Of a stretch of 64,000 nt of DNA, positions 1 to 64,000 are shown piece by piece. Position 1 is the first letter of the stretch; each line of letters starts with the position of its first letter. The stretch comes from Hyphomicrobiales bacterium (lineage in GTDB: Bacteria > Pseudomonadota > Alphaproteobacteria > Rhizobiales > Rhizobiaceae): NCBI GenBank assembly GCA_900471925.1, contig UCGV01000027.1:1-64000 (forward strand), in the 5' to 3' direction. The translations under genes and the position numbers were made by a program. Below the pieces are notes generated by a model that saw only the letters and a list, made by a program, of their open reading frames with translations, searched no databases and had not been told where the DNA came from.

Positions 1-245
1 ATTTTTGTAACAGGTTGATTCGACAGGGCATTTTCTCCCGAAAACTTATCCACAACCCGCCTTGCATAGCGATGTTCCTGAAAAATCTTTTACCAGGCGA
101 TAAAAACCGCCCGAAACTGGTCTCAGAAATGCGGAAAGAACTCGAAAAACCAGCGGCTTGACCAAATTTATGGTTAACGCCTGATAAATGAAACCGATAT
201 CCCAACTGTCAAACTACCGTCATATCGGATTATCGGTGAAAGCGC
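1..245. other. Intergenic region, no gene seen
   Basis: AT-richer stretch at the window edge. It holds one perfect DnaA-box-like nonamer (TTATCCACA, 46-54) and no supported coding frame. A 66-codon frame from 188 runs into the next gene out of frame and has no ribosome binding site, so it is not called. Confidence 0.5.
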
Positions 246-270
246 GGAACCTAACGCGCTTTCCAGTGTT
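246..270 (+). promoter_or_regulatory. EcfG/RpoE2-type promoter for the DUF883 gene
   Basis: GGAAC (246-250), 18 bases, then TT (269-270). This fits the GGAAC-N18/19-TT pattern known for the alphaproteobacterial general stress sigma factor. It ends 30 bases before the ATG at 301. Three other small genes in the window carry the same signal. Confidence 0.6.
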
Positions 271-300
271 TTCTCCCCCATCAAAGGAAAGGAGACAGAC

Positions 301-639
301 ATGGCCGCCAACACCGATGATCTCAGAACATCCGTCAGCAAAGATATCGCCGCCCTGCAGCAGGAAGTGTCCCGCCTGCAGAAGATGATTTCCGCACAGG
401 GCGCCGAAGCCTATTACGAAGTACGCGACCGCGCCGGCAAGGCTTACGAAGATGCCCTTCCCCGTGCGAAAAGCGCAGTTGCGCAGATCAAGGCGGAGGG
501 CGCTGCCGTCGCCGGCACAGCCAGGGAGCATCCGGCCGCCACCACGACGGCCCTCCTCGTCGCCGGAGCGATCGGATTCCTCGCGGGCTATATCCTCTCC
601 GGATCATCGCAGCCCGAACCGCGCCATTGGTGGCGCTGA
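301..639 (+). CDS. DUF883/ElaB-YqjD-like membrane-anchored protein
   Basis: 112-residue protein with the layout of the ElaB/YqjD/DUF883 family. It has an N-terminal amphipathic helical region (about 1-75) rich in Ala, Glu, Lys and Gln, then one hydrophobic C-terminal segment (about 82-101, with GAIGFLAGYIL) and a short polar tail. In E. coli such proteins anchor to the inner membrane and associate with ribosomes in stationary phase; that role is only inferred here. The ATG is preceded by AAAGGAGA, a strong ribosome binding site. The gene stands alone between an EcfG-like promoter and a hairpin, which fits a stress-induced monocistronic unit. Confidence 0.75.
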   Translation: MAANTDDLRTSVSKDIAALQQEVSRLQKMISAQGAEAYYEVRDRAGKAYEDALPRAKSAVAQIKAEGAAVAGTAREHPAATTTALLVAGAIGFLAGYILSGSSQPEPRHWWR

Positions 640-669
640 ACACCGATACGTCCTCTCGATAAATTTTAT

Positions 670-702
670 CGCATCCTGCAAATCCAATTTTTGCAGGATG
701 CG
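670..702 (+). terminator. 13-bp perfect hairpin after the DUF883 gene
   Basis: CGCATCCTGCAAA (670-682) pairs perfectly with 690-702 across a 7-base loop. There is no U-run after it, so it is either a weak or Rho-assisted terminator or an mRNA 3'-end stabiliser. Confidence 0.5.
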
Positions 703-774
703 TAAATACTTATGTCTTAGAAAAACCAATTTTTAATGCCAGCGATGGGAACATAAAAATGAAGGGAGGACATC

Positions 775-981
775 ATGGACAACAAAAGAGAGAAGCTGAT
801 CGTTGAAGTCAGCGTCGATGGCGGCGAAGGACGCCGTGCCGTTGGCATCATGAATATGCGTCAGGCCCTTGATCTGCCCGAAATGCCGAGCCTGGCCTAT
901 ACGCATCCGGACCCGGCCAAGGCCGCAGCCGGCATTGTGATGAACCGCCAGGAGCTTGCCGGCTTCATGGGCTGCGCTTGA
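775..981 (+). CDS. Small hypothetical protein, 68 aa
   Basis: Unrecognised 68-residue acidic, soluble-looking protein. It has no signal peptide, membrane segment or cysteine cluster. The start is well supported by GGGAGGA five bases before the ATG. The sequence has a Val/Glu-rich beginning (KLIVEVSVDGGEG) and an Ala-rich middle. It lies between a stress-type DUF883 gene and a pseudouridine synthase gene, with its own upstream gap of about 70 bases after the hairpin. Codon use is like that of the neighbours. No function can be assigned. Confidence 0.6.
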   Translation: MDNKREKLIVEVSVDGGEGRRAVGIMNMRQALDLPEMPSLAYTHPDPAKAAAGIVMNRQELAGFMGCA

Positions 982-1147
982 GCGCATGACATAAGTTCTT
1001 TCCCGTCTGCTGCGTTTCATCTGAAGCGCAAATACGTTCCGATGGCATTTGCATAATCCGCTCCCCAAAATATGAGCTTCCATTGCTGGCATCCTTGCGC
1101 CGTTCATGCCAAGAACGGCTTCGCAATCGCGCATTGGGGATGGCGAA

Positions 1148-1951
1148 GTGAAAGGCCGGCGAGCACCGCAAAAAACACGCGAACGGAATAGACCCGAGGC
1201 CGAACCGGCCGGCAAGCGGGTCACGCTTCCTCGTGCCCTCTCAAAACTCGGATATTGCTCCCGCACCCAAGCTGAACGCCTGATAGCGGATGGCCGCGTC
1301 GCGGTCGGCGATCGCATCGTCACCGATATCTCGGCATGGGTCGATCTTTCCACCGCCCTTATCAAGGTCGATGGCCGGGAAATCGCCGCGGAGACCAGGA
1401 TCTATCTGATGCTTAACAAGCCCCGCGGGCTCGTGACGACCCGTCACGACCCCGAGGGTCGGCCGACGGTCTATGACTGCCTCGTCGAATTCGATGTTCC
1501 GCACCTCTCCCCCGTCGGCCGTCTCGACAAAGCAAGCGAGGGGCTTTTGCTCTTCACCAACGATACCGAATTCGCCCAGTCGCTCCTCGACCCGATTACC
1601 CATGTCTCGAAATCCTATCATGTCCAGATCGACCGGATCGCCGACGATGACATGCTCGCGGCCATGACGTCGGGTCTTCGCCACGACGGCGAGCTGCTGC
1701 GTGCCACAGCTGCGCGTAAACTGCGCGAAGGCGACCGCAACTCCTGGATCGAGGTGGAACTGCAGGAGGGCCGCAACCGGCAAATCCGCCGGATGCTGGA
1801 AGCGCTCGATATTTCCTGCCTGAGGCTCGTACGCGTCGCGATCGGCGGACTGGAACTCGGGGACCTGCCAAAGGGATCCGTCCGAGCATTGACGGACTCC
1901 GAACTGAAAGATTTGCGCCGCAAGGTCGCCGGCAAGGCGATACGGGATTGA
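1148..1951 (+). CDS. rRNA pseudouridine synthase (RsuA/RluB/RluE family)
   Basis: Isomerises a specific uridine in rRNA to pseudouridine. An N-terminal S4 RNA-binding domain (about residues 26-70, with LSKLGYCSRTQAERLI) precedes the catalytic domain. That domain carries the family motif GRLDKASEGLLLF, whose Asp is the catalytic residue, and a C-terminal EGRNRQIRRML motif typical of RsuA-type enzymes. I chose GTG 1148 (267 aa), which has GGGGATGG upstream, over the in-frame ATG at 1106, which has no ribosome binding site. The stop is 2 bases from the next ATG, so it is co-transcribed with the phosphoribosyltransferase. Which rRNA position is modified cannot be read from the sequence. Confidence 0.85.
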   Translation: MKGRRAPQKTRERNRPEAEPAGKRVTLPRALSKLGYCSRTQAERLIADGRVAVGDRIVTDISAWVDLSTALIKVDGREIAAETRIYLMLNKPRGLVTTRHDPEGRPTVYDCLVEFDVPHLSPVGRLDKASEGLLLFTNDTEFAQSLLDPITHVSKSYHVQIDRIADDDMLAAMTSGLRHDGELLRATAARKLREGDRNSWIEVELQEGRNRQIRRMLEALDISCLRLVRVAIGGLELGDLPKGSVRALTDSELKDLRRKVAGKAIRD

Positions 1952-1953
1952 GA

Positions 1954-2646
1954 ATGAACCAGATGATGCCGCATGATTTCTGGCAGGAGATCCACCCGCC
2001 AGGCAGTTTCGAGACGAACGGCGATTTCACCTCCTTCTTCGTTGCGGAACTCGAAGACGGAAGACAGCTGCGGCTGCCGATCCGGGTGCTTTCCGACGGC
2101 GACCATGCGCTGGCCTCACTGATCGTCAATCAGGCAAGCTTCGCAGTTCTGGATGCCCTGGCTGAAAATCTGGCGGCAAAAATAGAAGCATCGGGCATCG
2201 ACGTGATCGCCGGCCTGCCGACGCTCGGTCTGACGCTTGCCGCTGCCGTCGCTCAGAAGCTCGGTCATCGCCGTTATGTGCCGCTCGGCACATCCCGCAA
2301 ATTCTGGTATCGCGACGACCTGTCGGTCCCCCTCTCCTCCATCACCACGCCCGGACAACAGAAACGGCTCTATGTCGATCCCCGCATGCTGCCGCTCCTC
2401 GAAGGACGCCGCGTCGCACTGATCGATGACGTCATATCAAGCGGAACCTCCATCGTCGCGGGGCTAGACCTGCTCGCGGGCTGCGGCATAGAACCTGTCG
2501 TCGTCGGCGCGGCCATGCTGCAATCCGATCGCTGGCGTGCGAAACTGGATGCCGCAGGACCGCAGTGGCGAGCGCGCACGAAGAGCGTTTTCACAACACC
2601 CATCCTGGAGCGGACGGCCGAAGGAAAATGGCGCCGACCCGCCTGA
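1954..2646 (+). CDS. Type I phosphoribosyltransferase family protein
   Basis: 230-residue protein with a type I PRTase fold. The PRPP-binding loop VALIDDVISSGTS lies at about residues 150-162. It is preceded by a GLPTLGLTLAAAVAQKLG region typical of adenine-PRTase-like enzymes, and an SRKFWYRDDLSVP hood-like segment may define the base. These enzymes transfer a nucleobase to PRPP or act as regulators; the substrate here is unknown. The ATG at 1954 is preferred over TTG 1948. The gene follows the pseudouridine synthase by 2 bases and lies upstream of an SLC13-type permease. Confidence 0.75.
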   Translation: MNQMMPHDFWQEIHPPGSFETNGDFTSFFVAELEDGRQLRLPIRVLSDGDHALASLIVNQASFAVLDALAENLAAKIEASGIDVIAGLPTLGLTLAAAVAQKLGHRRYVPLGTSRKFWYRDDLSVPLSSITTPGQQKRLYVDPRMLPLLEGRRVALIDDVISSGTSIVAGLDLLAGCGIEPVVVGAAMLQSDRWRAKLDAAGPQWRARTKSVFTTPILERTAEGKWRRPA

Positions 2647-2755
2647 CCGGCAGCGTGTCCGCACGCAGGAACCAACATATTCTTTCGTCTGAGCGGACTG
2701 TACAGGGCCGGACGAAAAGCTACAGTCGGCGGGTGATCGAATACGGGAACCACCG

Positions 2756-4498
2756 ATGACGCTCGAGCAAGCAGCCCTCCTGATCCTGCTGGTCGCGATG
2801 CTCTTCCTGTTCTCCCTCGACCGCCTGCGCATGGAAGTCATCTCGATCGGCGGATTGCTTGCTGGCTACGTGCTCGGCCTTTATCCCTCCGATGCGATCT
2901 TTTCCGGTTTCGCCAGCCCCGTCGTCATCACAGTCGTCGAAATCCTGCTGGTCGTTCAGGTACTGGCACGCACCAGGCTGTTTGACCGTCTGGCAGAGCG
3001 CTTCGTTGCGTCGGGGCGGCCGCATTTGCAGGTCATACTGGGCGTTTCCGCCCTGACCGGCTTCATTTCCATTTTCATGAACAATATTGGCGCTTTCGCC
3101 ATCACACTACCGCTGGCCTTGCGTCTGAGCACGCTGATGAACATCCCACGCCGGCAACTGGTGATGCCGATCTCTTTCGCCGCTCTCCTCGGCGGCCTCG
3201 TCTCATTGATCGGCACTCCCGCCAATCTTCTCGTGAGCGATGCGCTGGAAAAGGCCACAGGCACAGGTTTCCGCTTCTTCGATTTCGCCTATGTCGGCCT
3301 ACCCGTCGCCATAACGGGTATTCTGCTGATCGCGCTGATCGTCCGGCGCCTGTTTTCCGAGCCGGACGAGATCGCGGAAGCCCCCGCCCCTGCCATTCGC
3401 CGCATCGTGGTGGAGCGCAGCATTCCGGAGCATTCGCCGCTCGTCGGCGTCACGCTTACCCAATGTCCCGAGCGTTTCGGTATCCAGCCCTATGCGTTGA
3501 TCCGCCAGAAAGCCTTCGTCTTCGGCCCGCTGGAGCAATCGGTCATCGAGCCCGGCGACATCCTGCTGGCACAAGGCGCGGATTCGATCTTCGCCGATCT
3601 CAGCGCCTCGCAGGCCTTGGTACAGGAAACCCATCCGCACGGACTGCAGCCGGATTTTACCAGCATCGAAGCCGTCGTCATGCCGGAGAGCACGATCGTC
3701 GGCTCACGCATCGCATCGCTTGAAGTCTTCCGCAATCGGGCCGTCACGGTATCGGCACTGTCGATGCGCTCTCCTCGTATCGAGGGGCGTTTTGCCGACC
3801 TGCAGCTTTCGATTGGAGACATACTGGTACTGGAAGGCCCGAAGACAGCGATAATGGAAGCACTGGAAGAATGCGAGTGCCTGCCGCTTGCTTCTGCAGC
3901 CCCTTCCTCCTCCTCATCGGCCTCATGGCAGCCGTTTGCGATCCTTGCCTGCGGCGTCGCAGCTTCCGCCTTCGGTCTGCGTCCCGATATCGCCCTTGCC
4001 TTCGTGGTGCTAGCGCTCGCGCTGCCCGGCTATCTCAACATCCGCCACGCGATGGCGGATCTCAACTGGCCGATCATCATCATGCTGGCGGCGATGATCC
4101 CGATCGGACAGGCAGTCGCAACGACGGGGACGGCCGAAACCATCGCCATATGGCTAAGCCTCGTCATTCCTGTCAGCCAGCCCTTGTGGGGCATCGCGCT
4201 GGTGCTGTTTCTTGCCATCGCGCTGACGCCCTTCGTCAACAACGCAACCGTCGCGATCGTGCTTGCCCCAATCGCCCTGGAATTTGCCAAAGCCGGCCAG
4301 CATCCGCCGCAAGCCTATATGATCGCCGTCGCCGCAGGCGCCTCGCTGGATTTCCTCACTCCCTTCGGGCATCACAACAATACGCTGTCAATGAGCATCG
4401 GCAGCTACCGCTTCGGCGATTTCCTGCGCGCCGGCTGGCCGCTGACGCTCGCCGGTTATATATTGGCGCTCATTCTCATTGCTCTCTTCTGGCTTTGA
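2756..4498 (+). CDS. SLC13-type (DASS) permease with TrkA-C domains
   Basis: 580-residue inner membrane transporter. An N-terminal block of membrane helices (to about residue 200) contains the family motif GTPANLLVSDALEKA. Next comes a soluble insert (about 215-385) that looks like two RCK_C/TrkA-C ligand-binding domains, then a second helix block with TPFVNNATVAIVLAPIALEFA. This layout is typical of bacterial SLC13/CitMHS-like anion:Na+ symporters whose substrate (sulfate, dicarboxylate or other anion) is often unknown. The ATG follows ACGGGA. The 109-base gap from the phosphoribosyltransferase shows no terminator, so read-through is possible. Confidence 0.8.
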   Translation: MTLEQAALLILLVAMLFLFSLDRLRMEVISIGGLLAGYVLGLYPSDAIFSGFASPVVITVVEILLVVQVLARTRLFDRLAERFVASGRPHLQVILGVSALTGFISIFMNNIGAFAITLPLALRLSTLMNIPRRQLVMPISFAALLGGLVSLIGTPANLLVSDALEKATGTGFRFFDFAYVGLPVAITGILLIALIVRRLFSEPDEIAEAPAPAIRRIVVERSIPEHSPLVGVTLTQCPERFGIQPYALIRQKAFVFGPLEQSVIEPGDILLAQGADSIFADLSASQALVQETHPHGLQPDFTSIEAVVMPESTIVGSRIASLEVFRNRAVTVSALSMRSPRIEGRFADLQLSIGDILVLEGPKTAIMEALEECECLPLASAAPSSSSSASWQPFAILACGVAASAFGLRPDIALAFVVLALALPGYLNIRHAMADLNWPIIIMLAAMIPIGQAVATTGTAETIAIWLSLVIPVSQPLWGIALVLFLAIALTPFVNNATVAIVLAPIALEFAKAGQHPPQAYMIAVAAGASLDFLTPFGHHNNTLSMSIGSYRFGDFLRAGWPLTLAGYILALILIALFWL

Positions 4499-4575
4499 AT
4501 GAGCCTTTGCTTGACTTCCCCGGCAATGAAACTAGAGCAGGGATATCTCAGCCGATAGAAGGATAGCCAAGCGCC

Positions 4576-5520
4576 GTGCGTATTCTCACCGAAGCTCATT
4601 TCCCGGAACTGCCGAACTACTACCGTGGCAAGGTGCGCGAGAATTACGATCTTCCGGATGGACGGCGCATCATCATCAGCACGGACCGGCTGAGCGCCTT
4701 CGACCGCATCCTCACCTGCATTCCCTACAAGGGACAGGTGCTGACGCAGACGGCCCGCTATTGGTTCGAGGCAACGAAAGACATCTGCCCCAATCACGTT
4801 CTCGACTATCCCGACCCGAATGTGGTTATCGGCAAGCGGCTCGATATTCTTCCGGTCGAAATCGTGGTGCGCGGTTATCTCGCCGGCACGACGGGCACCT
4901 CGATCCTGACGCTCTATAAGAAGGGCGAGCGGGAAATGTACGGCATGCGCCTGCCGGACGGCATGCGCGACAACCAGATCCTTCCCGAACCGGTCATCAC
5001 GCCGACAAGCAAGGAATTCGACGGCGGCCACGACGAACCGCTGACACCGGCTGAAATCGTCAGCCGTGGTCTGCTGACCGAAGAACAGTGGGAGACACTT
5101 TCCCGGTATGCGCTGGCGCTCTTCGCCCGCGGCCAGCAAATGGCGGCAAAGCGCGGGCTGATCCTCGTCGATACCAAATACGAATTTGGCACGGACAAGG
5201 ATGGCAACATCATTCTCGCCGACGAGATCCATACGCCCGACAGCAGCCGTTACTGGGTGGCCGAGAGCTATCCTGCCGCCTTTGAAGCCGGCAAGCGCCC
5301 GGAAAGCTTCGACAAGGATTTCGTCCGCGCCTGGGTGGCCGAACGTTGCGATCCCTATAAGGATGAAATTCCGGAAATTCCGGCCGAGCTGATCGAGCAG
5401 ACTTCCGCCGTCTATATCAAGGCCTATGAATGGATCACCGGCGAACGTTTCGCGCCCGACGACCGCGGCGAAACGCCTGTGGCGCGTGTCCGCGCAAATC
5501 TGGCGCCCTATTTCCCCTGA
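4576..5520 (+). CDS. purC: SAICAR synthase (PurC)
   Basis: Condenses CAIR with aspartate using ATP to give SAICAR in de novo purine synthesis. The 314-residue protein begins with the PurC signature [30 protein letters not shown] region and has the [12 protein letters not shown] motif and the VDTKYEFG segment, all in family order. It is of the longer type (about 300 residues) with a C-terminal extension. The start is GTG 4576, with GAAGGA about 9-13 bases upstream. A CTTGAC element near 4510 is a possible -35 box. Rhizobia often carry a second, shorter PurC; whether one exists elsewhere cannot be judged. Confidence 0.93.
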
Positions 5521-5618
5521 GCCGATGAAACCGGTGCTGCGAGCCTGCTTGCAGGTTTCCAGCCGATCGCGCTAGCATAAAGAAAAAGGGGTGCCGGGCC
5601 CGGCCCGGCGGGGGACAT

Positions 5619-6221
5619 ATGGCACGCAGGCCAAGACGCAAGGCCGAAGAGACCCGAGAGGATATTCTCTCGATGGCAGAGACACTGTTTCGCCAGCGTG
5701 GCTTTGTCGCCGTTTCCATCGCCGACATCGCTTCATCGCTGCATATGTCCCCAGCCAACGTCTTCAAGCATTTCCACTCGAAGGCTGCGCTCGTCGACGC
5801 GATTACCGAGCGGCACCTGGGCAATGCCACGGACCGTTTCGCCGCCGTCGATTCCAATCTACCACCGAAGGAACAGCTGCTGAGCTTCGTGCTGCGCCTG
5901 CTGGACAGCCATCTCCAGGATATAAGAGAGAACCCCTACATCTTCGAAATGGTCATAGCGACCATCGAGTCCAAGCTCGAAGCCGGCCAGCGTTATCGCG
6001 AACGTATCGAGCAGACCCTTGGCGGAATCATCCGCGATGGCGTGGCCGGCGGCCGCTACCATTGCGACAATACCGATGCCGCCGCCAGCACGGTTGCGGA
6101 CGTTCTGTCCTGTGTCCTTCATCCGATCCTCATCGCCAAGGATGACAAGAACGCGCTCATCCACCGCGCGGAAAAAATCGTGTGTTTTGTCGATGCCGCA
6201 CTGCAAAATAACGCTTGCTAA
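5619..6221 (+). CDS. TetR/AcrR-family transcriptional repressor
   Basis: 200-residue regulator. The N-terminal TetR helix-turn-helix spans about residues 10-56, with QRGFVAVSIADIASSLHMSPANVFKHFHSK. A helical ligand-binding domain follows. The ATG has GGGGGA 5 bases upstream. The gene sits directly ahead of an RND efflux operon in the same direction, and a palindromic candidate operator starts at its stop codon, so it most likely represses the pump (and possibly itself) until a toxic ligand binds. The inducer is unknown. Confidence 0.88.
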   Translation: MARRPRRKAEETREDILSMAETLFRQRGFVAVSIADIASSLHMSPANVFKHFHSKAALVDAITERHLGNATDRFAAVDSNLPPKEQLLSFVLRLLDSHLQDIRENPYIFEMVIATIESKLEAGQRYRERIEQTLGGIIRDGVAGGRYHCDNTDAAASTVADVLSCVLHPILIAKDDKNALIHRAEKIVCFVDAALQNNAC

Positions 6222-6247
6222 GTGACGATTGGTGACTTACGTCACTT
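6220..6247 (+). promoter_or_regulatory. Candidate TetR operator ahead of the efflux genes
   Basis: Nested inverted repeats: outer AAGTGACG (6220-6227) with CGTCACTT (6240-6247), inner GTGAC-TTAC-GTCAC (6232-6245). It lies between the TetR stop and the membrane fusion protein gene, the expected place for a repressor site. Confidence 0.5.
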
Positions 6248-6371
6248 CATAAAGCTTTTCTTAATATCGGATAACGGCATCTGTATCCGGATCAATCACC
6301 ATGCTTATAAGAATGGCGCCCGTATGGGCCGTGGATTGAAACGCTACTGCCAACCGCACAGGGAATTCAGA

Positions 6372-7586
6372 ATGATCCGGCGTGCCCTTCTCGTCTCCTC
6401 GGCCCTCGCGCTCGTGGTGGGCCTTGCGGCCTGTAACGACAGCAGCAGCAAGCCCGCCGCCAAGGCGGGTGCGGGCGCTGCGCAGCAGGCCGCACCGGTC
6501 GGCGTGGTGACACTGAAGAAGGACACCTATCCAATCACCACGATCCTTCCCGGTCGTGCCGAAGCCTTCCAGGTGGCCGATATCAGGCCGCAGGTAAATG
6601 GCATCATCCGCGAAATTGCCTTCAAGGAGGGCGGCGAGGTTAAGAAGGGCGACATGCTCTACCAGATCGACGATGCGGCCTATCGCGCCACTGTCGAGCA
6701 GGCGCAGGCAGCCATCTCCAAGGCCCAGGCCAGCGTGCCGAGCGCGCAGAGCAATTTCGACCGCTATCAGCGGCTGGTTGGCAGTGGCGCAACGCAGATC
6801 GAGTTCGAGAACGCCCGCACCGCGCTCGCCCAGGCAAATGCCGAGGTTGAGGCCGCGAAAGCCGCCCTGACCGCTGCCCAGATCGACCTCGACCATACGA
6901 AGATTACCGCTCCCTTCGACGGCGTGATCGACCAGACGGCCTATAATATCGGCAACGTCGTCGCCGCGAACCAGTCGACGGCTTTGACCACCATCCGTCA
7001 GCTCGACCCGATCTACATTTCGCTGACGGAATCGAGCACCAACCTGCTGAAGCTGCGCGATGCGATTGCCGATGGGCAGGTCAAGGGCGGGAACACGAAT
7101 GTCGCCTTCCGCCTGATCCTTGAGGATGGCCGTGAATACAATCAGAAGGGCAAGCTCGACATGTCGAAGCAAGTCGTCAGCGAAACGACCGGCACCTTCA
7201 TCATTCGCGTAGTGTTCCCCAATCCGGATCGCGTCGTCCTGCCGGGCATGTATGTGCGCGCCACCGTCGAACTCGGTTCCGAACCCGGATATGCGCTGCC
7301 GCAACTCGCCACGACCCGTGACGCCAACGGCCGTCTGGTGGCGCAATTCGTTTCAGCCGAAGGCAAGGTCGAGAGCCGCGTGTTCGAAAATGCCACGCCT
7401 TCCAACAATTCCTGGCTGGTGACACAGGACGTGAAGGATGGCGATCAGCTCATCGTCAGCGGCCTGCAGTCGATTGTAGCAGGCATGCCGGTAAAGCCGG
7501 TTCCGATGAAGATCAACGATAGCGGCGTGGTTGTCCCTGCCGATCAGCCCGCGGCCGGAGGCGAACAGAAGCCCGCAGCAAATTGA
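6372..7586 (+). CDS. RND efflux periplasmic adaptor (membrane fusion protein, AcrA/MexA type)
   Basis: 404-residue periplasmic lipoprotein adaptor of a tripartite RND pump. The signal peptide ends in a lipobox (VVGLAAC, Cys at about residue 21). Beta-barrel and lipoyl segments flank a long alpha-hairpin (about 100-170, Ala/Gln-rich: AQAAISKAQASVPSAQS). The half-motif KITAPFDGVIDQTAYNIGN is characteristic of HlyD/AcrA adaptors. The ATG at 6372 is preferred because it starts the signal peptide and follows AGGGA; the open frame extends 50 codons upstream without support. The RND permease follows after 50 bases. Confidence 0.92.
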   Translation: MIRRALLVSSALALVVGLAACNDSSSKPAAKAGAGAAQQAAPVGVVTLKKDTYPITTILPGRAEAFQVADIRPQVNGIIREIAFKEGGEVKKGDMLYQIDDAAYRATVEQAQAAISKAQASVPSAQSNFDRYQRLVGSGATQIEFENARTALAQANAEVEAAKAALTAAQIDLDHTKITAPFDGVIDQTAYNIGNVVAANQSTALTTIRQLDPIYISLTESSTNLLKLRDAIADGQVKGGNTNVAFRLILEDGREYNQKGKLDMSKQVVSETTGTFIIRVVFPNPDRVVLPGMYVRATVELGSEPGYALPQLATTRDANGRLVAQFVSAEGKVESRVFENATPSNNSWLVTQDVKDGDQLIVSGLQSIVAGMPVKPVPMKINDSGVVVPADQPAAGGEQKPAAN

Positions 7587-7636
7587 TGCGCGGGCTTTTC
7601 CACATCGTCACCGTACCAGCCGCACAGGAATAACCG

Positions 7637-10600
7637 ATGGCCAAGTTTTTCATCCGACGACCGATCTTTGCATGGGTCATTGCGATCACCATCATGCTGG
7701 CAGGTCTGCTTGGCATCTTCACGCTGTCGATCTCGCAATATCCCGATATCGCGCCTACCACGGTGCGCATCAATGCCACCTACCGTGGCGCCAGCGCCGA
7801 GACGGTCGAAAAATCGGTGACCACCATCATCGAAGATGGCATGACCGGCATCGATGACCTGACCTATATGACGTCGACCTCGTCGACGGGCTCGGCCAGC
7901 ATCTCGCTGACGTTCGGCACCAGCATCGATCCCGATATCGCGCAGGTGCAGGTGCAGAACAAGCTGCAGCTCGTCCAGTCGCAATTGCCCGGTGACGTTA
8001 TCGATGCCGGCATCAGCGTCACGCGCTCCACCTCGAGCATTCTTCTCGTCGGCTCGCTGATCTCGACCGACGGCAAGCGCACCTCCGTCGACCTCGGCAA
8101 CCTCATGTCGACATCGATCGAGGACCAGATCCAGCGTCTGGAAGGTGTCGGCAGCATCAATACCTTCGGTTCCGGCTACGCGATGCGCGTCTGGCTGGAC
8201 CCGTTCAAACTGCTGAAATTTCAGCTTACCCCTGGCGACGTAACGTCGGCCATCCAGGCACAGAACACACAGGTCTCCGTCGGTTCGCTCGGCGCCCAGC
8301 CCGCCGTTGCCGGCCAGCAGATCAACGTCACCATCACCGCCCAAAGCCAGCTGACCACCGTCGCGGATTTCGAGCACATCATCCTGAAGGTCGAAAAGGA
8401 CGGTTCGACCGTTCGCCTCAGCGATGTCGCCCGCGTCGAGATCGGGCAGGAAAGCTATGGCGGCAATTCGCGCTACAACGGCATGCCCTCCTCGGGCTTC
8501 GCGGTGAACCTCGCGATCGGCGCGAACGCCATCGATACGGCCGCCCGCGTGCGCACCGCGCTCGAAACAATCGGCCGTGGCCTCCCGGAAGGCGTCGAGA
8601 TCACCTATCCCTATGACACGACACCCTTCGTCGAACTGTCGATCGAAAAGGTCGTCCATACGCTGATCGAGGCGATCGTTCTCGTCTTCGTGGTTCTCTT
8701 GATCTTCCTGCAGAACCTGCGCGCGACGCTGATCCCGACCATCGCCGTTCCTGTCGTGCTTCTCGGCACCTTCGGCATCCTCGCGGCGACGGGCTATTCG
8801 ATCAATACGCTGACCATGTTCGCCATGGTGCTGGCAATCGGCCTTCTCGTCGACGATGCCATCGTCGTCGTGGAAAACGTCGAACGCATCATGTCGGAAG
8901 AAAAGCTCTCGCCGCTTGAGGCGACCGAGAAATCGATGGGCGAAATCACCGGCGCCATTGTCGGTATCGCCCTCGTGCTGACCGCCGTCTTCATCCCGAT
9001 GGCCTTCTTCGGCGGCTCGACCGGCATCATCTATCGCCAGTTCTCGATCACCATCGTTTCGGCGATGCTTCTGTCGGCGCTCGTCGCCATCGTGCTGACG
9101 CCTGCGCTTTGCGCCACGATGCTGAAGCCGGTCAACGAGCACAAGAAACATCGCGTCGGTGATTGGTTCAACCGCAACTTCACGCGTTCGACCAACGGCT
9201 ATGTCCGCACCATTGGCTATCTCTTGAAGCGGCCGATCCGCGTGATGCTGGTATTCCTGCTGGTCGGCGTCGGCTGCGCCTATCTCTTTACCCGCCTGCC
9301 GAGCTCGTTCCTGCCGCAGGAAGATCAGGGCGTATTGCTCACCATCGTCACCACACCTCCGGGTTCGACGACGCAGCAGACCCAGGCCGTCGTCGAAAAG
9401 GTCGAGAAATATTTCCGCGAGAACGAGAAGGATGCGGTGGATTCCGTCTTCGGCGCCCTCGGCTTCGGCTTTAACGGCTCCGGCCAGAACAGCGCCATCG
9501 TCTTCACCAAGCTCAAGGACTTCTCGCTGCGCACCAATCCCAATCTCAGCGCGCAGTCTGTCGTCAACCGGGCTCTGAAAAACTTCTTTGCGATCCGCGA
9601 GGCGCAGGTCTTTGCCCTGCTGCCGCCCGCCATCCAGGGTCTCGGTGTATCGAGCGGCTTCTCGATGTATCTGGTCGATACTGGCGGTCACGGCAACGAG
9701 GCTCTGACGGCTGCCTCCAAGCGGCTGATCCAGATGGCTGGCGCCACCGGCAAGGTCGTGGCGCTGCGCTCCAACAACAAGGAAGTCGAGCCGCAGATGA
9801 AGATCCTGATCGATCAGGAAAAGATCGGCGCCATGGGTGTCGATCTCGCCTCGGTCAACTCCATGCTGTCGATCATCTTCACCGGCCGCGACGTCAACGA
9901 CTTCACGCTGAATGGCGAAATCAAGCCGGTCTATGTGCAGGGCGACGGTCCCTTCCGCATGCAGCCGACCGATCTGAACCATTGGTATGCCCGCAACAAT
10001 GCCGGCGAGATGGTGCCCTTCTCCGCCTTCACCACAACCCAGTGGGTCGAAGGTGCGCCATCGCTCGCCCGCTTCAACGCCGTCAGCGCCATCCCGCTGG
10101 ACGGTGGCGCGGCACCGGGTGTCTCCTCGGGTGAAGCCATGAACGAGATGGAAGCCCTGACCGAACAGCTCGGTGGCGGCTATACGGTCGCCTGGCAAGG
10201 CATCTCCTATCAGGAGCGCCTCTCCGGCTCGCAGGCGCCGATCCTCTATGCGATATCCATCCTCGTCGTCTTCCTTTGCCTCGCAGCGCTCTACGAAAGC
10301 TGGTCGATCCCGTTCTCGGTCATCATGGCCGTACCGGTCGGCGTGCTCGGCGCGCTTGCGGCGGCAACGCTCTTCGGGCAGGCGAACGACGTCTATTTTA
10401 AGGTGGGTCTGCTGACGACCATAGGTCTTGCGGCGAAGAACGCGATCCTGATCGTGGAATTCGCAAAAGACCGGATGGAGACCGGATTGGGCATCTTCGA
10501 AGCGACGCTGGAAGCGGCGAGACTGCGCCTGCGACCGATCGTCATGACATCTCTGGCCTTCATTCTCGGCGTCGTGCCTTTGGCTATCGCGACGGGCGCG

Positions 10601-10747
10601 GGTTCCGCCGCCCAGAACGCCATCGGTATCGGTGTGCTTGGGGGTATGCTTTCTGCGACAATGCTCGGCATTTTCTTCGTGCCGTCCTTCTTCGTCGTCA
10701 TCCGCCGCATCTTTGCCGCACGGCAAAAAAATGAGGCGGGAGTGTGA
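7637..10747 (+). CDS. RND multidrug efflux permease (HAE1 family, AcrB/MexB/BepE type)
   Basis: 1036-residue inner membrane proton/drug antiporter. It starts with MAKFFIRRPIFAWVIAI, typical of HAE1 pumps, and has 12 predicted membrane helices with two large periplasmic loops. Helix 4 contains LAIGLLVDDAIVVVENVER, which carries the proton-relay Asp pair. A second conserved region, AAKNAILIVEFAKD, lies near residue 940. Full family length, no disruption. AGGAATA precedes the ATG. A very long open frame runs antisense through the whole gene but is a codon-bias artefact. Confidence 0.95.
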   Translation: MAKFFIRRPIFAWVIAITIMLAGLLGIFTLSISQYPDIAPTTVRINATYRGASAETVEKSVTTIIEDGMTGIDDLTYMTSTSSTGSASISLTFGTSIDPDIAQVQVQNKLQLVQSQLPGDVIDAGISVTRSTSSILLVGSLISTDGKRTSVDLGNLMSTSIEDQIQRLEGVGSINTFGSGYAMRVWLDPFKLLKFQLTPGDVTSAIQAQNTQVSVGSLGAQPAVAGQQINVTITAQSQLTTVADFEHIILKVEKDGSTVRLSDVARVEIGQESYGGNSRYNGMPSSGFAVNLAIGANAIDTAARVRTALETIGRGLPEGVEITYPYDTTPFVELSIEKVVHTLIEAIVLVFVVLLIFLQNLRATLIPTIAVPVVLLGTFGILAATGYSINTLTMFAMVLAIGLLVDDAIVVVENVERIMSEEKLSPLEATEKSMGEITGAIVGIALVLTAVFIPMAFFGGSTGIIYRQFSITIVSAMLLSALVAIVLTPALCATMLKPVNEHKKHRVGDWFNRNFTRSTNGYVRTIGYLLKRPIRVMLVFLLVGVGCAYLFTRLPSSFLPQEDQGVLLTIVTTPPGSTTQQTQAVVEKVEKYFRENEKDAVDSVFGALGFGFNGSGQNSAIVFTKLKDFSLRTNPNLSAQSVVNRALKNFFAIREAQVFALLPPAIQGLGVSSGFSMYLVDTGGHGNEALTAASKRLIQMAGATGKVVALRSNNKEVEPQMKILIDQEKIGAMGVDLASVNSMLSIIFTGRDVNDFTLNGEIKPVYVQGDGPFRMQPTDLNHWYARNNAGEMVPFSAFTTTQWVEGAPSLARFNAVSAIPLDGGAAPGVSSGEAMNEMEALTEQLGGGYTVAWQGISYQERLSGSQAPILYAISILVVFLCLAALYESWSIPFSVIMAVPVGVLGALAAATLFGQANDVYFKVGLLTTIGLAAKNAILIVEFAKDRMETGLGIFEATLEAARLRLRPIVMTSLAFILGVVPLAIATGAGSAAQNAIGIGVLGGMLSATMLGIFFVPSFFVVIRRIFAARQKNEAGV

Positions 10748-10892
10748 TAAAAATGCACTGTGAGAAAGCTTTTCAGATTGCTACATTGCGCACGGACTGC
10801 TTCGGCATGATGTTTTGCGTAGAGAACGAGGCGCGTTAGCCGATAGTGAAGCATGACGCTTCGGACAAGAATTGACTTGCTCGAGTTACAGG

Positions 10893-12329
10893 ATGAAATG
10901 CATGGTACCCCTTCGTTATGCCACACCGGCGCTATTGTTATTGCTGTCGGGCTGTGTATTAGGCCCAGACCACGTCCCTCCGGAGATGTCGCTTCCCGGA
11001 AAATTCAGTGAAGGCGGCCCGAAGAGCAACGGCGATGTTGCCACCACTGCCTGGTGGACCGCATATAACGACAAGAAGCTCAACAGTCTCATCCAGACCG
11101 GCCTCGACCAGAACCTGACGATTCAGCAGGCCCTCGAGCGCATCAATTCCGCATCGGCCAACGTCACCATCGCCGGCGCAGGCGCCCTGCCCGCCCTCGA
11201 TGTCGGCGCCTCCCACACCATCAGTGGTCAGAGCGGCGAATTGCGCACCCAGTTCGATCCCCGCAACACAAGCGCCGGCCAGCTTTCGCTGTCCTGGCTG
11301 CTCGATATGTTCGGCCTCTACAAGCGCAACAAGGAAAGCGCGCTTGCTTCGCTTGACTCGGCTTATGCTGCCGCCGATGTCGCCAAGCTGTCTTACATCC
11401 AGGATCTGGTTTCGAGCTACATCGACCTGCGCTACTACCAGCAGCGCCTGGCACTCTCCAGGGCTGACGTGAAGTCTCGCCAGGAAACCTTCAACCTGAC
11501 CAAGTTCCAGCTCGATGCCGGCGCGGCTTCCCGCCTCGACGTTGTCCAGGCCGAAGGTCTGGTTCAGTCGACGCTTGCTGAAATCCCCGGCCTTGAAACC
11601 AATATCCGCGTTTCGGCCCATCATATCGCAACCCTCCTTGGCCAGCCGGCCGGCTCGATGGTCAACGAGTTGATCCAGGGCGGAGGCCAGCCTACGTTCC
11701 GCGGCGGCATCAATTCCGGCATTCCGGCCGACCTGATCCGCAACCGTCCGGACATTCGCCAGGCCGAGCGTGACCTCGCCGCTGCCACCGCGCAGATCGG
11801 CGTCGCCGAAGCTCAGCTCTATCCGTCGATCACGTTGTCTGGCTCGATCTCGCCGAGCTACATCAACCAGCGCGGCATTCACGGCGGCCTGTCGGCATGG
11901 TCCTTCGGCCCGAGCCTGAACCTGCCGATCCTCGATGGTGGCCGCCTGCGCGCCAACGTCAATGTCGCCAAGTCTGACGCCGCCGCTTCCTACCTAGCCT
12001 GGAAGCAGACTGTTCTCACTGCAGTCCAGCAGGTCGAAGACGCTCTGTCGGCCGTCCGTCGTGACGCCCAGACGGTCGACGCTCTCCGCGCCCAGGTCAA
12101 GACAACCCAGGAAACCCTCGAACTCTCGACGGCGTCCTACAAGGATGGTGCATCATCGCTGCTCGACGTTCTCGATGCGCAGCGTCAGGTTTCCACCGCC
12201 CAGGCAAGCCTTGCCGCAGCCGTCCAGCAGATGGCAAAGGATTACGCCGCACTCAACATCGCAACCGGCGGCGGTTTCGCTCCGGGCGGAAAGGCGACGG
12301 CTCCGGTCAAGGTCGCCAAGGGCAGCTAA
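10893..12329 (+). CDS. Outer membrane efflux lipoprotein (NodT/OprM family)
   Basis: 478-residue outer membrane channel of the pump. The signal peptide has a lipobox (LLLLLSGC), followed by GPDHVPPE, typical of NodT-family factors. There are two internal repeats of about 200 residues, each with long helices (ALERINSASANVTIAGAGALPALD; AERDLAAATAQIGVAEAQLYPSITLSGS). The NRPDIRQAERDLAAA segment is a family hallmark. ATG 10893 follows TTACAGG; ATG 10902 is an alternative. A 145-base gap from the permease may hold a second promoter. A strong terminator follows. Confidence 0.92.
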   Translation: MKCMVPLRYATPALLLLLSGCVLGPDHVPPEMSLPGKFSEGGPKSNGDVATTAWWTAYNDKKLNSLIQTGLDQNLTIQQALERINSASANVTIAGAGALPALDVGASHTISGQSGELRTQFDPRNTSAGQLSLSWLLDMFGLYKRNKESALASLDSAYAAADVAKLSYIQDLVSSYIDLRYYQQRLALSRADVKSRQETFNLTKFQLDAGAASRLDVVQAEGLVQSTLAEIPGLETNIRVSAHHIATLLGQPAGSMVNELIQGGGQPTFRGGINSGIPADLIRNRPDIRQAERDLAAATAQIGVAEAQLYPSITLSGSISPSYINQRGIHGGLSAWSFGPSLNLPILDGGRLRANVNVAKSDAAASYLAWKQTVLTAVQQVEDALSAVRRDAQTVDALRAQVKTTQETLELSTASYKDGASSLLDVLDAQRQVSTAQASLAAAVQQMAKDYAALNIATGGGFAPGGKATAPVKVAKGS

Positions 12330-12357
12330 TAGCGCCTGCTCTCGATACGGTCATTCA

Positions 12358-12388
12358 AGCCCCGCGGCTTTCCGCGGGGCTTTTTATT
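12358..12388 (+). terminator. Rho-independent terminator of the efflux operon
   Basis: AGCCCCGCGG and CCGCGGGGCT pair across a short CTTT loop and are followed by TTTTTATTT. It lies 29 bases after the outer membrane factor stop. Confidence 0.9.
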
Positions 12389-12470
12389 TGCGCTAAGCAA
12401 TAGCCGAGCCAGATATTATCCGAGCAGGCTGAATTTGGATTCGACAAGCCAGATCGGCTGCGATATGGAT

Positions 12471-12486
12471 GCTTAAACGATTAAGC
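12471..12486 (+). promoter_or_regulatory. Candidate LacI-family operator
   Basis: GCTTAAACGATTAAGC is a near-perfect palindrome with a central CG (14 of 16 bases symmetric), the form usual for LacI/PurR-family sites. It ends 16 bases before the LacI-type regulator ATG, implying autoregulation and control of the whole operon. Confidence 0.65.
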
Positions 12487-12502
12487 GCGACCCACCGACA
12501 TC

Positions 12503-13546
12503 ATGGTTTCACAACGCCCGGGACCCAATCTCAGCAGGATAGCAACGTCTCTCGGCGTCTCTGTCGCGACGGTCTCGAATGCACTTTCCGGCAAAGGAAG
12601 GGTGTCGGAAGCGTTGATCGAAAAGATTCGCAGCCATGCTGCCGAGCTCGGTTATGTGCCGAGCCAGGCCGGGCGAGCGCTTCGCACAGGCCGCAGCGGC
12701 GTACTCGGCCTCGTTCTGCCTGATATCGCCAATCCACTCTTTCCGAAAATTGCCCAGGCCATCGAATTCGCCGCATCTGCCGCCGGCTACGGCGTGCTGA
12801 TCGCCGACTCTCGTGGCGATATTTCGGCACAGACGGAAGCGATCAATCGACTGGTGGAGCGCGGTGTCGATGGCATGGTGATCGTGCCTCGTCGCGCCAC
12901 GCGCATTTCTGCGGCAAGTTGCCCGGTCGCGGTCATCGATACCGCCTCCACGCCCGGCAATACGGTTGCCGCCGACCACTGGCAGGGTGGAAGGGAAATC
13001 GCCGCTCATCTCGCCGGCCTCGGCCACAAGCAGATCCTGATCATCGGCAACAATCACGAATCCAACGTTCAGAACGACAGGGCCGGCGGCATCAGGGCCG
13101 GCCTGCAGCCCGGCATGCGCTCTGAAACACTCTGGGTCGAGCGGCTGGAAAACGAGACCGGCGCCGGCTGCCGATTGGGCCTTGCGGAAAAGGCGCGACA
13201 GGGCTTCACCGCCTTCGCTGCCCTTTCCGACCTGCAGGCGCTGCGTGCCCTGACAGAACTGCAGCAGGAAGGCATCAGTGTTCCCGCCGATGTCAGCGTC
13301 ACCGGCTTCGATGATCTCATCTGGTCGCCCGTCGTCACCCCATCACTGACGACGGTCAGGATGGACATGGACACGATCGCCGAAATTGCCGTTTCGGCAC
13401 TGGTCGACAGAATAAACGAAAACGGCACTCGGGAGGGCGTGATGGTCACGGCGGAGACCGAACGTGTGCCCATGCAGCTCATCATCCGCCAGTCATCCGG
13501 TCCTGCGAAGCCGGCGCAAAAAACCTCAGAGATGGAGAACCTGTAG
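12503..13546 (+). CDS. LacI-family transcriptional regulator
   Basis: 347-residue regulator. The N-terminal LacI helix-turn-helix (residues about 8-35: LSRIATSLGVSVATVSNALSGKGRVS) is followed by the hinge and a periplasmic-binding-protein-like effector domain (GVLGLVLPDIANPLFPKIAQ; DVSVTGFDDLIWSPVVTPSLTTV). It is the first gene of a run encoding an ABC importer, a nucleoside hydrolase and adenine deaminase, with only 1 base to the binding-protein gene. The effector is probably a purine base or nucleoside, by context only. Confidence 0.9.
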   Translation: MVSQRPGPNLSRIATSLGVSVATVSNALSGKGRVSEALIEKIRSHAAELGYVPSQAGRALRTGRSGVLGLVLPDIANPLFPKIAQAIEFAASAAGYGVLIADSRGDISAQTEAINRLVERGVDGMVIVPRRATRISAASCPVAVIDTASTPGNTVAADHWQGGREIAAHLAGLGHKQILIIGNNHESNVQNDRAGGIRAGLQPGMRSETLWVERLENETGAGCRLGLAEKARQGFTAFAALSDLQALRALTELQQEGISVPADVSVTGFDDLIWSPVVTPSLTTVRMDMDTIAEIAVSALVDRINENGTREGVMVTAETERVPMQLIIRQSSGPAKPAQKTSEMENL

Positions 13547-13547
13547 A

Positions 13548-14570
13548 ATGAAAAAAGCCCTTATTGCATCGGTGGCGCTGGCCGCACTTTTCCCGCTCGG
13601 CGCAGCAGCGCAGCAGCGGACATTGACCATTTCCGTCTATGCCTTCGCGCAGGATGACTACAAGACGATCGTCTACGACCCCTTCGAAGCCAAGTGCGGC
13701 TGCAAGCTCGTCGTCGAGACCGGCAACAGCGTCGAGCGACTGGCCAAAATGGAGGCCAACAAGGCCAATCCGGTCGTTGATCTCGCTGCCGTCTCCATGG
13801 CTGACGGCCTTGCCGCCTCCCGTGCCGGCCTGATCGACAAGGTCGATACGTCCAAGCTCGAAAACTTCTCCAAGCTCTATGATGTCGCCAAGGATCCGAA
13901 CGGCGACGGCACGACAGTCGGCTACACCTTCTACGCCACCTCGATCGCCTATCGCTCCGACAAGATGAAGATCGAGTCCTGGGCCGATCTCCTGAAGCCG
14001 GAATATGTCGGCCACGTCGCTTTCCCGAATGTCACGACCAACCAGGGCCCGCCGGCGCTTTATATGCTCGGCCTTGCGCTCGGCAAGGACACGCCGGATC
14101 TCAAGGCGCCGATCGAAGCGCTCGGCGAAAAGAAGGACGAGATCGTCACCTTCTACGAAAAGTCTTCGCAGCTCGTACAGCTGATGCAGCAGGAAGAAAT
14201 CTGGGCAGCTCCGATCGGCCGCTTCTCCTGGGCAGGCTTTACCAAGCTCGACGTTCCCGTTGCCTGGGCCACCCCGAAGGAAGGCCAGACCGGCGGAATG
14301 AACGTGCTGGTTCTGACCAAGGGTTCGAAGAACCAGGATCTCGCGCTGCAGTTCATGGATTTCTGGCTGTCGACCGAAGTCCAGACCAAGCTCGCCGAAA
14401 AGCTGATCGACAGCCCGGCGAACAAGGACGTCAAGGTCTCCGAGGACGTCGCCAACAACATCACCTATGGCGAAGAAACCGCCAAGAGCCTGAAGCTCAT
14501 CCCGTCCGCTGCCGCCCTCGACAACCGCGATGGCTGGCTGAAGGAATGGAACGAAAAGGTCGGTCAGTAA
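13548..14570 (+). CDS. ABC transporter substrate-binding protein (PotD/spermidine-putrescine type)
   Basis: 340-residue periplasmic protein. The signal peptide is MKKALIASVALAALFPLGAAAQQ, cleaved near residue 22. The mature part resembles extracellular binding proteins of the iron/polyamine/thiamine cluster (LTISVYAFAQDDYKTIVYDPFEAKCGCKLVVETGN; later VGYTFYATSIAYRSDKM). Two close cysteines (CGC) may form a disulfide. The family suggests a small cationic or nucleoside-like ligand; the downstream nucleoside hydrolase and adenine deaminase point to a purine nucleoside. A stable hairpin follows, expected to raise this gene's transcript over the permease genes. Confidence 0.85.
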   Translation: MKKALIASVALAALFPLGAAAQQRTLTISVYAFAQDDYKTIVYDPFEAKCGCKLVVETGNSVERLAKMEANKANPVVDLAAVSMADGLAASRAGLIDKVDTSKLENFSKLYDVAKDPNGDGTTVGYTFYATSIAYRSDKMKIESWADLLKPEYVGHVAFPNVTTNQGPPALYMLGLALGKDTPDLKAPIEALGEKKDEIVTFYEKSSQLVQLMQQEEIWAAPIGRFSWAGFTKLDVPVAWATPKEGQTGGMNVLVLTKGSKNQDLALQFMDFWLSTEVQTKLAEKLIDSPANKDVKVSEDVANNITYGEETAKSLKLIPSAAALDNRDGWLKEWNEKVGQ

Positions 14571-14585
14571 GCCGTCGCCGAAGTC

Positions 14586-14607
14586 GGTCCCGGCATCTGC
14601 CGGGACC
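14586..14607 (+). terminator. Intercistronic hairpin (attenuator/stabiliser)
   Basis: GGTCCCGGC (14586-14594), loop ATCT minus one base, and GCCGGGACC (14599-14607) are followed by AGCTTTTCC. It lies between the binding-protein and permease genes, where partial termination commonly sets binding-protein excess. Confidence 0.6.
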
Positions 14608-14635
14608 AGCTTTTCCTCTGCTTGAAAGGCGTCTC

Positions 14636-15463
14636 ATGTTTCAGAAACGCGCAGAAGCCCTGGCGCTTGCCCTGCCGGCAGCGATCTTCGCCGCCGTGGT
14701 CTTCCTGCTGCCCGTCGCGATCCTGCTTTCGGAAGGCTTCCGCAGCGGCGGTGTGTGGACGCTTGCCGCCTATGCGGACTTCTTCTCGCAGACGCTGAAC
14801 CGTACCGTCTTCTTCCGGACGTTCCGGCTTGGCCTTGAGGTGACGGCGGTTTCAGCCATCATCGGCTATGCCGCCGCCTTTGCGATCGTCAACCTGCCGC
14901 CGAAGGGCAAGGGCCGCATGATCGGTCTCATCACCCTGCCGCTGATGATCTCGCCGGTTGCCCGTACCTATGCCTGGATCGTTATTCTCGGCCGCACCGG
15001 TATCGTCAATGAAGCGATCACCGGGCTTGGCCTCAGCGCGGAGCCGCTGCGGCTGCTCTTCACCGAAACCGCCGTGTTCATCGGTCTGCTGCAGCTCTTC
15101 CTGCCGTTGATGATCCTGTCGCTCATCAGCGCGCTGGAGAATATGCCGAAGGATGCCATTCCCGCCGCCCGCGTGCTCGGTGCCAACTGGTTCCAGGTTT
15201 TCTGGAAAGTCATCCTGCCGCTGACCAAGGAAGGCCTCGTCATCGGCGGCACGCTGGTCTTCACCGGCTCGCTGACGGCCTATATCACGCCCGCCATTCT
15301 TGGCGGCTCCAAGGTGCTGATGCTGGAAACGTTGATGTACCAGCAGGTTTCCGTCGCCAACAATTTCGTCTCGGCGAGCGTTATCGCCTTCATTCTGATC
15401 ATCATGAGCTTTGCTGCCAATATCTTGCTGAAGCGCCTTGCCACCGCGAGGAACCGCCGATGA
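14636..15463 (+). CDS. ABC transporter permease (PotB-like)
   Basis: 275-residue inner membrane permease with about six membrane helices, starting with ALALALPAAIFAAVVFLLPVAIL. The cytoplasmic EAA loop is visible as NMPKDAIPAARVLGANWFQVFWKVILPL (about residues 175-202). It is the first of two paired permeases, as in PotB/PotC-type importers. ATG 14636 is chosen, 65 bases after the binding-protein stop; the upstream open frame runs through the hairpin. It overlaps the next permease gene by ATGA. Confidence 0.9.
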   Translation: MFQKRAEALALALPAAIFAAVVFLLPVAILLSEGFRSGGVWTLAAYADFFSQTLNRTVFFRTFRLGLEVTAVSAIIGYAAAFAIVNLPPKGKGRMIGLITLPLMISPVARTYAWIVILGRTGIVNEAITGLGLSAEPLRLLFTETAVFIGLLQLFLPLMILSLISALENMPKDAIPAARVLGANWFQVFWKVILPLTKEGLVIGGTLVFTGSLTAYITPAILGGSKVLMLETLMYQQVSVANNFVSASVIAFILIIMSFAANILLKRLATARNRR

Positions 15464-16239
15464 GCATTCGTCTCTTTTCGCCCGTCGTGCTATTCCTGCT
15501 GCTGGTCTTCCTGATCGGCCCGTTCCTGATCATCATCGCCGCCTCGCTTTCGGCCGGTGACACGCTGGCTTTCCCGCCGCAGGGTCTGTCGCTGCGCTGG
15601 GTCGCAAAGGTGTTCACCATCGACAGTTTCCGTGAGAGCTTCGCGATGTCGATGTTCCTTGCTGTTTTCGGAACGCTCGCAGCGCTCATCCTCGGCATTC
15701 CCGCCGCCTATGCGTTGTCGCGCTACAGGCTGCCGGGCGCCGAAACGGTCAGAACCATCGTCTCGCTGCCGATCATTGTGCCCGGCATCATCGTCGGTCT
15801 GGCGCTGCTGCGTTATCTGGTCGTGCCTTTCGGCTTCAACATCACATTGGCGCTGTTCTTCGCCCATACCGCGCTGGTGCTGCCCTATGCCGTGCGCGTG
15901 GTGTCCGCCAGCCTCGGCAATCTTCGCTCCGATATCGAGGAAGCCGCCGTCCTGCTCGGCTCATCACGAACAGGCGCCTTCTTCCGTGTCGTCATGCCGA
16001 ATATCCGCGGCGGCATTCTCGCAGCCTTCATCCTCGGCTTCGTCACCAGCTTCAATCAGGTGCCGGTCTCGCTCTTCCTCTCCGGTCCCGGCATACGCAC
16101 GCTGCCGATCGATATGCTGGGCTATATGGAGACCACCTACGACCCGTCCGTTGCCGCGCTCTCGGCGCTGCTCGCCTTCCTTTCGATCGGCATCGTCTTC
16201 ATCGCCGAACGCTTCCTGGGATTCTCTCGCTATGTCTGA
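15460..16239 (+). CDS. ABC transporter permease (PotC-like)
   Basis: 259-residue second permease with about six membrane helices. Its EAA loop reads DIEEAAVLLGSSRTGAFFRVVMPNIRGGI (about residues 150-180). Its start codon overlaps the stop of the preceding permease gene (ATGA), and its 3' end overlaps the ATPase gene by 8 bases, so the three are translationally coupled. It forms the membrane channel heterodimer with the preceding gene product. Confidence 0.9.
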   Translation: MSIRLFSPVVLFLLLVFLIGPFLIIIAASLSAGDTLAFPPQGLSLRWVAKVFTIDSFRESFAMSMFLAVFGTLAALILGIPAAYALSRYRLPGAETVRTIVSLPIIVPGIIVGLALLRYLVVPFGFNITLALFFAHTALVLPYAVRVVSASLGNLRSDIEEAAVLLGSSRTGAFFRVVMPNIRGGILAAFILGFVTSFNQVPVSLFLSGPGIRTLPIDMLGYMETTYDPSVAALSALLAFLSIGIVFIAERFLGFSRYV

Positions 16240-17257
16240 TGCCTACCTTCAACTCGACAAGCTGACGCTCGCTTACGGCGATACGGTCGCGGTGAAGGAC
16301 CTCGACCTGTCGATCGCCAGGGGCGAACTGGTGGCGCTTCTCGGCCCTTCCGGCTGCGGCAAGACGACAACCATGCGCGCCATCGCCGGCCTGCTCAATC
16401 CCGCCTCCGGCCGGATCAATCTCGACGGTGCCGACATTACCCGCGTTTCGGCCAACAAGCGCGCCGTCGGCCTCGTCTTCCAGTCCTATGCACTTTTCCC
16501 GCATCTGACGGTCTATGAAAACGTCGCCTTCGGACTGCGGCTGAAGGGCCTCCGCGGCGAGGATCTGGATGCCAAGGTCAATGCAGGCATCAAATCCGTT
16601 GGCCTTGCAAAATTTGCGAGCCGCAAACCGGGTGAACTTTCGGGCGGCCAGCAGCAGCGCGTGGCTCTCGCCCGCTCCATGGTCATGGAGCCGAAGGTGC
16701 TGCTGCTCGATGAGCCGCTTTCCAATCTCGACGCGCGCCTGCGCCTTGAGATGCGTGCAGAGCTGCAGCGCGTGCAGAAGGAAACCGGTGTGACGATGAT
16801 CTTCGTCACACACGACCAGGCGGAGGCGCTGGCCCTTGCCGACCGCATCATCGTCATGCTGAACGGCAGCATCGAACAGATCGGTACGCCCGAAGATATC
16901 TACAACAGGCCTGTTTCTTCCTTCGTCGCCGACTTCGTCGGCTTCGAAAACGTATTTGCGCTGAAGGACGGAAAGCTCGCGACGCCCAATGGCGCCGTCG
17001 CTCTTTCCGCCGCAGCGCCTGACGATGCGGCGGGCCTGGCCTGGCGGCCGCGCGCGGTGATCCTTGGTTCTGGTCCTTTCCAGGGCACCGTGCGCGGCAC
17101 ATCCTTTGCCGGAAACAGTCGCGAATATCTGCTGGACAGCACGCTCGGCCCGATCAAGGCCGAAGTCGATGCCGCGCTGCCGCAATACGAACTCGGCAGC
17201 GCCATCGCCTTCGACCTGCCGGTCGCGGCCTCCGCAAGCCTCAAGCGTTTCGGGTGA
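16232..17257 (+). CDS. ABC transporter ATP-binding protein (PotA-like)
   Basis: 341-residue ATPase that powers the importer. Walker A is GPSGCGKTTT (about residues 37-46), the Q-loop is VFQSYALFPHLTV, the signature is LSGGQQQRVALARS, and Walker B is VLLLDEPLSNLDARL, followed by the switch His in VTHDQAEA. A C-terminal TOBE-like domain (about 270-341) is typical of the polyamine/sugar/iron subfamily. The open frame extends far upstream inside the permease gene in another frame. The start at ATG 16232 gives the normal family N-terminus. Confidence 0.93.
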   Translation: MSDAYLQLDKLTLAYGDTVAVKDLDLSIARGELVALLGPSGCGKTTTMRAIAGLLNPASGRINLDGADITRVSANKRAVGLVFQSYALFPHLTVYENVAFGLRLKGLRGEDLDAKVNAGIKSVGLAKFASRKPGELSGGQQQRVALARSMVMEPKVLLLDEPLSNLDARLRLEMRAELQRVQKETGVTMIFVTHDQAEALALADRIIVMLNGSIEQIGTPEDIYNRPVSSFVADFVGFENVFALKDGKLATPNGAVALSAAAPDDAAGLAWRPRAVILGSGPFQGTVRGTSFAGNSREYLLDSTLGPIKAEVDAALPQYELGSAIAFDLPVAASASLKRFG

Positions 17258-17258
17258 C

Positions 17259-18182
17259 ATGATGGGCGTATGGATCGACACGGATATGGGCTTCGACGAC
17301 ATCGCCGCCATCATGGTGGTGACGAATGCCGAACTCGACATCGACGGCGTCTCCCTGGTCTTCGGCAATGCGCCACTGCCGCAGGTGCGTACCAATGCGG
17401 CGGGAGCGGCCAAGGCATTCGGCTGGAAGTTCCCGATCCACACCGGCCGCGACACGCCCGTCCTCGGCAAGCTGGAGACGGCACAGGCCGTGCTCGGCGA
17501 GAGCGGCATCCCGACAACGGGCAAGCATCTGCCGCCGGCCTCGATCCTGCCTGATAGCGACGCCTTTATGGCCCTTTGCCGCTGGCTGGAACTGGAAGGC
17601 CCGCATCGCATCCTGGCGCTCGGACCGCTGACGAATATCGCCGCACTGGCGCTCGCGCGGCCCGATCTTGCCGCCCGAATCACCGAACTCGTCTGGATGG
17701 GCGGCGGCGTCACCGCGGGCAATCACACGGCCTCGGCCGAGTTCAACGCGCTGGCAGATCCCGAGGCGCTGGCAATCGTGATTGCCCACAAGCTGCCTCT
17801 GCGCATGGTCGATCTCGACCTTTGCCGCAAGGTACTGGCCAAACCCGAGGATGCCGATCCGGTCCGTGCTGCAGGTGGGATCAATGCCGATCTGATCGCC
17901 GATATGTTTGCCGGGTACATCCGCATCGGCACCAGTCGCGGCCGCCCCGCCATGGCAATCTACGATCCCTCCGCCGCCGTCGCCTTCGTCGCACCGCAGG
18001 TGGTGAGCTTCCGCCCCGCGCGCATCGACGTGGAACTGCAGGGCCAGCACACACGCGGGCGTACCGTCGTCGAAACCCGCGCCACCCACGCAACGTTCAA
18101 TGCCCAGTTCGCCGCCGATATCGATGCCGATATGGCGCGTGTCATCATTCTCGCCGCCCTGGTCAACGAGGCCCGCAAATGA
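17259..18182 (+). CDS. Nucleoside hydrolase (inosine-uridine preferring family)
   Basis: 307-residue enzyme that hydrolyses ribonucleosides to base and ribose. The N-terminal calcium-binding signature is WIDTDMGFDDIAAIM (usual form DTDPGxDDAxA; here Met replaces Pro). ILALGPLTNIAALALARPDLAARI and EFNALADPEALAIV follow in family order. It starts 1 base after the ATPase stop (ATG ATG at 17259/17262) and overlaps the adenine deaminase start by ATGA. Its place suggests it splits the nucleoside imported by the ABC system. Confidence 0.88.
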   Translation: MMGVWIDTDMGFDDIAAIMVVTNAELDIDGVSLVFGNAPLPQVRTNAAGAAKAFGWKFPIHTGRDTPVLGKLETAQAVLGESGIPTTGKHLPPASILPDSDAFMALCRWLELEGPHRILALGPLTNIAALALARPDLAARITELVWMGGGVTAGNHTASAEFNALADPEALAIVIAHKLPLRMVDLDLCRKVLAKPEDADPVRAAGGINADLIADMFAGYIRIGTSRGRPAMAIYDPSAAVAFVAPQVVSFRPARIDVELQGQHTRGRTVVETRATHATFNAQFAADIDADMARVIILAALVNEARK

Positions 18183-19969
18183 CCGCAACGCCGCCGCGCC
18201 AGGAACCCGCCGATCTCAACGAACCGGCCTTACGTGCACGTGCCGTCGCCGCCGCCCGTGGCGACAGACCTTTCGATGTACTCGTCACCGGCGGCCGCAT
18301 CCTTGATGCGGTTACCGGCCTGATCCGCGAGGCCGATATTGGCCTCGTCGGGGCGATGATCGCCAGCGTTCACGCGCCGGCAAGCCGCACCGATGCTACG
18401 ACAGTGATCGATGCAACGGGCAGCATCGTTTCCCCTGGTCTCATCGATACGCATATGCATATCGAGAGCTCGATGGTCACGCCGGCGGAATATGCCGAAG
18501 CCGTGCTGCCGCGCGGTGTCACGACCATCGTCTGGGACCCGCATGAATTCGGCAATGTCCACGGTCTTGATGGCGTGCGCTGGGCGATCGAAGCCTCTCG
18601 CAATCTGCCGCTACGCATGATCCTGCTCGCCCCATCCTGCGTGCCCTCGGCACCCGGCCTTGAACTCGCAGGCGCCGATTTCGATGCCGGCATCATCGCC
18701 GAACTGCTGCGCTCGCCGGCAATCGGCGGCGTGGCTGAAGTGATGAACATGCGTGGTGTCATTGATGGCGATCCGCGCATGACCGCGATCGTCAATGCCG
18801 GGCTTTCCTCCGGCAAACTGGTCTGCGGCCATGCCCGCGGTCTGGAAGGTGCCGACCTCAACGCTTTCATGGCCGCCGGCATAAGCTCCGACCACGAGCT
18901 GACCTCGGGCGCCGACCTGCTGCAGAAGCTCGCAGCCGGGATCACGATCGAGCTGCGCGGCTCGCACGATCACCTGCTGAAGGAATTCGTCGATGCGCTC
19001 GATGGCATTGGCCATCTTCCGCCAACCATCACGCTCTGCACCGATGATGTCTTCCCGGACGAACTCTACCAGAATGGCGGCCTCGATGATGTCGTGCGCC
19101 GTCTCGTGCGTTACGGCATGCGACCGGAATGGGCATTGCGCGCGGCCACATTCAACGCCGCACAGCGTCTGAAGCGTTCCGATCTCGGGCTCATCGCGCC
19201 CGGCCGCCGCGCCGATCTTGTACTTTTAGAAAACCTGACCGATTTCGAGGCCCGCGCCGTCATTGCCAATGGCCGCCTGGTTGCCGAGAATGGCGCGGTC
19301 AACGATCCGGTTCAGCCACTCGATGCCAGCCCGCTCATGCACTCGGTCAAGCTCGCACCGCTTACCGACGACGATTTCCGCATCCCTGCCAATGGCACCA
19401 GGGTGCGCCTTGCGACCATCGATCGCCCACGATTTACCCAGTGGGGCGAGGCAATGGCGGATGTCAAAGATGGTTTCGTCGTACCGCCCGCCGGCAGCGC
19501 CATGATTGCCGTCGCGCACCGTCATGGACTGGCGGACGGCAAGCCGCGCGTCGGCTTCCTGACCGGCTGGGGCGAATGGCGCGGCGCCTTCTGTACTACT
19601 GTGTCGCATGACAGCCACAATCTCACGGTCTTCGGCGGAAACGCGCGGGACATGGCGCTGGCAGCAAATGCCGTCATCGAAGTTGGCGGCGGCATGGCCG
19701 TGGCCAAAGATGGGCAAGTCGAAGTTCTTTTGCCCCTGCCGCTCTCCGGCCTCGTGACCGATGCCTCCTTGCAGGAAACCGCCAATGGATTTTCCGGCAT
19801 CCGTGCCGCGATGGAAAAGATTGTTGACTGGAAGCCGCCCTATCTGGTCTTCAAGGCCTGTTTCGGTGCCACCCTCGCTTGCAACACCGGTCCGCACCAG
19901 ACCGACCGCGGCATTGCCGATGTGATCACCGGCAAGGTGCTGGAAAGCCCGATACTGGAAATATTCTGA
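18179..19969 (+). CDS. ade: Adenine deaminase
   Basis: Converts adenine to hypoxanthine plus ammonia. 596-residue amidohydrolase-superfamily protein. The metal motif is GLIDTHMHIESSM (about residues 85-97), followed by TTIVWDPHEFGNVHG, CGHARGLEGADL, GISSDHELTSG and TLCTDDVFPD, the set expected for bacterial Ade. The C-terminal half (KVGFLTGWGEWRGAF-like, SHDSHNLTVFGGN) is also typical. Translationally coupled to the nucleoside hydrolase. The last gene of the operon, it meets the convergent amidohydrolase gene with only 6 bases between stops. Confidence 0.93.
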   Translation: MTATPPRQEPADLNEPALRARAVAAARGDRPFDVLVTGGRILDAVTGLIREADIGLVGAMIASVHAPASRTDATTVIDATGSIVSPGLIDTHMHIESSMVTPAEYAEAVLPRGVTTIVWDPHEFGNVHGLDGVRWAIEASRNLPLRMILLAPSCVPSAPGLELAGADFDAGIIAELLRSPAIGGVAEVMNMRGVIDGDPRMTAIVNAGLSSGKLVCGHARGLEGADLNAFMAAGISSDHELTSGADLLQKLAAGITIELRGSHDHLLKEFVDALDGIGHLPPTITLCTDDVFPDELYQNGGLDDVVRRLVRYGMRPEWALRAATFNAAQRLKRSDLGLIAPGRRADLVLLENLTDFEARAVIANGRLVAENGAVNDPVQPLDASPLMHSVKLAPLTDDDFRIPANGTRVRLATIDRPRFTQWGEAMADVKDGFVVPPAGSAMIAVAHRHGLADGKPRVGFLTGWGEWRGAFCTTVSHDSHNLTVFGGNARDMALAANAVIEVGGGMAVAKDGQVEVLLPLPLSGLVTDASLQETANGFSGIRAAMEKIVDWKPPYLVFKACFGATLACNTGPHQTDRGIADVITGKVLESPILEIF

Positions 19970-19975
19970 GGCGGC

Positions 19976-21151
19976 CTACGCTTCGGCTTTCAGTTCCCGC
20001 TCCACCAGCGACACCCAATAGGCAGCGCCATAGCCCAGGGCTTCATCGTTGAAATCGTAGGCGGTGTTGTGATGCAGCGCGCCGTCGACCGCCGGGCCAT
20101 TGCCGAGCCAGACGTAGCAGCCGGGCGCGTTCTGCCCGAAGAAGGCGAAATCATCGCCGGCGGTCGAAGGCGGAAAGCTCGTTCGCACCTTATCGCCGAA
20201 GACGGCCTGTGCAGCGCCGAACGCGCGAGACGTCGCATCCGCATTATTGACCACGGGCGGAATACGACGTTCGAATTCATAGTCCACCGAAATGCCGTAC
20301 ATGGCAGCCGTGCCCTGCGCCAGGCGGCCGATTTCCGCTTCAAGCTGGTCACGCACCTCGGGCGAGTAGGCCCGCGCCGTTCCTCCGATCTCGACAATAT
20401 CGGGAATGACGTTCAATGCCTTGGGATTGCCGGCCTGCACCGAGCAGGCGCTGACGACTGCCGGCTGAAGCGGATCGACGACGCGCCCGACGATCGTCTG
20501 CAGTGACGACAGGAAAGTGCCGGCAGCCGTAATCGGATCACGGCCGAGATGCGGCTTGGCGCCATGCGTCCCGGTGCCTCTGAAAGTAATCCGCCAGCTA
20601 TCCGACGAGGCAAGCTGCGGCCCCTCGACGACGGCGATCTCATCGACCGCGAGCCCCGGCATATTGTGCAGTCCATAGACGGCATCGCAGGGAAACTCTT
20701 TGAACAGCCCCTCTTCCACCATACGCCTTGCGCCGCCACGACCTTCCTCGGCCGGCTGGAAGATGAAATGCACCGTGCCGGAAAAGCCGCGTGTTTCGGC
20801 GAGATACCGTGCCGCTGCAAGCAGCATCGTCGTGTGCCCATCATGACCACAGGCATGCATCTTGCCGGGGACCGTCGACTTGTAGGGACGATCCGCCGTC
20901 TCCGGCATGGCGAGCGCGTCCATATCCGCTCTCAGCCCGATCGCGCGCGTGCCATTGCCGATCTGCAACGTGCCGACGACACCGGTAGCGCCGAGGCCGC
21001 GATGCACCGTGATGCCGGCCTCTTCCAGAAGCTTGGCGACGATGGCGCTCGTACGCTCCTCCTCGAAGCCGAGTTCGGGATGGGCGTGCAGGTCGCGGCG
21101 CAGTGTGGTGAGAAAAGGCAGATCGTTGCTGATCCGGGCGGGAATGCTCAT
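19976..21151 (-). CDS. M20 family amidohydrolase (hippurate hydrolase/N-acyl amino acid type)
   Basis: 391-residue zinc peptidase-like hydrolase that removes acyl groups from amino acids or related amides. Motifs: LRRDLHAHPELGFEE near the N-terminus, metal-site KMHACGHDGHTTMLL (about residues 95-110), FQPAEEGRGGARRMVEEG and the C-terminal GDDFAFFGQNAPG. ATG 21151 gives the family N-terminus and has CAGGA upstream; the frame extends 24 codons further without support. It lies downstream of tctA, separated by a terminator, so it is probably independent. Exact substrate unknown. Confidence 0.88.
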   Translation of the reverse strand: MSIPARISNDLPFLTTLRRDLHAHPELGFEEERTSAIVAKLLEEAGITVHRGLGATGVVGTLQIGNGTRAIGLRADMDALAMPETADRPYKSTVPGKMHACGHDGHTTMLLAAARYLAETRGFSGTVHFIFQPAEEGRGGARRMVEEGLFKEFPCDAVYGLHNMPGLAVDEIAVVEGPQLASSDSWRITFRGTGTHGAKPHLGRDPITAAGTFLSSLQTIVGRVVDPLQPAVVSACSVQAGNPKALNVIPDIVEIGGTARAYSPEVRDQLEAEIGRLAQGTAAMYGISVDYEFERRIPPVVNNADATSRAFGAAQAVFGDKVRTSFPPSTAGDDFAFFGQNAPGCYVWLGNGPAVDGALHHNTAYDFNDEALGYGAAYWVSLVERELKAEA

Positions 21152-21171
21152 GAGCCTGGATATCCTGTAAA

Positions 21172-21200
21172 ACGAAAACGGGCGCCCGACGGCGCCCGCA
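21172..21200 (-). terminator. Rho-independent terminator of the tct operon
   Basis: On the minus strand CGGGCGCC-GTCG-GGCGCCCG is followed by TTTTCGTTTT. It lies between the tctA stop (21245) and the amidohydrolase start. Confidence 0.85.
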
Positions 21201-21244
21201 TCAGATCGTTCTTTCTTCAACAAACGGGCCTTGAGTGCAAGCCC

Positions 21245-22750
21245 TTACGCCTCCTCGACGAAGACCTCCTCGCGCTTGCGCTTGACGCTTGGCAGGAAGA
21301 CGACGATCAGCACCGCCACGGCGATCGTCAGCAGTATGGCGCTGATCGGCCGCGTGACGAAGGTCGTCGCATCGCCGCGCGACAGGATCATGGCGCGCCG
21401 CAAATTCTCCTCCAGCAGCGGCCCGAGCACGAATCCGAGCAGCAGTGGTGCCGGTTCGCAGCGAAGTTTCGCCAGCACGTAGCCGATGAGACCGAAGAAG
21501 GCGACGGCATATAGGTCATAGACGTTGGAATTGACGCTGTAGACCCCGATCGAGCAGAAGGCCATGATGACGGGGAAGAGCACGTAATAAGGCACCGTCA
21601 GCAGCTTCACCCACAGGCCGATCAGCGGCAAATTGAGGATGACGAGCATCAGATTGCCGATCCACATGGAGGCGATGATGCCCCAGAACAGCGCCGGCTG
21701 CTCGGTCGCCACGTTCGGTCCCGGCACGATGCCCTGGATGATCATCGCGCCGACCATCAGCGCCATGACAGGATTTGCCGGAATGCCGAGCGTCAGGAGC
21801 GGAATGAACGAGGTCTGCGCCCCGGCATTGTTGGCCGATTCCGGCCCGGCGACGCCGGCGACCGCCCCGTGGCCGAATTCCTCCGGCTTCTTGGAGACGC
21901 GCTTTTCCACCGTATAGGAGGCGAAGGACGCAAGGATCGCCCCGCCGCCCGGCAGGATGCCGAGCGCCGAACCGATGATCGTGCCGCGAATGACCGGCGC
22001 GATCATTTCCTTGAATTCTTCCTTCGAGGGCAGCAGCCCCGAAACCTTCGCCATCAGCACGGTGCGAGTTTTCTCGCCTTCCAGATTGCGCAGGATCTCG
22101 GCAATGCCGAAAACACCGACGGCAAGTGCCACGAAATTCAACCCGTCGGCATATTCGCGAATGCCGAGAGTGAAGCGTGGTGTGCCGGTATAAATATCGG
22201 TCCCCACCAGCCCAAGCAGCAGCCCGAGCGCCACCATCGCCAGTGCCTTGACGACCGAGCCATGAGCCAGCGCGATGGAAGAAACGAGGCCGACGATCAT
22301 TAGTGAGAAATATTCCGCCGAGCCGAACTGCAGCGCAATCGCCGTCAGCGGTGGTGCGAACACTGCCACAAGGAAGGTCGAGACCGAACCGGCGAAGAAG
22401 GAGCCCAGTGCGGCAATGGCAAGCGCCGCACCCGCCCTGCCCTTCCGCGCCATCTGATAGCCGTCGATGGCGGTAACGGCGGAAGAGGATTCGCCCGGCA
22501 TATTGATAAGGATCGCCGTCGTCGAACCACCGTACTGGGCGCCGTAGTAGATGCCGGCGAGCATGATGAGCGAGGAAACCGGCTCAAGCTGAAAGGTGAT
22601 CGGCAGAAGCATGGCGATCGTTGCGGTCGCGCCGATACCGGGCAATACGCCGATCAAGGTGCCGAGCAGCACGCCGATCAGGCAGAAGAACAGGTTTTCC
22701 GGGCTTGCCGCCGTGTAGAAACCGAGTGCGAGATTGCTGAATAGTTCCAT
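21245..22750 (-). CDS. tctA: Tripartite tricarboxylate transporter large permease (TctA family)
   Basis: 501-residue inner membrane protein with about 10-12 helices. The conserved TctA stretches LIGVLPGIGATATIAMLLP, GIYYGAQYGGSTTAILINMPGESSS and GILPGGGAILASFASYTVEKRVSK are all present. It moves a carboxylate captured by TctC together with TctB. ATG 22750 has a perfect AGGAGG 5 bases upstream and is preferred over the GTG at 22753. The tctB stop lies 9 bases upstream. Substrate (citrate, other tri- or dicarboxylate) cannot be told. Confidence 0.92.
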   Translation of the reverse strand: MELFSNLALGFYTAASPENLFFCLIGVLLGTLIGVLPGIGATATIAMLLPITFQLEPVSSLIMLAGIYYGAQYGGSTTAILINMPGESSSAVTAIDGYQMARKGRAGAALAIAALGSFFAGSVSTFLVAVFAPPLTAIALQFGSAEYFSLMIVGLVSSIALAHGSVVKALAMVALGLLLGLVGTDIYTGTPRFTLGIREYADGLNFVALAVGVFGIAEILRNLEGEKTRTVLMAKVSGLLPSKEEFKEMIAPVIRGTIIGSALGILPGGGAILASFASYTVEKRVSKKPEEFGHGAVAGVAGPESANNAGAQTSFIPLLTLGIPANPVMALMVGAMIIQGIVPGPNVATEQPALFWGIIASMWIGNLMLVILNLPLIGLWVKLLTVPYYVLFPVIMAFCSIGVYSVNSNVYDLYAVAFFGLIGYVLAKLRCEPAPLLLGFVLGPLLEENLRRAMILSRGDATTFVTRPISAILLTIAVAVLIVVFLPSVKRKREEVFVEEA

Positions 22751-22759
22751 CACCGCCTC

Positions 22760-23221
22760 CTAGAACCGAACCCAGGGGCCAAAGCGTTCGAACGGCAGCC
22801 CGAGCCCATAACTGAAGACGGCAACTGAAAAGACCGTCAGCACCAGCGAAAGGGCGAGCGCCAGAAGCACGCTCATGCGGGAGGATGCAAAGCAGGCGAT
22901 GAAGGCGGTCAGGAAGATCGCCGGCGCAAAACCGAGCCCGCGCACAGTCAATCCGAAAAAAACCGGTGCCGGCAGGATGAAGAGCATACCGCGCCAAGCG
23001 AAGGGATCGATCGGCTCACCCTGAACCCGCACCGCCTGCACGAGAATGATGAGGCCGAGCAGGACGAGAATGGCCGAGAGGACAAGCGGGAAATAGCCGG
23101 GTCCCATGCGCAGCGCCGTACCGAGATCGAGATCCAGCGACTGATAGGCGAAGAAGGCACCGGTTGCGGCAAGAAGGGCGCCGCAAATGACATTGGTGGT
23201 GTCGAAGCTGAGAGATTTCAT
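22760..23221 (-). CDS. tctB: Tripartite tricarboxylate transporter small permease (TctB family)
   Basis: 153-residue membrane protein with four predicted helices, including LRMGPGYFPLVLSAILVLLGLIIL, the segment most typical of TctB. Start ATG 23221 has AGGAG 5 bases upstream; the frame continues 54 codons further through the intercistronic hairpin and is not used. It sits between tctC and tctA in the usual order tctC-tctB-tctA. Confidence 0.88.
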   Translation of the reverse strand: MKSLSFDTTNVICGALLAATGAFFAYQSLDLDLGTALRMGPGYFPLVLSAILVLLGLIILVQAVRVQGEPIDPFAWRGMLFILPAPVFFGLTVRGLGFAPAIFLTAFIACFASSRMSVLLALALSLVLTVFSVAVFSYGLGLPFERFGPWVRF

Positions 23222-23275
23222 GATGTCTCCTGGGGTTGGAGATGAGGCGTCACCGCGGACATCGAGCTGTGCAAA

Positions 23276-23303
23276 CACCCTCCTCCCGGCCGGGAAGAGG
23301 GTG
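23276..23303 (-). terminator. Intercistronic hairpin between tctC and tctB
   Basis: A 28-base near-perfect inverted repeat (CACCCTCTTCCCGG with CCGGGAGGAGGGTG on the minus strand, one G-T wobble) is followed by TTTGC. Probably a partial terminator or RNase block that keeps binding-protein expression above that of the permeases. Confidence 0.6.
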
Positions 23304-23321
23304 CGCATGCGACGGTCAGAT

Positions 23322-24305
23322 TCAGTCTGCGTATTCGCCGGCCGCTTCGATAACGGGCTTCCAGCGGGCGATTTCGCTCTCAAGCTTCGTCTTCAGCGCA
23401 GCAGGGGTCGCATCGGCATCCGAAGACGGAACCGTGCCGAGTTCGGCAAAGCGGGCGGCGACGTTCTGATCCTTCAGCGCAATCTGCAGCGACTTAGACA
23501 GGCGCTCGTTGATATCGGCAGGCGTCCCTTTCGGCGTATAGATGCCGTGCCAGATACCGACTTCAAAACCTGGCAGTCCTGCTTCGACGGCAGTCGGAAT
23601 GTCCTTGAGAACATCGAGACGGGCCGGCGAGGTCACGGCATAGGCCTTGATCGTGCCGCCCTGGATCTGCTTGGTCGTATTGGTGGTCTGGTCGCACATG
23701 ATATCGACCTGCCCGCCGAGAAGGTCGGTCATGGCAGGGCCGGTGCCCTTGTAGGGAACGGTCGTGAGCGGGGTCTGGATGGCGCTCATGAACATCATGC
23801 CGCAGAGATGCGAGGCCGCGCCGATACCGGCATTGGCGACGGTAACCTTATCCTTGTTGGCCTTTACATACTCGACCAAACCTTTGAGATCCGTCGGCTC
23901 GAAATCCTTGCGGGCGACGATCGTCATCGGAACATCGGTGACGAGACCGACATATTCGAAGGCGTTGAGCGTGTCATAGGCGAGCTTGCGATAGAGCGTG
24001 GCGCTGGTCGCCATGCCGATATGGTGGAGCAGGATCGTGTAGCCATCCGGATCGGCATCCGCCACTCGGCCGGCGCCGAGCGTGCCGCCAGCGCCGCCGA
24101 CATTTTCGACGACGATCTGCTGGCCGAGATCCTTCGACATGGATTCGGCAACGAGGCGCGCGACGGTATCGGTTGGGCCGCCCGCAGCGAAGGGCACGAC
24201 CATGGTGATGGTGCGTTCGGGATAGGTCTGCGCCGAAGCGGCATACGAAAGAAGCGAAACGGCAGCTGCGGCGGTCGCGCCGAGCATGGCCTTCAGGATT
24301 TTCAT
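23322..24305 (-). CDS. tctC: Tripartite tricarboxylate transporter substrate-binding protein (TctC/Bug family)
   Basis: 327-residue periplasmic receptor. The signal peptide MKILKAMLGATAAAAVSLLSYAASA is followed by the Bug-family opening QTYPERTITMVVPFAAGGPTDTVARLVAE. GTLGAGRVADADPDGYTILLHHIG and VPYKGTGPAMTDLLGGQVDIMCD are also family-typical. ATG 24305 has GGGAGGA 5 bases upstream. First gene of the tctCBA operon. The two-component genes downstream on the same strand suggest, but do not prove, carboxylate-responsive control. Confidence 0.92.
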   Translation of the reverse strand: MKILKAMLGATAAAAVSLLSYAASAQTYPERTITMVVPFAAGGPTDTVARLVAESMSKDLGQQIVVENVGGAGGTLGAGRVADADPDGYTILLHHIGMATSATLYRKLAYDTLNAFEYVGLVTDVPMTIVARKDFEPTDLKGLVEYVKANKDKVTVANAGIGAASHLCGMMFMSAIQTPLTTVPYKGTGPAMTDLLGGQVDIMCDQTTNTTKQIQGGTIKAYAVTSPARLDVLKDIPTAVEAGLPGFEVGIWHGIYTPKGTPADINERLSKSLQIALKDQNVAARFAELGTVPSSDADATPAALKTKLESEIARWKPVIEAAGEYAD

Positions 24306-24477
24306 CGTTTTCCTCCCTGATGAAAATAGGTCGTCCCGCCGGCGCTTCCTCTGCGCCGGCTCGGATGGTCCATTTGCAGGCCGGGAATGGGTGCCTGCAA
24401 TCGCGGCACTCAGGAAGGAATGACGATTTTGCGACGGTGCGCCGCAGCATGGGTTGATTTGGAAACAAATGGTTAAA

Positions 24478-24503
24478 GCGATGGGTGGAAATCCACCCAT
24501 CGC
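24478..24503 (-). terminator. Rho-independent terminator of the ArsR/AHSA1 operon
   Basis: GCGATGGGTGG pairs with CCACCCATCGC (11 bp, 4-base loop) and on the minus strand is followed by TTTAACCATTT, just after the AHSA1 stop at 24511. Confidence 0.8.
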
Positions 24504-24510
24504 CTGTATT

Positions 24511-24957
24511 TCAACGATTGGGCGGCAGAACGACTTCGCCGGTTTCGAGCAGAGACTTGAGGTTGGAGAGGATCTGCGGCCAGCCGCCGGAGACCGCACC
24601 GATGAACTTCGAACCCTCGATCGGGATCGAATGCGTCAGCGTCAACTTGACGGCTTCGCCAACCGGCTCGAGCTCAATGACGCATTGAGAAAAACCCTCG
24701 GCCTTTAGCTCCGGCCTGAACTGGTTCTGCCACTTGAGAACGAGCCGCTTGGGTGGATCGAATTCGAGGATTTCGCCGGTATCGGTGACGGTGCCGTCGG
24801 AATAGCGCATCTGCCAGGCAGAGCCGGCTTTCCAATCGGTCTCGAACTGTACGCCCAACCAGAATTTCTTCATGAATTCCGTCGTCGTCAGCGCCGACCA
24901 GAGCTGTTCCGGCGTGGTGCGGATATAGGTGACGTAGTTGAATGCGCTGCCTGCCAT
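24511..24957 (-). CDS. SRPBCC/AHSA1-like START-fold protein
   Basis: 148-residue soluble protein with the AHSA1-like SRPBCC ligand-binding fold. YVTYIRTTPEQLWSALTTTEFMKKFWLG is at the N-terminus, then DTGEILEFDPPKRLVLKWQ and the C-terminal helix GGWPQILSNLKSLLETGE. The fold binds hydrophobic ligands; the molecular role of such ArsR-linked members is generally unknown. AAGGGAG precedes the ATG. It is 58 bases downstream of an ArsR regulator in a common ArsR-AHSA1 pair, and a terminator ends the unit. Confidence 0.85.
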   Translation of the reverse strand: MAGSAFNYVTYIRTTPEQLWSALTTTEFMKKFWLGVQFETDWKAGSAWQMRYSDGTVTDTGEILEFDPPKRLVLKWQNQFRPELKAEGFSQCVIELEPVGEAVKLTLTHSIPIEGSKFIGAVSGGWPQILSNLKSLLETGEVVLPPNR

Positions 24958-25015
24958 GATGATACTCCCTTTTGGCCAAGGCTTGGGTCACATCCTCGCC
25001 GGCAGGCTGGACGAC

Positions 25016-25339
25016 TCATTCGTCCTTGCTGCCTTCGAGGCTCTTCTTGAGATCGGAAAGCGCCTCCAATGCGCGGCGCTCGAACTTGCTGATCCAGCGA
25101 TCCGCGATTTCATTGATCGGAACCGGGTTGATGTAATGCAGTTTCTCGCGGCCTTGCCGGCGCGAGGAGACCAGGTTCGCCTCTTCGAGAATGCCGAGAT
25201 GTTTCGTCACCGCCTGACGCGTCATCGCCAGCCCCTCGCACAAATCGCCGAGCGTCTGACCATTGCGTGCGTGCAGACGATCCAGCAGCCGTCGCCGGCT
25301 GCCATCCGCCAAAGCTCGAAAAACCGCGTCTTCATTCAT
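25016..25339 (-). CDS. ArsR-family winged-helix regulator
   Basis: 107-residue DNA-binding protein. The ArsR domain covers about residues 5-85: AVFRALADGSRRRLLDRL, recognition helix MTRQAVTKHLGILEEANLV and wing SSRRQGREKLHYI. No metal-binding ELCVCDL cysteine motif is present, so it is not a typical metalloregulator; it belongs with the ArsR members paired with AHSA1 proteins. A strong promoter with a GGCAAC/GTTGCC operator lies just upstream, consistent with autorepression. Confidence 0.88.
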   Translation of the reverse strand: MNEDAVFRALADGSRRRLLDRLHARNGQTLGDLCEGLAMTRQAVTKHLGILEEANLVSSRRQGREKLHYINPVPINEIADRWISKFERRALEALSDLKKSLEGSKDE

Positions 25340-25358
25340 ACGAAATACGGAACCGTTT

Positions 25359-25404
25359 GGTTGCCTTTTTCGATTTTATAGGCAACTAAATGGTTGCCTG
25401 TCAA
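25359..25404 (-). promoter_or_regulatory. Consensus promoter with ArsR operator in its spacer
   Basis: On the minus strand: TTGACA (25404-25399), an 18-base spacer that is the inverted repeat GGCAAC-CATTTA-GTTGCC, then TATAAA (25380-25375). A third half-site (GGCAACC on the minus strand, 25365-25359) lies between the -10 box and the gene start (25339). A repressor bound here would block the polymerase directly. Confidence 0.75.
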
Positions 25405-25460
25405 GATGTGAATCGACGACCGCCGGAAAGCAGCCGATCACGAGGCACATAGCGGAGGGA

Positions 25461-26816
25461 TCAGAGCTCGCGGCGCATCTCGCCGGCCATGTCAGTGGCG
25501 AGCAGCTTCTTGTCGAGCCCGTATTTCTGCATCTTCTCGTAAAGAGTCTTGCGCGAGATGCCGAGCGATTCATAGACCGGTTTCAGGCTGCCGCCATGGG
25601 CAACAAGCGCGCTGGCGATAACCCCGCGCTCGAATTCCGCCACCCGCTCGGCAAGCCCGGCGGCCTCCGCCTGCCTGCCGCCGCCATCGAGACCGAGCAC
25701 AAAACGGTCTGCGGCATTGCGCAATTCGCGAACATTGCCCGGCCAGTCACGCTGGGCGATATCGGAAATCACATCCGGCGGCACCTCCATCTCATCCTTG
25801 CCGTAGCGGGCAGCCGCCTCCCGAACAAGCTGCAGGAAGAGCAACGGGACATCGGCCCGGCGCTGCGATAGCGACGGCACATGAAGCGTCGCGACATTCA
25901 GCCGGTAGAAAAGATCGGCGCGAAATCGACCAACCGCAACTTCCGCCTCCAGATCGACCTTGCTGGTGGCAATGAAGCGCACATCGAGCGGCACGATCTC
26001 ATTCGAGCCGAGGCGAGAAATCATCCGCTCCTGCAGTACCCGCAGGAATTTTGCCTGCAGATCGACAGGCATGGAGCTGATCTCGTCGAGCAGGATCGTG
26101 CCGCCACGCCCGTGCTCGAACTTGCCGTATCGCGGCCGGACCGCACCTGGAAACGCGCCGGCCTCGTGGCCGAAAAGCTCGCTCTCGATCAGGTTTGCCG
26201 GCAACGCGGCACAGTTGATGGCGATGAAGGGGCGGCTCGCCCGCGCGCTGATATCGTGCATCGCCCGCGCCACCACTTCCTTGCCCGCACCGGTGTCACC
26301 GACGATAAGCGTATCGGCATCGCTCGCGCCGATCGCGCGGATCCGGTAGCGCAGATCGACCATGATCTGCGTGCGCCCCGGCAGACGCGCCTCGATATCG
26401 TCGCGCTTGCCGGCAACGGCCTTCAAGAGCCGGTTCTCCAGGACAAGGCTGCGCCGCTCCATCGCGCGGCGGATGACGCCGGCCAGCATCTGCGGCGTGA
26501 ACGGTTTCTCGATGAAGTCATAGGCGCCCTCGCGCATCGCCTTGACGGCAAGCTGCACATCGCCATGGCCCGTCACGAGAATGACCGGCACTTCCGTATC
26601 GAGTTCGCGGATCTTCTGCATCAGCGTCATGCCATCCATGCCCGGCATGCGGATATCGCTGACGACGACACCGGGAAAACTGTAGCCGATCAGCTCCAGC
26701 ACGTGGTCGGCATTGGAAAAGGTTTCCACGCTGAAACCGGAGAGTTCCAGCGCCTGCGCTGTCGAGCGGCGCAGTTCTTCCTCATCATCGACGAGCAATA
26801 TTTTCTGGTCGTTCAT
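25461..26816 (-). CDS. dctD: Sigma-54-dependent response regulator (DctD-like)
   Basis: 451 residues. The receiver domain (1-120) has phospho-acceptor Asp in VVVSDIRMPGMDG and Lys in IEKPFTP. The AAA+ domain has Walker A GDTGAGKE and Walker B GGTILLDEI. A Fis-type helix-turn-helix lies at the C-terminus (SLKPVYESLGISRKTLYEKMQKYGL). The sigma-54 contact loop reads GAFPGA instead of the usual GAFTGA. The start overlaps the kinase stop (ATGA). By family it activates sigma-54 promoters for carboxylate uptake; no dctA lies in the window and the nearest transport genes are tctCBA. Confidence 0.88.
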   Translation of the reverse strand: MNDQKILLVDDEEELRRSTAQALELSGFSVETFSNADHVLELIGYSFPGVVVSDIRMPGMDGMTLMQKIRELDTEVPVILVTGHGDVQLAVKAMREGAYDFIEKPFTPQMLAGVIRRAMERRSLVLENRLLKAVAGKRDDIEARLPGRTQIMVDLRYRIRAIGASDADTLIVGDTGAGKEVVARAMHDISARASRPFIAINCAALPANLIESELFGHEAGAFPGAVRPRYGKFEHGRGGTILLDEISSMPVDLQAKFLRVLQERMISRLGSNEIVPLDVRFIATSKVDLEAEVAVGRFRADLFYRLNVATLHVPSLSQRRADVPLLFLQLVREAAARYGKDEMEVPPDVISDIAQRDWPGNVRELRNAADRFVLGLDGGGRQAEAAGLAERVAEFERGVIASALVAHGGSLKPVYESLGISRKTLYEKMQKYGLDKKLLATDMAGEMRREL

Positions 26817-28645
26817 TCCGCCGCCTCCGGCATCATGCCCGCCGCGGCCGAAAGCTCGATGCGGAACACGGCCCCGCCCTCCGGATGGTTTGAGACGGTC
26901 AGGCTGCCGCCGAAATCCTTGATGATGTTGTAAGAGATGGAAAGGCCCAGGCCGAGCCCTTTGCCCACGCCCTTGGTGGTGAAGAAAGGATCGAAAATAC
27001 GCTCGCCGATCGCCGCCGGCACGCCCGGCCCATGATCGCGTACGGTCAGCACCACTCTGCCCGCCTCCTCTGAGGCCGAAACCTCGATGCGCCGGTCCTC
27101 AAGCCCCTCGACGGCATCGGCCGCATTCGAGATGACATTGACCAGCACCTGCTGCAGGCGCACCGAGCCGGCCTTGACCACGGGTGGCCGTACTCCGAGA
27201 TGCAACCTGAGGTCGGCATCTGCCGCTTTCAGCCGCCAGGCGATGATCTCCAGCGTATCGCGTATCGCCTCGTCGAGCGGCACGGGGCCGAGTTTTTCGT
27301 TCGGCTTGCGGGCAAAATTGCGCAGGTGCCGGCTGATCGAGGCCATGCGGTCGATCAACCCGCCGATACGCTGGATATTGTCCTGCGCCTCGTCGGTGCG
27401 GCCGCGCTCGAGCAGGACGGCGGCGCTGTCCGTATAGGTCTTGGCCGCGGCCAGCGGCTGATTGAACTCATGCGAAAGGGCAGCCGACATCTGCCCGAGC
27501 CCGGCGAGCTTCCCGGCCTGGATGAGATCGGCCTGTGTCTGGCGAAGCTGCTGCTCGGTCAGTCGCCGTTCGGCGATTTCCTCCTCGATGCGGCTGTTGA
27601 CACGTGCAAGGTCGGCCGTGCGCTCTTCGACACGCCGCTCCAGCTGGTTCTGCGCTTCGGCCTGCAAATGCAACCGTTCGGCAAGCCGCATCCGCCGCTG
27701 CCGCAGCACGGCAAATGTCAGGCCCGCTATGCAGAGAACGAGAAAGATGACGACCAGCGCAGTCCGCGCCTGCGTGCGAATGGAGCTTGTGTCCATCAGC
27801 ACATTCACCGTCCAGTCTTCGGCCGGCATGTAGTGCGAAAGAACGAGATATTCGCTCTGCCCCCGCTCTGCGGTCAGCGTCATCAGGTCGTGATCCTCGA
27901 AGCGATGACGCATGACAGGCAATTCGACGAGTTTGGCATTGGCATAACGGCGCGATGCCTCGGTGCGCGCCATCCGGTCCGAGCTGAGCGGCAGGATCGC
28001 CCCGTAGAGCCAGTCCGGACTGTCGGACATGAAGATGATGCCCTCGGGGTCGGAGACGAAGATGCGATATTCGCCGCCACTCCAGGAGGACTCGATCACG
28101 TCGATATCCACCTTGAAGACGATGACGCCACGGATTTCCCCATCCACCCGGATCGGTGAGGAGAAATAATAACCGCGCTTCAGTGAGGTCGTGCCGAGCG
28201 CATAGAAACGCGCGTGATGGCCAGCAATCGCCTCCTGGAAATAGGGCCGGTAGCTGAAGTTCTCGCCGACGAAACTGCCCGCTCCGTCATAATTGCTGGC
28301 AGCGATCGTCTCGCCATCCGGCTGCACGACATAGATATCGGAGGACTTCAGCAGTCCGTTTATTTCCTTCAGATAAAGGTTGGCGCCGTCACGCAGCGAG
28401 CGATCGGCCGGCCGGCTTACGAGCTCCTTGATATCCTCGTGATCGGCAATCAGCGCCGGCAAGGCCTCATAGCGGCTGAGATGGCCGCTGAGCGCCGAGA
28501 CCGCGAGCCGGAGCGCCGTACCGGCCTGAGCCGAAGCCTCGCCCATATAGGCACGTGTTGCGACCGCACTCCCGTAATAGAAGAAAGCGAAAATAAGCAG
28601 GGGTGCGACGCAAAGCACCGCAATGACACGATAGCGCGAAGACAG
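26813..28645 (-). CDS. dctB: DctB-like sensor histidine kinase
   Basis: About 610 residues. A membrane helix near the N-terminus (VIAVLCVAPLLIFAFFYYGSA) precedes a large periplasmic dCache-type sensor (about 45-290) and a second helix (ALVVIFLVLCIAGLTFAVL). A coiled coil, the His box AALSHEFNQPLAAAKTY, the N box NVISNAADAVEG and G boxes (DHGPGVP, GLGLGLS) follow. No ATG or GTG exists near the expected start: a CTG at 28645 has GGGAGG 9 bases upstream and fits the homologous N-terminus, while the only other option, TTG 28732, has no ribosome binding site. Partner of the downstream DctD. Confidence 0.85.
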   Translation of the reverse strand: MSSRYRVIAVLCVAPLLIFAFFYYGSAVATRAYMGEASAQAGTALRLAVSALSGHLSRYEALPALIADHEDIKELVSRPADRSLRDGANLYLKEINGLLKSSDIYVVQPDGETIAASNYDGAGSFVGENFSYRPYFQEAIAGHHARFYALGTTSLKRGYYFSSPIRVDGEIRGVIVFKVDIDVIESSWSGGEYRIFVSDPEGIIFMSDSPDWLYGAILPLSSDRMARTEASRRYANAKLVELPVMRHRFEDHDLMTLTAERGQSEYLVLSHYMPAEDWTVNVLMDTSSIRTQARTALVVIFLVLCIAGLTFAVLRQRRMRLAERLHLQAEAQNQLERRVEERTADLARVNSRIEEEIAERRLTEQQLRQTQADLIQAGKLAGLGQMSAALSHEFNQPLAAAKTYTDSAAVLLERGRTDEAQDNIQRIGGLIDRMASISRHLRNFARKPNEKLGPVPLDEAIRDTLEIIAWRLKAADADLRLHLGVRPPVVKAGSVRLQQVLVNVISNAADAVEGLEDRRIEVSASEEAGRVVLTVRDHGPGVPAAIGERIFDPFFTTKGVGKGLGLGLSISYNIIKDFGGSLTVSNHPEGGAVFRIELSAAAGMMPEAAE

Positions 28646-28797
28646 AGTCTCGCTCCTCCCTTTCCGCCTCCGCTCCCCGTGGAGGCATAACCCGACGGTG
28701 CCAAGTGTAATGAGCGCGATGGAGATTTCCAAGGGGTTCGGAAACTTGACACTTGCCAGGTGCGGATGTCTGATTGCTGCACCGCAAGGAGACCGCC

Positions 28798-29460
28798 ATG
28801 AGCGACAACCAGATACCCGAAGACAGCAAGCTCACGACATCCAAGCGCCGCTGGGCGGCGGAAGGAAAGTTCCTGACCGGTCGCATCAGCCGCCCGGAAA
28901 CCGAACGCCTGCCGCCGGGCCAGCATCTGGTGAAGAACTGGCCCGTGCTCGATCTCGGCCAGCAGCCGGTCATCGCTATCGACAGCTGGAAGCTGGAGGT
29001 CCGAGGCCTCGTCGAGACGGAACTCAATCTCAGCTGGACAGCTTTCCAGGCGCTGGAACAGAGCGATATGGTCAGCGATATCCACTGTGTCACGACATGG
29101 TCGCGCTACGATAACAAATGGAAGGGTGTTTCAACCCGAGACCTGCTCGACCTCGCCATGCCCAAGACAGAGGCGAGCTACGTCATGCTGACAAGCTATG
29201 ACGGCTATACGACCAATCTGCCGCTTGCGGATTTCGCTGCTGAAGACGCAATCCTCGCGACTTCATGGGAGGGGCTACCGCTCACCCTCGATCACGGCGG
29301 ACCAATGCGCCTCGTCGTGCCGCACCTCTATTTCTGGAAGAGCGCCAAATGGCTGCGCCGTATCGATCTGATATCGGCGGACAAGGCCGGCTTCTGGGAA
29401 AAGAACGGCTACCATATGTATGGCGATCCGTGGCGCGAGCAGCGCTATTCGGATGACTAA
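28798..29460 (+). CDS. Sulfite-oxidase-like molybdopterin oxidoreductase
   Basis: 220-residue protein of the sulfite oxidase molybdopterin-binding fold. The Mo-ligand cysteine is in VSDIHCVTTWSRYDNKWKG, followed by SYDGYTTNLPLADF and GGPMRLVVPHLYFWKSAKWL. Unlike MsrP/YedY it has no visible Tat signal, so it is probably cytoplasmic; the substrate is unknown. Start ATG 28798 has AAGGAG upstream. It is divergent from dctB, and its 3' end overlaps the convergent hypothetical gene by 4 bases. Confidence 0.82.
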   Translation: MSDNQIPEDSKLTTSKRRWAAEGKFLTGRISRPETERLPPGQHLVKNWPVLDLGQQPVIAIDSWKLEVRGLVETELNLSWTAFQALEQSDMVSDIHCVTTWSRYDNKWKGVSTRDLLDLAMPKTEASYVMLTSYDGYTTNLPLADFAAEDAILATSWEGLPLTLDHGGPMRLVVPHLYFWKSAKWLRRIDLISADKAGFWEKNGYHMYGDPWREQRYSDD

Positions 29461-30050
29461 ACCCGAAGAAATCGCCTGCCAGCAAAGAATCCCGCAGCAA
29501 GGATCGCCGCCAATGCTGTGAACAAGGCCATGCTTGCCGGATGCAAGGGGATCTCACCCCAGCGCGGGCGCACGACATCGGCCGTATTGAACCCCTCGCC
29601 GCTGAACCGGCAGGTCACCAGCGAAAGCCCCCGCCTGACCATATCGACATCGACAGCAGAGGCGATTTCCCCTGCCGCCACGGCCTCTCGCGGCATGTCG
29701 CGCATGGCGAGCAGCACGGCCTTGGTCGCAGCAAGATAGGCATGGGCACATTCATTGAACGGGCTTTGCTCGTCCGTCACACTGCCCGGCACACGCCCCC
29801 AGAGGCAATAGGAATACTGTATCTCGGCATAGTTCAGCACACGTCGGAAAGGCTCGTTCGTATCAACAGCGCTTGCGGCCAGGTCCATGACACGGTCGCG
29901 ATAGTCGGCGATGACGGCCATTTCCCCGTGCGATATTTCAGGCACCGGCAAGCCGGCACGGCTGCCCTCTCCGCCGCCGCCATGCGCAGACGCGTTAGCT
30001 GCCAGCAGCAGGGCAAGGCCGAAACAAAGGAGATGCAAACCGTTTTTCAT
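29457..30050 (-). CDS. Exported membrane-anchored protein of unknown function in the cobalt operon
   Basis: 197 residues. The signal peptide (KNGLHLLCFGLALLLAANASA) is followed by a His/Gly stretch (HGGGGEG), a periplasmic helical domain with four conserved-looking cysteines (YSYCLW, NECAHAY, VTCRF and one in the signal peptide), and a single C-terminal membrane helix (MALFTALAAILAAGFFAGRRF). Third gene after cbtB and cbtA, 84 bases from cbtA. I do not recognise the family. Context and the His/Cys content suggest a metal-linked accessory role, which is inference. Confidence 0.6.
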   Translation of the reverse strand: MKNGLHLLCFGLALLLAANASAHGGGGEGSRAGLPVPEISHGEMAVIADYRDRVMDLAASAVDTNEPFRRVLNYAEIQYSYCLWGRVPGSVTDEQSPFNECAHAYLAATKAVLLAMRDMPREAVAAGEIASAVDVDMVRRGLSLVTCRFSGEGFNTADVVRPRWGEIPLHPASMALFTALAAILAAGFFAGRRFLRV

Positions 30051-30134
30051 AAGACGTCCAAGGTCCAGACGCGGCCGCCCGCGAACCGACAGTCTTCGTG
30101 AGAAAGAGGGAGCGGTGAGCCCCCTCTCCACTCC

Positions 30135-30869
30135 TTATCGATAGGCCGGGCGCAGTCCGCTCTTCACGCCGAGCCGTTTCTCCGCCAGTGCGCCGAAAGC
30201 GAGACCCAATACAGACCAGAGAATTACATGCATGCCGAGCGAGGTCGTGCGGAAGCGCCACAGAACCATAGCCGAGAAATTCTCCGGCACTTCATTGATC
30301 GGCGGCAGCAGATATTCCACCAGACCGATGAAGCCGACGAAGAGGAGGCCGGCAATGATCGCTGCATTCCAGGCGCCATAATTCGCTGCCAATCGGCGGG
30401 CGACCGCGATGGCCGCGACGAGCGAAGCAATCGAAACGACGATCATCAGGAAGAACAGTTCGGTGCGCACGCCGATCGTATCCGGGTTGCCGACAGCCGG
30501 CGGATTGGCCGGATATTTGATCGCCGGCACGATGACGATGGCGACGAAAGCGGCGATCGCGATGACAGCCGAAGTGCTGCGTGCCGAAAGGCTGCTGAAA
30601 CGGCCATGCACGAAGGCAAATACCAGCGCAAACAGCCCACCGACGGCGACGCTATAGGCCATGATGCCGGTAAAGAGCCCAAGCCCCGCCTGGGTTGCGC
30701 GGCTGACGATCTCAGGTTCAGCGGCCTCGCCGGCAGCCTGCGCCGTCGCCTCTTCGAAGGCGATGGCCGCGTCGACGAGCGGCTCGCCGAAATAGCGCGC
30801 GAAAGCAAAAACCAGGATGCCAGCAATCACGCCCGCGATCATGCCGCGAAGCAGAAGATTTCCAACCAT
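30135..30869 (-). CDS. cbtA: Cobalt transporter subunit CbtA
   Basis: 244-residue inner membrane protein with five or six hydrophobic segments, starting NLLLRGMIAGVIAGILVFAFARYFGEP, the CbtA opening. It also has SRATQAGLGLFTGIMAYSVAVGGLFALVFA and the loop IKYPANPPAVGNPDTIGVRT, typical of the family. CbtA/CbtB are predicted B12-regulated cobalt importers. ATG 30869 has GGGGAG upstream. The 117 bases between cbtB and cbtA are almost entirely a rhizobial-type repeat. Confidence 0.88.
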   Translation of the reverse strand: MVGNLLLRGMIAGVIAGILVFAFARYFGEPLVDAAIAFEEATAQAAGEAAEPEIVSRATQAGLGLFTGIMAYSVAVGGLFALVFAFVHGRFSSLSARSTSAVIAIAAFVAIVIVPAIKYPANPPAVGNPDTIGVRTELFFLMIVVSIASLVAAIAVARRLAANYGAWNAAIIAGLLFVGFIGLVEYLLPPINEVPENFSAMVLWRFRTTSLGMHVILWSVLGLAFGALAEKRLGVKSGLRPAYR

Positions 30870-30882
30870 GTGAGGTACTCCC

Positions 30883-30990
30883 CTAAAGCATGTCACGCAA
30901 AGGCGCCCAGCGACCTTGCGATGACGACATGCACAAAAACAAAAATCTAGAACGTATCGAACGGATCTGAAAGATCGCGATGCGCTTTAG
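30883..30990. repeat. 108-bp palindromic intergenic repeat inside the cbt operon
   Basis: Bounded by perfect terminal inverted repeats CTAAAGC / GCTTTAG. Inside are two further hairpin arms (CATGTCACGCAA...TTGCGATGACGACATG and GATCTGAAAGATC). It resembles a repeat I know from many Rhizobium intergenic regions. Its end supplies the cbtB TAA stop codon (30987-30989). Confidence 0.7.
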
Positions 30991-31196
30991 TGGCAGGGGA
31001 AGCCGAGGAGGTGGCGGCCGTCATGCACGAATTCATGCACATACATGCCGTTGAAGAGCGCCATCGCGCCTTCTTCGGTGCCGACGAAATAGATGGCGAT
31101 CAGCATCAGCAGGCCGCCGAAGATCGCCCAGGGCAGGATGTCGCCAAGCGGAATCGGTGCGGGGGCTGCGACGGGCGCGAAAGTAGTATCAGACAT
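30987..31196 (-). CDS. cbtB: Cobalt transporter subunit CbtB
   Basis: 69-residue protein with one membrane helix (ILPWAIFGGLLMLIAIYFVGTEEG) and a conserved C-terminal His-rich end (GMYVHEFVHDGRHLLGFPCH) expected to bind cobalt; this is the classic CbtB layout. ATG 31196 follows AGGAGGAATAC on the minus strand. It is directly downstream of a cobalamin riboswitch. The final TAA lies inside the terminal inverted repeat of the adjacent repeat element. Confidence 0.93.
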   Translation of the reverse strand: MSDTTFAPVAAPAPIPLGDILPWAIFGGLLMLIAIYFVGTEEGAMALFNGMYVHEFVHDGRHLLGFPCH

Positions 31197-31234
31197 GTAT
31201 TCCTCCTGGAATGACGCGTTCAGTCGAAGATCTT

Positions 31235-31350
31235 GCGTGCGGCAGGGTCTGACTTCCAACGCGAAGAATTTCGACACGCTGGTCACAGTGGCGCGACCGC
31301 GCCGGACTTTCACCGGCTTCCAAACCCGCAACGTCACGGTTATATCTGCA
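31235..31350 (-). promoter_or_regulatory. Cobalamin (adenosylcobalamin) riboswitch
   Basis: On the minus strand GAAGCCGGTGAAAGTCCGGC, then GCGGTCGCGCCACTGTGA, and downstream GGAAGTCAGACC: the conserved core blocks of the B12 riboswitch in correct order. It ends about 40 bases before the cbtB ATG. B12 binding should shut off cobalt uptake genes, as in other alphaproteobacteria. Confidence 0.93.
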
Positions 31351-31426
31351 CGCGAAAGAGACTGTCAACGAAACTTCATAGGCGGGCGGCGTCCATCCCG
31401 CCCCATCTCCGCAAGGCGCGAAAGAC

Positions 31427-31972
31427 GTGACTACCCGTCTCACATGGATCTGCCACGGCGCGACAGCAGCCAATCGCACCGCCTCCTTTCCGGTCGATGA
31501 ACCATTGGAAGAAAAGGCGCTGGGCGAGGCCGCAAGACCGGCACCCGGACGTGCGGACAGGGTTTTCACCAGCCCGGCTCTGCGCGCCCGGCAGACTGCC
31601 GAAATGCTCGGCTTCGACGCGACCCTTGCCCCCTCGCTCAGGGACTGCGACTACGGACGATGGGCCGGCAGGCCGCTCATGAACCTTCACGCCGAAGAAC
31701 CAGAAAATCTGGCGCTCTGGATGACCGATCCGGAGGCAACCCCACACGAGGGAGAAAGCCAGCAACAGCTTTGCAGGCGCATATCCGGCTGGATGAACGA
31801 GGAAATGCCGCTCGGCGGCCACATAGTCGCCGTGACCCATGCCGCCGTGATCCGTGCAGCGATAACGGATGTCCTGAAAGCGCCACCCGCTTCTTTCTGG
31901 ACCATCGACGTCCAGCCGCTCGGCATGGTGCGCATGACGCATGACGGCCGCCGCTGGTCGCTGCGTTTCTGA
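31427..31972 (+). CDS. Histidine phosphatase family protein with altered RHG motif
   Basis: 181-residue member of the phosphoglycerate mutase-like superfamily. The N-terminal motif reads TWICHGATAANR where RHG is usual, so the catalytic His stays but the phosphate-binding Arg is Cys (codon TGC, one transition from CGC). Other core residues are present: SPALRARQTAEML, the DYGRWAG segment and the second His in VAVTHAAVIRA. Start GTG 31427 has GCAAGGCG upstream. Divergent from the cobalt operon, so an alpha-ribazole phosphatase (CobC)-like role in B12 synthesis is possible. Confidence 0.78.
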   Translation: MTTRLTWICHGATAANRTASFPVDEPLEEKALGEAARPAPGRADRVFTSPALRARQTAEMLGFDATLAPSLRDCDYGRWAGRPLMNLHAEEPENLALWMTDPEATPHEGESQQQLCRRISGWMNEEMPLGGHIVAVTHAAVIRAAITDVLKAPPASFWTIDVQPLGMVRMTHDGRRWSLRF

Positions 31973-31979
31973 GCATTCC

Positions 31980-32080
31980 GACAGCATCGGCCCGAAAGTC
32001 GTAGTCGATTTTCGGAAAGCCTGATGCGTAGATTCAAAGAGTAAAGAGCGTCGTGCGTCCGAATGGACGCACGACGCTCG
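31980..32080. repeat. Rhizobial-type intergenic hairpin repeat
   Basis: An AGCATCGGCCCGAAAG...TTTTCGGAAAGCCTGATGCG arm is followed by a perfect 15-bp hairpin (32046-32060 with 32065-32079, loop GAAT). Two-arm layout like the repeat at 30883. It follows the phosphatase stop and may act as its terminator. Confidence 0.6.
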
Positions 32081-32171
32081 GGCAAACGGTCCAGCCTTAC
32101 ACAAGCAAACGCAGTCACACATATTGCACCCGGATTCCCGGGTTATACGTTCTTCCCCGAGGAGACGAAAC

Positions 32172-32291
32172 ATGACCTATGACTGGAGTGGAGAGCGCAC
32201 GCGGCGTATGCGTATGGTGCGTATCGCGACTGTTGTTGTCGTACTCGTCGGCGTCATGATCAGCTTGCCACTGCTGATCAATGTCGCCTGA
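32172..32291 (+). CDS. Small membrane protein, 39 aa
   Basis: Short ORF with a charged N-terminus (MTYDWSGERTRRMRMVRI) and one hydrophobic helix (ATVVVVLVGVMISLPLLI). A strong GAGGAG lies 7 bases before the ATG, and a Rho-independent terminator follows 17 bases after the stop, so it looks like a real monocistronic gene. Positive-inside rule places the N-terminus in the cytoplasm. Function unknown. A palindrome (CCCGGATTCCCGGG, 32132-32145) lies upstream. Confidence 0.7.
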   Translation: MTYDWSGERTRRMRMVRIATVVVVLVGVMISLPLLINVA

Positions 32292-32307
32292 GATGTCAGA
32301 CTGCGTC

Positions 32308-32345
32308 AAAGGCGGGCGTGCTTCGGCCGCTCGCCTTTCTCTTTC
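32308..32345 (+). terminator. Terminator of the 39-aa membrane protein gene
   Basis: AAAGGCGGGCG (32308-32318) pairs with CGCTCGCCTTT (32328-32338, one G-T) across a 9-base loop and is followed by CTCTTTC. Confidence 0.7.
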
Positions 32346-32350
32346 CCGAT

Positions 32351-32791
32351 TTATTGCGGAATCTGGATAACGGCGAAGAACAGGCCGAGCTGCCGGATCG
32401 CGTGCGCGAAATTTTCGTAATCGACCGGCTTGGTGATGTAGACGTTGGCACCGAGGTCATAGCAGCGCTGAATTTCGCGTTCATCGTCCGTCGTCGTGAG
32501 GATCACGACCGGTAGGCGCTTCGTATATTCGTTGCCCTTGATCTTCTCGAGAATATCGATGCCCGACATATCGGGCAGGTTGAGATCGAGCAGAACGAGA
32601 AGATACCGATCGCGGCTTACTTCACCGCTGCGGTCTGCACCGAGAATGAAGTCGAGAGCGCTGGTGCCATTGGTGAAAGGCACGATCTCGTTGTTGACGC
32701 CGGCACGGCGCACATTCTTCTCGATGAGGCGGGCATGCCCTTCATCGTCCTCGATCATGACGATGGTGACTTCCTTGCCGGTCGCTTTCAT
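32351..32791 (-). CDS. Single-domain response regulator (Rcp1-like)
   Basis: 146 residues, only a receiver domain. The acidic pocket is MIEDDEGHARLIEKNVRRAG, the phospho-acceptor Asp is in LVLLDLNLPDMSG (about residue 68), Thr is in VVILTTTDD and Lys in YITKPVDYENF. There is no output domain, so it acts through a partner protein or as a phosphate shuttle. Its ATG overlaps the kinase stop (ATGA), making the pair one translational unit. Similar kinase/Rcp1-type pairs occur in phytochrome and CHASE3 systems. Confidence 0.9.
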   Translation of the reverse strand: MKATGKEVTIVMIEDDEGHARLIEKNVRRAGVNNEIVPFTNGTSALDFILGADRSGEVSRDRYLLVLLDLNLPDMSGIDILEKIKGNEYTKRLPVVILTTTDDEREIQRCYDLGANVYITKPVDYENFAHAIRQLGLFFAVIQIPQ

Positions 32792-34281
32792 GTCTCTGCC
32801 TTTATGATCGTGCTGAGGTCTGCGGGCAGCACCAGCGTGAAGGTACTGCCGACGCCTTCGGTCGAATCGACCGTAACATCGCCTCCCAAATTTCGTATTA
32901 ACGATCTTACATAGGCAAGGCCAATGCCTTCGCCAGGTTGATCCTGCTCACCAGCGCGTCGAAAAAGCTCGAATACGCGCTCCAGATCCGTCCTGCCGAT
33001 ACCGCGCCCATTGTCCTTGATATCGATCTGGACGCGGCCCTTGCCGGCAGGCATCGCCTTCAAGCGCATTTCGAGGGGTCGGTTCGGCGATCGGTATTTC
33101 ACCGCATTGTCGAGCAGATTACCAAGAACCTGGTCGAGAGAGAAGCGGTCCGTCACGAGTGCCGGCACACGTACATCGATCTCCACCGTGCCCTCGGATG
33201 CAACGATCTGGTGCTGGACGTTTGCCACAGCCGTTTCGAGCACGGCCTTGAGGTCTATCCGTTCCGGAGCAAGCTTGCGCCGGCCGTCGCGCGAAATCTT
33301 CAGGATGGCGTTGATCAGTGAATCCATCTTGCGCGTGGAAGAACGGATAAAGCTCATGGCCTCCGGAAGATCTTCATGAACCGCCAGCCGCGCTTCCCTG
33401 ATCTCCTCCTCGTTGAGTGGCCTGTTATCTGCCAGCACATAGGTGGTGACGGCTTTCAGGCTGGCCTCCAACTCGCTCAGGAAGCCCATGATGTTGACGA
33501 GCGGCGCGCGAAGATCATGCGTGACAATATAAGCGAAACGCTGGATCTCCTGATTGGCCTGCATCAGGTCTTCCGTTCGCTCGCTGACACGCTCCTCAAG
33601 GCCGACATTGAGCACTTCAAGTTCGCTCTGGGCCCGCGAAAGCTCCCGCACGTGCTGGAGGATGATGAGGATCGCGCCCCCCACGACGATAGCGATGGCA
33701 ATTGCGCCGCCAACGGTGACCCATTGCAGATTGTCGGCTGCACTCAGTTGCTCTGTCACGATGACGCGCAGCCGGTCATCCGTCGTAGCAATGATGCCGA
33801 CGAGCGTAGTGCGCGCCATCGACATCGCCGCATTGCCGGTATCGCCGCGAACGATCGCGAGGGCGTCCGCCGTCTGGCCTTGCGAAGCGAGCGTGATTGT
33901 CGAGGAAAGTTCATCGAGCTTAGTATCGATCGCCTTGTCCAACCGAGCCAGGCTTTCGCTGTATCGGGGAACGTCACTCGTTGCGTCGCGCAGCCGCTGG
34001 CGGCGCTGCGAAAGATTCTGGATCGCCGTATTGTAGGGGTCGAGATACTTGCGATCGAGTGTCAGCAGAAACCCGCGCTGGCCGGTCTCGGCATCCTGCA
34101 GCGTCGACAACAGGTCGGCGGCGGCACTGCGCACGCGTCGTATCTGCGCCACCTCGTCGGAATAGACGTTGTTTTCGCGCACAAGCCAGAGCGAAGCCCC
34201 GACGATACCTGTGAGGATCAACACGCCGAGCGCGAGCATGATCAATGCAGAACGCACAAAGGAGGTATTTGAGGGCGGCAT
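32788..34281 (-). CDS. CHASE3-domain sensor histidine kinase
   Basis: 497-residue membrane kinase. An N-terminal helix (ALIMLALGVLILTGIVGASLWLV) precedes a periplasmic CHASE3 sensor (about 35-180, AETGQRGFLLTLDRKYLDPY) and a second helix (VGGAIAIAIVVGGAILIIL). A coiled coil, the His box FAYIVTHDLRAPLVNIMGFL, the N box NLLDNAVKY, and G boxes DNGRGIG and GEGIGLAYV follow. Family knowledge links CHASE3 to unknown extracellular signals. Coupled to the response regulator gene downstream. Confidence 0.9.
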   Translation of the reverse strand: MPPSNTSFVRSALIMLALGVLILTGIVGASLWLVRENNVYSDEVAQIRRVRSAAADLLSTLQDAETGQRGFLLTLDRKYLDPYNTAIQNLSQRRQRLRDATSDVPRYSESLARLDKAIDTKLDELSSTITLASQGQTADALAIVRGDTGNAAMSMARTTLVGIIATTDDRLRVIVTEQLSAADNLQWVTVGGAIAIAIVVGGAILIILQHVRELSRAQSELEVLNVGLEERVSERTEDLMQANQEIQRFAYIVTHDLRAPLVNIMGFLSELEASLKAVTTYVLADNRPLNEEEIREARLAVHEDLPEAMSFIRSSTRKMDSLINAILKISRDGRRKLAPERIDLKAVLETAVANVQHQIVASEGTVEIDVRVPALVTDRFSLDQVLGNLLDNAVKYRSPNRPLEMRLKAMPAGKGRVQIDIKDNGRGIGRTDLERVFELFRRAGEQDQPGEGIGLAYVRSLIRNLGGDVTVDSTEGVGSTFTLVLPADLSTIIKAET

Positions 34282-34326
34282 GAAGGACGATCTCTGAGCG
34301 GGTTTGCGTAGCAGTGACCGAAAAAT

Positions 34327-34356
34327 GCCCTGCGATCAAGCTGATGATCGCAGGGC
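34327..34356 (-). terminator. Terminator of the gene at 34389-34742
   Basis: A perfect 12-bp stem, GCCCTGCGATCA (34327-34338) with 34345-34356, has a 6-base loop; on the minus strand it is followed by ATTTTTCGG. Confidence 0.85.
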
Positions 34357-34388
34357 GCCTTCGGGTCTGTCGACTATCAAAGGGTGAG

Positions 34389-34802
<414 letters not shown>

Positions 34803-35045
34803 TCAGGACGGCCTGATATAGTCCACCTTCAGCTCCAGCCGCAGGCGTACGATCGGCGAACGGTCACCGTTCTGCACCTCGATGCCGAGCGTCCCGCCCG
34901 GCCATTGGGGCAGGCCATCGAGCGCCATTTCGGCAAGCACATGCTTTGCCTCCTCAACGGCGGCAAAGAGATCGGGAAATTCGAACGGCAGGTCGCCGGG
35001 GGCCGTGCCGTCATTGTCTATGGTCTTGAAATAGAAGCGAGACAT
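34803..35045 (-). CDS. DUF6894-like small protein
   Basis: 80-residue protein matching the layout of the small DUF6894 group: start SRFYFKTIDNDGTAPGDLPFEFPDLFAAVEEAKHVLAEMA, then a hydrophilic strand-rich end (GIEVQNGDRSPIVRLRLELKV). The role of the family is unknown. It lies just upstream of the FPASDP gene on the same strand, but that gene has its own promoter overlapping the 3' end of this one, so the two may be separately controlled. Confidence 0.7.
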   Translation of the reverse strand: MSRFYFKTIDNDGTAPGDLPFEFPDLFAAVEEAKHVLAEMALDGLPQWPGGTLGIEVQNGDRSPIVRLRLELKVDYIRPS

Positions 35046-35237
35046 CTGGCTGCATCCGTTGCCAAAGCATAAAGCGGCAGTCGGCCAAAGGTTTCAGATC
35101 ACCCACGAGATTCCGCGTTTTTCCTTCGCAAAGCGCCATTGCCCACGTGTCAGATCTCCAACAATTCGCCTTCAGGTTTCAATAAACATTTCAGAATTTC
35201 GTGATATTCCCGCCGCAGGATGGAGATGGAGAAACGG

Positions 35238-36815
35238 ATGCCGGAATTCTTCAGGAGCAGGGCGGGACGGCAGTGTCTGTCGATCATGACACTCGGTGCG
35301 GCGTTGTGGCTGTCCGGTGCGCTGCTGGATATCGATAACTGGCTCGTCAACTTCATGAGCAGCTTCGAAGACTACGGCGCCGACAAATTTGTGCTGGCCC
35401 TCGGTATCGCCGGCGCCATGAGCTTCATCTATTCCGTCCTGCGCATTGCCGATCTTCGCAAGGAAATGCAGCTTCGCGACGCGGCCCAGGCTCGCGCTGA
35501 CTGGACGGCAACCCATGACCATCTGACCAAGCTTCCGAACCGATACGCCTTCGAACGCAAGATCCTGCCGAAACCATCCGACAAGCAGGGCAACATCCCC
35601 GAGGAGGCGAGAAGCAACGTGACGATCTTCTCCGTCGATCTCGACGGCTTCAAGAAGGTCAACGACCTCGTCGGCCACAAGGGTGGCGACGTGCTCCTCG
35701 TGGAAGTATCCAAACGCATCTGCGCGCTTGGCAACGCCGATTGCGTCTATCGTTTCGGCGGCGATGAATTCATCATCATCGCTCTCGGCCTCACACCGGC
35801 ACGTGAAGAATGGTTCGCCAAAGTGCTGATCCAGGCAGTAACCCGCCCGATCATGATCGACGGCTTTGCCGTCGAGGTCGGTGCCAGCGTGGGCTATGCC
35901 CGCTGGAGCGAGGGCGCCGAGCCACTGGAAGATGCCGCCCATCGCGCCGACCTTGCCATGTACGAGGCGAAATCGCGGGGCCCCAATCATCAGCTGATCT
36001 TCGAACCCTCGATGCAGGATAAGGTGACGGAACGCGCGTCATTGGAGACAAAGCTGCGCGGCGCCATTCAGAGCAAAGCCATCAAGACCTATTATCAGCC
36101 GCTGATCGATCTCAGGAGCGGCATGCTTTGCGGCTTCGAAGCACTTGCGCGATGGACCGACGAGGACGGCATCAGCATCCCTCCCCCGGTCTTCATCGGC
36201 ATCGCCGAGGAGACGGGCATGATCACCGAACTCTTCGAAAACCTCCTCAGCCAGGCTTGCAATGACGCCCTGGCATGGCCGGAAGATATCCGCCTGTCCT
36301 TCAACGTGTCGCCGGTGCAGATGGAGGACAAGCTGCTTGCCTCCCGCATTCTCAAGGTTCTCGCAGCAAGCCGCCTGCCTGTCGGACGGCTGGAGGTGGA
36401 GATTACCGAAAACGCGCTGATCCAGGATCCGGCGATTGCCGCTCATATTCTCGATGAGCTGCATGAGGCCGGTGTACAGATCGCGCTCGACGATTTCGGC
36501 ACAGGCTATTCGAGCCTTGCCCAGCTCGCCCGCTACCGTTTCGACAAGATCAAGATCGACAAGAGCTTCATCGCCACCTGCCGCGAGGATGAAAAGCAGG
36601 AAAAGATCGTCCGCGCCATGCTCGGCCTCGGTAGAAGCCTCAACATCAAGACGACGGCGGAAGGCATCGAGGAACATGCCCAGCTCGCCTATCTGCTGCA
36701 GCTCGGCTGCGACGTCGGCCAGGGCTACCTCTTCGGCAAGGCGATGCCCGCCACGGAAGCGGGCACCTTCGTCGAAAGTCAGAACCAGAATGCCAGTCTG
36801 GCCTCCACGGCCTGA
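35238..36815 (+). CDS. GGDEF-EAL c-di-GMP turnover protein
   Basis: 525 residues. Two N-terminal membrane helices (SIMTLGAALWLSGALL; KFVLALGIAGAMSFIYSVL) precede GGDEF (about 95-260, intact RFGGDEFI) and EAL (about 270-515, intact FEALARW, EITENAL, DDFGTGYSS). Both domains keep catalytic motifs, so it may make and break c-di-GMP; there is no RxxD inhibitory site (GNAD instead). ATG 35238 is chosen because GGAG lies 6 bases upstream; ATG 35220 would add 6 residues without a ribosome binding site. Confidence 0.9.
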   Translation: MPEFFRSRAGRQCLSIMTLGAALWLSGALLDIDNWLVNFMSSFEDYGADKFVLALGIAGAMSFIYSVLRIADLRKEMQLRDAAQARADWTATHDHLTKLPNRYAFERKILPKPSDKQGNIPEEARSNVTIFSVDLDGFKKVNDLVGHKGGDVLLVEVSKRICALGNADCVYRFGGDEFIIIALGLTPAREEWFAKVLIQAVTRPIMIDGFAVEVGASVGYARWSEGAEPLEDAAHRADLAMYEAKSRGPNHQLIFEPSMQDKVTERASLETKLRGAIQSKAIKTYYQPLIDLRSGMLCGFEALARWTDEDGISIPPPVFIGIAEETGMITELFENLLSQACNDALAWPEDIRLSFNVSPVQMEDKLLASRILKVLAASRLPVGRLEVEITENALIQDPAIAAHILDELHEAGVQIALDDFGTGYSSLAQLARYRFDKIKIDKSFIATCREDEKQEKIVRAMLGLGRSLNIKTTAEGIEEHAQLAYLLQLGCDVGQGYLFGKAMPATEAGTFVESQNQNASLASTA

Positions 36816-36820
36816 CAAGG

Positions 36821-36864
36821 GCAATTCCAGCAAAACTGTGAAGCGGTTTTGCGTCCGGAATTGC
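36821..36864. repeat. Rhizobial-type hairpin repeat (short)
   Basis: GCAATTCC...GGAATTGC encloses CAAAAC...GTTTTG. The same core (GCAAAA, TGTGAAGCGG, TTTTGCG) recalls the arm of the repeat at 30883. It matches a motif I know from many Rhizobium intergenic regions. Confidence 0.65.
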
Positions 36865-36879
36865 GTAAACCAAGGGGAT

Positions 36880-36916
36880 AAGCATTCCCGTGTTTCGAAG
36901 AAAAACGGGAATGCTT
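36880..36916. terminator. Bidirectional terminator between GGDEF-EAL and Pi transporter genes
   Basis: AAGCATTCCCGT (36880-36891) pairs perfectly with ACGGGAATGCTT (36905-36916). It lies between convergent genes, 5 bases from the transporter stop codon. Confidence 0.65.
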
Positions 36917-36920
36917 CGAA

Positions 36921-38516
36921 TTAGAAGATCTGGCGCAGGATCACGAACAGCACGAAGGCGATCGCGATCGATGCCGGCAGCGTCAGCACCCAGGCCATGA
37001 TCATGTTACGCACGGTGGACCATTGCAGGCCCGAACCGTTTGCCGCCATCGTGCCCGCGACGCCCGACGACAGGACGTGCGTGGTGGAAACTGGAAGTCC
37101 GAGATGGTCAGCCGAGGCGATCGTCACCATGGCGACGACCTCCGCGGCAGCGCCCTGGCCATAGGTCAGGTGCGTCTTGCCGATCTTCTCACCGACGGTA
37201 ACGACGATACGCTTCCAGCCGACCATGGTGCCCAGGCCAAGCGCCAGTGCGACGGCAACCTTGACCCAAAGCGGAATGAACTTCGTCGCGTTGTCGACCG
37301 AGGCGTGGTAGGCGGTGACGGCCTTGAGATCATTGGCATCCATCGGCAGCAGCTTCTGCTTGTCGATGAGCTTCAGCGCCTCGCCGATCAGGTAGATGTC
37401 GTTGCGGAGATTGCCGACGAGATTGGTCGGAACCGCTTCCACAGTCGGGAAGGCGGCGACTTCCACACTCGTCTGATGGATGTACTGCTGCAGAGCCGGC
37501 GTGGTCGCATCCGTCCAGACCTTGTTCTTGACGGCATTGCTGATTTCGGCCTTGTAGTCGCCGACGGTCACGCCTGGCTTCACATATTTGCCGAGTGCCG
37601 TCTCCACCTGTGCCGAAGCCGCCTTGTAGGCTTCGAGATAGTTGACATCTGGCGTACGGTTGAGCGCGAAGGCGGTCGGCACGAGACCGATCAGGATGAG
37701 CATGATGAGACCCATGCCCTTCTGACCATCATTCGAACCGTGGGCAAAGCTGACACCGGTGCAGGTGAAGATCAGGATGGCGCGGATCCATAACGGCGGC
37801 GGCTGATTGCCCTTCGGCTCCTGATAAAGTTCGGGCTTGCGCACCAGGAACTTCAGCACGACCAGCAGGATGGCGGAAAGGCCGAAACCAATGATCGGCG
37901 AGACCAGCAGCGACAGGCCGATGCTGGTGGCCTGCGACCAGTCCACACCGCTCGTCGCTGTGCCCGCAGGCGCCAGGAACTGGTTGGCAAGACCGACACC
38001 GATGATTGAACCGACCAGCGTATGAGAACTCGAAGACGGCAGGCCGAGATACCAGGTGCCGAGGTTCCAGACGATCGCCGCGATCAACAGGGCGAAGACC
38101 ATGGCAAGGCCCGAACCGGAACCGACCTGCAGGATCAGTTCGACCGGCAACAGAGCAAGGATGCCGAAGGCGACGGCGCCTGTCGATGTCAGAACGCCGA
38201 GGAAGTTGAAGAAACCCGACCAGATGACAGCAAATTCCGCCGGCATGGAGCGGGTGTAAATGACGGTTGCGACGGCATTGGCCGTATCGTGGAAACCGTT
38301 GACGAATTCGAAGCCGAGCGCGATCAGCAGTGCGAGGCCGAGAAGCAACCAGGGAACGGCAACTGCGGCAGTCAGATCACGGGCGAGGGCATAGGCGACA
38401 TATCCGAGACCGCAGACCACAACGAGCCCGAACACCGGCAGAAACCACTTGCCGGAGGAATTCGAGTGATGCAGCGGATGGGAAGCGTCGCTATGGCTGG
38501 GGGCAATATCGGCCAT
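36921..38516 (-). CDS. pit: Inorganic phosphate transporter (PitA/PHO4 family)
   Basis: 531-residue inner membrane Pi:H+ symporter (metal-phosphate). Duplicated PHO4 signatures: GFEFVNGFHDTANAVATVIYTRSM near the N-terminus and FAHGSNDGQKGMGLIMLILIGLVP in the middle. The segments GLPSSSSHTLVGSIIGVGLAN and GLPVSTTHVLSSGVAGTMAA are also family-typical. A soluble loop of about 130 residues lies between the helix blocks. Divergent from ackA-xfp, whose first enzyme consumes Pi. Confidence 0.93.
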   Translation of the reverse strand: MADIAPSHSDASHPLHHSNSSGKWFLPVFGLVVVCGLGYVAYALARDLTAAVAVPWLLLGLALLIALGFEFVNGFHDTANAVATVIYTRSMPAEFAVIWSGFFNFLGVLTSTGAVAFGILALLPVELILQVGSGSGLAMVFALLIAAIVWNLGTWYLGLPSSSSHTLVGSIIGVGLANQFLAPAGTATSGVDWSQATSIGLSLLVSPIIGFGLSAILLVVLKFLVRKPELYQEPKGNQPPPLWIRAILIFTCTGVSFAHGSNDGQKGMGLIMLILIGLVPTAFALNRTPDVNYLEAYKAASAQVETALGKYVKPGVTVGDYKAEISNAVKNKVWTDATTPALQQYIHQTSVEVAAFPTVEAVPTNLVGNLRNDIYLIGEALKLIDKQKLLPMDANDLKAVTAYHASVDNATKFIPLWVKVAVALALGLGTMVGWKRIVVTVGEKIGKTHLTYGQGAAAEVVAMVTIASADHLGLPVSTTHVLSSGVAGTMAANGSGLQWSTVRNMIMAWVLTLPASIAIAFVLFVILRQIF

Positions 38517-38693
38517 GGCATAGTTCCTTGTTCCATTTGCAAATTTGCCATTTGTTAATAAATCCGCAGCGTGAACCTCTCATGACGCAGATCGACAACC
38601 AAAAATTGCTTGGCGGCCTGCAAAAGGCTTCCCACCCGGCGCAATGACGCTAAGTTCGCCCAACGTCACGCTTGCCGGGGAGCATCAAGCAAC

Positions 38694-39869
38694 ATGCCGT
38701 CGACCGACCTTCTCCTGACCTTCAATGCCGGCTCCTCGACTGTGAAGATCGGCATTTTCGCCATCGAGGATGCGAAGGTGCTGCGGATCGGCAAAGGGGT
38801 GATCGACTTTCGCTCCGAACCGCTGGCCTTCAGCCTCACGGCAGGCCCCAAGACCTTCGAGAACCCCTTGAAGGCCGTGCTGACCGACGATCTGCACGGC
38901 GTGATTGACGAGACATTCGAACTGCTGGCGGATCATTTCGATATCGGCGCTGTGCGCGCGGCGGGCCACCGCGTCGTTCACGGCGGCGACCGTTTTACCG
39001 AGGCAATAGTGCTCGACGATGCCGCCATCGAAGCAATTGATGCACTGACGCCGCTTGCCCCCCTCCACCAGCCGCAAGCGCTGCGTTTCATCCGTGCGCT
39101 ACAGCACCTGAAGCCGCATCTGGCCCAGACAGCCTCCTTCGATACGGCCTTTCATGCCACGCAGGACGATCTCGTCCGCCGCTTCGCCATTCCCCGTGTC
39201 CTGCATGACGAAGGCATCAAGCGCTACGGCTTTCACGGCCTGTCCTACAAATTCATTGCCGGCGAGGTGAGCCGCAGGCTGTCGAACAAGCTGAAGATCG
39301 TTGCAGCTCATCTCGGCAGCGGCGCCAGCCTCTGCGCCCTGGAGAAAGGTCTCAGCCGCGATTGCAGCATGGGGTTTTCCACGCTCGACGGAATTCCGAT
39401 GGCGACGCGGCCCGGCTGGCTCGATCCCGGCGTGATGCTCTATCTCCTGCAGCAGAAAAAACTCTCTGCAGATCAGGTGGAGGATATGCTCTATCATCGC
39501 GCCGGATTGCTCGGTGTTTCCGACATCAACGCCGATACACGCGATCTCCTAGAGGACGACCGCCAGGAGGCGCACGAGGCAATCGACCTCTTCACGCTGC
39601 GCATCGCGGGCGAAATCGGCCGCATGTCCATGACGCTCGGCGGGCTCGACGCCATCGTCTTCACGGCCGGCATCGGTGAGCATCAGCCGCAGATCCGGGC
39701 TGCGGTCGTCCAGCGCCTGTCGTGGCTCGGCCTTGCCATCGACGACAAGGCGAATACGGCCAACGGCTTCACGATCACGACACCCGCAAGCCGTATAACG
39801 GCGCATGTCATTGCGACCGACGAAGAACAGATCATCGCGCAGGAGGCGCTCGCAATAGTTCGCTCCTGA
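38694..39869 (+). CDS. ackA: Acetate kinase
   Basis: 391 residues. Interconverts acetyl phosphate + ADP and acetate + ATP in the cytoplasm. The signature near the N-terminus is LTFNAGSSTVKIGIF (NAGSS form); further motifs are GHRVVHGGDRF, FDTAFHA, RYGFHGLSYKFIA (second kinase signature), HLGSGASLCAL and IVFTAGIGEHQPQIR. ATG 38694 fits the family start. The phosphoketolase gene follows after 72 bases, so acetyl phosphate from that enzyme is probably cashed for ATP here. No phosphotransacetylase gene lies nearby. Confidence 0.93.
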   Translation: MPSTDLLLTFNAGSSTVKIGIFAIEDAKVLRIGKGVIDFRSEPLAFSLTAGPKTFENPLKAVLTDDLHGVIDETFELLADHFDIGAVRAAGHRVVHGGDRFTEAIVLDDAAIEAIDALTPLAPLHQPQALRFIRALQHLKPHLAQTASFDTAFHATQDDLVRRFAIPRVLHDEGIKRYGFHGLSYKFIAGEVSRRLSNKLKIVAAHLGSGASLCALEKGLSRDCSMGFSTLDGIPMATRPGWLDPGVMLYLLQQKKLSADQVEDMLYHRAGLLGVSDINADTRDLLEDDRQEAHEAIDLFTLRIAGEIGRMSMTLGGLDAIVFTAGIGEHQPQIRAAVVQRLSWLGLAIDDKANTANGFTITTPASRITAHVIATDEEQIIAQEALAIVRS

Positions 39870-39941
39870 TGATCCAGATCAAGGGCATGCCGGCGCCGGC
39901 AGCTAGAATTGACGTTGAACAAGTTTAAACGGGAGAAATCC

Positions 39942-42329
39942 ATGGAAAAGCATGTCTCGACCCCAACAGTTCTTTCCGATGCCGAACTCGCACTCATCGA
40001 TCGCTACTGGCGCGCCGCCAATTATCTCTCTGTCGGGCAGATCTATCTTCTGTCCAACCCCCTCCTGCGCCAGCCGTTGAAACCCGAGCACATCAAGCCT
40101 CGCCTGCTCGGCCACTGGGGCACGACACCAGGTCTCAACTTCATCTATGCACATCTGAACCGCATCATCCGCGCCCGCGATCTCGACATCATCTACATGT
40201 GCGGCCCCGGCCACGGCGGGCCCGGCATGGTCGCCAATACCTATCTCGAGGGTATCTACAGCGAAATTTACCCCGATATCGCCGAAACCGAGGACGGCCT
40301 GCGCAAGCTCTTTCGCCAGTTCTCCTTCCCTGGCGGCATTCCGAGCCATGCGGCACCGGAAACGCCCGGCTCGATCCATGAGGGCGGCGAACTCGGCTAC
40401 GCGCTCGTCCATGCCTATGGCGCAGCCTTCGACAATCCCGACCTGATCGTCGCCTGCGTTATCGGCGATGGCGAAGCCGAGACCGGCCCGCTGGCGGCAA
40501 GCTGGCATTCCAACAAGTTCCTGAACCCTGCCCGCGATGGCGCCGTCCTGCCGATCCTGCACCTGAACGGTTACAAGATCGCCAATCCGACCATTCTCGG
40601 CCGCGCCAGTGACGAGGATCTGACCCATCTTTTTGAAGGCTATGGTTATGAGCCCTTCTTTGTCGAGGGCCACGAGCCGGCGAAGATGCACCAGCAGATG
40701 GCCGCGACCTACGAGAAGGTCTTCGACCGTATCCGCGCCATCCAGAAACAGGCGCGTGAAGGCAAGGCGCCGCAGGCATGCCCGCGCTGGCCGATGATCG
40801 TGCTGCGCAGCCCCAAGGGCTGGACCGGGCCTAAGGAAGTGGACGGCAAGAAGGTCGAGGGTTTCTGGCGTGCCCATCAGGTACCGGTTTCCAATTGCCG
40901 CGATGACGACGGGCACCGCAAGATCCTCGAAGACTGGATGCGCGGCTACGATCCCGAAGACCTGTTCGATAGCGCCGGCAGGCTGAAACCGGAACTGAAG
41001 GCGCTGGCTCCGACGGGCCAACGCCGTATGGGCGCCAATCCGCACGCCAATGGCGGCATTCTGCGCAAGGAACTGATCGCCCCCGATATCCGCGCCTATG
41101 AGGTGAAGGTCGAAAAACGTGGTGATGCCATGGTGCAGTCCACCGAAATCCTCGGCCACTACCTGCGCGACACGCTGAAACTCAATGCGGCCAATGCCAA
41201 TTTCCGCATCTTCGGCCCCGATGAAACAGAATCGAACCGCCTCGGCAGCGTCTTCGAAGTCACCGATCGCATCTGGATGGAAAAGATCGAACCCTACGAC
41301 GTGAACCTTTCAGATGACGGCCGCGTCATGGAGGTCCTGAGTGAACATCTCTGCCAGGGCTGGCTGGAAGGCTATCTGCTGACGGGCCGGCACGGACTGT
41401 TCTCCTGCTACGAGGCCTTCATCCACATCATCGATTCCATGTTCAACCAGCACGCCAAATGGCTGAAGGTCACCCGCGAGCTGGAATGGCGAAAGCCGAT
41501 CTCCTCGCTCAACTATCTCCTGACCTCGCATGTCTGGCGGCAGGATCATAATGGCTTCTCGCATCAGGATCCTGGCTTCGTCGATCTCGTCGCCAACAAG
41601 AAGGCCGATATCGTGCGCATCTACCTGCCACCGGACGCCAACACCCTGCTCTGGGTCGGCGATCATTGCCTGCAGACTTATGACCGCATCAACGTCATCG
41701 TCGCCGGCAAGCAGCCGGAGCCACAGTGGCTGACAATGGACGAAGCCATAAAGCACTGCGAGACCGGCATCGGCATCTGGGATTGGGCAAGCCATGAGGA
41801 TGATACGGTGGCGCCCGACGTCGTCATGGCCTGCGCCGGCGACGTTCCGACGATGGAGACGCTCGCCGCCGTCGATCTACTGCACCAGCATATTCCGGAA
41901 CTGAAGATCCGCACGGTCAATGTGGTCGACCTGCTTGCGCTGCAATCGAAGGATCAGCATCCACATGGCCTGACGGACGAAGTCTTCGATGCGATCTTCA
42001 CGCCAGACAGGCCGGTGATCTTTGCCTATCACGGCTACCCCTACCTCATTCACCGGCTGACCTATAAGCGCACCAACCATGGCAATATCCATGTCCGCGG
42101 CTTCATCGAGGAGGGAACGACGACGACTCCTTTCGACATGACCGTGCTGAACGAACTGGATCGTTTCCACCTCGCCATCGAGGCGATCGGGCGCGTTCCG
42201 GGGCTGAAGGAAAAGGTGCCAGAGGTGCTGGAAAGCTTGAAAGCCAAACTTGTCGAACATCATGCCTATGTCCGCGAATATGGCGAGGACATGCCTGACG
42301 TGCGCAACTGGAAATGGCCGGCGGCCTGA
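39942..42329 (+). CDS. xfp: Xylulose-5-phosphate/fructose-6-phosphate phosphoketolase
   Basis: 795 residues, normal family length. Cleaves X5P or F6P with Pi to acetyl phosphate plus G3P or E4P using thiamine diphosphate. Motifs: YLSVGQIYL and [18 protein letters not shown] at the N-terminus, [20 protein letters not shown]-binding [37 protein letters not shown] and [29 protein letters not shown] 39942 follows CGGGAGAAA. Forms a bypass with ackA and possibly the divergent Pi transporter. Confidence 0.95.
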
Positions 42330-42346
42330 ACGAAACAGGCATGAAA

Positions 42347-42375
42347 GGGGCCGCACGGAAACCGCGCGGCCCTTC
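42347..42375 (+). terminator. Terminator after xfp
   Basis: GGGGCCGC and GCGGCCC flank an inner CGG-AAA-CCG pairing, followed by TTCCCC. It lies 18 bases after the xfp stop. The U-run is weak, the stem strong. Confidence 0.6.
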
Positions 42376-42413
42376 CCCAGCCGTGATCTGGAATTACACG
42401 AAGATAAATACGT

Positions 42414-42450
42414 CGTGATCTCCGTCCTTCAAGGAAGGACGGAGATCACG
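42414..42450. repeat. Perfect 17-bp inverted repeat with 3-base loop
   Basis: The stem 42414-42430 pairs completely with 42434-42450 around AAG. It lies between convergent xfp and the gene at 42454 and may terminate the latter, but neither side has a U-run; unusually long and perfect. Confidence 0.6.
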
Positions 42451-42453
42451 ATA

Positions 42454-42861
42454 TTATTGAGCGTTCGGTGTACCGCTCGGCGCAGGTGCGTCCGTCGATG
42501 GATTGGTGCCGCCCACCGGTGCCGGGCTGCTAGGCGCAGGGCTGTTGCCCGTTGCTTCCGGCGGTTTGATGGAACCGGTAGCCGTACTGTTGTCGAGAGG
42601 TGCGGCACCCGGAGCCTGATCGTTCATCGCAGGGGTCGTCGATGCGGTCGAGGCCGGCTGGTTCGTCGCACCCGGCCAGATAGCGAAGCTCGCCGCCGCA
42701 ATCAGAATGACCAGGATACCGGCCGCAAGCACACCCCAGAGCGAAACGCTACGCCGTTCATCGGCAAGCACCTTCTCCTCTTCGTAAGATGCCTGCCCGA
42801 GCGGCATGCCAGTATTCTCGTCGACGATGCGGTTATTCCTGTCGTCACCATATTGGGCCAT
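42454..42861 (-). CDS. Hypothetical single-helix membrane protein with Pro/Ala-rich tail
   Basis: 135 residues. A cytoplasmic N-terminus (about 1-40, acidic: DDRNNRIVDENTGMPLGQASYEEEKVLADERR), one membrane helix (LWGVLAAGILVILIAAASFAIWPG) and an extracytoplasmic low-complexity tail rich in Pro, Ala, Ser, Thr and Asn. ATG 42861 has GGAGG 8 bases upstream; the frame extends 5 codons further. An EcfG-type promoter lies upstream, so stress induction is likely. Family unknown. Confidence 0.68.
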   Translation of the reverse strand: MAQYGDDRNNRIVDENTGMPLGQASYEEEKVLADERRSVSLWGVLAAGILVILIAAASFAIWPGATNQPASTASTTPAMNDQAPGAAPLDNSTATGSIKPPEATGNSPAPSSPAPVGGTNPSTDAPAPSGTPNAQ

Positions 42862-42889
42862 CGCTTGATCCTCCAATCTGTGACGGAGA

Positions 42890-42914
42890 AACCAAATAGA
42901 AGGAAAGATGTTCC
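42890..42914 (-). promoter_or_regulatory. EcfG/RpoE2-type promoter
   Basis: On the minus strand GGAAC (42914-42910), 17 bases, then GTT (42892-42890), i.e. GGAAC-N18-TT. 29 bases before ATG 42861. Confidence 0.6.
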
Positions 42915-43020
42915 ATCGAACGGTTCTTCAAGATGCACTCGCACGGCAATCGGCCGCCGGTCTTCTTGACCTGGTTGCACTTCCTCAACATGATCCATGA
43001 CATCAACTCAGGAGTGACCC

Positions 43021-43923
43021 ATGGCATTCGACGGCCGCCTGCTTTCAGGTGTCAGCACACTTGCCGCAGTGGTCGAAAGCGGCAGCTTCGTCAAGGCGGC
43101 CGATGCACTCGGCCTTTCGGCATCAGGTGTCAGCCGCGCAATATCACGGCTGGAGGCACGTGTCGGCGTGCGCCTGCTCGACCGCACCACCCGCTCCGTA
43201 CGGCTGACCGACGAAGGCGCCCGCTTCTATGAACAGGTCGCCCCGCATCTCGATGGCATCGAAGAAGCCGCAACCCGTGCCTCGGGTGCCTCGCTGACGG
43301 TGCGGGGCCGCTTGCGCGTCGATGTTGACCCGATCTTTTCCCGTATGGTGCTCGCCCCGCACCTGAAGCACTTCATGATCCGCTACCCGGCGCTTGAGCT
43401 CGAATTGATAACCCGTGACCTGATGAGCGATCTCGTCGCCGATGGCATCGATATCGCCATCCGCTTCGGTCAGCAGCCGAATTCATCGCGCATTGCCCGC
43501 AAACTGATGGAAACCCGCGTCCTGACGGTCGCAACCCCCGCTTATCTCGTCGAGCACGGTACCCCGAAGACGCCTGCCGATATTGTAAAGCACTCCTGCA
43601 TTCAGTTCCGCGATCCCTTGACCGGACAGACCTTCGAGTGGGAATTGCATAGAGGCAAGAAGATCGTGCCGCTCGGTGCACACGGCCCGCTTTTGATGAG
43701 CGACCCCGGCACAATGCTGGACGCCTGCCTTGCCGGCGCCGGCATCGCCCAGGTTCTTGCCCTCAGCGTCAAGGATCTGCTTGCCGAGGGACGACTCGTC
43801 GAGCTCTATCCGGATTGGCCGGGAGAAACCTTTCCTCTCTACGCGGTCCATCCCTCCCGGCATCACGTACCGGCCAAGGTCAATGCCTTCATTGAATTCT
43901 GCCTGGAACTCATTACGCACTAG
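43021..43923 (+). CDS. LysR-family transcriptional regulator
   Basis: 300 residues. N-terminal LysR winged helix-turn-helix (about 8-65: VSTLAAVVESGSFVKAADALGLSASGVSRAISRLEARVGVRLLDRTTRSVRLTDEG), then a substrate-binding-like effector domain (RLRVDVDPIFSRMVLAPHLKHFMIRYPALELELI). It belongs to the group with weak PTxxG motifs often called GcvA/DmlR-like. AGGAGTGACCC lies before the ATG. The target is not obvious: the upstream neighbour is a divergent membrane protein gene. Confidence 0.9.
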   Translation: MAFDGRLLSGVSTLAAVVESGSFVKAADALGLSASGVSRAISRLEARVGVRLLDRTTRSVRLTDEGARFYEQVAPHLDGIEEAATRASGASLTVRGRLRVDVDPIFSRMVLAPHLKHFMIRYPALELELITRDLMSDLVADGIDIAIRFGQQPNSSRIARKLMETRVLTVATPAYLVEHGTPKTPADIVKHSCIQFRDPLTGQTFEWELHRGKKIVPLGAHGPLLMSDPGTMLDACLAGAGIAQVLALSVKDLLAEGRLVELYPDWPGETFPLYAVHPSRHHVPAKVNAFIEFCLELITH

Positions 43924-44028
43924 ATGCCGACCTTCGAAAGTTGGTGACAACCTTCAGGCCCATGTTCCGGACCGACCGAAACGTGGGCTATGAAATTGCC
44001 GAACCGGAAACACTGCCCGAGGAAAGCC

Positions 44029-44217
44029 ATGAAGGGTTTCGCCGCCAACCTCACCGCCTCCCGCCTGGAGGAGATGCTTTCTCTCTACATGACACCGGAA
44101 AGCGGCAGCCACCACGAAGCCGATGACATCCGTCGGGAACGTAGTGCATCATCTGCGAGGACGGCCGAGCACACCGCTGAGCGCGCTGCACGCACTCGCG
44201 CGCTGACGGAAAACTGA
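44029..44217 (+). CDS. Small hypothetical protein, 62 aa
   Basis: Short ORF with GAGGAAAG 2 bases before ATG 44029, in a frame that could start earlier at 43990 without a ribosome binding site. The sequence begins KGFAANLTASRLEEMLSLYM, and the rest is very polar and Arg/Ala/Glu-rich, probably a coil. Convergent with the UspA gene, 4 bases apart. Unrecognised; could be a chance frame in high-GC DNA. Confidence 0.45.
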   Translation: MKGFAANLTASRLEEMLSLYMTPESGSHHEADDIRRERSASSARTAEHTAERAARTRALTEN

Positions 44218-44221
44218 GCTT

Positions 44222-44659
44222 CTACTTTACGACGAGCACCGGGATGCCAGCCTCGGAAAGAACTTCTGACGTCTGGCTGCCGAGCATGAGCCGGGAGATC
44301 CCGCGGCGGCCATGCGAAGAAATGACGATCAGGCCGCAACCCTGCTCCGCCGCAGTCTCCAGAATGGCGACCGCGGGCGACAGATGTACCTTGCTGACGA
44401 ACTCGGCAACAACGCCGGCACTCTTGGCCTTTGCGCCAATAATCTTCTCCAGATCCTCGATCTCCTGACGGCGGCCCTCACTGTAGCTGTCCATCGCCTC
44501 GGCCTGCACGATCCCCTGCATGGCAAAACCGGTCAGCGGTACGATAACGCTGACAACGGTCACGGGAACGTTGAGCGCCTTGGCAAGCGCAAGACCATGA
44601 TCGACGCCCCGGGCGGCAAGCTCCGAACCGTCAGTGGGCAACAATATGCGATTATACAT
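44222..44659 (-). CDS. Universal stress protein (UspA family)
   Basis: 145-residue cytoplasmic protein with the Usp fold. The opening YNRILLPTDGSELAARGVDHGLALAKAL is typical, and the ATP-binding signature G-2X-G-9X-G-S/T is present near the C-terminus (SSHGRRGISRLMLGSQTSEVL, then PVLVVK). So it belongs to the ATP-binding branch (MJ0577-like). Family members respond to starvation, oxygen limitation and other stress; no EcfG-type promoter was seen here. Confidence 0.92.
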   Translation of the reverse strand: MYNRILLPTDGSELAARGVDHGLALAKALNVPVTVVSVIVPLTGFAMQGIVQAEAMDSYSEGRRQEIEDLEKIIGAKAKSAGVVAEFVSKVHLSPAVAILETAAEQGCGLIVISSHGRRGISRLMLGSQTSEVLSEAGIPVLVVK

Positions 44660-44770
44660 GGGAGATCCGTTCTGCTGGCTGAATTCAGGTAGACAAGCAA
44701 TTCACCAGCAATGGTAGTCCCGCGCCTTGACGCAGGTCAACGCCGCAACCGTTTCAAGGCCGCGACACCA

Positions 44771-45022
44771 TCAATTCCAGAGGAAATCTTCGCTCGTGAT
44801 GCGAGTCGCAAGCTTGAGCGTACCGTCGGGCTGCACGACGTAGCGTTCGAATTCCCGATAGCCGAATTCGCCAAGGAAAGTATGTTTGACCACGGTGCCT
44901 GGCTTGTAAGGCGAATGGATAACCTTGCCGCCGTAGGTGAGGCTGCCGGGTATCGGCTTGTCTTCGCTCGTCGTGCTGCAACCGGCGACCAGAAGAAGAA
45001 TTGCGACACAAGCATATTTCAT
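44771..45022 (-). CDS. Small putative lipoprotein, 83 aa
   Basis: A signal peptide with a clear lipobox (KYACVAILLLVAGC, Cys at residue 15) is followed by a beta-rich mature part (GSLTYGGKVIHSPYKPGTVVKHTFLGEFGYREFERYVVQPDGTLKLATR). Probably anchored in the inner or outer membrane facing the periplasm. Start ATG 45022 is chosen because the signal peptide begins there; the frame runs 12 codons further. No family recognised. Confidence 0.72.
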   Translation of the reverse strand: MKYACVAILLLVAGCSTTSEDKPIPGSLTYGGKVIHSPYKPGTVVKHTFLGEFGYREFERYVVQPDGTLKLATRITSEDFLWN

Positions 45023-45111
45023 TGGAATCCCCGGAAACGACATGCCGTCACGACGCAACTATAGCGTTGCGGCAATTCACACGCACCGACTGTTTTTCAT
45101 TTGGGGAAAAA

Positions 45112-45188
45112 TGGTAGCGGGGGGCGGAATTGAACCGCCGACCTCAGGGTTATGAATCCTGCGCTCTCACCAACTGAGCTACCCAGCC
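45112..45188 (-). tRNA. tRNA-Met (CAT), elongator type
   Basis: 77 bases with encoded CCA. D stem GCTC/GAGC, anticodon loop TTCATAA, T arm GGCGG-TTCAATT-CCGCC. G1 and absence of the GGG/CCC anticodon stem argue against initiator tRNA. Two oddities: T4 faces C69 in the acceptor stem and A31 faces C39 in the anticodon stem. Confidence 0.92.
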
Positions 45189-45318
45189 ACTATTCAAACG
45201 AGCCATTCGCGAAGCGCTCTGCCCGTCGGATGAGCGGCTTATTAAGAGCGTAGCGTCTTTGTGTCAAGCATATGATGGAGAAAAAGGCCGTGCCGCCGCA
45301 TCGCCTTTCCCAGGAATT

Positions 45319-46518
45319 TTACGCGGCCACCGGCTGGCTCAAAAGCGCCTTCAGGGAGGCTTCGGTTGCGGGTTCGCGCTCGGAGCGCTCGATGAAACCG
45401 CCGCCATAAACACGGGCGTCGTCGCCCGGCGCCGAGTAGAGTGCACAGGCCTGTCCGGGCGCAATACCGGCTTCACCGATCGTCAGATCGACATAAATGC
45501 CGCTCGCATCCCTATGCAGCACGGCCGGTGCCGGTGCCCGCGTGGAGCGGACCTTTGCATAGCAGGCAAAGCCTTCTCCAGATGCTGCGGCCTCAAGTGC
45601 TTCATCACCCAGCCAGTTGACGTCGCGCAGATAGACGCGGTGTGTTTCCAGCGCTTCCTTGGGACCAACGATGACGCGGCGCGAGCGGGCATCAAGATAG
45701 ACGACGTAAAGCGGCTCGCCCGTGGCGACGCCGATACCGCGACGCTGGCCGATCGTATAATGCAGGATACCCTCGTGCTGGCCGAGGATGCGGCCGTCGA
45801 GATGGACGATATCACCTGCCAGCGCCGAATTCGGCTTCAGCTTGGTGATGATGTCGGAATATTTGCCCTGCGGGACAAAGCAGATGTCCTGGCTGTCGGC
45901 CTTCTTGGCAACGACGAGGCCCATCTCTTCGGCAAGCCGTCGGGTCTCGGCCTTCGGCAGACCACCAAGGGGAAAACGCAGATAGTCGATCTGCTCCTGC
46001 GTCGTCGCGAACAGGAAATAGCTCTGGTCGCGGTCGGCATCAGCCGGGCGGTAGAGCGCGCGGCGGCCGGGATTGCAGGAGGACGGGTTCGGACGCGAGC
46101 GGATGTAATGGCCGGTCGCCAGCGCATCGGCGCCGAGTTCCTTGGCGGTCGCCAGGAGATCGGCAAACTTGACAGTCTGGTTGCAGGCGACACAGGGGAT
46201 CGGCGTCTCGCCCGCGACATAGCTTTCAGCAAAGGGATTGATAACCGTTTCGCGGAAGCGCTTCTCGTAGTCGAGCACGTAATGCGGAATGCCGAGCGTT
46301 TCGCAGACGCGACGCGCATCGTCTATATCTTGCCCCGCGCAGCAGGAGCCCGCGCGATGGACCGCCGCGCCATGATCATAGAGCTGCAGCGTAATACCCA
46401 GCACATCATAGCCCTGGCGTTTGAGAAGCCCGGCCACGACGGAGCTGTCAACGCCGCCCGACATGGCAACGACGACACGGGTGTCTTCCGGCTTCTTGTC
46501 AAAATCCAGTGTGTTCAC
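45319..46518 (-). CDS. mnmA: tRNA-specific 2-thiouridylase MnmA
   Basis: 399 residues. Inserts sulfur at U34 of tRNA-Lys/Glu/Gln. PP-loop ATP site [18 protein letters not shown], catalytic Cys in [12 protein letters not shown] and second Cys in [12 protein letters not shown], all in family order, with the C-terminal beta-barrel intact. The open frame extends to 46806, but the protein family starts at GTG 46518 ([14 protein letters not shown]); the ribosome binding site is weak. Downstream on the same strand is tRNA-Met, 130 bases away. Confidence 0.92.
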
Positions 46519-46738
46519 GGGGTACTGCCAAATTCTGTGCTGTTTCGATCCGCCTGTTCTTAACGTTGAATGTGGCGGATTTCCTGTATCTCCGGCGGGA
46601 TCGGCCGCCAGCCTGCATGGGCGACGGATATAGAAACTATTACGCGCATACGCAAGGGCCGGGTTTTTCCGGCAGGTCCGCAGCGTCATGCGCGAGTCAC
46701 GCATTGCAGCTATTCGCAATCGACCTTTGATAGGCCGC

Positions 46739-46759
46739 ATTTCATCACATAGATGAAAT
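46739..46759. promoter_or_regulatory. Inverted repeat ahead of the EamA gene
   Basis: ATTTCATC (46739-46746), spacer ACATA, GATGAAAT (46752-46759): perfect 8-bp arms, 27 bases before the EamA ATG and in the divergent mnmA/EamA region. Possible operator; binding protein unknown. Confidence 0.4.
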
Positions 46760-46786
46760 GACCCACCTTTTAGAAGATTCGGATAA

Positions 46787-47743
46787 ATGACAGCCGCCTC
46801 CACCACGCTTCGTGGCGTCCTCGTCGCATTTGCGGCCTATGCCGTCTTTGCCTTCAGCGATGCATCCATCAAGGCCCTGCACGGCACGGTTCCCTCCTTC
46901 CAGGTCGCCTTCACGGGCGCCGTCCTCAGCATTGCCGCCCTGCCCTTCATAAAAGGACCAGGCGATTCATGGCTGGATATTTTCAGGACCACGAACCGTC
47001 CGCTCTGGATGGTGCGCTTTGCCGCCGGCGCAATCGGTGCGATCGCCTCCATCATCACCTTCACCAAGCTGCCGATGGCCGAAGCCTTCTGCCTTCTCTT
47101 CCTGCTTCCGTCCTTTGTCACCATTCTCTCGGTGGTCTTCCTGAAGGAGGACGTCCGCTGGCAGCGCTGGGCCGCTGTCATCGTCGGTTTTCTGGGCGTG
47201 CTCGTGGTTCTCAGGCCCGGCTTCCGTGAATTGTCGGTCGGCCATCTGGCGGCGACGATCGGCGCTATCAGCGCTGCCATCGCAATTGTCATCCTGCGCA
47301 AGCTCGGCCCTGCCGAAAAGCGCCTGTCGCTCTACGGTGCATCGCTGCTCGGCACACTCATCGTCAGCGGCCTGCTCATGCTATCGCAGGTGGTTGTGCC
47401 GACGCCGCAGCAATGGTTATTCCTGACAAGCTATGGCCTGCTTGGCGCTGCCGGCAACGTCATGCTGATGACGGCGGCCCGGCTCGCACCGGCAACGCTG
47501 GTCGCCACACCGCAATATAGCCAGATGATCTGGGCGATTGCCTTCGGTTACCTGTTCTTCAACGACAGCGTCGATCTGCCGATGGCTTTGGGCATCGTGC
47601 TCATCATCTGCTCAGGCCTGCTGACGCTGATCCGCGAGCGTAAACGCCATGTGCCCCTGCCCGCGGCCGTCGCTTCGGGCGACGCGCAGTCCCCGATCGC
47701 CACGACACCGGTCGAAGGCGAGGCGGAAGGGCCGAAGCGGTAG
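46787..47743 (+). CDS. EamA-family (DMT superfamily) transporter
   Basis: 318-residue inner membrane protein with about ten helices in two EamA repeats ([20 protein letters not shown] at the start; [38 protein letters not shown] in the second repeat). Most members export metabolites or take up small molecules; the closest characterised type by feel is the SAM/riboflavin-like group, but the substrate cannot be told. Polar Pro/Ala-rich C-terminal tail of about 30 residues. Confidence 0.85.
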
Positions 47744-47840
47744 ACCTGTTCCGCCGCTTCAAGCCGCTTCCGAGCCGGCAGCTTGCTCATGACAGCCCGC
47801 AAGCGCGGAAGTGCTGCCGGAATTCGATGAGAGAAGGCGT

Positions 47841-47868
47841 TTAAAAAAGACGCAGCCGAAGCTGCGCC
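47841..47868 (-). terminator. Rho-independent terminator of the 33-aa ORF
   Basis: On the minus strand GGCGCAGC-TTCG-GCTGCGTC is followed by TTTTTTAA, 28 bases after the stop of the tiny gene at 47896. Confidence 0.88.
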
Positions 47869-47895
47869 TTCATTGAAGAGGTTGGTGCTGCCGGC

Positions 47896-47997
47896 TCAGG
47901 TGCCGATCAGTTTGTTGCAGGCAAGTGCGATGCCCGGATTGGCGATGATGGCGGTCACGATCGCCAGACCGATCATCGAAAGTGTGTAGCGTTTCAT
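47896..47997 (-). CDS. Tiny exported or membrane peptide, 33 aa
   Basis: Too short for routine gene callers. AAGGAGG lies 6 bases before the ATG and a textbook terminator follows the stop, so it is very likely expressed. The peptide is KRYTLSMIGLAIVTAIIANP then GIALACNKLIGT: a basic N-terminus, a hydrophobic helix and a short tail with one Cys, either a membrane peptide or a signal peptide with a tiny mature part. No homologue is known to me. Confidence 0.65.
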   Translation of the reverse strand: MKRYTLSMIGLAIVTAIIANPGIALACNKLIGT

Positions 47998-48093
47998 GTG
48001 CATCCTCCTTTCCAGCCCCTTGTGGAGTATGCAATGCTGACTGGCATTCTCAAAATAACGAATGATTGAGGCCGCCGTGTATGCCGTAGGCCA

Positions 48094-49218
48094 TCAGCGT
48101 TCCAAGCTCGGATCGACGAAGAGCGAACCATTATAGGCGCCGCAGCTCGTGCGGATGGCAACCACGATCCAGATTGCGGCAAGGGCCGCGACCAAAGCCT
48201 CCCCGAGACCGGCAAGCAACGGCAGCGGAAAGATACTCGAAAGCCGCAGTGTCGCGACGGCATAAACTCCGATCGGGAAGGTATAACCCCACCAGCCGAG
48301 ATTGAATGGCAGGCCCTGCCGCAGGTGATTGATGGTGATAGCCACTGCAAGACCGAGCCACCAGAGACCATACCCCCATAGCAGTACTGCACCGAGCAAA
48401 GCCGCGCCGCAGACGGCCGGAGCGATTGCGCCAAGGCCGCTTGCAGCCAGAGCCGAACCGCCGTTGACGGAAAACAGCGTCAGGCCGAGCGCTCCGGTGC
48501 CGACAGGACCAAGCGCCAGGAAGCTCGTTGCCGCCATGCCGGCAGGCGGCAGTTTGTGCAAGGCCATGCGAAGGAAGAGGATCACGAGAATGCCGAGCGC
48601 CAGCGGCACCGAGCAGGACCACAACATGAAGCTCGCAAACAGCACCTGAAGCTGCTCACCGGCGGTAAGATGCGGCACGAGCAGCCCGCCGCTGGCAGCA
48701 GCGACCTCCGAGGCGACGACCGGCAATAGCCAGACGGCGCTCATCTGCTCGATTGCGTGCTCCTGCCGCGTGAACATGACCAGTGGGATGGCAAGCCCCG
48801 CGAGAATTGCCAGCGCCGCATCAAACCACCACAGATACGCCGCGATCGCGACTGCGGCGCCGCCGAAAAGCGATGGCCCGAAGATCAGGAAGCCGTTGAC
48901 GATGGTCGCAAGCCCCATGGGAATGCAGCCGAAAAACATCGAGACAACAGGATGGTCAAATGCCCGGAGCGCCGCGCGCGGATGCAGCAGCCACTTGCCG
49001 GCATAGAGACAGGTGAGCATGACAAACAGGCCGATATTCGCCAGCCACAAGGCTTTGCCCGCCGCAAGCACTGACGGCGTACCGGGAAACTGGCCGAGAC
49101 AGACGGCGAGAATTCCTGTTCCCATCGTCGTTGCAAACCAGTTCGGCGTAAAATGGCGCAGAATGTGTGCCCGCGCACGAACAGTTGGAACAGAGGACGA
49201 AAATTGCAGGGCGGTCAT
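48094..49218 (-). CDS. TDT/SLAC1-family transporter (TehA/sulfite exporter type)
   Basis: 374-residue inner membrane protein with ten predicted helices. The opening FTPNWFATTMGTGILAVCLGQFPG and the end-region WWGYTFPIGVYAVATLRLS match the tellurite-resistance/dicarboxylate transporter (TDT) family. Members export sulfite or move C4-dicarboxylates or anions. Divergent from a CysB-like LysR gene with a LysR-type palindrome between them, which would fit sulfite or sulfur control, but the substrate is inferred only. Confidence 0.87.
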   Translation of the reverse strand: MTALQFSSSVPTVRARAHILRHFTPNWFATTMGTGILAVCLGQFPGTPSVLAAGKALWLANIGLFVMLTCLYAGKWLLHPRAALRAFDHPVVSMFFGCIPMGLATIVNGFLIFGPSLFGGAAVAIAAYLWWFDAALAILAGLAIPLVMFTRQEHAIEQMSAVWLLPVVASEVAAASGGLLVPHLTAGEQLQVLFASFMLWSCSVPLALGILVILFLRMALHKLPPAGMAATSFLALGPVGTGALGLTLFSVNGGSALAASGLGAIAPAVCGAALLGAVLLWGYGLWWLGLAVAITINHLRQGLPFNLGWWGYTFPIGVYAVATLRLSSIFPLPLLAGLGEALVAALAAIWIVVAIRTSCGAYNGSLFVDPSLER

Positions 49219-49293
49219 GACGAATTCCTTTCGTTGACCACTTTCATACCGGCATCAAATAATCGCTTCCAACGATTTATCTTTGTCATTTTA

Positions 49294-49308
49294 TTCGATA
49301 ATATCGAA
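49294..49308. promoter_or_regulatory. LysR-type operator (perfect palindrome)
   Basis: TTCGATAATATCGAA is perfectly symmetric and contains the T-N11-A LysR box. It lies in the divergent promoter region between the TDT exporter and the LysR gene, 16 bases before the LysR ATG. Confidence 0.65.
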
Positions 49309-49324
49309 CGCTCGAGGAGCCGAA

Positions 49325-50203
49325 ATGACGCTGGAACAGCTTAGAATATTCGTGGAAGTGGCAGCACGCCAGCACATCACCAAGGCCGCCGCGCATCTGA
49401 ACATGACCCAGTCCGCTGTCAGTGCCGCGATCACCGCACTGGAGACGCGTCATGCCGTGACCCTCTTCGACCGCGTTGGCCGCTCCATCGTGCTGAACCG
49501 GACCGGCCAGCTGTTCCTCAAGGAGGCGCAGGCCGTGCTCGCCAGCGCCAAGGCGGCGGAAGCCGCGCTCATGGATCTCTCCGGCCTGATGCATGGAGAG
49601 CTCACGATCATGGCAAGCCAGACGATCGGCGGCTATTGGCTCTCGCCGCGGCTAGCTGCGTTCCGCCGAGATTATCCGGGCATCGATCTCGCGATCCGCA
49701 TCGGCAATACCGCCGAAGTGTCGGACGCGGTGGCGCATGGCGAGGTGGAGGTGGGCCTGATCGAATGGCCGAGCGACAGGCGCGGCATATCGGCAAGACA
49801 GGTCGCTTTGGACGAAATGATCGTGGTCGTTGCCCCAAACCATCCCTGGGCGGACGGCAGATTACGCGGCGCCGCCGATTTTTCGGAGACACAATGGGTG
49901 TTGCGTGAACAGGGATCTGGCACCCGCCTTGCCTTCGAAAGCCTTCTGCAGACAGCAGGCCTCGATATCGGGTCCCTTGATGTGGCAATGGTGTTGCCGG
50001 AAAACGAACCGCTTGTCGGACTCGTCGAAGCCGGCCTTGGCGCGACACTGATGTCACGCAGCGTCGTAGCGATGAAGCTGGAAAACGGGCTGCTCACCGA
50101 GGTGAATATGCCACCCCTGCCCCGCCCCTTCTTCCTGCTGCGCCACAAGGAGCGCTATCGCAGCAAGGCGGCGGATGCTTTCGATGCGATGATCTCAGGC
50201 TGA
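49325..50203 (+). CDS. LysR-family transcriptional regulator
   Basis: 292 residues. LysR helix-turn-helix at about 4-62 (TLEQLRIFVEVAARQHITKAAAHLNMTQSAVSAAITALETRHAVTLFDRVGRSIVLNRTG) and an effector domain (GELTIMASQTIGGYWLSPRLAAFRRDYPGIDLAIRIGNT), the CysR/CbbR-like type. ATG 49325 has GAGGAG upstream; the frame begins 14 codons earlier, over the operator. Probably controls the divergent TDT gene and itself. Its 3' end overlaps the convergent GGDEF-EAL gene by 9 bases. Confidence 0.9.
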   Translation: MTLEQLRIFVEVAARQHITKAAAHLNMTQSAVSAAITALETRHAVTLFDRVGRSIVLNRTGQLFLKEAQAVLASAKAAEAALMDLSGLMHGELTIMASQTIGGYWLSPRLAAFRRDYPGIDLAIRIGNTAEVSDAVAHGEVEVGLIEWPSDRRGISARQVALDEMIVVVAPNHPWADGRLRGAADFSETQWVLREQGSGTRLAFESLLQTAGLDIGSLDVAMVLPENEPLVGLVEAGLGATLMSRSVVAMKLENGLLTEVNMPPLPRPFFLLRHKERYRSKAADAFDAMISG

Positions 50204-52276
50204 AGCCTGCCTGAGCTGCCGACAGTAGATCAACGCCTCGGCCTCGTGCTGCGGCATGGGCCTGCCGAGAAGATAGCCCTGCACTTCGCTGAAGCCCTCG
50301 GCCCGCAGTTTCTGGAGCTGTTCCTCGGTCTCGATACCCTCGGCCAGCGTAACGGCGTTGAAGCCGGAGCCTATGCCGGCAACGGCCCGCACGATGGCAA
50401 GATTGCCCGGATCGGTCTCGATGCCGGATACGAAGCTCCGATCGAGCTTGATCTTGTCGAAGGTGAACGCGCGCAGATAACTGAGCGATGAATAGCCCGT
50501 CCCGAAATCGTCGATTGCGATACGCACACCGAGCTCCTTCAGCGCCCGCAGCAGCGGCAGGCTCTGGACCACATCCGCAAGAAATACGGATTCGGTGATC
50601 TCGATCTCCAGCCGTTCCGGGCGCAGGCCAGCTTCATCGAGCGCGCCGACGACGCTGGAGAGCAGGCTTGCGTGACGAAACTGGCTGACGGAAAGATTGA
50701 CGGCGATTTTCAGATGTTTCGGCCAGGCCGCCGCAGCGCGGCACGCCTCCCGCAGCACCCAGTCTCCGATCGGAACGATAAGCCCCGTCTCCTCCGCCAG
50801 TGGAATGAATTCCATCGGTGCCACCAGGCCACGCACCGGATGACGCCAGCGGATCAGCGCTTCGAAACCGCCGATACCGTCATTTTCCAGCTGGACGATG
50901 GGCTGGTAGTAAAGCTCGAATTGTCCGTGTTCGAGCGCATCACGCAATTCGCCGGTCAAATGGTGCCGACGTTCGGCCTCCAGCCGCATCGCCGGCTCAT
51001 AGAAACGATAGGTCGAGCGGCCGCTTTCCTTTGCGGCATAGAGCGCGAGGTCGGCATGGCGCATCAGCACGTCGGCTTCGCCCGCATCGACAGGGGCGAG
51101 AGCAATACCGATGCTGCAAGTGACATGTTCGCGCGTACCGTCGAGATCAAAAGCCCGGGCGAGCGACTTGAGAAGCAGATCGGCAAAACGCTCAGCCCTG
51201 TCAGCCTCGACGAGCTGCAGCACCACAGCGAATTCGTCGCCGCCGAGACGCGCCACGAGGTCGCCCTCATTGGCAAGCGCCAGCAGACGCTCGGCCACCT
51301 GGCAGAGAAGCGCATCGCCGGCGGCATGGCCCTTGCTGTCGTTGATGGTCTTGAAGTGGTCCACGTCGATGTAGAGTAGCGCCACCGGCTTTTCGATGGA
51401 GGCAGTAATCGCCTGCTTGCGGATATGCTTGGAAAAGGCCGCGCGGTTCGGCAGGCTCGTCAGCGAGTCATGCATGGCAAGATGCGCGAGCTTGGCTTCG
51501 ACCGCACGTTCTTCCGTCACATCATGCGAAATGCCGAGCAGGTAACGTGGTTCCTTTCCTTCGGGCGCCGGCAGGGCGCGCTTGACGGTGCGAAGAATCC
51601 GCTTGCCACCGTCGGCCCGTGCCATCGTCTCCTCGAAACTGATCGTTGCCCCGGCAACGAATGCCTCACGGTCCTGCTCACGGAAGATCGTGGTCTGTTC
51701 GGCGGGGAAAAAGTCCCGATCCACCCGTCCGACCACGTCGCCGGCATGGAAACCCATGATTTCGCCGCAGGCTTCGTTGAGCAGGATATAGCGGCCGTCC
51801 TCTTCCATGTCTTTCACGAAGACACCGACCGGCAGGTTATCGACAATGCTGTCCAGCAGCGAACGCGTATCGGTGATCTGGCGCTGGGCGGCATTCACTT
51901 CCGTGCGGTCCTGCACGATCGCCAGGATCGCAGCCTTCCCCTCGAAATGCACTTCCCGGCCGTAAGTCAGAACCTCGATGGCCTCACCATCGGCCTTCAG
52001 ATGCGTCCAGCGCTCGGCCTTCTCCATATCCGTGCGGTCATGAACGGCGCTGAGCATCCGCTCCCGCTCCACGGCAGGGCGGATATCGAGCACGGTCATG
52101 CGCTGATAGTCTTCAGCGCTATAGCCGTAGAGCATGAGCGCCGCGTCATTGACGCTCAGGAAACGCAGCGTGTCCGGATCATAGACCCACATGGGAGACG
52201 GATGCGTCGCAAACAGCGAGCGAAAATCATCATTCAGAGCTTCGGAATGTCCGGACATCTTCTGAAAGGAGGCCAT
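50195..52276 (-). CDS. PAS-PAS-GGDEF-EAL c-di-GMP protein
   Basis: 693-residue soluble protein. Two PAS domains (about 15-130: FATHPSPMWVYDPDTLRFLSVND; about 140-265: IVDNLPVGVFVKDMEEDGRYILLNEA) are followed by GGDEF (about 270-430, intact RLGGDEFA, no RxxD inhibitory site: NEGD) and EAL (about 440-685, intact FEALIRW, EITES, DDFGTGYSS). No membrane helix, so it senses a cytoplasmic signal. ATG 52276 lacks a clear ribosome binding site; ATG 52258 is an alternative. Confidence 0.9.
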   Translation of the reverse strand: MASFQKMSGHSEALNDDFRSLFATHPSPMWVYDPDTLRFLSVNDAALMLYGYSAEDYQRMTVLDIRPAVERERMLSAVHDRTDMEKAERWTHLKADGEAIEVLTYGREVHFEGKAAILAIVQDRTEVNAAQRQITDTRSLLDSIVDNLPVGVFVKDMEEDGRYILLNEACGEIMGFHAGDVVGRVDRDFFPAEQTTIFREQDREAFVAGATISFEETMARADGGKRILRTVKRALPAPEGKEPRYLLGISHDVTEERAVEAKLAHLAMHDSLTSLPNRAAFSKHIRKQAITASIEKPVALLYIDVDHFKTINDSKGHAAGDALLCQVAERLLALANEGDLVARLGGDEFAVVLQLVEADRAERFADLLLKSLARAFDLDGTREHVTCSIGIALAPVDAGEADVLMRHADLALYAAKESGRSTYRFYEPAMRLEAERRHHLTGELRDALEHGQFELYYQPIVQLENDGIGGFEALIRWRHPVRGLVAPMEFIPLAEETGLIVPIGDWVLREACRAAAAWPKHLKIAVNLSVSQFRHASLLSSVVGALDEAGLRPERLEIEITESVFLADVVQSLPLLRALKELGVRIAIDDFGTGYSSLSYLRAFTFDKIKLDRSFVSGIETDPGNLAIVRAVAGIGSGFNAVTLAEGIETEEQLQKLRAEGFSEVQGYLLGRPMPQHEAEALIYCRQLRQASA

Positions 52277-52485
52277 CGAGAGAATTCACGCGAAATTGGG
52301 ACCAGCAATCCTATTGGTATAACCGGGAAAGCTAAATAAAATCAGAATCATAGATGGCCTAAACTTTAGGCGAACGCCCGCAAAATAAGCAGTAAAAGTT
52401 TTCAAATCGTCATCGGCGCGGCATGGTTGAGAATACTTTTGGTAAGGCCTGGCTCGCTACCCGGACATGCCCCAAACAGCCGGAT

Positions 52486-52510
52486 GGAACCAATTGATCG
52501 CCAGAGAGTT
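52486..52510 (+). promoter_or_regulatory. EcfG/RpoE2-type promoter
   Basis: GGAAC (52486-52490), 17 bases, then GTT (52508-52510), i.e. GGAAC-N18-TT, 41 bases before ATG 52552. Confidence 0.6.
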
Positions 52511-52551
52511 ATGTGTGCTTGAAAATACCACACGTCGACAGGGAGGCGATG

Positions 52552-52767
52552 ATGGACGCATCTGTTCTGAAAGATCATGACAAGATCCGCGAATGGATCG
52601 AGGCTCGCGGCGGTCATCCGGCGCGGATGAAAAGTGGCACGGTCGGTGTCGACTTTGGCAGGCCCATGAGCCCCCTCGAAAACATTTCCTGGGACGAGTT
52701 CTTCAAAGTCATTGATGAAAGCAGGGAAACATTCCTGCATCACGACAGCAAGTCGAGCCGTCACTGA
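52552..52767 (+). CDS. Small hypothetical protein, 71 aa
   Basis: Soluble acidic protein: DASVLKDHDKIREWIEARGGHPARMKSGTVGVDFG, then SPLENISWDEFFKVIDESRETFLH. The layout resembles short rhizobial proteins of unknown role that carry an IREWIEARGGxPA motif. The start has GGGAGG 5 bases before the second of two adjacent ATGs (52549, 52552). It is under an EcfG-type promoter and followed by a strong terminator, so it is a probable stress gene. Confidence 0.72.
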   Translation: MDASVLKDHDKIREWIEARGGHPARMKSGTVGVDFGRPMSPLENISWDEFFKVIDESRETFLHHDSKSSRH

Positions 52768-52801
52768 ACGCAACGGCTGCGCACAGGCCTGCGACCATAT
52801 A

Positions 52802-52833
52802 AAAAACCGGCGCGGAGGACCGCGCCGGTTTTT
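52802..52833. terminator. Bidirectional terminator (small stress gene / serA)
   Basis: AAAAACCGGCGCG pairs with CGCGCCGGTTTTT around GAGGAC, with A and U runs on both sides. It serves the gene at 52552 and serA. Confidence 0.92.
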
Positions 52834-52857
52834 CATGTCTTTCCCTGGGAGGAAAAC

Positions 52858-54453
52858 TCAGTCGACGTTGAAGGTGAGCGGCTTTGCCTGGCGGATCGCC
52901 GTATTGGCCGTCAGCTTGCCGAGAACGACATCATCAACCGCAGCGTCCACATAGAGCAGAGCGATAGCGTCGCCGCCCTGTTTGTCGCGGCCGAGCTGGA
53001 AGTTGGCGATGTTGACGCCAGCAGCACCGAGCGTCGTGCCGATGAAGCCGATCATGCCGGGAACGTCGGTATTGGTGATGTAGATCATGTGGCTGCCCAC
53101 GTCGGCATCGAGGTTGATACCCTTGATCTGGATGAAGCGCGGCTTGCCATCGGAGAAGACCGTACCGGCAACCGAACGCGTCATCGATTCCGTCGTGACC
53201 GTCAGCTTGATGTAGCCGTCGAAGACGCCTGACTTGTCGCGCTTGACCTCGGAAAGGATGACACCTTTTTCCTTGATCATGATCGGCGCCGAAACCATGT
53301 TCACATCGGCGACCTGCGAACGGATCAGGCCGGCGAGAACGGCCGAGGTCAGCGCCCTCGTGTTCATGCTGGCGGTGACACCGTCATAAAGGATTTCGAT
53401 TTCCTTGATCGGCTCTTCCGTGACCTGACCGACAAAGGCGCCGAGAACGTCGGCGAGCTTGATGAACGGCTTCAGGATCGGTGCTTCTTCAGCGGTGATC
53501 GACGGCATGTTGATGGCGTTCGAAACAGCACCCTTGACGAGGTAATCGGCCATCTGCTCGGCAACCTGCAGAGCGACGTTTTCCTGCGCTTCCGTGGTCG
53601 ATGCACCAAGATGCGGCGTGCAGACAACATTCGGCAAACCGAAAAGCGGGCTTTCCTTGGCAGGCTCGACTTCGAAGACGTCGAAGGCGGCACCGGCGAC
53701 ATGGCCGGACTTGATGGCATCGGCAAGGGCTGCCTCATCGACGAGACCGCCGCGGGCGCAGTTGATAATACGAACGCCGGGCTTCGTCTTGGCAAGTGCT
53801 TCCTTATTCAGAATGCCACGCGTCTTGTCCGTCATCGGCACGTGCAGCGTGATGAAATCGGCCTGGGCGAGCAGTTCGTCGAGCTCGACCTTGGTGACGC
53901 CCATTTCCTCGGCGCGCTCCTTGGAGAGGAACGGGTCATAGGCGACGACATGCATCTTCAGGCCGATGGCGCGAGCGCAGACGATGGAGCCGATATTGCC
54001 GGCGCCGATGACCCCGAGCGTCTTGCCGGTGATTTCGACGCCCATGAACTTCGACTTTTCCCACTTCCCGGCCTGCGTGGACGTGTCGGCAGCCGGAAGC
54101 TGGCGGGCAACGGCAAACATCAGGGCGATCGCATGTTCGGCCGTTGTGATCGAGTTACCGAAAGGCGTATTCATGACGATGATGCCGCGGCGCGATGCAG
54201 CCGGGATATCGACATTGTCGACGCCGATACCGGCGCGGCCGACGACCTTGAGGTTCTTGGCAGCTTCGATGATCTTCTCGGTCACCTTGGTGGCGGAGCG
54301 GATCGCAAGGCCATCATAATTGCCGATGATTTCGAACAGCTTGTCCTTGTCCTTGCCGAGCTGCGGCTGGAAATCGACTTCGACGCCGCGATCGCGAAAA
54401 ATCTGGACGGCGGTTTCCGACAGTTCGTCGGATACGAGAACGCGAGGTGCCAT
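52858..54453 (-). CDS. serA: D-3-phosphoglycerate dehydrogenase
   Basis: 531 residues, the long form. First step of serine synthesis (3-phosphoglycerate to phosphohydroxypyruvate, NAD+). Substrate/NAD domains with GKTLGVIGAGNIGSIVCARA, INCARGGLVDEAALADAI and the catalytic His region TPHLGASTTEAQENVA; then the intervening domain and C-terminal ACT domain (HMIYITNTDVPGMIGFIGTTLG). ATG 54453 has AAGGAGG 5 bases upstream; the longer frame to 54513 is not used. 84 bases downstream of serC. Confidence 0.95.
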   Translation of the reverse strand: MAPRVLVSDELSETAVQIFRDRGVEVDFQPQLGKDKDKLFEIIGNYDGLAIRSATKVTEKIIEAAKNLKVVGRAGIGVDNVDIPAASRRGIIVMNTPFGNSITTAEHAIALMFAVARQLPAADTSTQAGKWEKSKFMGVEITGKTLGVIGAGNIGSIVCARAIGLKMHVVAYDPFLSKERAEEMGVTKVELDELLAQADFITLHVPMTDKTRGILNKEALAKTKPGVRIINCARGGLVDEAALADAIKSGHVAGAAFDVFEVEPAKESPLFGLPNVVCTPHLGASTTEAQENVALQVAEQMADYLVKGAVSNAINMPSITAEEAPILKPFIKLADVLGAFVGQVTEEPIKEIEILYDGVTASMNTRALTSAVLAGLIRSQVADVNMVSAPIMIKEKGVILSEVKRDKSGVFDGYIKLTVTTESMTRSVAGTVFSDGKPRFIQIKGINLDADVGSHMIYITNTDVPGMIGFIGTTLGAAGVNIANFQLGRDKQGGDAIALLYVDAAVDDVVLGKLTANTAIRQAKPLTFNVD

Positions 54454-54537
54454 TGGGGCCTCCTTCAAAGAGTTCAGCGATAGACTTGAATTGGGAATGC
54501 TGGGCTCCGCCATAGGGCGGAGCCGGATGCGATCACA

Positions 54538-55716
54538 TCAGGCAGCGGCCTGGGAAAGCGCAGCCTTCTGCGTTTCGAAGGCCCAGGACAGCCAAGGCAT
54601 CAGCTTCTGCATGTCGGAAGTTTCAATCGTGGCACCCGCCCAGATGCGCAGTCCCGACGGAGCGTCGCGGTAAGCGCCGATGTCATAGGCGACGCCTTCC
54701 TTCTCGAGGAGAGCGACGAGACCCTTGGCGAAGTTCGCCTGGCCATCGGCATCGAGAGCAGCAATGTCCTTGTCCACGATCTTCAGGCAGATCGAGGTGT
54801 TGGATTCGATCTCCGGCTTGACGGCGAGGTTGGCGATCCACTCGTTGGCGTCAACGAAATCGGCAACCGTCTTGGCATTGGCGTCGGCGCGGGCGATCAG
54901 GCCCTTGAGACCGCCGAGTTGCTTGGCCCAGAGAAGCGCATCGATATAGTCTTCGACGCAAAGCATCGAAGGCGTGTTGATCGTCTCACCCTGGAAGATG
55001 CCTTCGATCAGCTTGCCGCCCGAGGTCAGGCGGAAGATCTTCGGCAACGGCCATGCCGGCTGGTAGGAAACCAGACGCTCGGCAGCACGTGGCGACAGGA
55101 TGAGAATGCCATGCGCACCCTCGCCGCCGAGAACCTTCTGCCAGGAGAAGGTGACGACATCGAGCTTGGCGAAATCGAGGTTCTGCGCGAAAGCGGCAGA
55201 CGTCGCATCGCAGATCGTCAGGCCCTTTCGATCGGCCGGAATGAAATCGGCGTTGGGAACGCGTACACCCGAGGTCGTGCCGTTCCAGGTGAAGACCACG
55301 TCACGGTCGAAATCGACGGTGGAAAGGTCCGGAAGTTCGCCGTAACCGGCTTCGATCTTGCGAACGTCCTTCAGCTTCAGCTGCTTCACGACGTCAGTGA
55401 CCCAGCCGGCACCGAAGCTTTCCCAGGCGACCATATCGACGCCGCGCTCACCGAGCAGCGACCAGAGCGCCATCTCGACGGCGCCGGTGTCGGAAGCCGG
55501 TACGATGCCGATGCGATAGTCCGCAGGCACTTCCAGAATTTCCCGGGTGAGATCGATCGCCTGCTTCAGCTTGGTCTTGCCGACTTTCGCACGGTGCGAA
55601 CGGCCGAGAGCCGCATCGGAAAGAGCTTCGAGCGTCCAACCAGGACGTTTCGCGCAGGGGCCAGAAGAAAAATGAGTGTTTTGCGGACGCACGTCCGGCT
55701 TTGCGGTATTTGCCAT
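54538..55716 (-). CDS. serC: Phosphoserine aminotransferase
   Basis: 392 residues. Transaminates phosphohydroxypyruvate with glutamate in serine synthesis. The PLP lysine lies in [23 protein letters not shown]; other marks are [14 protein letters not shown] at the start, [20 protein letters not shown], and [17 protein letters not shown]. It is of the alphaproteobacterial/Methanosarcina-like branch (about 390 residues). ATG 55716 follows GGAAGGG. A structured leader lies directly upstream, and serA follows in the same operon. Confidence 0.94.
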
Positions 55717-55717
55717 A

Positions 55718-55770
55718 TTGCTACCCTTCCAGATAGATGGCTCCTCGTTGGGGAGGAGTGTCCCGCCGCC
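55718..55770 (-). ncRNA. serC-type leader RNA (candidate)
   Basis: On the minus strand, hairpin CTCCTC-CCCAAC-GAGGAG (55758-55741) is followed by the ribosome binding site GGAAGGG just before the serC start. The loop CCC could pair with GGG of the ribosome binding site. Position and shape fit the serC RNA motif reported upstream of serC in Rhizobiales. Confidence 0.6.
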
Positions 55771-55876
55771 GTGTTTATGGGTGAAGCCCGTCATAGTCAA
55801 GCGGCAGATGTCGTTTCTGGAGGCTGTTTTGCCGCAGCCGACATTAGGGTTCGACTTTAAAAGCGATCGGACAAAA

Positions 55877-55907
55877 CGAAAAAAGCCGCCCGATTGGGCG
55901 GCTTTCG
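55877..55907 (-). terminator. Terminator of the outer membrane protein gene
   Basis: AAAGCCGCCC-AATC-GGGCGGCTTT with a further TTT run on the minus strand. Next to it is an 18-base perfect palindrome AGGCCTGAGCTCAGGCCT (55911-55928) overlapping the stop codon. Confidence 0.88.
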
Positions 55908-55926
55908 ATCAGGCCTGAGCTCAGGC

Positions 55927-56772
55927 CTATTTATAGACCGGCTGCTGCAGCGGAATTTCCGGCGGCTCGTAAGCGACGGGCTGCGCGCAGCCGTCGAAGA
56001 GGTAACGGGCACCGACGCGAGCTTCGTGGACGTTGACGCCACGGTCGCGGCCCGGACCGCCGTTTTCGTTGTAACCGAACATGTTGCCGCCATCGATATG
56101 CAGGTAGCGGTAACCGACATCGGCCTTGACGTTGCAGGTCACGTCGATCGAAGCACCGGCCATGAGCGCGTAGCTGAAGCGCCAGCCGCCACGGCCACCA
56201 TGGGTAACCTCATCATCGCAACCGCTGCCATCGTCGGCGCAGGCGACGTTGTGGAGATCCTTCCACTTGACGTAGGAGCCACCAATACCGGCGCCGACGT
56301 ACGGCGTGAAGTAGGCATAGGTGCCGAGATCAACGTAAGCATTGGCGAGCAGCGTGTAGGCCGTCATCGATGATACGTCGGTCGAGGTGCACGAGTCGAC
56401 GCAGGCGCCGAAGGCAGCGCCACCACCGACTGTCGAACCGCGGAAATCAGACTTGGTAAGATAATCGAAGGTCAGATCGGTGCGCAGATAGCTGTTGATC
56501 TGGTAGCCGACACCGCCGCCGATGGTCCAGGCATCATCGAGATCGGCACGGTCGAAACTGGCTTCGAGATCGTTGCTGCCCTGGAAGAACTTCGCGCCGC
56601 GCAGATCGGTGAAGGCATAGCCCACATCACCGCGCAGATACCAGCCGCTCGAGGCGCTGACGGCAACTTCTGGCGGCTGTTCAGGAATGGGTTCGGCAGG
56701 AGCAAGATCGGCAGAATAGGCATTCGACGCGATCAACAGCGCGGCGAAGATACCGGATAAGGTTCTTTTCAT
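55927..56772 (-). CDS. Outer membrane beta-barrel protein (Omp31/porin-like)
   Basis: 281 residues. The signal peptide MKRTLSGIFAALLIASNAYS is followed by a Pro-rich spacer and an 8-stranded-barrel pattern of alternating aromatic/Gly segments (SGWYLRGDVGYAFTDLRG; WTIGGGVGYQINSYLRTDLTFDYLTKSDF; YFTPYVGAGIGGSYVKW; VGYRYLHIDGG; EARVGARYLFDG). Four cysteines in extracellular loops may form disulfides. Similar to rhizobial and Brucella Omp31/RopB-like proteins. GGAG lies 7 bases before the ATG. A CtrA-like site lies upstream. Confidence 0.85.
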   Translation of the reverse strand: MKRTLSGIFAALLIASNAYSADLAPAEPIPEQPPEVAVSASSGWYLRGDVGYAFTDLRGAKFFQGSNDLEASFDRADLDDAWTIGGGVGYQINSYLRTDLTFDYLTKSDFRGSTVGGGAAFGACVDSCTSTDVSSMTAYTLLANAYVDLGTYAYFTPYVGAGIGGSYVKWKDLHNVACADDGSGCDDEVTHGGRGGWRFSYALMAGASIDVTCNVKADVGYRYLHIDGGNMFGYNENGGPGRDRGVNVHEARVGARYLFDGCAQPVAYEPPEIPLQQPVYK

Positions 56773-56853
56773 GGATTCACTCCAGTCGGTTGCGTCGGCG
56801 CGCTGCAGGCCGCCAAAACGGATACGCTTTTTATGGATAATGAATCGGAAACG

Positions 56854-56868
56854 TTAAAAGCTGCTTAA
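56854..56868. promoter_or_regulatory. Candidate CtrA binding site
   Basis: TTAA-AAGCTGC-TTAA (then C), i.e. TTAA-N7-TTAAC, the full CtrA consensus, 82 bases upstream of the outer membrane protein ATG. One such match in 64 kb could be chance. Confidence 0.4.
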
Positions 56869-57067
56869 CCATAAGAAGTAATTTGAATATTCGCGCCCGA
56901 CCACGTTCCCGAAGACTAAACATGTCTCATTCGCCCGTTCGACTTGCCGAATAGCAGATGAAGCAACGCCTGGACTGTCATGTTGGCGGCAGCGGTGTCG
57001 AACGGCATGTCCTTTCGGTATCGAAGCGCTTATGACGTCAATGGATTTTCCGATCGGGGATGAGCGC

Positions 57068-57682
57068 ATGCAGAACAGCAACAGACAGGCCGCCGACAAT
57101 ATAGCCGATCTCTACGAACGGCACGCCGCGGTCTGGGATACGAGCCGCGGCAAAACCCTTTTCGAACGGAGCTGGCTGGATCGCTTCACAGCCCTCCTCC
57201 CACAGGGAGGCACAATCCTCGACATCGGCTGCGGCTCAGGCGAACCACTGGCACGTCATTTTATTGAGAGCGGTTACGCGGTGACCGGCATCGATTCCTC
57301 GACCAGTCTGATCGCTATGTGCCGAACACGCTTTCCTAATTCGGACTGGCAGGTTGCGGATATGCGCAGCCTCTCGCTCGGCAAGCGCTTCGACGGGCTG
57401 ATTGCCTGGGACAGCTTCTTCCATCTGACCTTTGAAGATCAGCGGCGCATGTTTGCCCTGTTTCAGGCCCAGGCCAGGCCGGGCACCGCTCTGATGTTCA
57501 CCAGTGGCCCGGCACACGGCGAAGCCATGGGCGTCTTTGTCGGTGAACCGCTCTATCACAGCAGCCTCAGTCCCGATGAATATCGCGCGCTATTGCAGGA
57601 GCACGGTTTCGCGGTTATCGCCCACAAGGCAGAGGATCCTGCCTGCGGTAATCACACGGTCTGGCTCGCCCGGTACCAATAG
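57068..57682 (+). CDS. Class I SAM-dependent methyltransferase
   Basis: 204 residues. Motif I GGTILDIGCGSGEPLARHFIESGYAVTGIDSS, then WQVADMRSLSLGKRFDGLIAWDSFFHL (motif II/post-II region). Soluble; substrate unknown. ATG 57068 follows GGGGATGAG; ATG 57032 would add 12 residues. Stands alone between the outer membrane protein gene and a bidirectional terminator. Confidence 0.88.
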   Translation: MQNSNRQAADNIADLYERHAAVWDTSRGKTLFERSWLDRFTALLPQGGTILDIGCGSGEPLARHFIESGYAVTGIDSSTSLIAMCRTRFPNSDWQVADMRSLSLGKRFDGLIAWDSFFHLTFEDQRRMFALFQAQARPGTALMFTSGPAHGEAMGVFVGEPLYHSSLSPDEYRALLQEHGFAVIAHKAEDPACGNHTVWLARYQ

Positions 57683-57690
57683 ATGATGCA

Positions 57691-57722
57691 ATAAAAAAGC
57701 CGGCGCAAAGGCCGGCTTTCAT
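57691..57722. terminator. Bidirectional terminator (methyltransferase / glmM)
   Basis: AAAAAAGCCGGC-GCAAAG-GCCGGCTTT followed by CATCTTTTC. Lies between convergent genes. Confidence 0.88.
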
Positions 57723-57739
57723 CTTTTCTTACGGCGCCT

Positions 57740-59092
57740 TCAAGCGGCACTGCGTACGCTGGAAATCGTGCCGATCAGATCGTTGACGATGCGCTCGATC
57801 TGCGCGCGATCGTCCCCTTCCGCCATGACGCGGATCAGCGGTTCGGTGCCGGACGGACGGATCACGAGGCGACCGTTCTTGGAGAGTTCGGCCTCCGCAT
57901 CGGCAATTGCCTTGACCACGTGCATATCTTCCAGCGGCTTGCCGCCGGTAATGCGCACATTACGCAGAAGCTGCGGTACCGGCTCGAAGCGGCGGCAGAT
58001 TTCGCTCACCGTCTTGCCCGTGCGCTTCACAGCGGCCAGGATCTGCAGGGCGGCAACGAGGCCGTCGCCGGTCGTGCCATAGTCCGAAAGCACGATATGA
58101 CCGGACTGCTCGCCGCCGACATTGTAGTTATGCTGGCGCATGTGCTCGACGACATAGCGGTCGCCGACCTTCGTGCGGGCAAGACCGAGGCCCTTGTCTT
58201 CGAGAAAACGCTCAAGACCGAGATTGGACATCACGGTGGCGACGATACCGTTGCCGCGCAGCTGCTGGCTCTCGGCCCAGCTTTCGGCAATCACCGCCAT
58301 CAACTGGTCGCCATCGACGATCGAGCCGTTTTCATCGACGATGATGACGCGGTCTGCATCGCCATCGAGCGCGATGCCGATATCGGCCCGCACTTCGTCA
58401 ACCTTCTTCTGCAACGCGACCGGGCTCGTGGATCCGCAATTGAGATTGATATTCGTGCCGTTCGGTTCGTTGCCGATCGTCACCACGTCGGCGCCGAGTT
58501 CCCAGAGAACGGCGGGCGCGACCTTGTAGGCGGCGCCATTGGCGCAATCGATGGCGATCCTCAGGCCCTGCAGGGTCACGTCGCGAGGCAGCGTGCGCTT
58601 GGCATGTTCGATATAACGGTCATGCACACCGTCGATACGCTTGGCGCGACCGATATCGTCGGACTTGGCAAGCTGCGAGTTGAGATCCCGCTCAAGCAGA
58701 TCCTCGATCTCGCCTTCGATATCGTCCGACAGCTTGTATCCATCGGGGCCGAACAGCTTGATGCCATTGTCTTCGTAAGGATTATGCGACGCGGAGATCA
58801 TGACGCCGATATCGCAACGAAGCGAGCGCGTCAGCATCGCGACAGCCGGTGTCGGGATCGGGCCGAGAACGAAAGCATCGATGCCCGCGGCCGTAAAACC
58901 CGCCACCATGGCATTCTCGAGCATGTAGCCGGAGAGGCGCGTATCCTTGCCGATGACGACCCGGTGGCGGTGATTGCCGCGCCGGAAGATCGTACCGACC
59001 GCAATGCCGACCCGCATTGCAAGGTCCGGCGTCATGGGGAAGATGTTGGATTGGCCTCGGATGCCGTCCGTCCCGAAATAGCGTCTTTTCAT
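57740..59092 (-). CDS. glmM: Phosphoglucosamine mutase
   Basis: 450 residues. Converts glucosamine-6-P to glucosamine-1-P for UDP-GlcNAc, peptidoglycan and LPS. The active-site phosphoserine loop is [20 protein letters not shown], metal loop [17 protein letters not shown], sugar loop [19 protein letters not shown] and C-terminal phosphate loop [22 protein letters not shown] 59092 ([15 protein letters not shown]) has AGGAG upstream. The gene follows ftsH, as in many alphaproteobacteria, but a terminator separates them. Confidence 0.96.
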
Positions 59093-59280
59093 ATGCACTC
59101 CTGCGCTGTCCGCGCGCCGTAGAAGCTTATGCATTCCTCAAGCAAGAATTCGGTTTCAAAAATGAAGGCTGCGCCCGAAACCTTGATTCAGACTTGTCAT
59201 TAGTCAGCGGAATGCCACAAAACCGCAGAACCGGCACGTAAATTACCAAGAAAACCGATTATATCCTGTTACTAATATTA

Positions 59281-59315
59281 AAGGGGCCGGATTCCCTGTG
59301 GAAATCCGGCCCCTT
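59281..59315 (-). terminator. Terminator of ftsH
   Basis: AAGGGGCCGGATT pairs perfectly with AATCCGGCCCCTT (13 bp, 9-base loop). On the minus strand it is followed by TAATATTA. 22 bases after the ftsH stop. Confidence 0.85.
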
Positions 59316-59336
59316 AGGCAAACTTCAGCTTAAAAT

Positions 59337-61268
59337 TCAGTGGGGCTGAGGCTCCAGTCCGCCTTCCGGCTCATCACCCTTGGAAGCGGGACGCGCACCA
59401 GCCTTCGGAACAGCCGAACCGCGGCTCGGCGGCGAATCATCTCCAAGGTCGCGTGCGGGCTTTTCGCCGCGGATCAGCGCCTTGATCTCTTCGCCTGTCA
59501 GCGTCTCGTATTCGAGCAGCCCTTCGGCGAGTGCGACGAACTCATCATGCTTTTCCGTCAGGATCGTACGGGCCTGTGTATAGGCTTCATCAATCAGGCG
59601 GCGCACTTCATTGTCGATCTTCTGCGCGGTCGCTTCCGAAACGTTCTTCGACTGCGAGACGGAATGTCCGAGGAAGACTTCCTGCTGGTTCTCGCCATAG
59701 GCAACCTGGCCGAGCTCGTCGGAGAAGCCCCACTGGGTCACCATCGCACGGGCAAGCTTGGTGGCTTGCTCGATGTCGGAGGAGGCACCGGACGTGATGT
59801 TCTCCTTGCCGAAAGTCAGTTCTTCGGCAACGCGGCCACCCATCATGATGCAGAGGCGCGAGACCATCCACTTGTAGCTCATCGAGTAGCGGTCGCCCTC
59901 GGGAAGCTGCATGACCATGCCGAGAGCACGGCCGCGCGGAATGATGGTTGCCTTGTGCAGCGGGTCGGCGACGGCAACGTTCAGTGCTGTGATGGCGTGA
60001 CCAGCCTCGTGATAGGCGGTGAGCTTCTTTTCCGCCTCGGTCATGGCCGAAGAGCGGCGCTCGGCGCCCATCATGATCTTGTCCTTGGCGTCTTCGAATT
60101 CCTGCATGGTGACGACGCGCTTGTTACGGCGTGCAGCCATCAGGGCAGCTTCGTTGACGAGGTTCATGAGATCGGCGCCAGAGAAACCGGGCGTACCGCG
60201 AGCCAGAACCTTCAGATCGACATTCGGAGCCAGCGGAACGTTGCGGGCGTGAACCTTGAGGATACGCTCACGGCCGACGATGTCGGGATTCGGGACGACG
60301 ACCTGACGGTCAAAACGGCCCGGACGCAGGAGTGCCGGATCGAGAACGTCGGGACGGTTGGTCGCGGCGATCAGGATGATACCTTCATTGGCTTCGAAAC
60401 CGTCCATCTCCACGAGGAGCTGGTTCAGCGTCTGCTCGCGTTCGTCGTTACCACCGCCGAGACCGGCACCACGATGGCGACCGACGGCGTCGATTTCGTC
60501 AATGAAGATGATGCAAGGCGCATTCTTCTTGGCCTGCTCGAACATGTCGCGGACGCGGCTTGCGCCGACGCCGACGAACATTTCGACAAAGTCAGAACCG
60601 GAAATGGTGAAGAACGGCACATTGGCTTCGCCGGCGACCGAGCGGGCGAGCAGCGTCTTACCGGTACCCGGAGGGCCGACGAGCAGCACGCCGCGCGGGA
60701 TCTTGCCACCAAGGCGCTGGAACTTCTGCGGGTCGCGCAGGAACTCGACGATTTCTTCCAGATCCTGCTTGGCTTCATCGACACCAGCAACATCGTCAAA
60801 GGTCACGCGGCCATGTGCTTCGGTCAGAAGCTTGGCCTTGGACTTGCCAAAGCCCATCGCGCCGCGCGAACCACCCTGCATCTGGCGCATGAAGAACAGC
60901 CAGACGCCGAGGATCAGGAGCATCGGCAGCAGCGTTCCGAGATAGCTCAGGAAGCCCGAGGAGCCATCGGTTTCCGGACGCGCGGTCACAGCGACGTTCT
61001 TGGCCTGCAGGCGATCAAGCAGATTGTCGTCAATGACGGGCGAATAGGTCTGGAACGTATTATTGTTTTCCAGATACGTACCGGTCAACCGGTTGCCGGT
61101 GACCACGACATCCTTCACGCGGCCCGCATCGACCTCACGCAGGAACTGCGAATAAGGAACTTCACGCGAACCCGTCTGCGCCGGCGCCGTTTGGAACATA
61201 CTGAAAAGGGCAATCAGCAGCAGCGCTATGATCGCCCACAATGCGAAATTACGTAAGTTAGGGTTCAT
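59337..61268 (-). CDS. ftsH: ATP-dependent zinc metalloprotease FtsH
   Basis: 643 residues. Membrane-bound AAA+ protease for quality control of membrane and regulatory proteins. Two N-terminal helices ([39 protein letters not shown]) flank a periplasmic domain; Walker [13 protein letters not shown], Walker [17 protein letters not shown] segment [20 protein letters not shown], and zinc site HEAGHA with the downstream Asp region. Intact and full length. ATG 61268 is chosen; a heat-shock-type promoter lies upstream. Confidence 0.97.
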
Positions 61269-61321
61269 TGAACTCCCCAGCACAGGAACGGTCGCCTCAT
61301 GGCGGCCGTCATATTTGGTCT

Positions 61322-61353
61322 CTAACATAGGGTTGCGCCAAGCCATTGCCAAG
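61322..61353 (-). promoter_or_regulatory. Heat-shock (sigma-32) type promoter of ftsH
   Basis: On the minus strand CTTG (61353-61350), 18 bases, CCTATGTTAG (61331-61322). The -10 block matches the alphaproteobacterial RpoH form CYTATNTNNG exactly; spacing is one base longer than the usual 17. About 54 bases before ATG 61268. Confidence 0.5.
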
Positions 61354-61366
61354 GCGATCCATTCTG

Positions 61367-62701
61367 TCAGATCGTTTTTCCGTCAATACTTCTTAAAGGC
61401 AGCTCCGCATAGGGCACCCTTGAGAAAACTGCTGAAAGCCTGTCGGCAAAGGTGAAATCAAATCGTGTCAAAAAGCGGTCGAAGGGTGCAAAATACGGCA
61501 CGACATTGACCGATCGAGCGGATTCTGCCGATAACGGCCCCGCATCGGCCGATAAGATAGGCGCTGAAGCCGCCGCGCGCTTCCATGCCTCCCTGGGAAG
61601 CAAGACGGAACCGCCCTCGTCGTTCCCGATGCTGTGAGGAACGTCGACATCGACGACAGCTGCCGAGCTGTTGCCTACATAAAACCGCCCGTCCCAGACC
61701 CCAGCCTCCCCCGACTGTAGCGTCAACGGCAATATCCCTCGGCTCTCGCGTGCCAGATAAAGCCCGTCACGCCTGAGATCGAAGACTACTCTGCCGACAG
61801 TCATACGCGCTGGCTCGCCGCTGGCGGCAAAGGCAAGCAGCCGCTCCATCTGCGCCCTGCCCGGTACAAAGGGCTGCCCACCGAAGACAGCCGTCAGCCG
61901 GCCGAGCGCATAATCGAGAACCGCGGAACTCTGTTTCAGCCCGTCAGGTATCACCTGTCCAAGCAGGCCGCCATGAAGCTTGAAATAGTCCGGGAGCCAT
62001 TCCGCTCCTCTGGACGAAAGAGCCAAGCGCCCTTCCCAGGCACCGCGGATATCCGCTCGCGTACCCAGATCCTGCGAATGCTGCCGGCGTGTCCGCACCC
62101 GCTCATACTTCATGTCCTCGTTGCTGGGATCGTCGATCCAGGGCACACCGCGCCTACAAAGGAAGTCGCGGATATCGGCCCTGCCTGAGAAAAGAAGCGG
62201 TCGCAGAACCCAAAACCGTCGATCGAAGAGCACTGCATCGGCAATGCCGGTCGAAAGCTGATCGGTTCGCTTGCCCCGCATCGCAAGCGTTTCGCGCTGA
62301 TCGTCCAGCGTATGTCCTGTGACGATAATATTGGCGGCAAACGCTTCCGCCGCCTCGGCGAGCAGGCCGTAACGCGCCTCCCGCGCGGCCGCCATGATAC
62401 CGCTCTTTGGCTTCTCGCCTCGCCAGATCATGGTCCGATGCGGAACCCCAAGGGACTCACAGAAGCCTGCGACGTCGCGCGCCTCATCTGCGGATCCGCT
62501 GCGCAATGCATGATCGACGGTCGCGGCACAAAGGGAAATGGAAGGATCGGACACAGCCTTCAACGCTTCGACGAGCAGAAGAAGCAGGCCGGTGGAATCG
62601 CTGCCGCCCGAAATCGCGATCAGAATGCGCGTGGGCGTCCTCAGCGAAGCGATGAAACGGCCGATTGCCGCCTCAGGGGTAACAAGGTCTTCCGGAGACA
62701 A
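61367..62701 (-). CDS. tilS: tRNA(Ile)-lysidine synthase
   Basis: 444 residues. Adds lysine to C34 of tRNA-Ile(CAU), changing its reading from AUG to AUA. PP-loop [18 protein letters not shown] (about residues 26-43), [21 protein letters not shown], and the [13 protein letters not shown] motif, where Gln-Arg follows the usual His-x-x-Asp-Asp. The C-terminal half is divergent as usual in the family. 12 bases after the cpoB stop, so in one operon with pal-cpoB-like genes. Confidence 0.92.
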
Positions 62702-62712
62702 GCCGAAAGACC

Positions 62713-63714
62713 TTAGCAGGCGAGACGCTTCTGCTCGCTCGCAACCTTGTTTATGACGGCGCGGGAAGCCTTCGGATAACGCTTGCTGACTTCGCGAAGT
62801 GTCGCACAGGCCGTGTCGGTATTGTCGAGCGCCGCAAGCGACATGCCGAGCTTCAACAGCATTTCGGGCGCCTTTTCGGAGGTGCCGTATTTCTGATGGG
62901 CGTTCAGGAAGGTCTTGGCCGATTCGTTGAACTTGCCCTGCGAATAAAGCGCTTCGCCGAGCCAGAAATTGGCGTCCGCGGCACGCGCGCTGTTCGGATA
63001 ACGCGAAATATACTGTGTAAATTCCTGCTCAGCCGTGCCGTAGTCTCCGGAAAGGACATGCCCGTAGGCAGCCTTGTACTGATCGGCTTCGCTGCCGAGA
63101 GACGCGGTTTGTTGCGGCGATGTCGCATTCGGCAGCGGCGCCGAACCGATTGTCGCATTCTTGTTCACGCTATTGCCGACGGGATTGCCGTTCTGATCGA
63201 AATCCATGGAGCCGAGCTCTTGCGGCGGCTGACCGAGACCTTCATTGGCCGGCACGTCGGTAGAGGGAGCCGTTTCGGCTCCCTGCGGGGCTTGGATGAC
63301 CTTGGCGATATCGTCGCCACCGCCGGATGCCGGCGGCGCAATATCGGCTTCGCTCTTCTTCACCGGCGTCTTGGCAGCACCACCGCCGCCACTTGCTCCG
63401 CCACCCGTCTTTTCGAGCTGCTGGAAGCGGAATTCGTTGTCTTCCTGCTGCTTGCGGATCGTTTCCTGCATCTGGAGAAGCTGATAGCTCATCTCCTCGA
63501 TACGGCCGTTCAATTGCCGCATCTGGTCTTCCATTTGCTGGATGCGGATTTCCGCGTCGCCGCTCTGCACCTTGATAACGGGTGCTGCCGGCTGGCTCTG
63601 TTGCGCGGATTGGCCGCCGATGTGCAAGCCGAAGAACGAAGCGGAATAAGCCGCTCGCTCGCTCCCGGTCACGGCCGCAAGGCACAGCATGCCTGCCACG
63701 ACTAGTTTCTTCAT
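62713..63714 (-). CDS. cpoB: Cell division coordinator CpoB (YbgF, TolA-binding)
   Basis: 333 residues, periplasmic. A signal peptide (KKLVVAGMLCLAAVTGSERAAYSA) precedes a coiled-coil trimerisation segment (about 55-105: EIRIQQMEDQMRQLNGRIEEMSYQLLQMQETIRKQQED), a long Gly/Pro/Ala-rich linker with a GGGG run, then three TPR repeats (AAYGHVLSGDYGTAEQEFTQYISRYPNSARAADANFWLGEALYSQGKF). It links the Tol-Pal system to septal peptidoglycan synthesis. ATG 63714 begins the signal peptide; the frame extends 27 codons further upstream. Confidence 0.93.
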   Translation of the reverse strand: MKKLVVAGMLCLAAVTGSERAAYSASFFGLHIGGQSAQQSQPAAPVIKVQSGDAEIRIQQMEDQMRQLNGRIEEMSYQLLQMQETIRKQQEDNEFRFQQLEKTGGGASGGGGAAKTPVKKSEADIAPPASGGGDDIAKVIQAPQGAETAPSTDVPANEGLGQPPQELGSMDFDQNGNPVGNSVNKNATIGSAPLPNATSPQQTASLGSEADQYKAAYGHVLSGDYGTAEQEFTQYISRYPNSARAADANFWLGEALYSQGKFNESAKTFLNAHQKYGTSEKAPEMLLKLGMSLAALDNTDTACATLREVSKRYPKASRAVINKVASEQKRLAC

Positions 63715-63818
63715 TTGTATCGTCCTGTGTCCCAGTGATTCTTCGCGCCCCGATGGCACGAACAGGAGATTTTTCCAATTGCTTTCAAAAAGCAACGGAG
63801 TCTGGCCAAAGTGTGGTC

Positions 63819-63850
63819 AAAAAGAAAGGCGGCCCGCAAGGGCCGCCTCG
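63819..63850 (-). terminator. Terminator or intercistronic hairpin after pal
   Basis: GGCGGCCC (63828-63835) pairs with GGGCCGCC (63840-63847); on the minus strand it is followed by TTTCTTTTTG. Probably partial, leaving cpoB expression lower than pal. Confidence 0.75.
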
Positions 63851-63874
63851 TCAGAATCCCGGTTTTGCCGGAAA

Positions 63875-64000
63875 TTACATGCCTGCGCCGCCGAGAACGG
63901 TGACTGCACGACGGTTCTGCGACCAGCAGGAAATATCGTCGCAGACAGCGACCGGACGCTCCTTGCCGTAGGAGATCGTCTTCATGCGCTGAGCCGGAAC
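63875..64000 (-). CDS. pal: Peptidoglycan-associated lipoprotein Pal (3' end only)
   Basis: Only the last 41 residues lie in the window (…RMKTISYGKERPVAVCDDISCWSQNRRAVTVLGGAGM). SYGKERPVA and CWSQNRRAVTVL match the OmpA-like C-terminus of Pal, which binds diaminopimelate in peptidoglycan and interacts with TolB. Two cysteines (CDDISC) are typical of rhizobial Pal. The gene continues past position 64000. Gene order pal-cpoB-tilS-ftsH-glmM is the common alphaproteobacterial one. Confidence 0.9.
   Translation of the reverse strand, partial: VPAQRMKTISYGKERPVAVCDDISCWSQNRRAVTVLGGAGM

Follow-up and report, generated by a model that had tools for sequence, protein, structure and literature searches.

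An apparently undescribed exported protein encoded beside the predicted cobalt importer CbtAB, a candidate periplasmic cobalt accessory

The cbtB-cbtA-X locus and its riboswitch

We analysed a window of 64,000 nucleotides (positions 1 to 64,000 of contig UCGV01000027.1, assembly GCA_900471925.1) from a bacterium of the family Rhizobiaceae. Three genes follow each other on its minus strand: cbtB (30987..31196; PF09489, 37.8 bits, E = 2.1e-9), cbtA (30135..30869, with an alternative GTG start at 30896; PF09490, about 237.7-237.8 bits, E = 2.1e-70) and a gene called X hereafter (29457..30050), which starts with an ATG at 30050 and encodes a protein of 197 aa from an undescribed family, with signals for export and for a C-terminal anchor. 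The tandem CbtA and CbtB both score above the Pfam cut-offs, and both are far under the NCBIfam TIGR02458/TIGR02459 cut-offs. CbtA and CbtB together make up a predicted cobalt transporter (PF09490, PF09489), reportedly first proposed by Rodionov and colleagues, with a B12 riboswitch and a conserved histidine motif in CbtB; X, its direct neighbour, is neither CbtA nor CbtB.

An AdoCbl (B12) riboswitch aptamer (RF01482) lies upstream of cbtB (31187-31348, minus strand). Its score of 43.8 bits (E = 1.1e-6) is under the Rfam gathering score of 50, which is why a default scan misses it. From this riboswitch and 13 related loci (14 sequences) we built a model, which gives the window riboswitch 133.9 bits (by construction, as it is a training member). 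Among the 150 out of 2579 first-look candidates scored in the window genome, it was the only match of this model at E <= 0.1. A simple scan revealed no terminator-like site on the coding strand between cbtA and X, and the simple scan found no promoter-like site at all. The original prediction, made from this DNA alone, placed X behind cbtB-cbtA on the same strand and under a cobalamin riboswitch. Both statements agree with the Pfam-supported genes, all on the minus strand, and with the RF01482 match, albeit below the gathering score. From its sequence context, X is a probable operon partner of cbtB-cbtA.

The divergent gene HisP (31427..31972, plus strand), encoding a histidine phosphatase, is a recurrent companion of class I cbtAB (defined below). 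A HisP match is found within 3 kb of CbtA in 92 out of 97 CbtA loci, and HisP adjoins X, downstream and on the same strand, in the three loci (3/3) that carry nitrile hydratase genes. These two associations suggest that HisP may work in cobalt uptake and not in alpha-ribazole chemistry; it scores 84.7 against the CobC alpha-ribazole phosphatase equivalog TIGR03162 (cut-off 162.9). In keeping with aerobic B12 synthesis, the window genome also encodes a CobN/Mg-chelatase-family protein (1290.8 bits). One protein of the NicO family was found as well.

Other elements were observed in the window. A 113-bp interspersed repeat separates cbtB from cbtA (30876-30988); at E <= 1e-5 it is matched 13 times across the genome, itself included, with 70-100% identity, and it has a sub-threshold likeness to the Brucella sRNA CI27 (15.5 bits). 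The locus L005 is without this repeat, and its cbtA starts about 16 bp past the end of the cbtB match. The cbtB-cbtA spacer showed no unusual stability in a shuffle test (z = -0.74). A serC leader RNA (55716-55768, 68.9 bits) and a tRNA (45115-45188) were also detected, both on the minus strand.

The X protein and its conserved residues

The coding gene at 29457-30050 on the minus strand is real. Over its 197 codons, X differs from its homologue in L002 at 15, 8 and 68 first, second and third codon positions, respectively, and from that in L005 at 23, 15 and 73; against seven homologues, substitutions are mostly in third positions, as for a frame under selection at the protein level. At their stop codons, X and a convergent molybdopterin oxidoreductase gene (plus strand, ending at 29460) share four bases (29457-29460).

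The predicted signal peptide (residues 1-22; 29985..30050, minus strand), recognized by motif and hydrophobicity, is a hydrophobic stretch that ends in A-S-A and is followed by a histidine, so that cleavage is predicted before H23. In 84 of the 88 aligned copies (out of 92 rows) that were chosen for having the A-H pair, position -3 is A, V, S, T, G, I or L. At the other end, a membrane helix (residues 171-194; 29469..29540, minus strand) is predicted by AF2 and by hydropathy, the hydropathy cut being passed by 85/92 copies and the tail being net positive in 86/92. The signal peptide and the C-terminal anchor of the original prediction are thus both borne out at the level of sequence, as are its several cysteines: X has four, one within the signal peptide and three in the mature part, all three conserved. 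The His/Gly stretch announced after the cleavage site does exist in the window copy (HGGGGEG). Only its first histidine is conserved, and the Gly-rich part varies.

Six residues of X stand out in the 92-row alignment, which takes in two degenerate copies: His23, the predicted mature residue 1 (29982..29984; 90/92), His41 at the start of helix 1 (29928..29930; 90/92), Cys82 just past helix 2 (29805..29807; 92/92), Cys101, within SPFNECAHAYL at the start of helix 3 (29748..29750; 92/92), His103, also at the start of helix 3 (29742..29744; 92/92), and Cys147 past helix 4 (29610..29612; 91/92, with one gap), all on the minus strand. This His/Cys set is kept in every genomic context compared. Conservation is inflated among the X loci from the contig scan, which were fetched by peptide patterns containing C82, C101 or H103; the copies from the order-sample profile search and from the plasmid tblastn were not selected in this way. 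The two degenerate copies (L071 and L077) are split across frames, and intact copies were found elsewhere.

The AF2 model of X (42-row alignment; mean pLDDT 89.4, pTM 0.81) comprises helices at residues 41-60, 66-81, 99-117 and 123-140, followed by the membrane helix. The folded domain is therefore predicted to be made of four helices, presumably a bundle. Because of the order of the helices, H41, C82, C101/H103 and C147 should share one end of this modelled up-down bundle, the end leading to the membrane helix. Residues 21-29 form one poorly modelled stretch (pLDDT < 50), and since H23 falls inside it, placing H23 near the other conserved residues is a guess.

The three conserved cysteines could be structural. 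They are among the most strictly kept residues of X (92, 92 and 91 of 92), and in CbtB, where H54, E55, H58, D59, H62, C68 and H69 are invariant in 98/98 aligned copies, the C-terminal Cys-His pair is just as constant. This would fit X being an assembly or thiol-redox factor whose three cysteines keep the CbtB C-terminal Cys-His or the CbtAB complex working, with no metal carried. We consider such a role rather unlikely: the conserved H23, H41 and H103 would be needless for it, X has no CXXC motif, and 160 out of the 186 CbtA genomes of our order sample are without X. On the side of CbtA, no histidine or cysteine is invariant among 22 class I sequences, and a structural model of CbtA (pLDDT 85.5) has no PDB match at E <= 0.001.

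No known family was recovered for X: there was no Pfam or NCBIfam match at E <= 1, no PHROGs match at E <= 0.1, no phage match, nothing in the PDB at E <= 1 with a sequence profile, and nothing in the PDB or BFVD at E <= 0.001 with Foldseek on the model. Thus, no family or fold match from these searches backs metal binding. Scanning 35 X homologues against Pfam at E <= 0.1 gave matches to six families (DUF4187 in three homologues; DUF6278, FGGY_C, CinA_KH and two TetR_C models in one each), inconsistent and with a best E of 0.0066, that we rejected as chance matches. The best VIA-align row, SCIN-B (Z = 5.3), was likewise taken as common helical packing. As neither these family searches nor a search of the open-licence literature yielded a description, X is apparently an undescribed component of a known predicted importer.

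CnrX and NccX, periplasmic Co/Ni sensors, are membrane-tethered helical proteins of the periplasm, as X is predicted to be. CnrX, whose Co- and Ni-bound structures have been solved according to the PDB entry titles, is among the structural rows found for X (2y39 and 2y3b; Z = 4.0 and 3.9, rmsd 4.0 and 4.2, over 83 and 88 residues). X might then be a periplasmic sensor or gate that throttles CbtAB at high cobalt, with a role like that of CnrX-type sensors, and the predicted all-helical, tethered architecture would suit it. A methanotroph was described to grow better when cbtB was repressed or cobalt lowered, a gain ascribed to cobalt toxicity in the part of the report considered here (PMC13108547). 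However, Z values of about 4 are at the level that VIA-align calls common for helical bundles, and X is encoded as part of the unit of the importer itself, under a B12 riboswitch, which makes a sensor quite unlikely.

Linkage and co-occurrence with class I CbtA

We then compared the neighbourhoods of X and CbtA. The X loci include 71 from a contig scan by peptide patterns, and 16 plasmid records were matched by tblastn, five of which were fetched. The contig scan reaches close relatives only, and the profile searches score few candidates per genome, so that distant relatives may exist elsewhere. The linkage count covers 108 out of 135 loci (L001 and L078-L103, duplicates or short, were left out), some genomes contributing two loci. 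Among these 108 loci, X was found in 91 and CbtA in 97. CbtA lies within 4 kb of X in 80 of the 91 X loci, always on the same strand (80/80), although many loci are close kin and 49 of the 80 linked ones come from Rhizobium or near relatives (L002-L048, L050, L051). X is downstream of CbtA in 79 of these 80 loci and upstream in one (L075); the gap between the match ends is 16-138 bp in 70 of them.

CbtA is absent from the vicinity of X in 11 loci (L059, L062, L064, L067, L071, L077 and L104-L108). Searching the genome or record revealed a class I CbtA elsewhere for L059, L071 and L077, and all five genomes of L104-L108 (G468, G501, G578, G530 and G748) also have one elsewhere. In the metagenome-assembled genomes (MAGs) of L062 and L064, the only CbtA found with X belongs to class II. 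For L067, a MAG with a contig that begins within HisP, the genome or record search found no CbtA.

The distinction between classes comes from the order sample, in which X is present in 26 and CbtA in 186 of 397 genomes. PF09490 scores are bimodal there: 37 matches in 36 genomes reach 228.6-269.2 bits, the next one being 178.1, and this high-scoring group is what we call class I. With its 237.7 bits, the CbtA of the window is of class I as well. All 26 X genomes are within the 36 class I genomes (hypergeometric P = 6e-33; with the comparison restricted to the 186 CbtA genomes, 6e-24; kinship being ignored). Six genera contain both classes. X occurs in 6/7 class I vs. 0/6 class II genomes of genus g316, 2/2 vs. 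0/6 in g278, 2/2 vs. 0/9 in g341 and 1/1 vs. 0/2 in g287; it is absent from both classes in g302 (0/1 vs. 0/1) and g313 (0/1 vs. 0/3). X and class I CbtA are adjacent in 20 of the 26 genomes and apart in six (G468, G501, G530, G578, G547 and G748), four of which belong to one genus (g330).

The original prediction proposed looking for homologues beside cbtAB in many genomes, and these were found in 80 of 91 X loci. The outcome that it named as refuting, homologues never near cobalt or B12 genes, is clearly contradicted by this count and by the 26/26 genomes. A shared chromosomal neighbourhood, of which X would be a passenger with no cobalt role, is a very improbable explanation. A block HK-MPT-X-CbtA-CbtB-HisP is indeed common to most Rhizobium loci, but in other genera CbtB-CbtA-X is kept between different flanking genes, the linkage is also seen on plasmids and in different gene orders, and X co-occurs with class I CbtA even where the two are unlinked (6/26 genomes).

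X was absent from 10 of the 36 class I genomes of the order sample. The class sample (385 genomes) contains X only in the window's own genome vs. CbtA in 87; six of its genomes have a CbtA above 235 bits (next 188.8), and X is absent from five of these six. In the phylum sample (398 genomes), X was found in six, all in the window's own family. Since 10/36 and 5/6 class I-like genomes of these two samples do without it, X is, on this sequence survey, an accessory, and CbtAB can do without X. The claim that X completes the importer is therefore not supported, given 26 vs. 186 genomes out of 397, and 1 vs. 87 out of 385. The broader idea of a periplasmic cobalt component fares better, in that X is a linked partner with an export signal, an anchor and a His/Cys set.

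Cobalt and copper contexts

A riboswitch model, R1, was applied to 69 of our 135 loci, of which 58 had CbtA. A riboswitch was detected upstream of cbtB in 50 of these 58 CbtAB loci, 12 of the 50 being training sequences; since the R1 alignment extends into the first part of cbtB, the placement of the matches there is in part built into the model. Two further R1 rows, both weak, were left uncounted (L131 at 8728, 15.8 bits; L071 at 3284, 15.2 bits). A strict riboswitch pattern that preceded R1 matched 60 out of 97 loci. Independently of R1, Rfam at its gathering score detected seven cobalamin/AdoCbl aptamers in 14 loci tested, six of which (6/14) lie just upstream of cbtB and the seventh elsewhere (L057, 1498-1685). 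According to part of a review, coenzyme B12 represses cbtBA 43-fold (PMC8123684).

With R1, no riboswitch was found in eight of the 58 CbtAB loci (L074, L075, L116, L125, L126 and L132-L134). In L132-L134, from three genomes of one genus (g316), the genes for nitrile hydratase beta, alpha, an accessory protein and a small membrane protein are followed on one strand by CbtB, CbtA, X and HisP. Domains were checked on L133, where the alpha subunit scores 283.6 bits against TIGR01323 (cut-off 249.85). The alpha subunits of L132 and L133 contain CTLCSC, which we counted as the Co-type motif core, followed by W instead of Y; the Co-type motif is given as CTLCSCY in the relevant part of a published account (PMC2667541). 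In L075 and L126, CbtAB accompanies a urea/amide-type binding protein, an ANTAR regulator and a CobW-family GTPase (domains checked on L126, CobW on L121). L116 and L125 have CbtAB without X nearby.

The cbtB-cbtA-X unit is thus under a B12 riboswitch in loci where the cobalt probably ends up in B12, and it apparently escapes this control where a non-corrin cobalt enzyme is present. Because the same trio occurs either with a riboswitch or with nitrile hydratase, cobalt rather than B12 would be the substrate of CbtAB-X, this split in regulation being the best available argument. The original prediction foresaw the riboswitch, and neither the nitrile hydratase contexts without riboswitch nor the copper gene contexts described below.

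Three further associations were noted around these loci. A small conserved protein (k46), a CobW-type GTPase and proteins that are named tubulin-like in L075 recur with CbtAB in L075, L116 and L126, a cluster that is perhaps an unknown cobalt-dependent system. A family with a Cys-rich N-terminal part, which we take to be DUF1289-like, is repeatedly found in the vicinity of class I cbtAB, whether X is there or not (L111-L113, L075, L076); its member in L113 had no NCBIfam match. In L127, two related genes lie beside X-CbtA-CbtB; the one that was scanned belongs to the amino-acid-kinase family, and the pair presumably resembles molybdenum storage protein.

Nine loci (L049, L052, L053, L054, L056, L073, L106, L107 and L128) have CopC/CopD genes no more than 6 kb from X. 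Two of them, L106 and L107, have no CbtAB nearby, and their genes run CopC-CopD-X along a single strand. The copper genes of L106 were checked by Pfam and NCBIfam (CopC: PF04234, 94.9 bits), and those of L073 are annotated copC/pcoD. PepSY_TM neighbours were also found in L071, L105-L107 and L128. The CopC-CopD-X loci argue more strongly than any other evidence against X being concerned with cobalt alone, and X, or a branch of X, may serve CopD. They also favour, together with the PepSY_TM neighbours, a protein that mainly handles copper as a CopC-like partner of CopD, its place beside CbtAB being historical or serving to protect the cobalt site from copper. That reading is unlikely, as the CopC-CopD-X order was seen in two genomes of one genus (g330), both of which (G578 and G530) have a class I CbtA elsewhere. 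Moreover, the riboswitch and nitrile hydratase contexts point to cobalt, and CbtA is beside X in 80 of 91 loci.

CopC and CopD are in other respects a useful parallel, the two pairs having by analogy the same design, a periplasmic partner of a membrane metal transporter. The mature N-terminal histidine predicted for X from the A|H pair is a CopC-like feature, CopC presumably having one too. CopC is a beta-sandwich, in contrast with the all-helical model of X, and PF04234 matched neither X nor its homologues.

A candidate cobalt-capture accessory

We give about an even chance to X being a tethered periplasmic accessory of class I CbtAB that captures Co(II) and hands it off. X would be exported and cleaved, leaving the conserved His23 as residue 1, and its four-helix domain would be held at the inner membrane by the C-terminal helix. 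The His/Cys set (His1 = H23, H41, C82, C101, H103 and C147) would bind Co(II) in the periplasm, and X would pass the metal to the His-rich CbtB tail for import through CbtA. In the window, low coenzyme B12 would be expected to switch on the cbtB-cbtA-X unit, which other genomes have beside nitrile hydratase. The linkage (80/91), the co-occurrence with class I CbtA (26/26) and the conservation of the His/Cys set (90-92/92) argue for a capture role. Against it stand the class I genomes without X, the two MAGs (L062 and L064), the CopC-CopD-X loci and the fact that the nitrile hydratase cases come from one genus. Background on the importer is also partly contrary, CbtAB overexpression having given no growth benefit in cobalt-limited Methylobacterium in the portion of that study considered here (PMC2773004).

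Accessories of this kind are known for other importers. NikK, a periplasmic or extracytoplasmic protein present in only some variants of a metal importer, is comparable to what is predicted for X. It serves a different transporter, and X and its homologues match no Pfam/NCBIfam family beyond the chance matches given above, while these libraries presumably hold a model covering NikK. The excerpts consulted describe NikK as an accessory of NikKMLQO nickel/cobalt transporters, in some variants only and also with orphan copies (PMC2667541, PMC2868824). CbiN of CbiMNQO, described in part of another account as a small accessory that acts on the periplasmic side of a cobalt importer (PMC7689651), is similar by analogy. 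Unlike X, with its signal peptide, folded domain of about 130 residues and single C-terminal membrane helix, CbiN has two membrane helices and a short loop. X does not belong to the CbiN family: it had no Pfam match at E <= 1, and CbiN was not among the six families matched by the 35 homologues at E <= 0.1. In the sections consulted, accounts of CbtAB deal with CbtA and CbtB only and mention no third component (PMC2667541, PMC2773004, PMC12279742).

More tentatively, and with some doubt, X could found a new family of membrane-tethered four-helix metallochaperones with an N-terminal histidine. Together with CbtB, CbtA and HisP, it would form a self-contained cassette for cobalt supply, independent of B12, which different regulons (B12, nitrile hydratase or amide-sensing) have taken up, one branch of the family serving CopD.

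In soil bacteria, X is thus a small exported protein, so far apparently undescribed, whose gene mostly adjoins those of a poorly studied cobalt importer; the function of CbtAB in Brucella is experimentally unverified according to the part of a 2025 review considered here (PMC12279742). If one subclass of CbtA has a periplasmic partner of its own, this would provide a handle on how cobalt is selected and moved. The presence of such a partner both behind B12 riboswitches and beside nitrile hydratase would separate the cobalt role of the importer from B12, and X might help the maturation of cobalt-type nitrile hydratase.
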